From positions 1 through 43,792 of the forward strand of contig CALRGT010000007.1 in assembly GCA_943358095.1 (NCBI GenBank): 43,792 bases of DNA, written 5' to 3'. This DNA comes from an uncultured Candidatus Saccharimonas sp. (GTDB lineage Bacteria > Patescibacteriota > Saccharimonadia > Saccharimonadales > AQU-01). The notes beneath the pieces were generated by a model, which was given only the letters and a program-made list of their open reading frames with translations, did no database searches and had not been told where the DNA came from. Within the stretch, counting starts at the first letter, position 1. The number at the start of each line of letters is the position of its first letter. The translations under genes were made by a program, and so were the position numbers. This document shows positions 1-43,792 of the stretch, in pieces.

Positions 1-65
1 ATAATAAACCTCAAAACGAAGTTATCTAGCTTGTATCTTATCGCATAGAGTTCTATCATAAATAT

Positions 66-443
66 ATGAAGAAAATTGCTATTATTGAAGACGATCAAGC
101 TATCAGCCAAATGTATCGAATTAAGTTCGAAAACGAAGGCTACCAAGTCGAAACAGCCGAAAACGGTCGTATAGGACTAGAAATGATAGAAAAGATCAAG
201 CCTGCTATCGTACTACTAGACCTAATGATGCCCGAAATGAACGGCGACGTAATGTTGGCTAAACTACGCGACACCGACTGGGGTAAAGATGTCAAAGTCG
301 TAATTCTAACAAATGTCGGTGAGCAAGAGATTCCGCCACACGTAAAAGAACTTGGTGTAAGTGCAATTATTATTAAAGCCGACATGACACCAAGACAAGT
401 CGCTGATGTAGTAAAAATTCAGCTCGAATTACAGCAACAATGA
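66..443 (+). CDS. Response regulator receiver-domain protein (single domain)
   Basis: MKKIAIIEDDQAISQMYRIKFENEGYQV...VLLDLMMPEMNGDVML; acidic DD pocket, phospho-acceptor D in LLDLMMP, no output domain. Confidence 0.93.
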   Translation: MKKIAIIEDDQAISQMYRIKFENEGYQVETAENGRIGLEMIEKIKPAIVLLDLMMPEMNGDVMLAKLRDTDWGKDVKVVILTNVGEQEIPPHVKELGVSAIIIKADMTPRQVADVVKIQLELQQQ

Positions 444-1738
444 AAGCCGCAATAGTTGGATATGCCGTAGAAGGACAAGTTTCTGCTAATTATTGGCACG
501 AACTTGGTTATGAGGTTACTATTTGCGACCAAAACACGTCACTACAAGTGCCGCCTATATTCAAAACAACCCTTGGCGACGACTATCTTGACGGATTGGA
601 CTCATACGACATCATTGTGCGCTCAGCAGGCATACACCCACGAATAATTCTAGACAAAAACCCTTCCGTAAAATCCAAAATTACAACCTCTGTCCAAGAA
701 TTTTTTCGAGTCTGCCCATCACCAAACACTATTGGTATTACCGGCACCAAGGGCAAAGGCACTACCACTACATTAATAACCAAAATGTTGATAGCTGCCG
801 GCAAGACAGTACATTTTGGCGGCAATATTGGCATAGCCCCGCTAGAACTACTACCAAAAATAAATGCAGACGACTGGGTAGTATTAGAGCTTTCTAGCTT
901 TCAGTTAGAAGATTTCAATGGCCCGTCGCCACACATTGGGGTCTGCTTAATGGTTGTTCCAGAACATCTAAACTGGCATGCCGATATGGCGGAATACATA
1001 AGTGCCAAACAACGATTATTTTCCACACAAAAACCAACCGACATCGCAATATATTATTCTCAAAACGAAAACTCCCAAGCTATAGCTCAAAAAAGTGCAG
1101 GAGTTAAAATACCTTACCTTGCTAGTCCTGGAGCAATCATCGACGAAAACCAGGTCGTAATAGACAATCAAACAATCTGTTCTGTAGAAGAAATAAAACT
1201 ACCAGGCAAGCACAATTGGCAAAATATCTGCGCTGCCGTTACTGCTGTATGGCAAATAACACAAGATGTTGCGGCAATTAAATCAGTGATATTAAGTTTT
1301 AGCGGACTAGAACATCGAATCGAGCTTGTGAGCGAAATAAACAAAGTAAAATACTACGACGACTCTTTTGCTACCACACCAGAAACAGCGATTGCTGCCA
1401 TTCAAGCTTTTGATCAGCCAAAAATATTAATCCTAGGCGGTTCCGACAAAGGCACACCACTCGATCCAATTGCAAACGAAGTTATAAGTAATAACATTCG
1501 CCACATTATAACTATTGGCGACACCGGCCCAACTATCGCCAAACAACTGCGCGAGCGCGGATATAACGATATTACTGAGGGCTTAAAGACCATGACAGAA
1601 ATTGTCGCCACCGCACAAAGTCACGCCGAACCAGGCGACGTAGTATTACTATCGACTGGATGTGCTAGCTTTGGGCTTTTCAAAGACTACAAAGATCGCG
1701 GCAACCAATTCCAAGTTGCCGTCAAATCACTAAATTAG
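440..1738 (+). CDS. murD: UDP-N-acetylmuramoylalanine--D-glutamate ligase
   Basis: GITGTKGKGTTTTLITKML Mur ligase P-loop, ELSSFQLE, HRIELV, DDSFATTPETAIAAI; overlaps previous stop (ATGA). Confidence 0.93.
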   Translation: MKAAIVGYAVEGQVSANYWHELGYEVTICDQNTSLQVPPIFKTTLGDDYLDGLDSYDIIVRSAGIHPRIILDKNPSVKSKITTSVQEFFRVCPSPNTIGITGTKGKGTTTTLITKMLIAAGKTVHFGGNIGIAPLELLPKINADDWVVLELSSFQLEDFNGPSPHIGVCLMVVPEHLNWHADMAEYISAKQRLFSTQKPTDIAIYYSQNENSQAIAQKSAGVKIPYLASPGAIIDENQVVIDNQTICSVEEIKLPGKHNWQNICAAVTAVWQITQDVAAIKSVILSFSGLEHRIELVSEINKVKYYDDSFATTPETAIAAIQAFDQPKILILGGSDKGTPLDPIANEVISNNIRHIITIGDTGPTIAKQLRERGYNDITEGLKTMTEIVATAQSHAEPGDVVLLSTGCASFGLFKDYKDRGNQFQVAVKSLN

Positions 1739-2376
1739 GCGTTAATTACTTTGTTTAGTTGTTTAATAACGGCTTGCTCAGGCTGCAAAACTACAGCCCT
1801 ATTATTTGCCATGTCGTTTATCAAATCTTCGATCCAATGATAATGCGTGCAACCCAGAACAATCACATCCGCACCCTGATTACATACATCATCAATAATT
1901 CTTGCTAGCTTAACTTTGTCAACTTCGTCATTCTCAATCATTGATGTCCAATCACTACAATCCGGCTCAATAACTTTAATCCCTACGGCGTATTGTTCTT
2001 TTAGCGTTTCATAGCGCTTACTAGAAAGCGTCCTAGGAGTTGCGCAAACTGCTATAACCTTTGATTTAGTCTGCTTGCTAGCCGGCTTAACCATAGGCTC
2101 GACGGCAATTAATGGTACTGAGATTTCTTGACGCAGTCTCTCTATTAAGTTCGTAGAAACCGTATTACAGGCCACAACAATAACCTCACAACCATCACTT
2201 ACTAACAGTTGAAGTACGGGAAGGCACCCTTCATAAATGGCCTCTATAGACTTAGTGCCATAGGGCAGATTTTTGCTATCGTCACGAAACACAACTTGGT
2301 GCTCGGGCATGGCCTTTTCGATAGCAGATGCAACTGACTTACCGCCAATCCCTGAATCAAAAACACCAATTTTCAT
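1735..2376 (-). CDS. murI: Glutamate racemase
   Basis: IGVFDSGIGGKSV, PYGTKS, VVACNTVST, VLGCTHYHWI catalytic motifs. Confidence 0.93.
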   Translation of the reverse strand: MKIGVFDSGIGGKSVASAIEKAMPEHQVVFRDDSKNLPYGTKSIEAIYEGCLPVLQLLVSDGCEVIVVACNTVSTNLIERLRQEISVPLIAVEPMVKPASKQTKSKVIAVCATPRTLSSKRYETLKEQYAVGIKVIEPDCSDWTSMIENDEVDKVKLARIIDDVCNQGADVIVLGCTHYHWIEDLINDMANNRAVVLQPEQAVIKQLNKVINA

Positions 2377-2382
2377 AATCTT

Positions 2383-3249
2383 TTACTCTTTTCTGGTGGC
2401 TTGAGAGGCGCGAATAACATTTTCGAATAATGAGCATACAGTCAGCGGACCAACACCGCCCTTTTGTGGAGTAATCGTTAAGTCCTGTCTTTCATATACC
2501 GACTCATCAAGATCGCCAACAGGCCGGCCATCCTCGCTAGCCACGCCAGCATCAACCACTACTGCGCCCTGCTTGATCATGGATGGCGTCAAAATTGCTG
2601 GACTACCAGTGGCCGTAATAATAATGTCTGCTTCTAAAGTATGTATAGCCAAATCGGCAACTTCCCTGCCGACAACCGTAACGTTCAAGCCAGATTCTAA
2701 TAATAATTTTTCTAAAGGCGCACCAACCAACTTACCGCGACCGATAAGTAGAATCTGCTTGCCTCTAAGTTCTATATTGTAACCGCTAAGTAACCACAAA
2801 ATAGCCATTGGTGTGGCTGGGTCAAAAGTAGATAGCTTGCCTAATGAATCTACATCCTTTTCTGGTGCGACCATGTCTACTATTTCGTCTGTCATGGTCG
2901 GATCGGCTAATGGCAATTGAACGATTATACCCTGCACCGTGATGTCTGCATTCAACGCCTTAATTAGATTAGGGGCCTCTGCCATAGTTACAAAATGAAC
3001 ATCAACATCAACCAGTATTTCCTCGCCGTATCTTTTCTTGAGTCGAACATAGGTATTGATAACTGGGTCATCTTTTGTCTGGACAATAGCCAGCTTTGGA
3101 AAAATCTTGTCAGACTGACGCAAAGTACGGACCGTCTTGGCCTGTCGTACCTTTATATAACTAGCGAGTTCGCTACCGTTTAATATTCTCATCTTCATCT
3201 CTCCTATTTTAGCGTAGTAATCAGTAACTAGAAAATACAAAATAAACAA
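2383..3249 (-). CDS. folD: Bifunctional methylenetetrahydrofolate dehydrogenase/methenyltetrahydrofolate cyclohydrolase; true start probably near 3192 (MRILNGSELA)
   Basis: YVRLKKRYGEEI, GIIVQLPL, GRGKLVGAPLEKLL, VVDAGV, PQKGGVGPLTV. Confidence 0.93.
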   Translation of the reverse strand: MFILYFLVTDYYAKIGEMKMRILNGSELASYIKVRQAKTVRTLRQSDKIFPKLAIVQTKDDPVINTYVRLKKRYGEEILVDVDVHFVTMAEAPNLIKALNADITVQGIIVQLPLADPTMTDEIVDMVAPEKDVDSLGKLSTFDPATPMAILWLLSGYNIELRGKQILLIGRGKLVGAPLEKLLLESGLNVTVVGREVADLAIHTLEADIIITATGSPAILTPSMIKQGAVVVDAGVASEDGRPVGDLDESVYERQDLTITPQKGGVGPLTVCSLFENVIRASQATRKE

Positions 3250-3344
3250 GGCTAAGACCTGATAGAATAAACCACGGTCGAAGCCTGTGCATATCGGATG
3301 CAGTTTCTAATGAAGACAAGCGTCATGTCACTGTCCTAGTAACC

Positions 3345-3465
3345 TTAGGATTTGAGTGCAGCCTCGGATGAAAAGCGAGCATCGAAACGGAAGCGTACTA
3401 TAGGTACGCTGAGTATCGAAGCACAGTTTTTCGCCGGGGATGTGCTTGAAGCCCGAAGGTTACAA
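3345..3465. ncRNA. Candidate structured intergenic RNA/leader between helicase gene and folD
   Basis: Outer helix GTAACCTT/AAGGTTAC enclosing perfect AGCGTAC-TATAG-GTACGCT hairpin and GCACA...TGTGC stem; no convincing ORF; strand not resolved. Confidence 0.45.
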
Positions 3466-3467
3466 AC

Positions 3468-4670
3468 CTAGTTAGAAACAAAGGTGATGGCATGTCCGGT
3501 CTTGCCCGCTCGCCCAGCACGACCAATACGGTGAATGTAGTCGTCGTAAGTATTTGGAGTCGAGAAGTTAACAACGTGAGTAATGTCAGCAACGTCGATA
3601 CCTCGAGCAGCAACGTCTGTAGCTACCAAGATATTAACCTGATTACTTCGGAATCGGTTAAGAGCGCGAGTACGGTGACCCTGGCTCTTACCACCATGAA
3701 TAGCGTCAGCGCTAAATCCACGATCAATAAGTTCTTGGCTTAGTTTTTCGACACTACGTTGAGTCTCGTCAAAAATCAAAATTTTTGCTACGTGATCTTG
3801 GATTAACAAGTCATGCAATTTACTAATACGCTCACCTGCGTGATTGTACTGGATCACCGACTGCTCGACGTTATCGCTTGTTTCTCCAGTCTTAACAGAA
3901 ATTGTAACTGGATTAGTCAAGAAAGTGTTCATCAATGACTCAATCTTAGGATCGATTGTAGCTGAGAAAAATAGTGACTGTCTTGGGCTAGCTAATTTGC
4001 CTAGCAAGAAACGAATATCGGCGATAAAGCCCATATCAACCATACGGTCAACTTCGTCCAAAACAACAGTGTTAAATTCTGACAATACCAAAGTACCGCG
4101 TTCGACGTGATCTTTGATACGACCAGGTGTGCCGATTACGATGCTCGGACGAGATCGCATATCACGCAACTGTGTTGGCATTGAAGAGCCACCGATTAAT
4201 AGAGCGCCAAATAATCCGCTACCTTTAGCGTAAGACTTAAACTCTGTCTGAATTTGTTCAGCTAGCTCACGAGTTGGAGCAATTATTAGAGCCTTAGAAG
4301 TACGGTCAGCCATTAGCTTGTGGATTATAGGAATCGCAAAAGCAGCAGTCTTACCTGTGCCAGTGTTAGCGATACCGATAATGTCTTTGCCTTCTAGTCC
4401 TACTGGAATAGATTGGTCTTGAATTGGAGTTGGAGCAGTAAAGCCCTTAGCTTCAATATTTGCTTTGATCAACGGGTTAACGTCAAAGTCAGCAAACATA
4501 TGGTTTGGCTGATACTGTACAACTTCAACTGCTGGTTTAGCAGCCTTAATAAACTTACTAGGGTGAATATACTGTTTGTTAATTTTTCCACCACTACGGC
4601 GATTACCACCACCTGATGGGGCTTGCCCACGGCGACGCATGCTTGAATAACTTAGGTTTGATTTATACAT
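3468..4670 (-). CDS. DEAD-box ATP-dependent RNA helicase
   Basis: Q-motif, ANTGTGKTAAF, PTRELAEQI, VLDEVDRM, FSATI, HRIGRAGRAG. Confidence 0.95.
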   Translation of the reverse strand: MYKSNLSYSSMRRRGQAPSGGGNRRSGGKINKQYIHPSKFIKAAKPAVEVVQYQPNHMFADFDVNPLIKANIEAKGFTAPTPIQDQSIPVGLEGKDIIGIANTGTGKTAAFAIPIIHKLMADRTSKALIIAPTRELAEQIQTEFKSYAKGSGLFGALLIGGSSMPTQLRDMRSRPSIVIGTPGRIKDHVERGTLVLSEFNTVVLDEVDRMVDMGFIADIRFLLGKLASPRQSLFFSATIDPKIESLMNTFLTNPVTISVKTGETSDNVEQSVIQYNHAGERISKLHDLLIQDHVAKILIFDETQRSVEKLSQELIDRGFSADAIHGGKSQGHRTRALNRFRSNQVNILVATDVAARGIDVADITHVVNFSTPNTYDDYIHRIGRAGRAGKTGHAITFVSN

Positions 4671-4900
4671 AAAAAAGAATCCTTCTTTGTTTAGTTAATT
4701 TACTCTTATCATTGCTGTAATGAAATCGAGTAAAACTACTAACCAAACCCGGATTCATCGAAACAATTACCATAATTCTAGCACAATATTATACTATGGT
4801 CAACCTTTAGCAAGTTACAGAATATTTCAAGCTGTCGTTTCTATTCAAAAACTTGCATTATCATGGTATAATAACTCTAGTAATATAGGAGTTTGTCGTT

Positions 4901-5215
4901 ATGAATATCATCAAAAGCCCTCAGGGTGTCGAACTTATCACTGAATCAAACGATGCCGAACCTGCTCAAACACATAAACACAAATTATTGCTTTCTGTCC
5001 TAGGATTAGCTACTGCTTCATTAGTCACAGTTGGATTATTAGGTGGTGATAAGGCCCATTCGGAGATTAATCCAAGCACCACTACAATCGAATCCACAAC
5101 TACAACAGTTGAAGTAGGGGAACCACCTTTGCCTCCAACAACGACTGAACCTACATTTGTAGCCGTAGGAGAACCACCTCTGCCTCCTCACGCGACTCTA
5201 CCGCCAACACTATAG
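4901..5215 (+). CDS. Small predicted membrane-anchored Pro/Thr-rich protein
   Basis: One TM segment then PTTT-rich tail with two VGEPPLPP repeats; extended -10 TGGTATAAT upstream at ~4864. Confidence 0.7.
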   Translation: MNIIKSPQGVELITESNDAEPAQTHKHKLLLSVLGLATASLVTVGLLGGDKAHSEINPSTTTIESTTTTVEVGEPPLPPTTTEPTFVAVGEPPLPPHATLPPTL

Positions 5216-6052
5216 ACTTAGTTCGATAGCTTTAGCGATGGCATTGTGGCCACTCACAGTAGGATGAAAAGGAGCCTTATTTGTCATACCCTGCACCCAT
5301 GAATCTGATGCACAAAGCTCGTTACTACTAAAATCAAGCGGCACAAACTTGACATAAGAAAACACACTAGTTGCGTCTTTAATAGTTTTATTTAGTTTAT
5401 CAATTTGTAAACGCGTCCAGACTAACTCGCTTGACGTAATTCCCGCCATCTCCTGACACTGACTACTAGCCGGAAAAACCTGATAGTAGCCCGTAATAAT
5501 TAACGTTGGCGGTGTCGCATTATAGTGCTTCTGGATAGTCGATAATATTTCCTTGAAATTAACGGCAAATAGCTGAATCTTAGAATCAACACTTACGGTG
5601 TCGTCTACACTACCACAATTAGCTGTATAACACTTCAATAGATAACTTATCCAATCAAGATCATTAGCGCCTATAGTCATGGTAATCAAGTCTGGTCTGG
5701 TTAAATTAAATAGTCTATCCATTTGTGAGCTAAGAGTTGCCGAATTAACTACTTGCGTGCCCAATATTCCATTTTTTGTAGACGCGCCACTACAAGACAA
5801 GTCTATTATGTTGTAGTTTCGTTGTGTCGATAATAAATAAGGGTACGATTCTTTGGTGCGATAACAGGCGCTAGAATCAGCTGCCGTATCCAGTCCAATA
5901 CCCGCAGCCACTGAATCGCCCATAGCAACGTAAGTTAATTTAGTGGTAGAGCTTTTTGACTTTGTAGGATTATTGCTTCGGATTAAGCCAAATATGCCTA
6001 AGATTAACAGCACCAATAGTCCAACTATACCGGCCTGCAATCTTTTATTCAT
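5210..6052 (-). CDS. SGNH/GDSL-type hydrolase, membrane anchored
   Basis: N-terminal TM, YVAMGDSVAAGIG block I, TIGANDLDW block III, PFHPTVSGHNAIA block V. Confidence 0.9.
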   Translation of the reverse strand: MNKRLQAGIVGLLVLLILGIFGLIRSNNPTKSKSSTTKLTYVAMGDSVAAGIGLDTAADSSACYRTKESYPYLLSTQRNYNIIDLSCSGASTKNGILGTQVVNSATLSSQMDRLFNLTRPDLITMTIGANDLDWISYLLKCYTANCGSVDDTVSVDSKIQLFAVNFKEILSTIQKHYNATPPTLIITGYYQVFPASSQCQEMAGITSSELVWTRLQIDKLNKTIKDATSVFSYVKFVPLDFSSNELCASDSWVQGMTNKAPFHPTVSGHNAIAKAIELSL

Positions 6053-6091
6053 ACAAACATAATAACAGCATAAACTCTGCGAACCGAGAGT

Positions 6092-6781
6092 CTAGTTGTT
6101 TGTTTTTTTGGAGTTGCTGCCGTCAGTTGAATCATCTACAGTTGTTGAGGTTGAGTTAGAATTACTGCCGCTAGTAGAATCATCTCCAGTTGATGGGCTT
6201 GAATTGCTACCGCCAGCAGAATCATCGCCGCCAATCGAATTGGAATTGGAGTTACTGCCGTCAGTTGAATCATCGACAGTTGTTGAGGTTGAATTGCTAC
6301 CGCCAGCAGAATCATCTGATTTTTTCCTGTCATCTAGTTCATGCTTGATGTTACTTAGCGAAGATTCGGCCTTTCTGATCAAATCGTCAGACGCACCTTT
6401 CTTTTTGAGCTGAGATAATTCAGATTCTCGCCGCTTCTCGACGTTTTTCTTAAAGTCAGGATCCATAAATACGATAGCTTTTTCGCTACCTCGCTTTAGA
6501 GCGTAAAGTTTGCTTCCAGGTAGAGAGCTTTGGGCAAGCATTGCAAGACCAATAAATCCAGCCATTGCACCAGCGGTAGCCAGCTTACTAATAAACCCAA
6601 AAGACGGAACATCACGTTCGTCCATAACCTTATTGAATATTCGGGCTTTAGACTCATCAGATAATCCAGGAATAACTTCAGGCTTAGTTCTTATATAAGT
6701 AGCCAATTTAGTAAGAGTCTCGGCCTCTTTCTGGCTAGCTCCTGAAGATATCAACTCATCACGAAGAGTAGTCTTTTTCAT
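6092..6781 (-). CDS. DUF5667-like membrane protein with Ser/Asn/Asp repeat tail, putative partner of the sigma factor
   Basis: TM plus LPGSKLYALKRGSEKA motif; repeated DDSTDGSNSNS tail; start overlaps the sigma-factor stop. Confidence 0.7.
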   Translation of the reverse strand: MKKTTLRDELISSGASQKEAETLTKLATYIRTKPEVIPGLSDESKARIFNKVMDERDVPSFGFISKLATAGAMAGFIGLAMLAQSSLPGSKLYALKRGSEKAIVFMDPDFKKNVEKRRESELSQLKKKGASDDLIRKAESSLSNIKHELDDRKKSDDSAGGSNSTSTTVDDSTDGSNSNSNSIGGDDSAGGSNSSPSTGDDSTSGSNSNSTSTTVDDSTDGSNSKKTNN

Positions 6782-7257
6782 AACAAATCCTTCAGTTTCT
6801 TGAGTCCACGATGCTGAAGAACACGAACGTTAGCTTCAGTTATATTCAGGCTACCGGCCACCTGCTTGGCGCTTAATCCCAAAATACATCTCATATAAAC
6901 TACATCTTTCATTTCTATAGGCAAAGCTGCGATAGCCTTCTGCACTCTTTCGATAGTTATGTTTTTTTCTGTAACAAGAACTGGATTGTCCGACTCCTTG
7001 TCGCTTTCCATCTGCTCATCAAGCTCATAAGTTGGTTTTTTGCGCCAATGATCTCGAAACAAATTTTTGGCTATTGTATATAACCACGCCCTAGGATGCT
7101 TGTTATCGAAGGTATCAAAATGCTTCCAAGCCTTCATAAAAGTCTCAGATACTATGTCTTCAGAAAGATCAGAATCACTAGAATGACTAAGACAATAACG
7201 ATATATCTCGTCTGAGTAAGTGTTATACATTTTCTCGAATCTCCGCCTAGAACTCAT
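6778..7257 (-). CDS. ECF-type RNA polymerase sigma factor
   Basis: Region 2 (YSDEIYRYCL...DIVSETFMKAWKHFD...PRAWLYTIAKN) and region 4 (LPIEMKDVVYMRCILGLSAKQVAGSLNITEANVRVLQHRGLKKL). Confidence 0.95.
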   Translation of the reverse strand: MSSRRRFEKMYNTYSDEIYRYCLSHSSDSDLSEDIVSETFMKAWKHFDTFDNKHPRAWLYTIAKNLFRDHWRKKPTYELDEQMESDKESDNPVLVTEKNITIERVQKAIAALPIEMKDVVYMRCILGLSAKQVAGSLNITEANVRVLQHRGLKKLKDLL

Positions 7258-7280
7258 TAATAAAGCCTTTTTCTAATTAA

Positions 7281-7310
7281 TGTAACGTTTTATGTGTATG
7301 TTTCGTTACA
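7281..7310. promoter_or_regulatory. Candidate bidirectional ECF-type promoter (TGTAACG-N16-CGTTACA)
   Basis: Perfect 7-bp inverted repeat between the divergent sigma-factor operon and the PepSY-like gene; each strand reads TGTAAC ... CGTTA. Confidence 0.5.
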
Positions 7311-7350
7311 TATAGTGTCATAAAGATAACATAAGAAAGAAAAGCGATAT

Positions 7351-7836
7351 ATGAAAATAACTAAAAAATTAGTCCTTACAGGTACATTATTCAGCGGAGC
7401 ATTACTGCTTACTCCTTTGGCAGTATCAGCCCACAATAATAACAAAAACGATACGAATGGCGTACAAGTTGCTGCAGCAGAAGATAATCATCACAACAAC
7501 CAAACAACAGACGACAAAAAGACTCCAAAATCGTCAAGCACTAAAAAAGATGACGATTCAAGCAACGAAACAGAACACAGCACAGTCGTTGCACAAAATA
7601 GCAGCACATCAATCAGCCTAGCTGACGCTACAGTAATTGCTATGAATCTTCACCCTGATGTTGAATTAGTTGAAGCTGAAAAAGAAAACGAACACGGCAA
7701 AGTGGTCTATAAGTTTGAGTTTGCTGACGGCAGTAAAGTTACTATTGATGCAAATACCTCAAAAGTACTAAGCGATCACACTAGTGAGGTCGAATCAAAC
7801 GAACATAAAGATACAAACAGCGAACATAGAGACTAA
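7351..7836 (+). CDS. Secreted PepSY-domain-like protein
   Basis: Signal peptide; C-terminal ISLADATVIAMNLHPDVELVEAEKENEHGKVVYKFEFADGSKVTIDANTSKVL resembles PepSY. Confidence 0.75.
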   Translation: MKITKKLVLTGTLFSGALLLTPLAVSAHNNNKNDTNGVQVAAAEDNHHNNQTTDDKKTPKSSSTKKDDDSSNETEHSTVVAQNSSTSISLADATVIAMNLHPDVELVEAEKENEHGKVVYKFEFADGSKVTIDANTSKVLSDHTSEVESNEHKDTNSEHRD

Positions 7837-7857
7837 CAATTAAGTCACTCGTTAAAT

Positions 7858-7889
7858 AAATAGGCTAAGCCAATGTGCTTAGCCTATTT
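7858..7889. terminator. Bidirectional terminator hairpin between convergent genes
   Basis: AAATAGGCTAAG...CTTAGCCTATTT inverted repeat. Confidence 0.75.
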
Positions 7890-8804
7890 AATTTTAACTA
7901 AGGACTGTGAACCCTTAAAAAACGCGCGAAATTCGTAGTATCTAGTAGAGCTAATAAAGTGCAGCAAGTTTACGATCAAAAAGAAGTTAAGACTAAATAT
8001 AAAATACAAACCTTTAATATGAAAATGACTTATCAGCACATATAGAGCAATAATAGAAGCATTAACAAGCACGGTTACTGTCAAATAACCTCTTTTGGAG
8101 TGTAAAAATCTTTTAGGATTTTCTATGCTCGAGATCTTAAGAAAATAATGCATATAAAAAAGAAGAACATGATAAATACCTATGAAAAAGAACAAGTACA
8201 GGCCGACATTTATGCTTAAACCTATAACAACAATAACGGTCACTATCTGAAAAATAATCCAATAATTAGCCAATTTGAGTCCATCCGATAAAGAAGCATA
8301 GACATACAATAAACTAAATAACAAACCCGCAAACACCAGAATAGGTGCGATTATAATAGGGTATAGATTATATAATTGATTCGCAAACAATAATGACAAC
8401 AAAGCTAAACAACCAAAAATTTGAGAGTTGGTGTATTTGGATTTAAAAAAATTACCAGTAAATTGATCATCAGTCACTGCGTGAAAAACTGCATACAAAG
8501 ATACTACTATTATTAAAAAGTTATCTCGCGCGACAACTTGAGATCCGGTTGTGCAGTAATAGTAAATGACAAATCCTAATACTGCCATCAAAACCAATTT
8601 CATTAACGGGACCTGCTTTTTTGATGACAACTTATACAGTCCACCCAAGAAGTAATGGCCATACCCGATCATTGCAGAAACCAAAAAAAAGATAGTAGGT
8701 CGATCTTTTAGTGTCAGGGTTATGACAGTAACTATCAAAAACGCTAGTATTTTTTGAAGAGTTAATTTGTCGCTAATACTCAATTTATTAAGCATTGTAG
8801 TCAA
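7884..8804 (-). CDS. Hypothetical polytopic membrane protein
   Basis: Multiple predicted TM segments; no family recognised. Confidence 0.75.
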   Translation of the reverse strand: MTTMLNKLSISDKLTLQKILAFLIVTVITLTLKDRPTIFFLVSAMIGYGHYFLGGLYKLSSKKQVPLMKLVLMAVLGFVIYYYCTTGSQVVARDNFLIIVVSLYAVFHAVTDDQFTGNFFKSKYTNSQIFGCLALLSLLFANQLYNLYPIIIAPILVFAGLLFSLLYVYASLSDGLKLANYWIIFQIVTVIVVIGLSINVGLYLFFFIGIYHVLLFYMHYFLKISSIENPKRFLHSKRGYLTVTVLVNASIIALYVLISHFHIKGLYFIFSLNFFLIVNLLHFISSTRYYEFRAFFKGSQSLVKIK

Positions 8805-8816
8805 ATAACCAAAAAT

Positions 8817-9224
8817 TTAATTTAAAAATTTCTTAAGAACAAGTACTGATACTACAGAGACTAAAGCAGTCAGGAATGTGCCCCACATCAAGTCAACTGC
8901 AGTTACTATAAACGGCCAACCCTTTAATGTAGCCTGATTAGTCAAGTCGTATGTAGCGTAGCTAACTAGTCCAAGTAACGCCCCCTGCAAAGCTATTTTT
9001 GTTAGACTTTCTGAATTTCGCCATCCCGGATAAACTACGAATACCGCTACTCCCAAGATAAATATCAAATAAAATATAATTGCCGAAAGCCAGATTGGCT
9101 TATCGGTCATAATGTAGCCAATGTGTTTTTTATAAAATTTTGGAGCTACTAACCCCAACCAAACAGCATCTATCGCTGTCATTACGCCCAAGGAAGTTAA
9201 ATAAACATAAATGTAATCAGTCAT
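8817..9224 (-). CDS. DUF2177-like membrane protein
   Basis: AIDAVWLGLVAPKFYKKHIGYIM ... GLVSYATYDLTNQATLKGWP ... DLMWGTFLTA. Confidence 0.85.
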   Translation of the reverse strand: MTDYIYVYLTSLGVMTAIDAVWLGLVAPKFYKKHIGYIMTDKPIWLSAIIFYLIFILGVAVFVVYPGWRNSESLTKIALQGALLGLVSYATYDLTNQATLKGWPFIVTAVDLMWGTFLTALVSVVSVLVLKKFLN

Positions 9225-9274
9225 AGAGTAAGTATATCAAAAATTGTCTATTAAACACCTACTTTAAAAGAACT

Positions 9275-9805
9275 CTAAAGGCTAAAGTGCTTAGAAATAT
9301 GCGAGGCAGAAGCTTGTGCAGACATTTCTTCTGTATTAATAACCAAAACATCCTCAAAAGGCACCACTGGATCTTTGGCCGTCTTACCTAGATGCGCCTT
9401 TAAAATGTTCTTATCTTTAAGCTTATGAAACTTACCGCGAGACTCTTCGTCTACTCTGTCCAACAGAGTATCATGTGAGGCCTTGAGCTGAACAAAGGCA
9501 ACGGTGCCATTATGCTCACGAACTAGCTCTGCAGCTTTAGCCACAAAACTCTTGTCATACTCCTCGCCATCAAAAACATAAGTAAATACAATATCCGTAT
9601 TGTTTTTGGCAGCATACTCAAACACTTCCATACGTAATTTATCTGCCAAGACAAACATTTGCTGGTTAAATTCTGGATAAATATTCCTAACCAGATCGAG
9701 TGTTAGATGGTTATGAAACAAGCGATAATCGTGTAGCTTGACCAGCTCTTCTGCAACAGTAAGCTTGCCGACAGCCGGTGGCCCATAAATAAATATAAGT
9801 TTCAT
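9275..9805 (-). CDS. P-loop kinase-like AAA protein
   Basis: LIFIYGPPAVGKLTVAEELV Walker A; shikimate/nucleotide-kinase-like layout. Confidence 0.8.
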   Translation of the reverse strand: MKLIFIYGPPAVGKLTVAEELVKLHDYRLFHNHLTLDLVRNIYPEFNQQMFVLADKLRMEVFEYAAKNNTDIVFTYVFDGEEYDKSFVAKAAELVREHNGTVAFVQLKASHDTLLDRVDEESRGKFHKLKDKNILKAHLGKTAKDPVVPFEDVLVINTEEMSAQASASHISKHFSL

Positions 9806-9879
9806 TCAAGAATTATAACAAACCAAAGGGCATACCGAACAAAATCGCAAATAATATCTAAACCGTCACTTCTTGAAAT

Positions 9880-10515
9880 ATGAAGGTTTTGAAGTATATG
9901 TGCGCTAGACACCAGTGCTATAATTACTATATGAAAAACATCTTAAGATTATCAGTCGTAGCTTTAGTAATTGGTGGGGTAGTTCTAGGCTTTACTTTAG
10001 GTAAGAATAATAAGGATTCTGAAAGTTTATCTAACACAAGCGAGGCTACAGTTGTAAAATCTTCGTCAAATGCTAAAGTTCTCGACCTGAGCAATAAAGG
10101 CATAAGTAAAGTAACATCCGATATTTATAGCAAAACAAGCACGACGGACTTAATATTATCGAATAATAATATCCAAACACTGCCTTCACAAATGGGCAAA
10201 ATGACTAACGTAGTTATATTTAAAATTGACCACAATATGTTAGACGGTAGTCTGATTGGCGAGATTCGTCAGATGTCTAGACTAAAGCAACTTGATGTCA
10301 GCTACAACAACATGACAGGAATGCCAGCAGAGATTGGTCAGCTAAGTGATTTACAGACACTCGACTACAGCTATAACAAGATCGACGGATTACCAAACGA
10401 GCTCAAGAATCTTAAAAATAATTTGCTAGTATTTAATCTTACGGGCAACCCTCTTACTCTAGACAAAATAAACAAACTTAAGGGCGAGCTACCAAACACC
10501 AACATTATTTTTTAG
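9880..10515 (+). CDS. Leucine-rich-repeat protein, membrane anchored; likely start at 9931 (MKNILRLSVV)
   Basis: N-terminal TM then LRR units (LILSNNNIQTLPSQMGKM, LDVSYNNMTGMPAEIGQLSDL, LDYSYNKIDGLPNELKNL). Confidence 0.85.
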   Translation: MKVLKYMCARHQCYNYYMKNILRLSVVALVIGGVVLGFTLGKNNKDSESLSNTSEATVVKSSSNAKVLDLSNKGISKVTSDIYSKTSTTDLILSNNNIQTLPSQMGKMTNVVIFKIDHNMLDGSLIGEIRQMSRLKQLDVSYNNMTGMPAEIGQLSDLQTLDYSYNKIDGLPNELKNLKNNLLVFNLTGNPLTLDKINKLKGELPNTNIIF

Positions 10516-10599
10516 ATTACGTTATATAACCGTTCGCACCAATTATCGCAATCTTCATAATATTATTATATCAATACCACCGCTAATGCTAAAAATATT

Positions 10600-12381
10600 T
10601 TAATTACGACGGGCTCGACGTAGCGCAATACTTATTGTCATCAAACTAAATATTCCTAACACATAAATTCCTGAATTAGCATTCACATTTCCTGCTCCAC
10701 CTAATCCAGTTTTTGGTGCGCCGATGTTTGATATTGCCGGAATTACCGGGTCAACAATAACGCCGTTAGACAATCCATCACTGTCATAACTGCCACCGTC
10801 AGTAATGCTATAGCTGACCGTACTCTTGACTACTCCGCCAACAGTTCTAGTTCCAAAAGTTGCACCCAGAATTGTGCTAAAGGTATTTGTGGCGCTATTG
10901 AAATGGCGAAGTACGGCCTTGTTGGTATCGTACTGTTTGTCATAAATAATAGTTACCGGCACAGTAGCGCCAGGAGCAGGACAATACAGCGAAAATCCTG
11001 TCATCGTACTGAGTATTGATGAAAATCCTTGGTCGGCTTTAATATAGCTAGGGTCCGTCCAGGTGGCGTTATCAACCGAACATCCAGTACTAAATGGAAT
11101 CTCTATAGTCGACCACACATACTGACCGTTTGGCAGCGACGCAACGTTCCCCTGGTAGGCGTCCTGAGTGCCATCACCATTTGCATCACCACTATTTGGA
11201 ACGGCGGCATCGGTAAAATCAGCAAGACTACGAAGGATCGGATAGCCTGAAGTAGTTTGCCATATGGTATTAAAATTCCATGCACTAAACGGTCCATTTA
11301 TTGAATTATTCTTAAAATAAGCAGGTGTAGCATTAGCAACGTTTACTGCGGTACAGCCGCCAGCACCTTGGTCAGTACCAGCACAATTACCAGAAGTATT
11401 GGTTAAGTATCGATCGAAATAGTTGTCGCTCCTGGTTGAGCTATTCCCCCCGCCAGTAAAAAAACCACCAAAAAGCGCACCAAGACCGGTTCCCGACACG
11501 CCGGTTATAGCTATAGCAGAGAAATTATGATTAAAAACTCCATGGTAAGTCGATCCAACTAAACCACCAATAGTACTAGCATTATTATCGTAATTAATGC
11601 TTCCAGCAGCATAACTATTAGCGATGGTACCACCGTACATTAAACCAACAATACCGCCATTAGTATAACTTGGCGATACTATAGGAAATGTATCTACCAC
11701 CAAGGTAAAAGTACCGTCAAAATACGAATCCGTAATTAGGTTTGTACCGCTGTCGTATATAAGACCAACCAAACCACCAGAAAATAAATTGCTAGTTATT
11801 GAGCCACTATAAGAGCTATTGCTAATCGACAAGTCATTATATGACAAACCAATTAAGCCACCGTTAAAAGACACGCCAACTATAGTTAAAGAAGAGTGCA
11901 CATTTATGAGTGTGGCGCCATGAATTATTCCCGCTATACTACCAACATATCCAGATCCGCTGATAGACCCGGAAGATAGATTTATATTTTTTATAGTCCC
12001 GCCCGTTACTTGACTAAATAATCCATTGCCAGCAATGTTCAGATTTTTTATAGTATGAGACTGGCCATCGAAGGTGCCAGTAAAAGCAGCGCTTACGGCT
12101 AACGAAGTAAAACTACTACCGGTACAATCAATATTTGCTACTAAAACATAGTTCGCGCTAAGGCTGTTATCTATCTCACTTAGTTGTGCGCATGTAGCGA
12201 TGCGGAATGGATTGCCGACAGTCCCTGCCCCAAAAGAACTAAAAGCCAAGGCCGACAACGGAGACAGAATTGTTGAGCCAAGCAGTACAATCCCAAACAT
12301 AGTACTAATGATAGAATTCCGTCTACTCAAGTCACACCTCTCGTGAGTTATATTACTTATGATTATGCACCTAAAATGCAA
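10600..12381 (-). CDS. GLUG-motif secreted surface protein with C-terminal PKTG sortase-like signal
   Basis: Signal peptide; repeated GGLVG...SYxDG / GGIVGLMYGGTIANSYAAG; C-terminus APKTG + hydrophobic segment + RRARRN. Confidence 0.82.
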   Translation of the reverse strand: MHFRCIIISNITHERCDLSRRNSIISTMFGIVLLGSTILSPLSALAFSSFGAGTVGNPFRIATCAQLSEIDNSLSANYVLVANIDCTGSSFTSLAVSAAFTGTFDGQSHTIKNLNIAGNGLFSQVTGGTIKNINLSSGSISGSGYVGSIAGIIHGATLINVHSSLTIVGVSFNGGLIGLSYNDLSISNSSYSGSITSNLFSGGLVGLIYDSGTNLITDSYFDGTFTLVVDTFPIVSPSYTNGGIVGLMYGGTIANSYAAGSINYDNNASTIGGLVGSTYHGVFNHNFSAIAITGVSGTGLGALFGGFFTGGGNSSTRSDNYFDRYLTNTSGNCAGTDQGAGGCTAVNVANATPAYFKNNSINGPFSAWNFNTIWQTTSGYPILRSLADFTDAAVPNSGDANGDGTQDAYQGNVASLPNGQYVWSTIEIPFSTGCSVDNATWTDPSYIKADQGFSSILSTMTGFSLYCPAPGATVPVTIIYDKQYDTNKAVLRHFNSATNTFSTILGATFGTRTVGGVVKSTVSYSITDGGSYDSDGLSNGVIVDPVIPAISNIGAPKTGLGGAGNVNANSGIYVLGIFSLMTISIALRRARRN

Positions 12382-12415
12382 AAAAGCATAATCATCAATA
12401 AAAGAGAATGCTTAC

Positions 12416-12592
12416 TTATGTTTTGAATAATATTTTAGAGGTCACTGTCTTGACTGTTACGAATATGACTTCGTTAAAGCTTACGGGAAGGGTTTTGATT
12501 ACGCTTTCTGCTTCTTCTAATGCATCATCTTTCTCACCAGTTATTACTTCGTCACACGCACCACCTAGATTATTACACGTTGCTTTCTTCAT
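12416..12592 (-). CDS. Small DUF1059-like protein (58 aa), below the cutoff of the supplied ORF track
   Basis: Manual minus-strand translation MKKATCNNLGGACDEVITGEKDDALEEAESVIKTLPVSFNEVIFVTVKTVTSKILFKT; CxxLGGxCD motif; TATAAT at ~12609-12614 (minus). Confidence 0.72.
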   Translation of the reverse strand: MKKATCNNLGGACDEVITGEKDDALEEAESVIKTLPVSFNEVIFVTVKTVTSKILFKT

Positions 12593-12624
12593 AATTATTC
12601 TTCTTCAAAAACATTATACATCAA

Positions 12625-12651
12625 AAAACAGAGGCATTAGACCTCTGTTTT
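12625..12651. terminator. Terminator hairpin
   Basis: AAAACAGAGG-CATTAGA-CCTCTGTTTT; near copy of the hairpin at 15076..15100. Confidence 0.7.
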
Positions 12652-12696
12652 AAGCATATGCGGTATGGAGGGCCACCGTAGACGTTATCGCAACTA
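12652..12696 (-). repeat. Orphan tRNA-3'-end-like remnant (TGGCCCTCCA + terminator)
   Basis: Minus strand GTCTACGGTGGCCCTCCATACCGCATATGCTTAAAACAGAGG resembles GTCCCACCTGGCCCTCCAATCCTGGTTATGTTTAAACAGAGG after tRNA-Lys. Confidence 0.5.
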
Positions 12697-12717
12697 TAAT
12701 TATAGTATCAAACTCAA

Positions 12718-13347
12718 TTAGTAAGGTTGCCTAATTATTGTCTTGAGCTTTGATGGATCGGCTCGACGAGGATCACCTAGGTAAATTTCGTGGTGGTGTT
12801 TATTGTTTTCATCAAGTTCACCACCTTGCTCTTTGATGAATTTATGTAACTCAAGAATTGTTGGTCCTTCATCGGAATATGGACCCACATACATTACTTG
12901 TGCAGATCGGCCTTCATCATAAGATGCATAGCGTATTTTATCTATTGATTTCAGGGTTTTCTTTTCTTTAACCTGTAAAACTGCTTCTTTGAACATATCT
13001 TCTGTTACGAAAGCGGGCTGCATAATCATCGCTGTCCACTGCCAGTTCTTTTTATTGCCATTTATAAAATCTTCCATATTATCAGACCACCACAAACCTT
13101 CAAGTGGCATAACGCCAAAGTCTTTTCCGTACTTATTCTTGCAAGTAAATTTAATCGTATATGCAACAGGGTAGAGGGTTTGCATCGCATCAATGTATTC
13201 CTGGCTAGTATTTGGGTCACCTTTGCCATCTATCATGATAAAGTTCATTTTTGGAACGATCACCACTGTTGGCTTACCGATTTTTGCATGATAGAAAGCA
13301 TTCAGTTGCTTTTTATAATCAATCTTTTCCATACTTTCATTATACAA
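12718..13347 (-). CDS. GyrI-like small-molecule-binding domain protein
   Basis: MIDGKGDPNTSQEYIDAMQTLYPVAYTIKF ... YVGPYSDEGPTILELHKFIKEQGGELDENNKHHHEIYLGDPRR. Confidence 0.85.
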   Translation of the reverse strand: MYNESMEKIDYKKQLNAFYHAKIGKPTVVIVPKMNFIMIDGKGDPNTSQEYIDAMQTLYPVAYTIKFTCKNKYGKDFGVMPLEGLWWSDNMEDFINGNKKNWQWTAMIMQPAFVTEDMFKEAVLQVKEKKTLKSIDKIRYASYDEGRSAQVMYVGPYSDEGPTILELHKFIKEQGGELDENNKHHHEIYLGDPRRADPSKLKTIIRQPY

Positions 13348-13356
13348 CGTCTTACT

Positions 13357-14151
13357 TTACCCAATGTCCCGGTGGCGAAAACTAATCCATGACAGCACGC
13401 CTGCTACGGCAATAACTCCTATAAAGAATAAAACGTGTAACCAGTTGTAGGTTCCTCGAAGGATGGCTTCTGGTTGATAATAATAAAATGGAAAAAATTT
13501 ACTTGGTGTTTGAAGCCAACTGACCGTTCCCGACAGAGACGAGATGATATAACCACCAAGTGAAAAAGTAGTCGCTATACCAATACTGGCACTACGCGCT
13601 CGACCAAAAGATGTCAGCATAAAGGCGATTGCCGCGAAACACAGCACTAAAAGAAAGCAGGCCAACGTCGCCAATATGATTCTTAAAGACGAGACATCCA
13701 GCTTAACCATTTTTGCAGTTATTGCCGTCGTTACTAAACTGACTAATGTTGTTATGGCAAGAATAATACCGCCTACCAAAGCCTTAGACAACAATACATG
13801 TGTCCGAGAATTTGGTCTCGCCAACAATGCTTCTATAGTTTTATCTTGTTCTTCACGCGCGAGTAAACTACTACCAAGGCCTATAGCTAATACCCCTAAG
13901 ATGAGTGGAAGCATAAGGAAATATATTTGACTATTCAAAAAGCCGACTGGCGAGAAGAAATCACTACTGCCGCCAATAAACTGAAGAGTGGCTTCTGGCA
14001 GACTTTCAAAACTTTTTTGAAGTTGCGCAGCCTGATCTTTGAAAGTCGGGTAGAATATCATGTTAATAAATATTAAACCGAATGCCGCCAAGGACCACCA
14101 AAAAATACTGTGGCGTCTTTGTTTTAGCGACCATTTTATGATTGCCTTCAT
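13357..14151 (-). CDS. ABC-2 type transporter permease
   Basis: Six-TM layout; LLAREEQDKTIEALLARPNSRTHVLLSKALVG. Confidence 0.88.
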   Translation of the reverse strand: MKAIIKWSLKQRRHSIFWWSLAAFGLIFINMIFYPTFKDQAAQLQKSFESLPEATLQFIGGSSDFFSPVGFLNSQIYFLMLPLILGVLAIGLGSSLLAREEQDKTIEALLARPNSRTHVLLSKALVGGIILAITTLVSLVTTAITAKMVKLDVSSLRIILATLACFLLVLCFAAIAFMLTSFGRARSASIGIATTFSLGGYIISSLSGTVSWLQTPSKFFPFYYYQPEAILRGTYNWLHVLFFIGVIAVAGVLSWISFRHRDIG

Positions 14152-15059
14152 TTTTGTGGTCCTTTATTCTCATAAAAGTGCATGAATAATTCTTCAAGAT
14201 CGATAGTACGAGAGTCAATTTTAACGACATCATAGTCTGCCAGCACCCGAAAGAGTAACTGCAGACGACCGTGCATATGAATGACAACATGATTAGCTTC
14301 GTGCATTTGCACTTGCAGGCCTTTAATCTTTTTTAATACTTTTACCGGAGCTTCTGTTGCAAATGTTATGTCAAAAGTTTGGGCAGCTTCTTTTGCGAGG
14401 TCGGCCATCACCTGTTCGGTCACTAATGTACCACCTCGAATAATGCCAACCCGGTCGCACATCTTTTGCACCTCACTTAATACATGACTACTCACAAAAA
14501 CCGCAACGCCGTTCGATTTTGCATCGGCGATGATTGCATAGAATAATTCTTGCATGAGTGGATCAAGGCCAGAAGTGGGCTCATCGAGTATTAAAATTTT
14601 TGGTTTATGCATTAAGGCTTGGATGAGACCAACTTTTTGTCGGTTCCCCCTAGAAAGTTCTCCAAGTTTCTTATTTAGGTCTGCCTTAAAAGATTTTGCA
14701 AGACTTTTCGCATACTTTAAGTTACCGCCTCCTTGTAGCTCATCAAGGTAGCATAAATATTCTAAACCGGTCATTTTTGGATAGACAGCAAAATCACCTG
14801 ATAAGTAACCAACAGACCGCTTGAGTGCAACACTGTCTTTCACACAATCTAGACCCAGGATCCTCGCACTGCCTGTCGTTGGTTGTAAAAAATTCATTAA
14901 GAGACGAATAGTTGTTGATTTTCCAGCCCCGTTAGGACCCAGGAATCCATATACCTCACCAGGATAGACACTTAAAGAGAGACTGTCTAAAGCTAGCTGC
15001 TGAGAGCCTCTATATCGTTTAGATAGCTTTTCTATGACAATAACCGGCTGTATAGTCAT
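14148..15059 (-). CDS. ABC transporter ATP-binding protein
   Basis: GPNGAGKSTTIRLLMN Walker A, LSRGNRQKVGLIQAL signature, LILDEPTSGLDP Walker B. Confidence 0.95.
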   Translation of the reverse strand: MTIQPVIVIEKLSKRYRGSQQLALDSLSLSVYPGEVYGFLGPNGAGKSTTIRLLMNFLQPTTGSARILGLDCVKDSVALKRSVGYLSGDFAVYPKMTGLEYLCYLDELQGGGNLKYAKSLAKSFKADLNKKLGELSRGNRQKVGLIQALMHKPKILILDEPTSGLDPLMQELFYAIIADAKSNGVAVFVSSHVLSEVQKMCDRVGIIRGGTLVTEQVMADLAKEAAQTFDITFATEAPVKVLKKIKGLQVQMHEANHVVIHMHGRLQLLFRVLADYDVVKIDSRTIDLEELFMHFYENKGPQK

Positions 15060-15075
15060 AATGGTATTGTATCAA

Positions 15076-15100
15076 AAACAGAGGCAAATTACCTCTGTTT
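15076..15100. terminator. Terminator hairpin distal to the tRNA-Lys module
   Basis: AAACAGAGG-CAAATTA-CCTCTGTTT. Confidence 0.7.
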
Positions 15101-15115
15101 AAACATAACCAGGAT

Positions 15116-15191
15116 TGGAGGGCCAGGTGGGACAGCGTCGGGCTACGCGCCGGCTAACCCACGATTCGTGGGTTCAAATCTACTGGCTCCA
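15116..15191 (-). repeat. tRNA-trailing module (Lys)
   Basis: Sense: TGGAGCCAGTAGATTTGAACCCACGA-ATCGTGGGTT-[AGCCGGCGCGTAGCCCGACGCTG]-TCCCACCTGGCCCTCCA; inverted plus direct tRNA-Lys 3' half with a 23-nt T-loop insert. Confidence 0.75.
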
Positions 15192-15225
15192 AATTTAAAA
15201 CCCCTCTTGCGAGGGGCTCTAAATT
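15192..15225. terminator. Palindromic terminator after tRNA-Lys
   Basis: AAATTTAGAGCCCCTC-GCAA-GAGGGGTTTTAAATTT (minus). Confidence 0.8.
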
Positions 15226-15302
15226 TGGAGGGCCAGGTGGGACTTGAACCCACGACATTCTGCTTAAGAGGCAGACGCTCTAACCAGCTGAGCTACTGGC
15301 CC
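15226..15302 (-). tRNA. tRNA-Lys(CTT), CCA encoded
   Basis: GGGCCAGTAGCTCAGCTGGTTAGAGCGTCTGCCTCTTAAGCAGAATGTCGTGGGTTCAAGTCCCACCTGGCCCTCCA; complete cloverleaf. Confidence 0.96.
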
Positions 15303-15416
15303 TTATATATTTTTAAAGCTGTGACTTTTTGATGTCTTTACGAGCTACTAAAAAATTAAAACCAACAGATGCACTTTATCAAATTACCTCTGTTTTTGCA
15401 ACAGTCTCTGCCCTGG

Positions 15417-15471
15417 AAGCCAAATAAAAAACCCAGATGAACTGGGTGTTTTATTTGGTGCGCCCGGACAG
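15417..15471. repeat. 55-bp perfect direct repeat, copy A (tRNA-Arg 3' end + terminator)
   Basis: Identical to 15585..15639 by manual comparison. Confidence 0.93.
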
Positions 15472-15579
15472 TTAGCGCACATCAATCAAGGCGCCCGCTT
15501 CGCTGGGGCCTATTACTGATGACCGAACCACCGACTTTCGCCAGCTAAAGCTGTCGAGGTCGGCGGTTCAAATCTGTCC
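15456..15579 (-). repeat. tRNA-trailing module (Arg-TCG)
   Basis: Sense: GGACAGATTTGAACCGCCGACCTCGACAGCTTTAGCTGGCGAAAGTCGGTGGTTCG-[GTCATCAGTAATAGGCCCCAGCGAAGCGGGCGCCTTGATTGATGTGCGCTAA]-CTGTCCGGGCGCACCA. Confidence 0.82.
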
Positions 15580-15584
15580 TAAGA

Positions 15585-15639
15585 AAGCCAAATAAAAAAC
15601 CCAGATGAACTGGGTGTTTTATTTGGTGCGCCCGGACAG
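15585..15639. repeat. 55-bp perfect direct repeat, copy B (3' end of tRNA-Arg(TCG) + terminator)
   Basis: Identical to 15417..15471. Confidence 0.93.
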
Positions 15640-15699
15640 ATTCGAACCGCCGACCCTCTGTTCCGAAGACAGATGCTCTATCCACTGAGCTACGGGCGC
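15624..15699 (-). tRNA. tRNA-Arg(TCG), CCA encoded
   Basis: GCGCCCGTAGCTCAGTGGATAGAGCATCTGTCTTCGGAACAGAGGGTCGGCGGTTCGAATCTGTCCGGGCGCACCA. Confidence 0.96.
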
Positions 15700-15787
15700 A
15701 AGATTATTTTACAGATTAACTAAAACATTATAACAGAGAGAGTGTGTTTTTAATCTATACGATAGAAATGACTACCTCTAAGCTTTA

Positions 15788-16360
15788 TTAGCTTTGAGTT
15801 TTTTTGTTATTAACTTTTCTTGGTTCAGTTAGTTTTTTCTGCACATCTGGTTGGTCGGCTTGGTCTAAAGTTTGCTGTAGTATCTGTATCACACTCTTGG
15901 CGTGTTCTCGGCTCATACCAACTCTTGCTACGGCTAAAGGCTGGTTATTTGGGCCTGAGTTCTGGATAAAGTTCATAACAACGCCATAGTTATTGACCAT
16001 TACATGTACCATATCGGTATAAACTACACGAATGTCCATCGGCAAAACAAATGCTGACTGTCTCATATTCTCGTTACTTTCAAAAACTGAGCCACTTACG
16101 CCGTCTGTCTCTTCGGAATATCCAGCCAACTCCCATAAATCAGCAGACTCTTCTTCGCCTATTTCAAAATGACTTATAAGTAGCAATAATATCTCTTCGC
16201 TTGGACGGCTCTCGCCAATCTCAAACTTTTGGAGCACTTCAGAATCAATCTCAACGGCTCCTGAAACTTCGTCCAAACTTTCGTGACGCTGCTCCCTGCT
16301 GTATTTGAGACGTCCGCCCAAAACCTTAAAAGGCTGTCTTTGTATGTTTTCTTTCCCCAT
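15788..16360 (-). CDS. XRE-family HTH protein with DUF3467-like C-terminal domain
   Basis: N-terminal HTH (GGRLKYSREQRHESLDEVSGAVEIDSEVLQKFEIGESRPS); C-terminal DIRVVYTDMVHVMVNNYGVVMNFIQ...VARVGMSREHAKSVIQILQQTL. Confidence 0.82.
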   Translation of the reverse strand: MGKENIQRQPFKVLGGRLKYSREQRHESLDEVSGAVEIDSEVLQKFEIGESRPSEEILLLLISHFEIGEEESADLWELAGYSEETDGVSGSVFESNENMRQSAFVLPMDIRVVYTDMVHVMVNNYGVVMNFIQNSGPNNQPLAVARVGMSREHAKSVIQILQQTLDQADQPDVQKKLTEPRKVNNKKTQS

Positions 16361-16425
16361 TAAAATAATAATACGCGTTGTCTTAGTCTGATTGCAAGCA
16401 AAAGCAGGTATAATATAATCAGACT

Positions 16426-17457
16426 ATGAAATTCAAACGAGATGTATCATTAGCTAAACACTCAACTATGCGACTTGGCGGGCCAGCAGCCTATTTAGTG
16501 GAGGTCACAAAACGCGAACAAGTAGCTGAAGCTGTTAGTTTTGCCGACGATAATAACCTTCCCGTAGTCATGATTGGTAACGGCAGCAACATAATCTGGA
16601 GCGATGGCGGATTTCGAGGCGTTGTTATTGTTTGCAAGATTAAATATTATGATGAATTCAAAGAAAACGACTTCAATAGCTATGTAACTGTTGGTAGTGG
16701 CGAAAACTGGGATAGTGTCGTGGCCAGAACCACCAAATCAGGACTTAGCGGAATAGAGGCGATGTCACTTATACCAGGAACTGTTGGCGCAACACCCATT
16801 CAAAACGTTGGTGCCTACGGTCAAGAAATAGCCGACACCCTAGTAAGCGTTGAGGCTTATGATCGTCAGTCAAAAAGCTTTGTTAGCATCCCTAAAATAG
16901 ATTGTCGCTTCGGATACAGAACTAGTAGATTCAAAAACGAAGATAAACACAGGTTCTTTATAACAGGCATAACTATGCACTTAACTAGGTCCACGATGGT
17001 TAGGCCATTTTACCAAGCATTAGAGGACTACGTTAAAACTAATAACATCCTGGAATACAGCCCCGAAACTATAAGAAATGCTGTAATGGCAATACGTAGA
17101 AGTAAGATGCCGGATCCTGCAGAAGTAGCAAATTCTGGATCATTCTTCTCAAATCCTATAGTAAGCGCCGCTGAGTTTAAGACTATCCAGACTAAGTTTC
17201 CTGGGGTTGTTGCCTGGGACGTCGGTGAAGGAAAATACAAATTGGCGGCTGGCTGGCTAATAGAGCAGGCTGGTTATAGAGGCGTCTACGACCCCGAAAC
17301 AGGTATGGCCACTTGGGGTAAACAAGCTATGGTGCTCGTTAATCAAAAAGCAAAATCAACTAGAGATTTACTAATATTTAAACAGAAAATTATCGACGAA
17401 GTCAGCAAGAAAATGGGCGTAAATCTAGTTCCTGAACCCGAATATATTGGCGGATAA
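16426..17457 (+). CDS. murB: UDP-N-acetylmuramate dehydrogenase
   Basis: HSTMRLGGPAAYLVEV, VIGNGSNIIWSDGGFRGVVI, GIEAMSLIPGTVGATPIQNVGAYGQEI, GSFFSNP. Confidence 0.95.
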   Translation: MKFKRDVSLAKHSTMRLGGPAAYLVEVTKREQVAEAVSFADDNNLPVVMIGNGSNIIWSDGGFRGVVIVCKIKYYDEFKENDFNSYVTVGSGENWDSVVARTTKSGLSGIEAMSLIPGTVGATPIQNVGAYGQEIADTLVSVEAYDRQSKSFVSIPKIDCRFGYRTSRFKNEDKHRFFITGITMHLTRSTMVRPFYQALEDYVKTNNILEYSPETIRNAVMAIRRSKMPDPAEVANSGSFFSNPIVSAAEFKTIQTKFPGVVAWDVGEGKYKLAAGWLIEQAGYRGVYDPETGMATWGKQAMVLVNQKAKSTRDLLIFKQKIIDEVSKKMGVNLVPEPEYIGG

Positions 17458-17472
17458 ATAGTTACTGCAGAA

Positions 17473-18753
17473 TTATTTATCGCTTGGTAATGGGAATTGT
17501 AGTGCGAAGACCGCAACATCAGCCTTAATCTTATCTAGCTGCGACTCACTATCTTTTGAATTAACAGCCTTTTGCATTTGTTCTGCCACGAATGCCATAT
17601 CGGACTCTACTAGTCCACGAGTGGTAATAGCCGGAGTTCCGAGCCGGAAGCCACTAGGGCGGAATGGAGGCAGGGTGTCGTTTGGAATAGCATTACAGTT
17701 ACCAGTAAGTCCAACGCGGTCTAAAATCTCTTGAGTTACGCGACCATCGATACCAAAACTACGGTGCATATCTATCATAATTAGATGATTATCTGTGCCG
17801 TTACTAACTAACTTAAAGCCCCGCTTCATTAACTCATCGGCTAATTGTTTGGCATTTTTCAATATCTGATTTGCGTACACCTGAAAGCTTGGGTCTAACG
17901 CTTCACCGAAGGCTACAGCCTTAGCCAGAATATTGTTCATGTGTGGCCCACCTTGCGTACCGGGGAACACTTCTCTGTCAATTAAAGTCGGTAAGTTTTC
18001 TATAGTTTTTTCTGGTGCCTTCAACGGATTGCCGGCAATTCCTTTGCTTAGAATCAGTCCTCCGCGCGGACCACGCAAAGTCTTGTGTGTTGTGCTAGTC
18101 ATCACATGAAAGCCGTGATCAAGAGGATTTGGCAAAGCCTTGCCTGCTATTAATCCGGCAATATGTGCAATATCCGCCATTAGCATCGCCCCAACCTCAT
18201 TACCTATTGCGGCAAACTTGGAATAATCTAACGACCTAGGATATCCACTAAATCCAGCTATTAAGATTTTTGGCTTTTCTTTTAGCGCCACTTCGCGCAT
18301 TTCGTCGTAGTCGATTTCGCCAGTTTCGACATCTTTTACACCATAACGAACAAAGTTATAGAGCTTGGCGCTAGCCGTAACTGGAGCGCCGTGAGTAAGG
18401 TGTCCACCGTGGTCTAGACGCATAGCCATAACAGTGTCGCCTGGATTTAACCATGCTTGGTAGACGGCAATATTTGCTGGAGCACCACTGTGAGGTTGCA
18501 CATTAGCATGGTCAGATCCAAATAGTTTCTTGGCGCGATCAATAGCAATTGTCTCAACCTGATCAGTGTTTTCTTGGCCACCATAATAGCGCCTGCCAGG
18601 GTAACCTTCTGAATATTTGTTAGTAAAAACGCTTCCTAGCGCCTCTAGCACATCGCGACTAACATAGTTCTCGGAAGGCACTAACTCTAGGCCTTCTCTT
18701 TGACGAGTCTCTTCGTCTGATAATAGTTTTTGTAGTGTTTTATCTTGCAACAT
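17473..18753 (-). CDS. glyA: Serine hydroxymethyltransferase
   Basis: ELVPSENYVSRDVLEALGSVFTNKYSEGYPGRRYYGG, TSTTHKTLRGPRGG, NAIPNDTLPPFRPSGFRLGTPAITTRG. Confidence 0.96.
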   Translation of the reverse strand: MLQDKTLQKLLSDEETRQREGLELVPSENYVSRDVLEALGSVFTNKYSEGYPGRRYYGGQENTDQVETIAIDRAKKLFGSDHANVQPHSGAPANIAVYQAWLNPGDTVMAMRLDHGGHLTHGAPVTASAKLYNFVRYGVKDVETGEIDYDEMREVALKEKPKILIAGFSGYPRSLDYSKFAAIGNEVGAMLMADIAHIAGLIAGKALPNPLDHGFHVMTSTTHKTLRGPRGGLILSKGIAGNPLKAPEKTIENLPTLIDREVFPGTQGGPHMNNILAKAVAFGEALDPSFQVYANQILKNAKQLADELMKRGFKLVSNGTDNHLIMIDMHRSFGIDGRVTQEILDRVGLTGNCNAIPNDTLPPFRPSGFRLGTPAITTRGLVESDMAFVAEQMQKAVNSKDSESQLDKIKADVAVFALQFPLPSDK

Positions 18754-18933
18754 ATATTCTTTCTAGATATTAATAATTACCGTTAGTGTTGGTTTTTAAT
18801 TGCAAGTAATCAAATCATATATACATTGTAAATCTATAGAGCAAAAAACAAAAATAAAAGTCTTATTAGAGACTAATCTAGTTAAATTTCATATATCGAC
18901 AGTTTATACCCTGCATGGTAATATTATTAACCT

Positions 18934-20457
18934 ATGGATACAACCAACGAGAAAATTGGTCACCTTATTTACCAGATTAGACAGGAAAAGGGCCTTACCC
19001 AAGCCGAATTTGCTCGTAAACTCAAAACTAGCCAGTCAGCAGTTAATCGTATAGAACACGGCAAACAAAATTTAAGCCTAGAAACTCTCGGCCGTATTAG
19101 TGATGTTTTAAACAAACAAATCATTAGTATTTCTGGAGAGTCGGTTAATCTAAGAATTGAAGGCGGTCACGAACTTAAAGGCGAGATAACTCTTAAGACT
19201 AGCAAAAATGCCGCCGTCAGCTTGCTGTGTGCATCGTTGCTCAACAAAGGCACAACAAAGCTCAAAAATGTCGCACGCATTGAAGAAGTAAACCGAATGA
19301 TAGAAGTTTTGCGCAGTATCGGCATGCAGATTAAGTGGCTACCTGGAAATGACTTGGAAATTAAGCCCCCTGCAAAAATTAATATAGAAAAGATGGACAA
19401 AACAGCTGCTCGTAAAACTCGCAGCGTAATTATGCTAATAGGGCCTCTGATGCATCTAATGAAAGAGTTCAAAATACCTTACGCAGGTGGCTGCGAGCTC
19501 GGTAAAAGAACTGTACTGCCTCATCTATATGCACTCGAAGAACTTGGTGTTAATGTCTTAACTAAAAGCGGTCATTATATAATCGAGGTCAAGAAACACC
19601 CTGCCAAAAGACCAATAGTGCTTTATGAATCAGGCGACACAACAACAGAAAACATCCTGATGGCGGCGGCCTGTATAGAGCAGGAAACAGTGATTAAAAT
19701 GGCCAGCGCCAACTACATGGTCCAAGATTTATGCTTCTTCTTGCAAAAACTTGGAGTCAAAATCGACGGTATCGGTAGCTCAGTTTTGCGTGTAACTGGT
19801 GTCAAAGAAATCAAAAAAAATGTTTCATACTCACCTAGCGAAGACCCAGTAGAAGCTATGACATTTATTGCTGCAGCAGTTACTACCGACTCATCAATAA
19901 CTATAAAAAGATCACCTATAGATTTCCTTGAACTAGAATTACTTAAATTAGAAAAAATGGGACTAAGGTACGATATCACTCCAACATACAAAGCCAATAA
20001 CGGTAAAACTGATCTTGTAGATATCAAAATACACAAACATCACGGCAAACTAACGGCTCCCCAAGAAAAAATCCACCCTAGCGTATACCCTGGCCTCAAT
20101 ATTGACCACCTACCCTATTTTGTACCGATAGCAGCAGTTGCCAAGGGTCGAACCCTAATACACGACTGGATATACGAAGACCGGGCATTGATGTACACCG
20201 AGATCAAGAAAATTGGCGTAGACCTAGAACTCGCCGACCCTCACCGCGTATTTATTAACGGACCAACTCGTTGGCGATCTGCCGACATTATGGCTCCTAG
20301 CGGTATTCGTCCTGCAGTGATTTTATTGATAGGCATGCTTGCAGGCAAAGGTACTTCCGTATTAAGAAACGTCTACACGATCAACAGAGGCTACGAAGAT
20401 TTAGCCGAACGCTTAAACTCATTGGGCGCACACATTACCGTACTACACGAAATCTAA
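18934..20457 (+). CDS. murA: UDP-N-acetylglucosamine 1-carboxyvinyltransferase-like protein with N-terminal XRE HTH
   Basis: HTH residues ~8-60 (IRQEKGLTQAEFARKLKTSQSAVNRIEHGKQNLSLETL), then EPSP/MurA fold: TSKNAAVSLL, AGGCELGKR, YPGLNIDHLPYF, INRGYEDLAERL. Confidence 0.88.
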   Translation: MDTTNEKIGHLIYQIRQEKGLTQAEFARKLKTSQSAVNRIEHGKQNLSLETLGRISDVLNKQIISISGESVNLRIEGGHELKGEITLKTSKNAAVSLLCASLLNKGTTKLKNVARIEEVNRMIEVLRSIGMQIKWLPGNDLEIKPPAKINIEKMDKTAARKTRSVIMLIGPLMHLMKEFKIPYAGGCELGKRTVLPHLYALEELGVNVLTKSGHYIIEVKKHPAKRPIVLYESGDTTTENILMAAACIEQETVIKMASANYMVQDLCFFLQKLGVKIDGIGSSVLRVTGVKEIKKNVSYSPSEDPVEAMTFIAAAVTTDSSITIKRSPIDFLELELLKLEKMGLRYDITPTYKANNGKTDLVDIKIHKHHGKLTAPQEKIHPSVYPGLNIDHLPYFVPIAAVAKGRTLIHDWIYEDRALMYTEIKKIGVDLELADPHRVFINGPTRWRSADIMAPSGIRPAVILLIGMLAGKGTSVLRNVYTINRGYEDLAERLNSLGAHITVLHEI

Positions 20458-20547
20458 ACCAAAGCAGTTTTTAAAGAGTTCGTCGCTAAATATATATTTG
20501 GAATATACTGCTAAAATATGCTATAATCACCCCTGTTACACTAGTCA

Positions 20548-20622
20548 GCGGGTGTAGTACAACGGTTAGTATGCAAGTTTTCCAAACTTGAGACGTGGGT
20601 TCGATTCCCTCTACCCGCACCA
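20548..20622 (+). tRNA. tRNA-Gly(TCC), CCA encoded
   Basis: GCGGGTGTAGTACAACGGTTAGTATGCAAGTTTTCCAAACTTGAGACGTGGGTTCGATTCCCTCTACCCGCACCA; promoter-like GCTATAAT at ~20519. Confidence 0.96.
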
Positions 20623-20682
20623 ATAATCTCGCAATGCGAGAACAGGTAATAATGACTCTTACGATAGCGTAATAGTCGGTAA

Positions 20683-20759
20683 GCACCCGTAGCTCAGCTG
20701 GATAGAGCAATGGGCTTCTATCCCACAGGTCGGGGGTTCGAATCCCTCCGGGTGTACCA
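20683..20759 (+). tRNA. tRNA-Arg(TCT), CCA encoded
   Basis: GCACCCGTAGCTCAGCTGGATAGAGCAATGGGCTTCTATCCCACAGGTCGGGGGTTCGAATCCCTCCGGGTGTACCA. Confidence 0.95.
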
Positions 20760-20797
20760 AAATAAGAGTCCTAGCGAAAGCTAGGGCTTTTATTTTG
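20760..20797. terminator. Palindromic terminator after tRNA-Arg(TCT)
   Basis: AAAATAAGAGTCCTAGC-GAAA-GCTAGGGCTTTTATTTT. Confidence 0.82.
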
Positions 20798-20954
20798 GTC
20801 TAATCGAAACCCCGACCGCGGCAGCTTGCTGACGCATAGGTTGGGGGTTCGATATTTCGCATAGTGCGAAATATATACTGAAGCCGATTCGTCCTACCAA
20901 AGCAAAATAATATGGACGAACCGGCCTGAGGTAATAATCCCTCCGGGTGTACCA
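20798..20954 (+). repeat. tRNA-trailing module (Arg-TCT)
   Basis: TGGTCTAATCGAAACCCCGACC-GCGGCAGCTTGCTGACGC-ATAGGTTGGGGGTTCGA-[~80-nt two-hairpin insert]-ATCCCTCCGGGTGTACCA. Confidence 0.8.
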
Positions 20955-20990
20955 ATTTTAGAGCCCCAGCTTGTCTGGGGTTTTAAAATT
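20955..20990. terminator. Terminator distal to the Arg-TCT module
   Basis: AATTTTAGAGCCCCAG-CTTGT-CTGGGGTTTTAAAATT. Confidence 0.82.
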
Positions 20991-20992
20991 GG

Positions 20993-21165
20993 CAGACACT
21001 CGGGGGATTCTTACACCTTGGCCAAAAGGTCGGGGTGAGGCATGCTGGGAGCATGTCGCAAGGAAACCTACTCTTCAAAACTTGTTTTGAATGATGTAGT
21101 TTCGGGCCTGCCAAAGGTAGGCCTTCAAGACGACATCAAATTTATCCTCGCTTCAGTAAAACCCC
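20993..21165. ncRNA. Candidate structured intergenic RNA or element
   Basis: Successive hairpins CACCTTGGCC-AAAA-GGTCGGGGTG, CATGCT-GGG-AGCATG, TTCAAAAC-TT-GTTTTGAA, GGCCT...AGGCC; no ORF. Confidence 0.4.
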
Positions 21166-21169
21166 TGAA

Positions 21170-21727
21170 TTAACCTTTATCATTCCTAAGTTGCTTGCGT
21201 AGTTTACTAACCCTCCGCCGTTCTTGGAATATCTTATAACCAAACCAAGCGCTAATTGGGATGTTGTATAACAAAAATATAGTATCAGTGGTTTGTTTGG
21301 ACAGGTTGAATTTGATGACTACAATGAGCAAAATAATGCCGAAAAACATCAGGGTAAAGTAAGGAATACCAAGCTGGTCGGCAGCTCTGACCTCATAATA
21401 ACTTCTAGACTGAATATCTGGGCCGAATTGTGAAGCTGCAGCATAAGCAGAGGTTTTACTCCAATCCTCCTCCGCCTGCGCAAGGAGTAGGGTTTTCGCA
21501 AGTCGGTCTGCCTTATCTGGATTTTGTTCGTAAAACTTTTGCAGTGGGTTATTCGGACGCGGCTCATTAACCTTGCCATCAAAAGGAGCACTGTATAGTC
21601 CGTAGACCAGCTCTGGCTCTGTAAAGCCTTTTGCCAATATCTCTTGCTTAGCTTTAGCGAATGGTATGCCAGCTAAGTCGTATTTGTTTAATAGTTCAAT
21701 CAGTTCTTTTTCTCTTTGAAGTTCCAT
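21170..21727 (-). CDS. Hypothetical protein with two C-terminal TM segments
   Basis: Continuous ORF; YFTLMFFGIILLIVVIKF and TIFLLYNIPISAWFGYKIF hydrophobic segments. Confidence 0.72.
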   Translation of the reverse strand: MELQREKELIELLNKYDLAGIPFAKAKQEILAKGFTEPELVYGLYSAPFDGKVNEPRPNNPLQKFYEQNPDKADRLAKTLLLAQAEEDWSKTSAYAAASQFGPDIQSRSYYEVRAADQLGIPYFTLMFFGIILLIVVIKFNLSKQTTDTIFLLYNIPISAWFGYKIFQERRRVSKLRKQLRNDKG

Positions 21728-21883
21728 AGTATTAGCATAGCAAATTTATCCTTTATTCTAGACTAATAACAATCCTAGTTCATGCAAGCCGTTACCCAGA
21801 TACTCTTTAGCTACACTTAACACCTTTGAAATTTGTATAATAACTGTGTAGTACTCTGTACGTAATACGTCAGGTAGGTGGTA

Positions 21884-21922
21884 CCAAAACAAGCGCCGGT
21901 CTTTAGACCGGTTTTTGTTTTG
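21884..21922. terminator. Terminator hairpin following a CCA-ending tRNA-like tail
   Basis: CCAAAACAAGCGCCGGTC-TTTA-GACCGGTTTTTGTTTTG. Confidence 0.7.
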
Positions 21923-22006
21923 AACCTCCCGGTGGCTTTGGGCCTGTCAAAGGTAGATCAAATCAGTTTATGACTACCGGACCTACTAGTGTGATATGCT
22001 GCTTGA

Positions 22007-22276
22007 ATGAAGCCTAAAAAGATTATGTTGATATCGCTAGGGGTAAGTGGTATCACTGGAGCTTATACCGCGTATGCCGCCGGCAGTAGACTTCTGGGCG
22101 GAATACTAATTGGCTTTGCAGCGATATCATCATTTATTTTCACTTTTTTATTATGCCTGCTCTTTAACTTTACAAACAGGAAATTCAAAAAAAGAACTGC
22201 GCGTGTTATAAACACATTATTCATATTAATGATTATGGCGGCGCTACTCTGGCATTTTAGATATAAATTTCTTTAG
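22007..22276 (+). CDS. Small hypothetical membrane protein
   Basis: 89-aa ORF with three hydrophobic segments. Confidence 0.6.
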   Translation: MKPKKIMLISLGVSGITGAYTAYAAGSRLLGGILIGFAAISSFIFTFLLCLLFNFTNRKFKKRTARVINTLFILMIMAALLWHFRYKFL

Positions 22277-22334
22277 CGTATGATCATGCAAGACAGCTAA
22301 ACGGCAGACTAACCTGCAATAAAATGCCGTACCA

Positions 22335-22369
22335 ATAAAAACGCCTCACCTAGAGTGGGGCTTTTTTAC
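22335..22369. terminator. Terminator hairpin following a CCA-ending tRNA-like tail
   Basis: ATAAAAACGCCTCAC-CTAGA-GTGGGGCTTTTTTAC flanked by ACCA and TGGT. Confidence 0.65.
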
Positions 22370-22503
22370 TGGTATTTTGCCTTCAAACATTCAGCACTAG
22401 CTCATTACTGTACTGCGCTTCTCTTCAAAATTACACAACCCTAAAATAGAGCACGAAAACTTATCCATTTGTAATAATCCCTAATTTAAGCTATAATGAC
22501 CCC

Positions 22504-22643
22504 TGTTCAGATTGTAATTGTCTTTATAAAATTCGAGAGAGGATTCTCGGATTTTAGAGGAAGCAGCTTTGTATGGCTTCTAGTACTGTTGGTCAAACTT
22601 GTTTTGACGGCGGTACAGAAACCATACAATTACACGCTGACGA
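22504..22643 (+). other. Structured leader between a promoter-like TATAAT (~22493) and tRNA-His
   Basis: GTATGG-CTTCT-AGTACTGTTGGTCAAA-CTTG-TTTTGACGGCGGTAC-AGAAA-CCATAC nested inverted repeats. Confidence 0.5.
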
Positions 22644-22721
22644 GGCGGGCTTAGCTCAGTTGGTTAGAGCGCCGGGTTGTGGTTCCGGAGGTCGTGGGTT
22701 CAATCCCCATAGCTCGCCCCA
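22644..22721 (+). tRNA. tRNA-His(GTG), with encoded G-1 and CCA
   Basis: GGCGGGCTTAGCTCAGTTGGTTAGAGCGCCGGGTTGTGGTTCCGGAGGTCGTGGGTTCAATCCCCATAGCTCGCCCCA. Confidence 0.96.
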
Positions 22722-22761
22722 TATTAAAAAAGTCTCACACGTAGTGAGGCTTTTTTAATAT
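22722..22761. terminator. Palindromic terminator after tRNA-His
   Basis: ATTAAAAAAG-T-CTCAC-ACGTA-GTGAG-G-CTTTTTTAAT. Confidence 0.82.
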
Positions 22762-22907
22762 GGGCATGTTCCTGGCATAGACTTACACGACACGATCCGA
22801 CTTGTCGGAGCGTTAGTCGTGGGAATCAATAATTAGTCTTAGCCCCCAGCTTCAACGAAGCGGGCGGCTAGATTAATTTCACCTTAGGTATCCCATAGCT
22901 CGCCCCA
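22762..22907 (+). repeat. tRNA-trailing module (His)
   Basis: TACACGACACGATCCGACTTGTCGGAGCGTTAGTCGTGGG-[AATCAATAATTAGTCTTAGCCCCCAGCTTCAACGAAGCGGGCGGCTAGATTAATTTCACCTTAGGTA]-TCCCATAGCTCGCCCCA. Confidence 0.78.
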
Positions 22908-22945
22908 AATAAAACGTCTCACGGCAACGTGGGGCTTTTTAATTT
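22908..22945. terminator. Terminator distal to the His module
   Basis: AAATAAAACGTCTCAC-GGCAA-CGTGGGGCTTTTTAATTTT. Confidence 0.75.
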
Positions 22946-22953
22946 TAAGATTA

Positions 22954-23892
22954 TTAATCTTTTATCTTAATCGCTAGCTTACCTTTTACGGAGCCGCTTT
23001 CCCGCGCCTCAAAAGCCTCTTTAATCTGATTGAGAGTAAACACCTTATCAACCCGCACGTTCACTACGCCTTCATTAACTAATTTAGCAAGCTCACCTAA
23101 CTGCTCGGTCGAAGTATGAGTCGACTGGTAGATTGCGCTCACGCCAAACTTTTCTGACAAATCCTTATTAGGCTGGGTCGTCATAGAAACAATCACTCCA
23201 CCCATTTTCATCACACCAAATGATTTATCATAGGTTTCGCCACCAACCGTATCGAATACAGCATCCACACCTGTAACTAAATCTTCGAATTTCTGTGATC
23301 TATAATCAATAACCTCGTCAGCTCCAAGATCCTTAACAAACTTTATCCCCTCGCCTGATGCAGTCGTAATAACGTGCGCACCAAGATGTTTAGCCATTTG
23401 TATTGCAACAGATCCAATTCCACCTGCGCCACCATGGATCAAAATTGTCTGACCGGCTCGTAAGTTCATATGTTCATAAATAACTTGGTAGGCGCTTAGG
23501 CCAGTCATAACGATGGCCGCAGAATCGGTATAGTTTAAATTAGCCGGCATCTTGCCAACTTGACTAGACTTTGTTGAAGCAAATTCGGCAAAAGCACCGC
23601 TAGCTCCGCCAACAACATTAGCCTGACCGTAAACTTTATCGCCAATTTTAAAATCACTAACTCCCTCGCCAATTTCTGAAATAATTCCAGAAATATCACC
23701 TCCAAGCGTGACAGGAAAATTGAGTAAGATCGTGTCTTTTAAGAAACCTTCACGCACCATGGAATCAAACGGATTAATACTACTGGCATGAACTTCAACT
23801 AAGACCTGTCCATTGCCGGGTACTGGTTTAGCTACTTCTTGTACTTTAACCGCATCTGCGTGACCATAATTGTTAATCTGTGCTGCTTTCAT
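22954..23892 (-). CDS. MDR-family NADP-dependent zinc-type alcohol dehydrogenase/quinone oxidoreductase-like protein
   Basis: VLVEVHASSINPFDSMVREG, GGDISGIISEIGEGV, ILIHGGAGGIGSVAIQMAKHLGAHVI. Confidence 0.92.
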   Translation of the reverse strand: MKAAQINNYGHADAVKVQEVAKPVPGNGQVLVEVHASSINPFDSMVREGFLKDTILLNFPVTLGGDISGIISEIGEGVSDFKIGDKVYGQANVVGGASGAFAEFASTKSSQVGKMPANLNYTDSAAIVMTGLSAYQVIYEHMNLRAGQTILIHGGAGGIGSVAIQMAKHLGAHVITTASGEGIKFVKDLGADEVIDYRSQKFEDLVTGVDAVFDTVGGETYDKSFGVMKMGGVIVSMTTQPNKDLSEKFGVSAIYQSTHTSTEQLGELAKLVNEGVVNVRVDKVFTLNQIKEAFEARESGSVKGKLAIKIKD

Positions 23893-24007
23893 AATTACCC
23901 CCAGTTAAGATAGTCATTACTGTCAAAATATAACATCATACGTGCTCACTATACAAAATATTATAGTAACCTCACTTTTGCTCTACACTGCGGCAATTTA
24001 GCGACAG

Positions 24008-24607
24008 CTAGTTATGTGCCACAATTCGTCTAAATATTGTCAAAATATGCTGATAATTCGCTGTGCAATACCATATATCTATCGCTAATATTGCCAAGAA
24101 AAGTAGCTTTTCGACACTTTTACCTGTAGTAATTCGTAATTTTCGTAGTGGAGGAAAGCCGAATCTTATAGGTATAGGAAGCAACCAAGGTACTCCTTCT
24201 TTTGTAAGAGTATCCATAATCAAGTGCGACAACATACCAACCAAAAACGCCCACCAAACTAGATTTATCTGAACATGGGGCATCAGTGGATGAATAAAAT
24301 TAAGGAAGAGCCTGCTGAGTCCACCAAAAAGAGCAACACCCAAGAGCGAGTGTGTTAGAAAACGATGGCCACCCATACTTTTACCGACAATCTTGCCAAA
24401 AAATCTGCCTACTGGCAAATTATGCCACAAGGGCGCAGTCGGTTGATCAATGTCTGGAGTGATTCCACCGATTTGATTAGCCACCAAAGCCACTAATGCA
24501 GTTGCTAAATTTATATCGCCGATTGGGTAAACAATCAGCAGCAACCCAAGTGCCGTAATAGCCGCTAAATCGTGAGTTCTGGCAGTCATATATACACATT
24601 GTAGCAA
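24008..24607 (-). CDS. YdjM/DUF457-like membrane-bound metal-dependent hydrolase
   Basis: RTHDLAAITALGLL, GGITPDIDQPTAPLWHNLP, GGHRFLTHSLLG, MLSHLIMDTLTKEGVPWLLPIP. Confidence 0.88.
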   Translation of the reverse strand: MLQCVYMTARTHDLAAITALGLLLIVYPIGDINLATALVALVANQIGGITPDIDQPTAPLWHNLPVGRFFGKIVGKSMGGHRFLTHSLLGVALFGGLSRLFLNFIHPLMPHVQINLVWWAFLVGMLSHLIMDTLTKEGVPWLLPIPIRFGFPPLRKLRITTGKSVEKLLFLAILAIDIWYCTANYQHILTIFRRIVAHN

Positions 24608-24690
24608 GTCGGCAATGGCTTGCTATGATTATTTGTTATAATTATAGGTAGCAAATAATCTGTTAGACCAAATTACATAGGAGACTGTAA

Positions 24691-26562
24691 ATGATTCGCA
24701 AAAGACTTGTAGGCTTAATAAAGTTTTTTAACATATATAGACAACTGGGCTTTGTTGTTCTGTCGTTTTTAATAGCTCTGCCGTTGGACCTAAGCGGACT
24801 TCATACGGCAGCCCATATAGTCTTGATTTCTAGCGCCACCCTAAATGTTATTCCACTACTATGGAACATGGTAAGAGATTTGCGTGACGGCACCTACGGC
24901 GTCGACATCTTAGCAGCCGTAGCAATAATAACTTCAGTCCTACTCAAAGAATACTGGGCTGGAATGATTATTATCCTAATGTTGACTAGTGGAGTCTCGT
25001 TAGAAGATTATGCACAACGTAGAGCCAAGACAGAATTAACCGCGCTACTAAACCGCGCCCCATTAATTGCTCACGTTCTGCGTGGTCGAAAAGTAGTAGA
25101 CATAAAGGTTGAACTAGTTGTAATGGGTGATAAATTAATTATAAAACCTGGCGAAGTCGTGCCCGTAGATGCAGTAATAATCGAGGGATTATCTAGCTTT
25201 GACGAGTCTAGCTTAACGGGCGAAAGTTTGCCAGTTAGCAAAAAAAGCGGAGAAGAGTTACTAAGCGGTTCAGTAAATATTGAAGGCGCAGTAACAGTTA
25301 AAGCACTACACTCTGCAGAAGATAGCCAGTACCAGCAAATTATCAAACTCGTAAAATCGGCATCTGCCAGCAAAGCACCTTTTGTAAGACTCACGGATCG
25401 CTATAGTATTCCTTTTACTGTAGTTTCATTTGTAATAGCCGGCGGAGCTTGGGCCATTAGTGGCGACCCTATCAGGTTCCTTGAAGTTATAGTTGTGGCG
25501 ACTCCCTGCCCACTTATACTAAGTGCACCTATAGCTCTTATCAGCGGTATGAGCCGAGCAGCCAAACACGGAATTATCATCAAGACCGGCTCTGCCATGG
25601 AGCGCTTAGCCGCAATCAAAACAATTGCCTTCGATAAAACAGGAACACTCACAAAAGGGCAGCCTGTCGTAGATCAAATCATAACTTTTGGCAAACACAC
25701 AAAAGAACAAGTCATAGGCTTAGCGGCTTCAATCGAACGAAGCTCTACGCATATTCTTGCTAAAGCAATAATCGAAAGAGCAGAATCTAGTAAAGCAAAA
25801 ATATCAAAAGCCAAGAAAGTCCGCGAATTTAGCGGCGAAGGGCTAGAAGCAAATATCGGTGGAAAAGATGTGCTTGTCGGTCGTTATATTTTAATGGAAA
25901 AAAACAGCGTAAACATACCTGCAAGTTTTACTAGATCAAAAATTGATCAAACAGCCGCTTATGTTGCTATAGATGGCGAACTAGCCGGCGTCATAACATT
26001 TACCGACGAAATGCGACCTGAAGCACAATCAACACTAGACGAACTACATCATTTAGGAGTAAAGAATATAATGATGGTAACAGGCGATAACAAGGTTACT
26101 GCTATGGCTGTGGCGGAGCACTTTAGCATAAGTAAAGTGGTCTACGAAGCATTACCCGCAGACAAGATCGCTGCAGTAGAATCGGTCACAATTAGACCAG
26201 TAGGATTTGTAGGCGATGGAGTCAATGACGCTCCAGTACTAGCAGCTTCAGATGTAGGCATAGCTCTTGGGGCTCGAGGGTCAACTGCAGCCAGCGAATC
26301 AGCAGATGTAGTAATAATGATGGATAGTATCAGCCAAGTAGCGACAGGAGTACGAATAGCCAAGCGCACATTCTTTATCGCTAAACAAAGTATTCTAATT
26401 GGAATCGGAATGAGTCTTGTGCTGATGTTGATATTCTCGACAGGCTACTTTAAGCCAATCTACGGAGCTATTGTGCAAGAGTTTGTTGACGTAGTAGTGA
26501 TCTTCAACGCTCTAAGGGCACACGGTTCATGGACAAAATCCAAAGCACTAAAAACTAACTAG
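24691..26562 (+). CDS. Heavy-metal translocating P1B-type ATPase
   Basis: TGESLPV, TPCPLILSAPIALISG, AFDKTGTLTKG, MVTGDN, VGDGVNDAPVLAASDVGIALG. Confidence 0.95.
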   Translation: MIRKRLVGLIKFFNIYRQLGFVVLSFLIALPLDLSGLHTAAHIVLISSATLNVIPLLWNMVRDLRDGTYGVDILAAVAIITSVLLKEYWAGMIIILMLTSGVSLEDYAQRRAKTELTALLNRAPLIAHVLRGRKVVDIKVELVVMGDKLIIKPGEVVPVDAVIIEGLSSFDESSLTGESLPVSKKSGEELLSGSVNIEGAVTVKALHSAEDSQYQQIIKLVKSASASKAPFVRLTDRYSIPFTVVSFVIAGGAWAISGDPIRFLEVIVVATPCPLILSAPIALISGMSRAAKHGIIIKTGSAMERLAAIKTIAFDKTGTLTKGQPVVDQIITFGKHTKEQVIGLAASIERSSTHILAKAIIERAESSKAKISKAKKVREFSGEGLEANIGGKDVLVGRYILMEKNSVNIPASFTRSKIDQTAAYVAIDGELAGVITFTDEMRPEAQSTLDELHHLGVKNIMMVTGDNKVTAMAVAEHFSISKVVYEALPADKIAAVESVTIRPVGFVGDGVNDAPVLAASDVGIALGARGSTAASESADVVIMMDSISQVATGVRIAKRTFFIAKQSILIGIGMSLVLMLIFSTGYFKPIYGAIVQEFVDVVVIFNALRAHGSWTKSKALKTN

Positions 26563-27203
26563 GCAATATTAAGAACTTTAAAAAGTCCAACTACAGTTAA
26601 TATTATTAACGTATTGTCTATGCTAGAAAAAGCTAAATTTTCAACTAGAGTTGTTGATGACGAGACTAATAATAGGGCACTTAAAGAAATGGAAATATCC
26701 GCCCCTCCAAATATTATTACGCCCATCATGATCAATACAGAAACAACAAAGAATGTTGCAGTTCCTGCGATCGACTTAGAATTACCCAGAATCTTATAAG
26801 TATTAGACTTGCCAAATCTAGTTCCAACTATTGCTGCAAAACCATCCGCCAAAGCTACATGAAGGCACGCTGCAGCAAATACAATGTTGGCAGGCTCAAA
26901 ATATGCCAAAACTAAAACCGTTAAAGGCGCCAAAACCTCCCCTAGACTAAGGCGGGAAATATCGTACCAACTTTTTATCAGCCTAGTTTTTTTGATGACC
27001 AAAAAAAATATTACACTCAGCCAACAAATAATTCGTACCTGCGACCATGAAATAAAATATGGCGTAAAGGCGATCAGACTACCAGATATGATATGGACGA
27101 CTTTTCTTGCCGACTCACCCTTTATAACTTTTTTGTGCCAGAGTATTTCTGCCAACAAAACAACTAACGCCAGCGTTACTAATAAGTACATTATTTTTAT
27201 CAT
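26559..27203 (-). CDS. Dolichol kinase/phosphatidate cytidylyltransferase-like membrane protein
   Basis: RKVVHIISGSLIAFTPYFI, ALADGFAAIVGTRFGKSNTYKILGNSKSIAGTATFF. Confidence 0.82.
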   Translation of the reverse strand: MIKIMYLLVTLALVVLLAEILWHKKVIKGESARKVVHIISGSLIAFTPYFISWSQVRIICWLSVIFFLVIKKTRLIKSWYDISRLSLGEVLAPLTVLVLAYFEPANIVFAAACLHVALADGFAAIVGTRFGKSNTYKILGNSKSIAGTATFFVVSVLIMMGVIIFGGADISISLSALLLVSSSTTLVENLAFSSIDNTLIILTVVGLFKVLNIA

Positions 27204-27238
27204 TGGTTGTATTGTATCTTACTTTAAGCTGAGTTTTG

Positions 27239-28930
27239 CTAAACTTTGTCGGCAGGCTTTTCTTCATTAGAGGTGACTTCATTTTTATTATCAAGCAGAG
27301 TTTTTTTGTTCGGTACAAATATCGAGAAGGTCGAGCCCTTACCTACTTCGCTTTCTAAGCCCAGCTTAGCATCAAGAAGTTTCGCCAATTTCTTTGTAAT
27401 ATACAGGCCAAGTCCAGTTCCGCTAGATGATCGTGTTCGGAAATCTTCTGCTCGGAAAAATTTATCAAAGACTTTCTTTTGATCGCTAACAGAAATGCCT
27501 ATGCCCTGATCGCTCAAGCTAAACAACACTCCTCCATCTTGTTCTTTGGCCTTAAGAGTTATCACCCCCTTGTCGCTATACTTCATTGAGTTGGTTATAA
27601 AGTTCTGTAATATTTCACGCACATATAGCCTATTAGACACTATGTTATCTGGTGTTGAATCATCAATCTCAGATTCAATCTTAAGGCCTTTTTCGACCGC
27701 TCCAGCTTGGTAAGAATCTTTTAAGTTGCTGATTATTTCTCTTGGATTAATATCTTCCAGGAGCATCTCTAAAGAGTCCTTTTCTGCTCTAGCAAAAGTA
27801 CTAAGGTCATTAAGCATGGTCGCCAGGAACACCGATTGATCGTGTGCAGTCTTAAGCGATGCAACAACTTTTTCACCACCGGCTAATTTTTCGGCAAATA
27901 ATATTGAGTTAGAGACGCCAGCCTCTACTACTGTAACTGGCGTTCTTAATTCGTGGGATATAACAGAAATAAACTCATCCCTCTCATCTTCTAGTGACTT
28001 CTCGCGTGTTATATCCCTTACAGTCACTACATAACCAGCCTCCGCACTATCATAACCATAATTTGGGCGAATTGGAGTAACGACAATACTCAAAGAAGCT
28101 ACGTCATTATCGCCGTACCTAATCTTAATGTCGTGTCGCTCAACAGGCTTACTTCCATTTGGTAATAAATCTTTCATGGATACTGACACTTCTTTTTCGT
28201 CTTCTAGCTTTGCAAAATCATCAACATTCTTATTGATCAGACTAACGTTAGTATCAAATAAGGCGAGTGCTGCAGCATTATACATCCTCACTTGTTGCTC
28301 TTCGTCTAAAACAAGCACTCCTTCGGTCATATTATTTACCAAGGCTAGTAGTCTTTTTTGTTCAATCGCCTCTCTTTTAATTGTTTCTTTTAGTTTTTCA
28401 CGATCCCAATCGAACACTCGCTGATAATTTATATAAAGACTACAAATAGCGGCGAAAACAAAGAAAGCTACAACTATATTAAGCTTGTCTGTTTGACCTA
28501 TGTGGTCTGTATTAGTCAGGTATATGTACTTTGCGATTGAGGTCACACCAAAACAAGCTACAGTCAACCACACACCTTTAGCGCCATAATATAGATTGCT
28601 AACAAAGACCACAAGATAAACGCCTATCACATATGGAGTAGATGCTGCAGATATAAAACCAATACCTAGAAAAACAAAAAGCTGATAGAAAATTATGTAA
28701 GTTAGCGGCCTATTATTAACTCGCGCCATGTCAAAAATACGAAATAATATGAGTAAAACTAGAGTGACACTAAGTATGCTGGCAAGAATAATCTCAAAGC
28801 TGGATGAGGTCGGGTCGTATGCGGTATGGAAGGCAATAGTCATCGCCAGAACTACATGCGAAAATATAACCGCCCTACTGTTGACGGATTTTTTAATAGA
28901 TTCAGCTAGCTCTTCCGGTCTTCGAATCAT
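27239..28930 (-). CDS. Membrane sensor histidine kinase with PAS domain
   Basis: N-terminal TMs; FISVISHELRTPVTVVEAG H-box; N/G boxes FITNSMKYSDKG, LSDQGIGIS, SSGTGLGLYITKKLA. Confidence 0.95.
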   Translation of the reverse strand: MIRRPEELAESIKKSVNSRAVIFSHVVLAMTIAFHTAYDPTSSSFEIILASILSVTLVLLILFRIFDMARVNNRPLTYIIFYQLFVFLGIGFISAASTPYVIGVYLVVFVSNLYYGAKGVWLTVACFGVTSIAKYIYLTNTDHIGQTDKLNIVVAFFVFAAICSLYINYQRVFDWDREKLKETIKREAIEQKRLLALVNNMTEGVLVLDEEQQVRMYNAAALALFDTNVSLINKNVDDFAKLEDEKEVSVSMKDLLPNGSKPVERHDIKIRYGDNDVASLSIVVTPIRPNYGYDSAEAGYVVTVRDITREKSLEDERDEFISVISHELRTPVTVVEAGVSNSILFAEKLAGGEKVVASLKTAHDQSVFLATMLNDLSTFARAEKDSLEMLLEDINPREIISNLKDSYQAGAVEKGLKIESEIDDSTPDNIVSNRLYVREILQNFITNSMKYSDKGVITLKAKEQDGGVLFSLSDQGIGISVSDQKKVFDKFFRAEDFRTRSSSGTGLGLYITKKLAKLLDAKLGLESEVGKGSTFSIFVPNKKTLLDNKNEVTSNEEKPADKV

Positions 28931-29021
28931 AATTTAATCAATGCTTATGCTGACATTGTACAAGGTAGTGGCGCGGCGGTCTAATCATAACGCCCTTAAT
29001 GGCGCATAATCATACCTCGTA

Positions 29022-30152
29022 CTACTGCTTGGAGGGATCGATCAAGATATATCCGTCTTTTTTGACAGATTTTATAACATAACCTCTGGAATTAAACGCC
29101 CTGTGCCGACGCAAGCGATATACCAAAGAATTTAGGGCCCAATCTCCTGCAACTTCGTCACCCCAAATATAATCAAATATATCTTGCTTTCTCACCACTT
29201 TGCCTACATTCTTCATAAGTATCTTTAGGAGCTTTTTCTCCTTGTGGGGAAGGGTTGTTTCGCCGTAATGCAACAAATATCTCTGCAGTAATTCACTAAA
29301 AAATTCATATCTTCCGTCTACCAGCTTAATGAGTCCGATATTTAACAAGAAATCTACATCGTTAACTTTTTTGCCAAGAGCAATATATTGAAGCTGCTCT
29401 CTGCGCTTAACATTTTGACTCATAAATATATCAGATATCACCAGCTCTACCATCGGATCGGACAATGGATTCTCTAAACTCTGGCATCTTAGTAATATCT
29501 GGAATAGTGAATGGTGGCCGCCAGACAATTCTAGTGCCGTGCTTTTAATGTTTGGAGTGCCGTCAATCTTTGCTATAGATTCCAAATCATCAATAGAGTA
29601 CGGCTTAAAAAATATCTGTTTTGTGTGAATATTAAAGCTATCTCGCTCGGCACCCAACTTTAATTCTATGATTGGTGTTGAAGAAATAAATATCATCACA
29701 ACTTGCTCACGACTTGCATCCCGCAAATAGCGGAGATTATCAAATAAATTCTGATCTAGCAGACTACCTAATCTGTCGATACGATTTATGACAATAACTA
29801 TGCGTTCATTAGTTTTTGCTAATTTTTCTAGACCCTTGCGACTTTGCGTCAAAAAACTTTCGTCCGTTAATTTGTCGTTAGTTTTAGTGGCAAATTGTTC
29901 AAAAAAACAATTTTTTGTAAAATCAGACAGCTCGTATGTGTTGATGTGCACAAACTTATGTTTTGATTTGGCGGTTAAGTATCGGAGGAAAAACGACAAT
30001 CCAACACTGGGCAATCCAATCAAATTAAAAGATGACGACGACTCTATACTATCTGTGCATTCTTTATAAATAGCTTCACAGAATGTAGGAGGAAATTTGG
30101 TCTCAAGAAACTTCATGTCTCTATTATGCGTCATTTTTATGACATAATGCAA
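29022..30152 (-). CDS. ATPase-like protein with C-terminal OmpR/PhoB-type winged helix; degenerate Walker A
   Basis: FNLIGLPSVGLSFFLRYL in place of GxxxxGK[ST]; RIVIVINRIDRLG; C-terminal KKLLKILMKNVGKVVRKQDIFDYIWG...SLVYRLRRHRAFNSRGYVIKSVKKDGYIL. Confidence 0.75.
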   Translation of the reverse strand: MHYVIKMTHNRDMKFLETKFPPTFCEAIYKECTDSIESSSSFNLIGLPSVGLSFFLRYLTAKSKHKFVHINTYELSDFTKNCFFEQFATKTNDKLTDESFLTQSRKGLEKLAKTNERIVIVINRIDRLGSLLDQNLFDNLRYLRDASREQVVMIFISSTPIIELKLGAERDSFNIHTKQIFFKPYSIDDLESIAKIDGTPNIKSTALELSGGHHSLFQILLRCQSLENPLSDPMVELVISDIFMSQNVKRREQLQYIALGKKVNDVDFLLNIGLIKLVDGRYEFFSELLQRYLLHYGETTLPHKEKKLLKILMKNVGKVVRKQDIFDYIWGDEVAGDWALNSLVYRLRRHRAFNSRGYVIKSVKKDGYILIDPSKQ

Positions 30153-30338
30153 CTTTTAGCTACATTATGGAGGTGTAGTGAGTGGTGAAGGGTAAAGACT
30201 TAAGACGCCCCTGTAATACGGCTGGCACGGTATTATCTATTAAATGCACGCGTTTTATAGGCTGTGTACAACAGAGGTATAAATTGTTATAATACTCAAG
30301 TTCATAAGTGTAATAAGTAGTTATGCACTTTGATTAAA

Positions 30339-30414
30339 CGGGGTGTGGCGCAGTTGGTAGCGCGCGCGGTTTGGGACCGCGAGGTCGAAGGTTCGAGCCC
30401 TTTCACCCCGACCA
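30339..30414 (+). tRNA. tRNA-Pro(TGG), CCA encoded
   Basis: CGGGGTGTGGCGCAGTTGGTAGCGCGCGCGGTTTGGGACCGCGAGGTCGAAGGTTCGAGCCCTTTCACCCCGACCA. Confidence 0.96.
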
Positions 30415-30452
30415 AAGAAAAAAGGTTACATTTATGTAGCCTTTTTTCTTTG
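30415..30452. terminator. Palindromic terminator after tRNA-Pro
   Basis: AAAGAAAAAAGG-TTACATTTATGTAG-CCTTTTTTCTTT. Confidence 0.85.
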
Positions 30453-30580
30453 GCAGGCGTTAGTACTCGCTTCTTCGACGCGTCAGCTTGAGCTGACGCA
30501 GGTCGAGGGTTCGGTCATCAGTATAATGCCCGAGATTTATCTCGGCGCATAGATTGATGTGCACTGCCCTTTCACCCCTA
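30452..30580 (+). repeat. tRNA-trailing module 1 (Pro)
   Basis: ...CTTCGACGCGTCAGCTTGAGCTGACGCAGGTCGAGGGTTCG-[GTCATCAGTATAATGCCCGAGATTTATCTCGGCGCATAGATTGATGTGCACT]-GCCCTTTCACCCCT. Confidence 0.82.
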
Positions 30581-30680
30581 TTTGACAGTAACAACTGACG
30601 AAAGGTCAAAGTTCGGTCATCAGTCACAGGCCCCAGCGTAGCGGGCGCCTGGATTGATGTGCGCCTCCCTTTCACCCCTA
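30581..30680 (+). repeat. tRNA-trailing module 2 (Pro), in tandem
   Basis: TTTGACAGTAACAACTGACGAAAGGTCAAAGTTCG-[GTCATCAGTCACAGGCCCCAGCGTAGCGGGCGCCTGGATTGATGTGCGCCT]-CCCTTTCACCCCT. Confidence 0.82.
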
Positions 30681-30724
30681 CTGTAACCTTACATAGACGA
30701 GTGACTTAAACAGCCAGCTAAAGC

Positions 30725-31219
30725 CTATCTATAGTCAACGACCCGAAATTCACGACCTGAATTCTTGTGATCAATCAAGTTCATCTGAACAGCCCTAACC
30801 AGCCCTCGGACGGCAACAAATGCGTCGTCAGCTGATAAGCCGTACATGTCAACCAATTCATCGTGCTTGTCATAAAAAGAAACATCTGTCTCTTCAATTG
30901 ACGCATTAAAATCTATCTTAGAAATTGGAGATGATGATTTAAAAGGCATATTAACTTCGCCAATCAAGACTTGACTTGGAGCTGTGCCAAGAACACTAGA
31001 AGCCGACAATCTTTCGCCTGGCAAATAATCTACAGAAGTCATTGCAGGATGCTTAATGAATGCACCACTAAAACGATTCAACATTAAAGTAGGCTCTTTT
31101 TGAAGAACATCATATGGAGCGAAAGTATTGTAACGATACTTTGCTAATAGTGGAATATCAAGACCAGCCAGCGCATGAATAGGGCCAAGATGGCCCCTTT
31201 CTATATTGAATTGAGGCAT
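30725..31219 (-). CDS. Hypothetical protein
   Basis: Continuous 164-aa ORF, starts after intergenic spacer; no family recognised. Confidence 0.7.
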   Translation of the reverse strand: MPQFNIERGHLGPIHALAGLDIPLLAKYRYNTFAPYDVLQKEPTLMLNRFSGAFIKHPAMTSVDYLPGERLSASSVLGTAPSQVLIGEVNMPFKSSSPISKIDFNASIEETDVSFYDKHDELVDMYGLSADDAFVAVRGLVRAVQMNLIDHKNSGREFRVVDYR

Positions 31220-31278
31220 ATTTATACTATTATATCATCTATCTGGTTATTATCTATAACGACAGTCCCTGCCTGGGC

Positions 31279-32064
31279 CTATCTCTGGATTTGTACAATA
31301 GAATTTGCTAATCCGGTTTGAGTATTAACATCTACTAGAACTGAGTTGAATTGTAGAGTGCCGTCATTTTCTAATTCGTTCTTATTTTTTACACCGTCAT
31401 GCCAACGCGGAATAATTGACTCTAACTTAACACCCAAACTAGAGTGCAGCGAACCACACATGCCAACGTCAGTAATATGAGCCGTACCTTTTGGTAATAC
31501 CATGGCGTCGGCTGTCGGTACATGCCAATGATCACCAACTACTGCCGACACCTTACCATCCAAATAATATCCAATAACCCGCTTCTCGCTACTAAAATCA
31601 CCATGGAAATCAACAATAGTAGCCAACCTATTTACGCCAGTATTTTCTGCCAAAATTTTATCTATAGTTATTAACGGGTTTTCTATCTCTGGCTTATTAT
31701 TACCAAAAGTTTCACCCAAAATAGAAATTACCAAAACAGGCCCAGCATGACTTTTAATATATTTCCAACCTCGACCTGGACAGCCTATAAGATTAGCTGG
31801 CCCAATTACAGGTTGTGAGTTGTCTGCCAATAACGGCAATAATTCGGCAGACTTTGGAGTATGATTGCCGCCAGTAAAGAAGTCAACGCCGAGACCTTGC
31901 AGTAGCTTCATATCTGCTGGCGACATACTCTTGCCATTCGTAACATTCTCGGACTGAGCTATCACCAAATCAATCTGTTGTTCGCGCTTTAAATCAGGCA
32001 ACACTTTGCGTACTGCTTCGATGCCAAGTGGCCCCATAATATCGCCGATGTATAGAATCTTCAC
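31279..32064 (-). CDS. YmdB-family metallophosphoesterase
   Basis: MKILYIGDIMGPLGIEAVRKVLPDL, SENVTNGKSM, TGGNHTPK, VDFHGDFSSEKR, GDHWHVPTADAMVLPKGTAHITDVGMCG. Confidence 0.93.
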   Translation of the reverse strand: MKILYIGDIMGPLGIEAVRKVLPDLKREQQIDLVIAQSENVTNGKSMSPADMKLLQGLGVDFFTGGNHTPKSAELLPLLADNSQPVIGPANLIGCPGRGWKYIKSHAGPVLVISILGETFGNNKPEIENPLITIDKILAENTGVNRLATIVDFHGDFSSEKRVIGYYLDGKVSAVVGDHWHVPTADAMVLPKGTAHITDVGMCGSLHSSLGVKLESIIPRWHDGVKNKNELENDGTLQFNSVLVDVNTQTGLANSIVQIQR

Positions 32065-32087
32065 TTTAAAGCAATGCTTTCTTCTAA

Positions 32088-33602
32088 CTACTTAGCAAAC
32101 TCAATAGCTCGAGTTTCGCGGATGACGTTAACCTTGATAGTGCCAGGGTACTGCATAGTACTCTCGATTTTTGTAGCAATATCACGAGCTAATTTAATGG
32201 CTGAAAGATCGTCAACGTTTTCTGGCTTAACGAATACACGAATTTCACGACCAGCGCTAATAGCATAGGCCTTGTCGATACCTTCAAAGCCTGTTGCGAC
32301 GTTTTCTAAGTCCCGCATACGCTCACCAAAGTTCTCGGCACTAATGTTGCGCGCACCCGGACGAGATGCACTAATAGCATCACAAACGCGTACGATAATC
32401 GCTTCAACTGAGGTTGCTTCCATGTCGTCGTGGTGTTGTTCTGCAGCTAGAGCCACTTCTTCTGGCGCTCCGTATTTACGCAACATCTCACCTGAAATAT
32501 GGTGGTGCTTGCCTTCCATCTTGTGCGTCATAGCTTTTCCAAGATCGTGAACTAATGTAGCGTATTTTGCTACTTTAACGTTGGCGCCAACTTCTTCGGC
32601 AATCAATCCTGCAATATGTGCCATCTCGGTGCTGTGCTTAAGTACGTTCTGGCCATAGCTTGTTCGATATTTAAGTTCACCCAATAACTGTAAGACTTCT
32701 TTTGGAATTCCGATCACACCGACTTCACGGGCTGCATCTTCAGCAGCACGCATTACGTCTTTTTGGACTTCTTTTTGTGCTTTTTCGACGACTTCTTCGA
32801 TGCGTCCAGGATGAACGCGGCCATCTTTTAATAGCATCTCTAGAGCTTGACGAGCGACTTCACGACGCACCGGGTCAAACGAACTAAGGATAATCATACC
32901 CGGAGTATCATCAACCATAATGTCTACGCCTGTAGCTCGTTGTAATGACTGGATATTTCGGCCTTCTTTGCCGATAATACGACCCTTCATTTCTTCATCA
33001 ACTAATTTAACGGCTGTAACAGTTCGCTCAGCAGTAACTTCGCTAGCCATTCTTTCCATGGCGCTAGTTATAATTACAGCTGCTTTTTCTTCTGCATTTT
33101 CTTGTGCTTCTGTCTGAAGCTTTGTGACTAAACCTATCAAATCGTTCTTGATGTCTCGCTCTGTCATTTGCATTAATTTTTCAGCAGCTTCAGTCTTACT
33201 AAGTTTTGCAACTTTTTCTAACTTTTCCTGTTGTTTAGTGCGAATGTCACGAATCTCGTTCTTGAGTCCATCAACTTCATCTTCACCCTTACGCAAAGCT
33301 TCTGATCGCTTGTCTAGTTCATCTAGTTTTTTGTCTAAGGATTCTTGACGAGACAATAGTCTTTGTTCGATATCCTTGGCTTCTCTACGACGATTTTGAT
33401 CTTCGCGACGTGCCTCATCACTAATCTTTGAAGCTTCTTCACGTGCCTCACTCAATTGTTTTTCGGCCTCTTTTTTGGCTTTTTTTAGCTCTTTGTCTGC
33501 AGCCTCTTCAGCTGAACCGATTTTACGTTTTGTGGTTACTGTGCTGGCTCCAAAGCCAATGCCAACGCCAACCAATGCCAATATAATGGTAATTGGATCC
33601 AT
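32088..33602 (-). CDS. rny: Ribonuclease Y
   Basis: N-terminal TM + coiled coil, KH (GRIIGKEGRNIQSLQRATGVDIMVDDTPG), HD (LVHDLGKAMTHKMEGKHHHISGE). Confidence 0.97.
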   Translation of the reverse strand: MDPITIILALVGVGIGFGASTVTTKRKIGSAEEAADKELKKAKKEAEKQLSEAREEASKISDEARREDQNRRREAKDIEQRLLSRQESLDKKLDELDKRSEALRKGEDEVDGLKNEIRDIRTKQQEKLEKVAKLSKTEAAEKLMQMTERDIKNDLIGLVTKLQTEAQENAEEKAAVIITSAMERMASEVTAERTVTAVKLVDEEMKGRIIGKEGRNIQSLQRATGVDIMVDDTPGMIILSSFDPVRREVARQALEMLLKDGRVHPGRIEEVVEKAQKEVQKDVMRAAEDAAREVGVIGIPKEVLQLLGELKYRTSYGQNVLKHSTEMAHIAGLIAEEVGANVKVAKYATLVHDLGKAMTHKMEGKHHHISGEMLRKYGAPEEVALAAEQHHDDMEATSVEAIIVRVCDAISASRPGARNISAENFGERMRDLENVATGFEGIDKAYAISAGREIRVFVKPENVDDLSAIKLARDIATKIESTMQYPGTIKVNVIRETRAIEFAK

Positions 33603-33804
33603 AATGGATATCCTTTCTATTCCTGCAGATCTAGCGTTATGGCGTCACTATCACTTCATTAGCCATCGACTAGATCTGATAATCAAATTGAATTTAGTAT
33701 AAATTTATCTAGTGAAATCTGCTCTCAAAACTGCAAAATTCCTACATATAATATACGCTGTTGAGTGTCATTCGGTCAAATAAGAATAATATGGCTGATA
33801 TTTT

Positions 33805-34194
33805 CTATTTTTTGGGTGTTGTAATATTTGGCAATCCACCGTATTCCGGCACAGAAATCTTCTCATTCTCACCATCGCCTAGTCTTGCAATACCATCCGC
33901 AATCCAATTGTCTCCCAAGCAACTAACAATAGGCACCGCCAAAATCAATGACATCACATTAGCCACAGTAAATCCTATTCTTAGCCCAGTAAAACTGCCA
34001 GGACCCTTAAATACAACTATTCCTGTTATGTCGCTCCAAGATTTGTCGTATCTTGAAAGCATTTCTTCTATTTTTCTGTGTAAAGTAGTCGACAATTCGC
34101 GGTGCGCAAACCAGGTATAATGCTCTATACATTTACTATCCTCATATAGTGCAATCTCGGCCTCCGACTTGTCTGTTCGTATAAATAAAATCAT
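33805..34194 (-). CDS. tsaB: tRNA threonylcarbamoyladenosine biosynthesis protein TsaB (short form)
   Basis: GIVVFKGPGSFTGLRIGFTVANVMSLILAVPIV; adjacent to tsaE. Confidence 0.85.
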   Translation of the reverse strand: MILFIRTDKSEAEIALYEDSKCIEHYTWFAHRELSTTLHRKIEEMLSRYDKSWSDITGIVVFKGPGSFTGLRIGFTVANVMSLILAVPIVSCLGDNWIADGIARLGDGENEKISVPEYGGLPNITTPKK

Positions 34195-34673
34195 TTATTA
34201 GCCTCTAAATCTTCAAACAAATACTTCATAGACTCTGGGTATTTAATGGTGATGTCCCGCTCGTCGTTTTCTAGAAGACTTATCTTGATAGCTGCTCTCT
34301 CCTCTGGCAACACATGCCTGACGACCTCCGCCCACTCAACTACAACCACTCCAGACGAATCATTTAACACTTCCTCTAATTCGGGACCAATGAGTCCTGC
34401 CTCTTGCAAGCGATAGAAGTCAAAATGATGAATGTTAAATTTTGGAGCAGAATAATTTCGACTAATCGTATAGGTTGGACTAGCTACATGATCATGACTG
34501 CCCGACCCTTCTACTAAACCTCTAACAAAAGTTGTTTTGCCGCCACCTAAATCACTTAATAGCTCAATCACCTCTCCCCCCTTCAGACGATTGCCTATTT
34601 TCTTTGCCAGCAATTCGGTATCTCTTGAAGCGGTAGAGTGCATTTTTAATATCATGTCGGTATTCATATACAC
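34191..34673 (-). CDS. tsaE: tRNA threonylcarbamoyladenosine biosynthesis ATPase TsaE
   Basis: LLSDLGGGKTTFVRGLVEGSG, SPTYTISRNY, IHHFDFYRL, VVVEWAE. Confidence 0.93.
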   Translation of the reverse strand: MYMNTDMILKMHSTASRDTELLAKKIGNRLKGGEVIELLSDLGGGKTTFVRGLVEGSGSHDHVASPTYTISRNYSAPKFNIHHFDFYRLQEAGLIGPELEEVLNDSSGVVVVEWAEVVRHVLPEERAAIKISLLENDERDITIKYPESMKYLFEDLEANK

Positions 34674-35886
34674 CGTATATTAACGCGAGACCACCAACTC
34701 CGGCAAGGATAGCAGGGTGTAATCTACTGCTGGGCTTTGGTGATGACGAGCTAGAGCCACTTGTTGAGGGTTGATTTGTTGATGTAGATTTTGTGGCACT
34801 GGCGGCTTTAACATTGCTAGTTTTTGGCTTAATAGGAGCTGCTTGTTTTATTGTGGCGGCCCTTACTGCCGGCTCTTTAGTAGTAGGAGGCAAGGGCAAT
34901 GTAAGGGAATTCGCCATAGCCGGAGTAGGCGAAAGTGTCCACATCCAAAAACCTTCAATCAATGCCCAAGATTGACCTTCAGGCGCCAACCCATAAGCAT
35001 CCGTTTGGTCGACAACTAAACCGGAAGAATCCAATAGTCTAGCCAAGCCGTCAGTATTTGACAAAGTAAGAGGTGACGCCCCACTAGTAAAATTAACATA
35101 AGATAATGCCGGTATTACTTGGTCGGTAAAGTTCAGATTATAAGAAAAACTTCTGCCCGTTTGCAGCTTGTAGCCAGCCAGACTAAATGGAATCGAATTT
35201 GGATTATATAGTTCGACGAATTCATCTTTTTCGTCTGTCTGAGGTGATGCAGGATTAGGAAGCATCTCACTTATTACTGGGGGAGTTAAGCCGGCGTTAA
35301 GTATCGGTTCTGGCGGTTGATCAACAGCAGGGGGAGTAGTCGTCAAGTCTACTAAATTGAAATCTAAAAAATTATTGTCGGTGTCCACAAATTGCCCACT
35401 GGAATCAATTTTACGATTTAAAACTTGACCGGCGGAAGGGGCTTTAGCTGAAGAAACTTCAGGATGTATCGCCGTCCCCCAACCTAACAAATCAACAACA
35501 TTGTTTAGATTGTCGACGAGCTGAATATGACCACCCACCTGGGCCAAACCCTCGACCATTATTTGACGATTCTGGGCAACCCCAACATAAGCACTCGTGG
35601 CAAACGTCATAGACTCACCGTCGGCAATAATTCCTGTTAGTGTCGCTTTAGTTGTGTAGGATATTCCTGTCGATGAAGCATAACGAATTCTCCAGCTATC
35701 TACCACCACTTCTCCTCCCGACTGGTTCGTAATCTCAACATACTCCGAACTTGCATTTGATGATGAGCCGGTCTGTAGCCCGGTTATTAATACCATTCCA
35801 CTTGCATAAACTTTTACAGACCAAAATGGCGCCAAAACCCACAATAATATTTCTATTAAAATAATCAAAGCTCTTAACTTGTGCAT
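34564..35886 (-). CDS. Lamin-tail-domain secreted/membrane-anchored protein
   Basis: Two LTD-like domains (SSEYVEITNQSGGEVVVDSWRI; PVISEMLPNPASPQTDEKDEFVELYNPNSIPFSLAGYKLQ), C-terminal TM and basic tail. Confidence 0.85.
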   Translation of the reverse strand: MHKLRALIILIEILLWVLAPFWSVKVYASGMVLITGLQTGSSSNASSEYVEITNQSGGEVVVDSWRIRYASSTGISYTTKATLTGIIADGESMTFATSAYVGVAQNRQIMVEGLAQVGGHIQLVDNLNNVVDLLGWGTAIHPEVSSAKAPSAGQVLNRKIDSSGQFVDTDNNFLDFNLVDLTTTPPAVDQPPEPILNAGLTPPVISEMLPNPASPQTDEKDEFVELYNPNSIPFSLAGYKLQTGRSFSYNLNFTDQVIPALSYVNFTSGASPLTLSNTDGLARLLDSSGLVVDQTDAYGLAPEGQSWALIEGFWMWTLSPTPAMANSLTLPLPPTTKEPAVRAATIKQAAPIKPKTSNVKAASATKSTSTNQPSTSGSSSSSPKPSSRLHPAILAGVGGLALIYGVYEYRHDIKNALYRFKRYRIAGKENRQSSEGGRGD

Positions 35887-35963
35887 ACTGCGTGAATTGT
35901 AGGATCGCGCTAACTACATAAGCAAGCATGAGCATGTTGCTATTCATTTACAGTTCATAATCA

Positions 35964-36560
35964 ATGATAACTATTACAAGCACATACCGCATATTTGAAT
36001 GTCTTGCTATACTATGCTTAACCATGTTGCAATTAAGTCAAACACTAATAGGGCGGCCAGTAATGAGTCTACGGACGGGCACTGCAGTAGCGACTACTAT
36101 TTCCGCTATTTTTAACCCTAACAATCTTAAGATAGAGGGCTTTTATGTACAGGATAGTTTTGACAGCAAGAAAAAGCTAATACTACTTTGTCAGGATATT
36201 AGAGAAATAATACCTCAAGGTATAGTAATCAACGATCACGAAGTTTTGGGAGAGTCAGACGAACTAGTAAGGCTAAAAGAAGTCCTAGAAATTGGCTTTG
36301 AACTAGTAGGCATGCCGGTCCAGACCGAAAGCAAATCCAAGCTCGGCAAAGTAAACGACTACGCCACAGACACCTCTTCGATGTTTGTCCAAAAGATTTA
36401 TGTCTCGCAATCAATAATGAAAAGCTTTAGCGGTGGGGCACTTAGTATCGACCGCTCACAAATAGTCGAAATTTCCAGCAGCAAAATTATCGTCAAAGAC
36501 TTGCAGCAGCCTTTGCGTGCAAAGCTAGGATCGTCGATATCATCTGCTCTCGCTAGCTAA
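35964..36560 (+). CDS. PRC-barrel-like domain protein; likely start at 36024 (MLQLSQTLIGRPVMSL)
   Basis: GRPVMSLRTGTAVATTISAIFNPNNLKIEGFYV and a second similar half. Confidence 0.7.
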   Translation: MITITSTYRIFECLAILCLTMLQLSQTLIGRPVMSLRTGTAVATTISAIFNPNNLKIEGFYVQDSFDSKKKLILLCQDIREIIPQGIVINDHEVLGESDELVRLKEVLEIGFELVGMPVQTESKSKLGKVNDYATDTSSMFVQKIYVSQSIMKSFSGGALSIDRSQIVEISSSKIIVKDLQQPLRAKLGSSISSALAS

Positions 36561-37171
36561 TAGTCCTCGACAATGTCGCTATTTAAGCCGGCCTTTATAT
36601 CCCCATAGTTATAACCTTGGCGGGCGAGGTATTGCATCAGTTTTAGATCATCTTGATAGCGGCTTTGTTTGCGTTTTCTTGATATGAGATCTGCTAACAC
36701 GTCTGCTTCGCTGGTCTCATCTTCTGATATTACCTGTCTTATTATTTCGTCGGAAACACGTTTGGCGCGAAGTTCTAAACTGAGTTTACGCTGAGATATG
36801 GCTTTCAGCAGGCGACGACTAGAAACCCAAGCTTTAGCAAAAGCCAAATCATCAACATAATTCTTAATACTTAACTTGTTAAGTATAGTATCGATAAGGG
36901 CAGGGGAGTACTCTTTACGCTTCAAATACTCCTCAATCTCCCACTGACTGCGACGACGCAAACTAATAAAATTTATCGCTCTGTCATAGGCCTTATCTAG
37001 TTCGGCAGCTTGTTGTAAGTTGCTTAGCTCGCCTTCCGTCAACTCCATGTTTATATGAACCCTGCTACTTAGCAGCTCGCTCTCGCCAAAAGAGAACTTA
37101 TAAATACCATCAACATAAATAGAGAACCGGTCTGACCGCTTCACCTGTTGTTTGATGTTAGTTATTTTCAT
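36557..37171 (-). CDS. recX: Regulatory protein RecX
   Basis: AINFISLRRRSQWEIEEYLKRKEYS ... YVDDLAFAKAWVSSRRLLKAISQRKLSLELRAKRVSDEII. Confidence 0.88.
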   Translation of the reverse strand: MKITNIKQQVKRSDRFSIYVDGIYKFSFGESELLSSRVHINMELTEGELSNLQQAAELDKAYDRAINFISLRRRSQWEIEEYLKRKEYSPALIDTILNKLSIKNYVDDLAFAKAWVSSRRLLKAISQRKLSLELRAKRVSDEIIRQVISEDETSEADVLADLISRKRKQSRYQDDLKLMQYLARQGYNYGDIKAGLNSDIVEDY

Positions 37172-37194
37172 AAGAACGATAAGGTCGAAATAGG

Positions 37195-37818
37195 TTAAGT
37201 TTTATTCTTGTTATCCGACCAGAGCTTTTTTACGTTATACCAGCCGTAAGTTAAGCCTCCTCCTTCAAAAGCAAATTCAGCGACATGAGGTGCGTGCATT
37301 GCGGCAAGGCCTAAGACGCTTGCTGGTATAACAAAATCACGCACAGAATCACGAAAGGCAAATCCATCAGCACCCTTCTTTCCGTGCATGCGACGATTTA
37401 GTCCAAACACCACAGCATTCAAAGCCACGGCACCTGCAGCCGCTTGATATTGATGCTGAGTTAAATCTATACCACTAAGTCGCTCTCTCCACTCTCCGAC
37501 TTCAGGAATAACTTCAGATGCCACCTCATATGTAGCGAAGCCAGAAGCTGCAGTAGCCAGGCCTACCATTAAAGAGCGAGCCTTTTTGGCAACACCTTCC
37601 TTCTTAGACCCAGCTTCAATCGATGCGGCGGCAAACGCTGCGGCATCTGACGCTTCTTCTGCAGCCTCAATAATAAGGGCTCCCTCATGGCCGGTCACAC
37701 CACCCCAGGCCTGTAAAACTGCTGAACCCATTCTTAAAGCTCCAGACAGGCCGAATCTTTTAACTCGTTCAGAGCGCGTTTCTTCCGTCGATGAAAGATC
37801 GGCAGATTTTTCTATCAC
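37195..37818 (-). CDS. Hypothetical protein, between recX and recA
   Basis: Ala/Gly-rich hydrophobic segments; position in recA-recX operon. Confidence 0.7.
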   Translation of the reverse strand: MIEKSADLSSTEETRSERVKRFGLSGALRMGSAVLQAWGGVTGHEGALIIEAAEEASDAAAFAAASIEAGSKKEGVAKKARSLMVGLATAASGFATYEVASEVIPEVGEWRERLSGIDLTQHQYQAAAGAVALNAVVFGLNRRMHGKKGADGFAFRDSVRDFVIPASVLGLAAMHAPHVAEFAFEGGGLTYGWYNVKKLWSDNKNKT

Positions 37819-37821
37819 AAA

Positions 37822-38868
37822 CTACTCCTCTTTAGCGGCGGCTTCTGTGACTTTTTTGGCTATTTCGTCTCTAACTTTTGGATTTGCATCTAGGTAAGTC
37901 TTGGCAGCTTCACGACCCTGAGAAATCTTCTCGCCACCATAAGAGAACCATGCGCCAGCTTTTTCGACAATGCCCTTCTCTACTGCTAAGTCCAGAATAT
38001 CGCCTGACTTAGAAATACCCTGGTTATACATAATATCGAATTCGGCTTGACGGAAAGGTGGCGCAATCTTGTTTTTGACTACCTTAACCCTCGTACGGTT
38101 GCCGATAATCTCTTCGCCCGCTTTGATTTGGGCAATACGACGAATATCCATACGAACACTTGCGTAAAACTTCAAGGCGTTGCCGCCTGTAGTAGTCTCT
38201 GGGTTGCCAAACATGACACCGATTTTCATACGAATCCGGTTGATGAATATGACTGTGGCGTGCGAACGGCTAATAACGCCAGTAAGCTTACGCAAAGCCT
38301 GGCTCATCAAACGAGCCTGTAAGCCCATATGACTGTCGCCCATTTCGCCTTCAATTTCAGCTCTTGGTACTAGCGCCGCTACTGAGTCGACAACTATCAA
38401 GTCAACAGCATTACTACGAACTAACGTTTCGACAATCTCTAGGGCTTGTTCGCCATTATCTGGCTGAGACAACAGCAAGTTCTCTACATCTACGCCAATT
38501 CGTCTTGCATAAGCCGGGTCAAGGGCGTGCTCTGCATCAATAAAGGCAGCTGTTCCGCCATTACGCTGAACTTCTGCAATTGCGTGCAATGTAAGTGTCG
38601 TTTTACCAGAACTTTCTGGACCATAAACCTCTATAACACGACCCTTAGGAATACCGCCGCCCAAGGCGATGTCTAGAGAGAGACTACCGGTAGAAATGCA
38701 CTCAACCTTCTGTTTTTGAGCATCACCCATCTTCATGATAGAACCTTTACCGAACTGCTTTTCGATGGCTTCTAACGCCAAACCTAGGGCCTTACTTTTA
38801 CCCTCAGAAGCCGATGAATTCGAGCTAACTTCACCCTTGGTGTTATCGATTTTCTTTTCTTTAGCCAT
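37822..38868 (-). CDS. recA: Recombinase RecA
   Basis: [78 protein letters not shown]. Confidence 0.98.
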
Positions 38869-39096
38869 ATTACCCCCATTTTAAAAGTGTTTCTAATAGA
38901 ACGGCCACCAGTCGTTATATCAATTATAGCGCGACAAACAACTAAAATCGAACTGTTCATTTTTAAGTCATAATTGACGCAAATTGCAAAACCGCTCAAG
39001 CTAATGCTCCGGCCAGTAATATTGAGCCAAACTTATCAAATCCGCGTCGATAAGATTAACGTGCTAATGGTTTTTCGTATATAATAAGAAGCAAAT

Positions 39097-40911
39097 ATGC
39101 GTATATCTGATGCCTTAGTAGAAAAATTGCTCGAAAAAGCTGGTAAAGTCACTGAAGAACAGTTGACCACTCTAAAACAGCAAGAAAAAACAGAGAAGAA
39201 ACCCTTACAAGATTTAGTCATCAAAAATAATGTTCTCACCGAAAAAGAGTTAACGAAGCTTTATGCAGACGAGTCTGATATTCCATTTATAGAACTCACT
39301 ACTAAAGAAATCAAAAGAGATGTACTGAAGCTAATTCCTGAGCGAGTCGCTAGGCAATACAAAGTAGTGCTATTTGGCGTTGAGGACGACGGCAGCAAAC
39401 AGCTCGCAATGGAAGATCCAGACGATATACAGGCTATTAACTTTCTCCAAAAACAATTGGGTACAAATATTAAAATCCATATTGCGACGGCCACAAACAT
39501 TCAGGCAACCCTGGACCAATATCGAGGAAATATTAACAGTGAGCTCACGAAAGTTATAACACCTGAAGAAATTGGCGGCGATGACGACGAAGAGATCGAC
39601 GAAGAAGATGTAGCCGAAGATTCTCCAATTGCTAAAACTGTAAACTTGATAATCGAATACGGCATAAAGAGCGGCGCCAGCGATGTGCATATTGAACCTA
39701 GAGAAGATTACGTGCTCGTTCGTTACCGAGTTGACGGCGTACTAAGAGAAGCCAACAAACTACCGAAAAAAGTCTTAGGTTCACTAGTTTCACGTATAAA
39801 AATTCTTTCAAATCTAAAGATTGACGAGCGTAGATCTCCACAAGACGGCAGATTCAAAATACAGATCGGGGAACAGATTTATGCTCTTCGTGTCTCAACC
39901 CTACCTATTCTGGACGGCGAGAAAGTTGTAATGCGTATATTAAACGAATCAGCCAAAGCATCAACCTTAGAAGAACTTGGCTACTGGGGTGCTGCACTCA
40001 AAAATATTAATAAAGCTATCGTACAACCACACGGTATGATATTAGTTACTGGCCCTACCGGTTCTGGTAAATCTACAAGTCTATTTAGCGTACTAAGCAT
40101 ACTCAACAAACCTATGGTAAACATATCTACTGTAGAAGACCCAGTGGAATATAGAATACCTGGCACTAATCAAACTCAAGTAAATCCAATTGCTGGTATG
40201 ACTTTTGTAAATGGACTTAGGGCGCTACTACGCCAAGATCCAAATATCATAATGGTAGGAGAAATTCGAGATTCTGAGACTGCTAACTTAGGTATTCAAG
40301 CCGCGCTTACAGGCCACCTCGTATTCTCTACCCTTCATACAAACAACGCCGCAACATGTTTGCCCCGACTTCTAGACATGGGCATCGAACCTTTCCTGAT
40401 AGCTAGCACAGTCAGAGCAATTGTTGGTCAGCGATTAGTCCGCAGACTATGCGTAGACTGCCGCGAAGTTTACGTTCCAGATAGTGCAGTTCTTGCACAA
40501 ATATCAGAAATTTTCGGAACCAATGACGATGCCACGATGAAGCAAATACATGATCTCGAAGCAGAAGCACTAGCGGCTGGAATTGGCCAAACAAACACAT
40601 CAAAGATCAACAAGGAATCGCCTGCCGAACTCAGTACAACCCCTGGTAAAATAACAAAACTTTGGAAGATGCACGACGGTGGCTGCGAAAGCTGTGGACA
40701 TATTGGTTATAAAGGTCGCATGGGTATCTATGAAGTTTTAGGAAGTTCCGCAAAAATTCAGGATTTGATTGTTTCTAATTCTACTAGCGAAATCATTCAA
40801 GACCAAGCTATCAAGGACGGCATGATAATTATGCAAATCGATGGATTCATTAAGGCCCTCCGTGGCCAAACTACAATAGAAGAAATTCTACGCGTTACGG
40901 CTGAGAAATAA
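39097..40911 (+). CDS. pilB: Type IV pilus assembly/GspE-family ATPase
   Basis: MshEN-like N-terminus; GPTGSGKSTSLFSVL, GLRALLRQDPNIIMVGEIRDSETA, tetra-Cys (RLCVDCR...GCESCGHIGYKGR). Confidence 0.96.
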   Translation: MRISDALVEKLLEKAGKVTEEQLTTLKQQEKTEKKPLQDLVIKNNVLTEKELTKLYADESDIPFIELTTKEIKRDVLKLIPERVARQYKVVLFGVEDDGSKQLAMEDPDDIQAINFLQKQLGTNIKIHIATATNIQATLDQYRGNINSELTKVITPEEIGGDDDEEIDEEDVAEDSPIAKTVNLIIEYGIKSGASDVHIEPREDYVLVRYRVDGVLREANKLPKKVLGSLVSRIKILSNLKIDERRSPQDGRFKIQIGEQIYALRVSTLPILDGEKVVMRILNESAKASTLEELGYWGAALKNINKAIVQPHGMILVTGPTGSGKSTSLFSVLSILNKPMVNISTVEDPVEYRIPGTNQTQVNPIAGMTFVNGLRALLRQDPNIIMVGEIRDSETANLGIQAALTGHLVFSTLHTNNAATCLPRLLDMGIEPFLIASTVRAIVGQRLVRRLCVDCREVYVPDSAVLAQISEIFGTNDDATMKQIHDLEAEALAAGIGQTNTSKINKESPAELSTTPGKITKLWKMHDGGCESCGHIGYKGRMGIYEVLGSSAKIQDLIVSNSTSEIIQDQAIKDGMIIMQIDGFIKALRGQTTIEEILRVTAEK

Positions 40912-40912
40912 A

Positions 40913-42133
40913 ATGAAGTTCAATTACACCGCTACTAACAAAGAAGGCAAGACTATAACTGGAGTGAGTGAAAGCACGACTAAAGAAGCCTTGATAGCCA
41001 ACCTGAATCATCAAGGACTAAGACCTATAGTCGTCAAAGCAATTAGCGGCAAGAACCCCCTAATTAACCGTTTCAACAAAAACAAGAAGGTTAAGCAAAA
41101 GGAACTCGTAGTATTTATTCGCCAACTATCCACCATGGTTGGGGCCGGCGTGCCATTAACTAGATCACTAGCTATGTTGCAAGGCCAAACAGAAAGCAAA
41201 TACTTCAAGATTGTTTTAACAGGTATCACAAAAGATGTAGAGAGCGGTATACCACTAGCTGACGCCTTAGCAAAATATCCAAATGTATTTTCTGAAGTAT
41301 TTGTGAACATGGTAAGGGCTGGCGAAGCTGGTGGTATATTAGACGAAATTCTCAAGCGACTAGCTACTCAAGTCGAACAAGATTCTAGCATGCGCAAAAA
41401 AGTTAAAAGCGCCATGACTTACCCTGTCGCAATTTTAACCATCACAACTATAGCCTTTTTTGGTGTAATGATATTCGTTATTCCAAAAATTGGTAAAATC
41501 TTAACTGACCTTAGCGACGGCAAAAGCTCACTACCTATATATACCCGCGTAATGTTGTCTGGTAGCGCATTCATGCAACATAATGCCATACTAATATTAG
41601 TAGTATTTTTTGGAGTAATATACGCTGTTAGGCGCTATATAAAAACCCCTAAGGGCAAGTATCAATTCCACGCGTTACTACTCAAGACACCTGTAATAAA
41701 AATGATAATTACCAAGGTAGCTATTGCTCGATTCTCGCGCACATTTGCATCACTTATGTCAGCGGGTGTTGGAGTGCTAGAAGCTTTGGATGTAACAGGT
41801 GGCGCAATCGGCAACAAAGTCATAGAAGCCGAATTAAAAGAAGCCGCTAAAGCTGTGAAGAACGGCAAACAACTCTCTGAGCCACTTAGTGAAAGCAAGC
41901 ATTTTCCACCTATTGTTAGTCAAATGCTAGCTGTTGGCGAAGAAACCGGTCAGATCGACACCATACTTATTAAAGTTGCTGATTTTTACGAAGAAGAAGT
42001 CGAGGCCGTAGTTGATGGTCTTAGTTCTATCATAGAACCATTAATGATTATCGTACTGGGCGCGGTAGTGGGTCTGATCGCCGCCAGCGTCATGGGACCG
42101 ATCGCTAATCTAAGCAAAAATATCGGCACCTAA
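40913..42133 (+). CDS. pilC: Type II secretion/type IV pilus inner membrane protein
   Basis: VFIRQLSTMVGAGVPLTRSL, NMVRAGEAGGILDEIL, SRTFASLMSAGVGVLEAL, MLAVGEETGQID. Confidence 0.96.
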   Translation: MKFNYTATNKEGKTITGVSESTTKEALIANLNHQGLRPIVVKAISGKNPLINRFNKNKKVKQKELVVFIRQLSTMVGAGVPLTRSLAMLQGQTESKYFKIVLTGITKDVESGIPLADALAKYPNVFSEVFVNMVRAGEAGGILDEILKRLATQVEQDSSMRKKVKSAMTYPVAILTITTIAFFGVMIFVIPKIGKILTDLSDGKSSLPIYTRVMLSGSAFMQHNAILILVVFFGVIYAVRRYIKTPKGKYQFHALLLKTPVIKMIITKVAIARFSRTFASLMSAGVGVLEALDVTGGAIGNKVIEAELKEAAKAVKNGKQLSEPLSESKHFPPIVSQMLAVGEETGQIDTILIKVADFYEEEVEAVVDGLSSIIEPLMIIVLGAVVGLIAASVMGPIANLSKNIGT

Positions 42134-42136
42134 ATT

Positions 42137-43699
42137 ATGGCAGGAAAACGCAAACTCAGTCAGGACGGCTTTACGCTAGTTGAGCTAGTGGTAGCTATGA
42201 CCGTCATGAGTATTGTTGCTCTAAGTATTCTTGGTTTATTTACATCATTAATCAGAAGCGCTGTTTACACAAAACGTAAGGCGGTAGCATTAACTTTCGC
42301 AACAAATCAAATGGAATATCTCAAATCACTCCCCTACGACAGCTTGGCAGTTTCGGGTGGTAGTATTTATTCTACAAGTCTACTGCCCGCAAGTACTACG
42401 CAAGTATTAAACGGCGTAACTTATACAATCAAGACGACTATTGACTACGTTGACGAGGCATACGACGGCTGTGGACCATACCCAACAGTAGCGCTCAAGC
42501 AAACATACTGTCGCAATTATCCGGCACCGACTGGGTCGCCTGCCACTGACTTAAATCCCGCCGACTACAAAATATTACACGTTTCCGCCTATGCTCCTGC
42601 AACTAACAAGCTAGCCGAAGTCGACACTCAGGTATCGGCGAGAGTAGCCGAAACTGCCAGCACTACTGGTGCATTATTTATTAGCGTAATAGATAATACG
42701 GGAAATCCTATTTCTGGTGCGACCGTCCAAGTATCTGATATTACTGTAACCCCCAATGTCACAGTTGCCGACTCAACTGATATAAATGGCAATGCCATAT
42801 TTTATGGTCTACCCCCCGATACTAACGCCTACGACTACATAGCGACTGCCAGTATGCCGGGGTATTCAACTCTTAGCACTATTGCTCCAAACGGCACGCT
42901 GCAGCCAACATATTCTAGTCAAAAAATATTCACTCAATTATCCTCGTTCATTACTCTGACACTTAAACCTCAAGGTGCAAATAGTATAGTGATCGAGACT
43001 ACCAACAAAGACGGTAATCCCTTATCGGGCGTGAAAGTTTATGTAAAAGGTGGGTACAAGAAATACACTCTGGCAACCGATGGCACTTATTACTATGACA
43101 ATCTTAGCCCTTCCGACACTAGACCGACTACTGACGGCAATGGTTTAGCTGCCTTAAATAATTTAGTTCCGGGAGCATACATATTTTGTGGAGAACTTGG
43201 CAACACTAGCTGCACAAGCGGCGGCACAACATACTATGTTGCGGCTGCAGTACCATATAGCGGCACCAACTCATTTAATCCAATAAATGTACCTACTTAT
43301 TCGGCCTCGTCACCACCTGCTGCTACTTTTAGCTATGGAGGACTTAGCTATCTTCAAAAAGTCAGGCTAATACTCACGACTAGTTCTAGCTTCCCTAGGA
43401 TTAGCACCCTACTGCCTAGTGAGGCTAGTATTGCCAGTAGCAATATGTCGGCTTTTGTCTTTCAGATAAACGGCTCAAACTTAGGATGTAGTGCCGGTGG
43501 CTGCGGCACTACAGTAATGCTGGTGCAGGGCGGGACTACAAAAACAGCTTCATGCACGGGCACAAGCACTCAGCTAAACTGCACAGTCAACTTAACTTCA
43601 CTAGCACTAGGCAGTACTCAATTAGTAATTACATCTAATGGCGATACCCTGACACTGCCTGGCAGCCCAATGTTAGGAGGCATAAATGTCGCTCCGTAA
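42137..43699 (+). CDS. Prepilin-like protein with carboxypeptidase-regulatory/Ig-like domains
   Basis: QDGFTLVELVVAMTVMSIVALSILGLF cleavage/methylation motif; repeated GNPISGATVQV / GNPLSGVKVYV. Confidence 0.88.
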   Translation: MAGKRKLSQDGFTLVELVVAMTVMSIVALSILGLFTSLIRSAVYTKRKAVALTFATNQMEYLKSLPYDSLAVSGGSIYSTSLLPASTTQVLNGVTYTIKTTIDYVDEAYDGCGPYPTVALKQTYCRNYPAPTGSPATDLNPADYKILHVSAYAPATNKLAEVDTQVSARVAETASTTGALFISVIDNTGNPISGATVQVSDITVTPNVTVADSTDINGNAIFYGLPPDTNAYDYIATASMPGYSTLSTIAPNGTLQPTYSSQKIFTQLSSFITLTLKPQGANSIVIETTNKDGNPLSGVKVYVKGGYKKYTLATDGTYYYDNLSPSDTRPTTDGNGLAALNNLVPGAYIFCGELGNTSCTSGGTTYYVAAAVPYSGTNSFNPINVPTYSASSPPAATFSYGGLSYLQKVRLILTTSSSFPRISTLLPSEASIASSNMSAFVFQINGSNLGCSAGGCGTTVMLVQGGTTKTASCTGTSTQLNCTVNLTSLALGSTQLVITSNGDTLTLPGSPMLGGINVAP

Positions 43700-43792
43700 A
43701 CTAAGTAGTGCTGGTTTTACGATTGTCGAACTGTCTATGGTTATGATATTAATCGCAATTATTAGTACCGCCACCTACACATTCATAAACAC
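43686..43792 (+). CDS. Prepilin-like protein (truncated by window end)
   Basis: Manual translation MSLRKLSSAGFTIVELSMVMILIAIISTATYTFIN; overlaps preceding stop by 14 bp. Confidence 0.85.
   Translation, partial: MSLRKLSSAGFTIVELSMVMILIAIISTATYTFIN

What the first reader, a model, noticed from the sequence alone, without database searches (positions are those of the whole stretch)
30452..30680. Two tandem modules behind tRNA-Pro with nearly identical T-loop inserts
Module 1 (GGTCGAGGGTTCG|GTCATCAGT...GTGCACT|GCCCTTTCACCCCT) is followed directly by module 2 (GGTCAAAGTTCG|GTCATCAGT...GTGCGCCT|CCCTTTCACCCCT). Both break the T-loop right after GTTCG. Module 2's core is closer to the Arg-TCG core 15 kb away (differing mainly at a few positions) than to its tandem neighbour, pointing to exchange or mobility between tRNA loci.
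Basis: partly seen in the sequence, partly recalled or inferred. Interest (0 to 1): 0.75.

Follow-up and report, generated by a model that had tools for sequence, protein, structure and literature searches.

The report
tRNA-anchored cassette arrays with tRNA-mimic sites
The two odd repeats behind a proline tRNA gene belong to a widespread but apparently undescribed system in Saccharibacteria, in which small gene units stack up behind tRNA genes, each ending in a foldable copy of the tRNA's own 3' end, much as gene cassettes stack up in an integron.

Summary
Two tandem modules (30454-30680) follow tRNA-Pro; each is the tRNA's own 3' half split after GTTCG by a covarying hairpin. Module 2's insert is 91% identical to the Arg-TCG insert and 74% to its neighbour. 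This is one case of a genome-wide pattern: own-tRNA 3'-half copies lie downstream on the same strand of 15 of 36 tRNA genes (18 copies; 0, 1 and 0 in the three control positions), repeated in a second genome. Each module also has an inverted T-arm, a small hairpin, one of at least three insert classes and usually a terminator. Inserts cluster by genome, not by tRNA isotype. At orthologous tRNAs, cargo genes (AbiU, methylases, SDR, HAD) lie between the tRNA and the module, or between modules. One genome has one-ORF arrays behind tRNA-Gln and tRNA-Lys, with a ~29-bp site ending in that tRNA's acceptor-CCA; all 10 genome-wide matches lie in such arrays. Best reading: the modules are end sites of units that insert behind tRNA genes, an integron-like system of Saccharibacteria. 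The recombinase is unproven: serine recombinases abutting the tRNA in two arrays, or the universal Xer. New variant of a known kind.

The parts
30339..30414 (+). tRNA-Pro(TGG), intact, anchor of the array
   Evidence: ARAGORN and Rfam RF00005
30412..30453 (+). Terminator-like hairpin whose stem reaches into the tRNA's CCA end; start of unit 1
   Evidence: inverted repeat I1; coordinates; 32 of 35 comparable modules have such a hairpin with a T run
30454..30579 (+). Module 1 (class A)
30463..30479 (+). Module 1: decayed inverted copy of the tRNA-Pro T-arm (left arm)
   Evidence: sequence; own left-arm/right-arm pairing exceeds permuted pairing over all modules, 0/2000
30480..30499 (+). Module 1: small hairpin GCGTCAGC-TTGA-GCTGACGC, similar in modules of other tRNAs
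30501..30513 (+). Module 1: direct copy of the T-arm 5' strand, GGTCGAGGGTTCG
30514..30565 (+). Module 1: insert hairpin, subtype CCCGAG..CTCGG
   Evidence: CM R1 75.5 bits; covariation
30566..30579 (+). Module 1: copy of the tRNA-Pro acceptor-side 3' strand
   Evidence: repeat family D3
30580..30680 (+). Module 2 (class A), directly adjoining
30616..30666 (+). Module 2: insert hairpin, subtype CCCCAGCG..CGGGCGCC
   Evidence: CM R1 72.1 bits; 91% Arg-TCG, 95% Met, 74% module 1
30667..30680 (+). Module 2: second copy of the tRNA-Pro acceptor-side 3' strand
   Evidence: repeat family D3
15472..15579 (-). Class-A module behind tRNA-Arg(TCG): inverted T-arm 15558-15579, small hairpin 15538-15557, T-arm copy 15524-15537, insert 15472-15523
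   Evidence: CM R1 69.4 bits; coordinates
15415..15471 (-). Repeat of the tRNA-Arg(TCG) 3' half with CCA and a second copy of the terminator
15116..15190 (-). Class-C module behind tRNA-Lys(CTT)
   Evidence: CM R3 49.8 bits
20800..20954 (+). Class-B-like module behind tRNA-Arg(TCT)
   Evidence: CM R2 62.6 bits (this sequence was in the model's alignment)
22764..22907 (+). Diverged class-A module behind tRNA-His
   Evidence: CM R1 32.0 bits, not in the model's alignment

Best explanation
The modules are the end sites of units that insert directly behind tRNA genes. A tRNA gene acts as the fixed insertion platform, as attI does in an integron. A unit starts after the CCA (often with a terminator), carries no gene, one gene or a longer cargo, and ends in a site that repeats the tRNA's own acceptor-CCA, so the next unit can insert there. 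Two site types were seen: the long foldable 'module' of the window (inverted T-arm, small hairpin, direct T-arm, insert hairpin, 3' half) and a short ~29-bp site (GTTGCGAAGTACGTC.. plus acceptor-CCA). Folded on the tRNA-sense strand, the paired arms of a module rebuild the tRNA T-arm/acceptor duplex with one extra hairpin on one strand, which resembles a structure-recognised recombination site such as attC. The Pro tandem is then two gene-less units stacked behind tRNA-Pro. SHOWN: repeats, inverted arms, covariation, strand and position bias, independence from isotype, variable cargo between tRNA and module, one-ORF arrays with a recurrent site. INFERRED: that the sites are recombined, that folding is in single-stranded DNA, and the enzyme. 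Candidates for the enzyme are large serine recombinases whose gene abuts the tRNA in two arrays, acting in trans, or the host Xer, the only tyrosine recombinase in most of these genomes.
For: Own-tRNA tail copies: 18 vs 0/1/0 in controls in G000 and 7 vs 0/1/0 in a second genome, G199. Class-A hits: 43 of 62 start 60-150 nt downstream of a tRNA, on its strand, over 21 isoacceptors; others lie at the far end of cargo. Same tRNA with different cargo: Gln-TTG none (G271, L073), two ORF units each ending GTT(G)CGAAGTRCGTCAACTAGGGGTAGCC (G199), 6 kb with recombinase and methylase (G277); Arg-TCT none (G271), 5.2 kb (G247), one ORF (G199); Met none (several), 7 kb with AbiU and methylase (G247), five-ORF array (G000). 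Short site: all 10 matches in 1.1 Mb of G199 and the 1 match in G000 lie behind tRNAs on their strand and end like that tRNA's acceptor-CCA; backward control 1 and 0; arrays behind Gln-CTG and Lys-CTT. Module folding z about -5, better on the tRNA-sense strand in 49 of 62. Left arm pairs best with its own right arm, 0/2000. Serine recombinase genes run into tRNA-Gln and tRNA-Lys in antisense.
Against: No excision, circle or strain-level gain/loss was observed; comparisons are between species and genera, and no congener of the window's genome is held. No IntI-type integrase was found, and the window's genome has no serine recombinase, so the enzyme there is unknown. Most modules of the window's genome carry no gene. 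A unit that ends in one tRNA's 3' sequence should not move to another tRNA, yet inserts cluster by genome; this needs gene conversion or an unknown step. The covarying stem has a nearly invariant G-U pair, which is what an RNA could also show. Class-A modules occur in only 23 of 295 genomes of the class.
Confidence: 0.6

Rival explanations
1. The modules are a structured non-coding RNA family, made by read-through from the tRNA promoter, that mimics or regulates the tRNA 3' half: the inverted T-arm can pair either with the tRNA's own 3' half or with the downstream copy, forming a switch on tRNA maturation.
For: Strong covariation with G-U pairs; sense strand folds better in 49 of 62; the inverted arm can pair with the tRNA 3' half through the terminator.
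Against: A terminator lies between tRNA and module in 32 of 35 cases, with little room for a promoter before the module. Modules also stand kilobases from the tRNA behind unrelated genes. Distribution is patchy even between related genomes. Rfam finds nothing.
Confidence: 0.15
2. The modules are inert remains: conventional integrative elements entered at tRNA 3' ends and were lost, leaving attR-like 3' halves; inverted copies arose by fold-back DNA synthesis at the terminator hairpin.
For: tRNA 3' repeats left by integrative elements are common (general knowledge); some modules are plainly decayed (Ala-TGC, last site of the Met array). An inverted copy right after the terminator hairpin is what fold-back copying would give.
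Against: Insert hairpin pairing is kept through two-sided changes and arm pairing is module-specific; the same hairpin classes recur at many tRNAs and in distant families; the two terminator copies at Arg-TCG read alike. These argue for recent or maintained units.
Confidence: 0.15
3. REP/RAYT-like or IS110-like mobile hairpins inserted into tRNA genes by a HUH or IS110 transposase.
For: Hairpin units with a position preference after GTTC; one RAYT-like gene in the window's genome.
Against: Module-rich G277, G247, G271 and G199 have no Y1 transposase; none of 15 genomes has IS110. REPs do not carry their neighbour's tRNA 3' half.
Confidence: 0.04

Closest known systems
Integrons and CALINs (attC cassette arrays; PMC9668308)
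   Same: Tandem, mostly co-oriented single-ORF units, each ending in a site; sites with inverted arms that can fold as single strands; arrays without a linked integrase occur (CALIN).
   Different: Platform is a tRNA gene, in many copies per genome; site ends copy that tRNA's acceptor-CCA; no IntI or attI found; sites do not follow GTTRRRY/RYYYAAC; units often begin with a terminator; many units lack a gene.
Additive flexible genomic islands at tRNA genes (e.g. repeats of the tRNA-Lys end in Methylopumilus, PMC10872708)
   Same: Variable cargo behind a tRNA gene, with repeats of about 20 nt of the tRNA end.
   Different: No foldable module with inverted T-arm, insert hairpin and small hairpin is described there; here close to half of all tRNA genes are used in one genome.
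tRNA-targeting integrative elements and tycheposons (tyrosine recombinase elements at tRNA genes; PMC10872708 and general knowledge)
   Same: Cargo next to a tRNA gene with repeats of its 3' end; defence cargo.
   Different: Units of about 100 bp to a few kb, mostly without a recombinase; site contains an interrupted plus an inverted T-arm copy.
CTX phage attP / Xer-using elements (IMEX) (from general knowledge)
   Same: A single-stranded fold can supply the recombination site and the enzyme may be the host Xer.
   Different: Target is the tRNA 3' end, not dif; use of Xer is only inferred here.

Membership tests
Integron | IntI tyrosine recombinase linked to the array | tested here: not met
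   Only one tyrosine recombinase in the window's genome, 309 aa, near tRNA-Arg(CCT), a synteny also seen in genomes without class-A hits. The IntI-specific extra domain itself was not scanned for
Integron | Tandem single-ORF cassettes each ending in a recurrent site | tested here: met
   G199 arrays at tRNA-Gln(CTG) and tRNA-Lys(CTT), G000 array at tRNA-Met
Integron | attC R boxes RYYYAAC / GTTRRRY | tested here: not met
   By inspection of sites; GTT is present but RRRY does not follow. IntegronFinder was not available
Integron | Recombination of one folded strand | not testable with these tools
   Folding potential shown, activity not testable
Additive fGI / tRNA-targeting genomic island | Variable cargo between a tRNA gene and repeats of its 3' end | tested here: met
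Tycheposon / tyrosine-recombinase tRNA element | Element encodes a tyrosine recombinase | tested here: not met
   G277, G247, G287, G082 and G144 have only the single Xer-like gene; the Lys-CTT array of G199 does hold a second one
Large-serine-recombinase element | Element encodes a large serine recombinase next to the attachment site | tested here: inconclusive
   Met for Gln-TTG of G277 and Lys-CTT of G199; not met in the window's genome
REP/RAYT | Y1 transposase in the genome | tested here: not met
   Absent in G277, G247, G271, G199
IS110 bridge RNA | IS110 transposase in the genome | tested here: not met
   0 of 15 genomes
Known Rfam RNA family | Match above gathering score | tested here: not met
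   Only tRNAs; no credible weak match

The most novel reading that the evidence does not exclude
An undescribed integron analogue of Saccharibacteria: many tRNA genes are capture platforms, the sites are folded single-stranded mimics of the tRNA T-arm/acceptor, and naturally competent cells capture single-stranded cassettes (some for defence) by Xer or by a serine recombinase acting in trans.
Probability: 0.3. Interest if true: 0.9.

Novelty: new variant of a known kind. Interest (0 to 1): 0.73.

Why it matters
Saccharibacteria have very small genomes and, per PMC11665869, no known natural plasmids in their phylum, yet they differ in accessory genes. A tRNA-anchored cassette system would explain where such genes enter, mark natural insertion points for genetics in a hard group, and give a second way, beside the integron, to build gene arrays with structured sites. 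It would also show host tRNA genes used as many parallel capture platforms in one chromosome.

Tried and rejected
Rfam at gathering and at permissive thresholds: nothing beyond tRNA. Class-A and short-site patterns in IMG/VR: no convincing hit; loose patterns hit chance or what looks like a conserved coding gene. Search for a dif site to link the sites to Xer: the best candidate is the start of a coding gene and not at the skew turning point, dropped. xer beside tRNA-Arg(CCT) as an integrase platform: the same synteny occurs in genomes without class-A hits, dropped. A motif GCATAAGC after CCA looked recurrent in arrays, but a loose genome-wide count is little higher than its control (65 vs 55), so it is not used as evidence. 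REP/RAYT and IS110 rejected. Hammerhead and other ribozymes considered by eye, no core found. Literature searches found no description of such arrays in Saccharibacteria; the library lacks most subscription papers and preprints.

Full report
1. The observation. A terminator-like hairpin (30412-30453), whose stem reaches into the CCA of the tRNA, is followed by module 1 (30454-30579) and, without a gap, module 2 (30580-30680). Each module holds a copy of the T-arm 5' strand ending GTTCG, an insert of 51-52 nt, and a copy of the acceptor-side 3' strand. Module 2's insert is 91% identical to the Arg-TCG insert, 95% to the initiator-Met insert and 74% to module 1.

2. It is a genome-wide pattern. 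The window is contig 7 of a 694-kb, 42% GC genome. The same modules in named records are from Saccharibacteria. Of 36 tRNA genes, 15 have a copy of their own 3' tail (<=2 mismatches in 15) within 6 kb downstream on the same strand, 18 copies in all; the other three strand/position combinations give 0, 1 and 0, and permuting the tails gives 1.07 tRNAs on average, 7 at most. A second genome, G199 (1.1 Mb), gives 7 copies at 6 of 40 tRNAs against 0, 1 and 0. In the window, modules stand behind Lys(CTT), Arg(TCG), Arg(TCT), His and Pro.

3. Anatomy. Reading from the tRNA: terminator; inverted copy of the T-arm (sometimes of the acceptor too); a small hairpin (CGACAGCTTTAGCTGGCG at Arg-TCG, with look-alikes at Met, Pro and Ala); direct copy of the T-arm 5' strand to GTTCG or GGTT; insert; 3' half, often with CCA and a further terminator. 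At least three insert classes exist: A (one hairpin), B (two hairpins), C (short). Class A is in 23 of 295 genomes of the class; its alignment of 65 matches (60 distinct) has a covarying stem (11 of 18 pairs with two-sided change; 142 cells vs 50.7 shuffled; slid controls far lower). Class B is in 7 and class C in 9 of 295 genomes, again mostly behind tRNAs of many kinds, class C also in a more distant family. The shuffle control does not remove relatedness; the slide control and the recurrence at unrelated tRNAs speak for real structure. The left arm pairs better with its own right arm than with those of other modules (0 of 2000 permutations; 5 of 2000 within genomes). Whole modules fold at z about -5, better on the tRNA-sense strand in 49 of 62.

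4. Vertical or exchanged? Same genome, different tRNA: mean insert identity 0.762 (0/1000 shuffles as high). Different genome, same isotype: 0.674, equal to the 0.670 background (p=0.42). Inserts therefore do not follow isotype. This fits spread or gene conversion within genomes; it does not say how.

5. Cargo. At orthologous tRNAs the stretch between tRNA and module varies. Gln(TTG): none in G271 and in L073, two small ORFs in G199, about 6 kb with a large serine recombinase, a G2P-like replication protein and a methylase in G277. Arg(TCT): none in G271, 5.2 kb of unknown genes in G247, one 312-aa ORF in G199 (its module there is a variant). Arg(GCG): none in four genomes, a HAD hydrolase in G247, a 178-aa ORF in G199. 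Met: none in several, 7 kb with AbiU (PADLOC E=2e-172) and a C5 methylase in G247 between two modules, and in the window's own genome an array of five ORFs and at least six sites. Lys(TTT) and Asp arrays of the same genome also carry ORFs.

6. Short site and classical arrays. Several cargo units end in a ~29-bp site, GTTGCGAAGTACGTC.ACNANGG plus the acceptor-CCA of the tRNA in question. A pattern for it has 10 matches in 1.1 Mb of G199, all downstream, on the same strand, of four tRNAs, and each ending like that tRNA (GGGCAGCCA for Gln-CTG, GGCCCTCCA for Lys-CTT, GGGGCACCA for Arg-TCT, GGGGTAGCCA for Gln-TTG); the single match in the window's genome is behind Lys-TTT and ends GGCCCTCCA; the pattern read backwards has 1 and 0. 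G199 tRNA-Gln(CTG) and tRNA-Lys(CTT) head arrays in which many neighbouring sites are separated by single ORFs (Ham1-like, endonuclease/phosphatase-like, unknown). The site was also seen in G096 and G277. The pattern was derived from some of these sites, so the count is descriptive; the matching of site ends to the local tRNA and the positions of matches not used to build it are the independent part.

7. How it most likely works. Shown: repeats, structure, position and strand bias, variable cargo, one-ORF arrays. Inferred: recombination. A unit enters next to a tRNA, restores or keeps the tRNA 3' end, and ends in a copy of it, so that arrays grow. Folded, a module rebuilds the tRNA T-arm/acceptor duplex with one extra hairpin on one strand, which resembles a structure-recognised site. 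Enzyme: most module-bearing genomes tested (among them G277, G247, G287, G082, G144) hold only a single Xer-like tyrosine recombinase, as does the window's genome. Two diverged serine recombinases (24% identical) abut tRNA-Gln and tRNA-Lys so closely that their C-termini are encoded antisense to the tRNA, and these stand in arrays with the short site. The window's genome has no serine recombinase, so there the enzyme is Xer, lost, or supplied in trans. Natural competence, which would deliver single strands, is established for a Saccharibacterium (PMC11665869).

8. Known relatives. Integrons (PMC9668308) share array logic and folded sites, but IntI and attC boxes are not found. Additive islands with tRNA-end repeats are known (PMC10872708), but without these modules. 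No paper in the held library describes the thing. REP/RAYT and IS110 are excluded as general movers. I rate it a new variant of a known kind (tRNA-anchored cassette arrays), with a 0.3 chance that it is a full integron analogue.

9. Limits. Genomes are mostly metagenome bins and comparisons are across genera; no excision or circle was seen; the role of the insert hairpin is inferred from form; the relation between long modules and short sites is not resolved.

Noticed in passing
L227 4520-14400 (G199 C2:424520-434400): tRNA-Gln(CTG) heads a long cassette array with at least six short sites, most neighbours one ORF apart; the middle of the stretch holds ordinary-looking genes without sites.
   Followed up: partly
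L239 2893-20000 (G199 C2:662893-680000): tRNA-Lys(CTT): a serine recombinase antisense to the tRNA, a tyrosine recombinase, a C5 methylase, a subtilase-family gene, then short-site cassettes.
   Followed up: partly
L190 (G109) around the centre: An intact tRNA-Leu(TAG) sits inside an older, split tRNA-Leu whose 5' part and class-C 3' part still match as an acceptor stem; looks like replacement of a whole tRNA by insertion.
   Followed up: no
window 20983-21150: A further structured stretch after the second terminator behind tRNA-Arg(TCT), with GTAGTTTCGGGCCTGCCAAAGGTAGG; a similar motif stands before a 3'-half copy behind tRNA-Val(TAC) in G199 and may be another insert class.
   Followed up: no
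G000 C3:7812-8010: Module behind tRNA-Val(TAC) with an insert unlike classes A, B and C.
   Followed up: no
window 30725-31219 (-): 164-aa ORF without Pfam match directly downstream of the Pro modules.
   Followed up: no
G000 C2:97586-97813: A RAYT-like Y1 transposase gene (209-aa frame), rare among the relatives tested.
   Followed up: no
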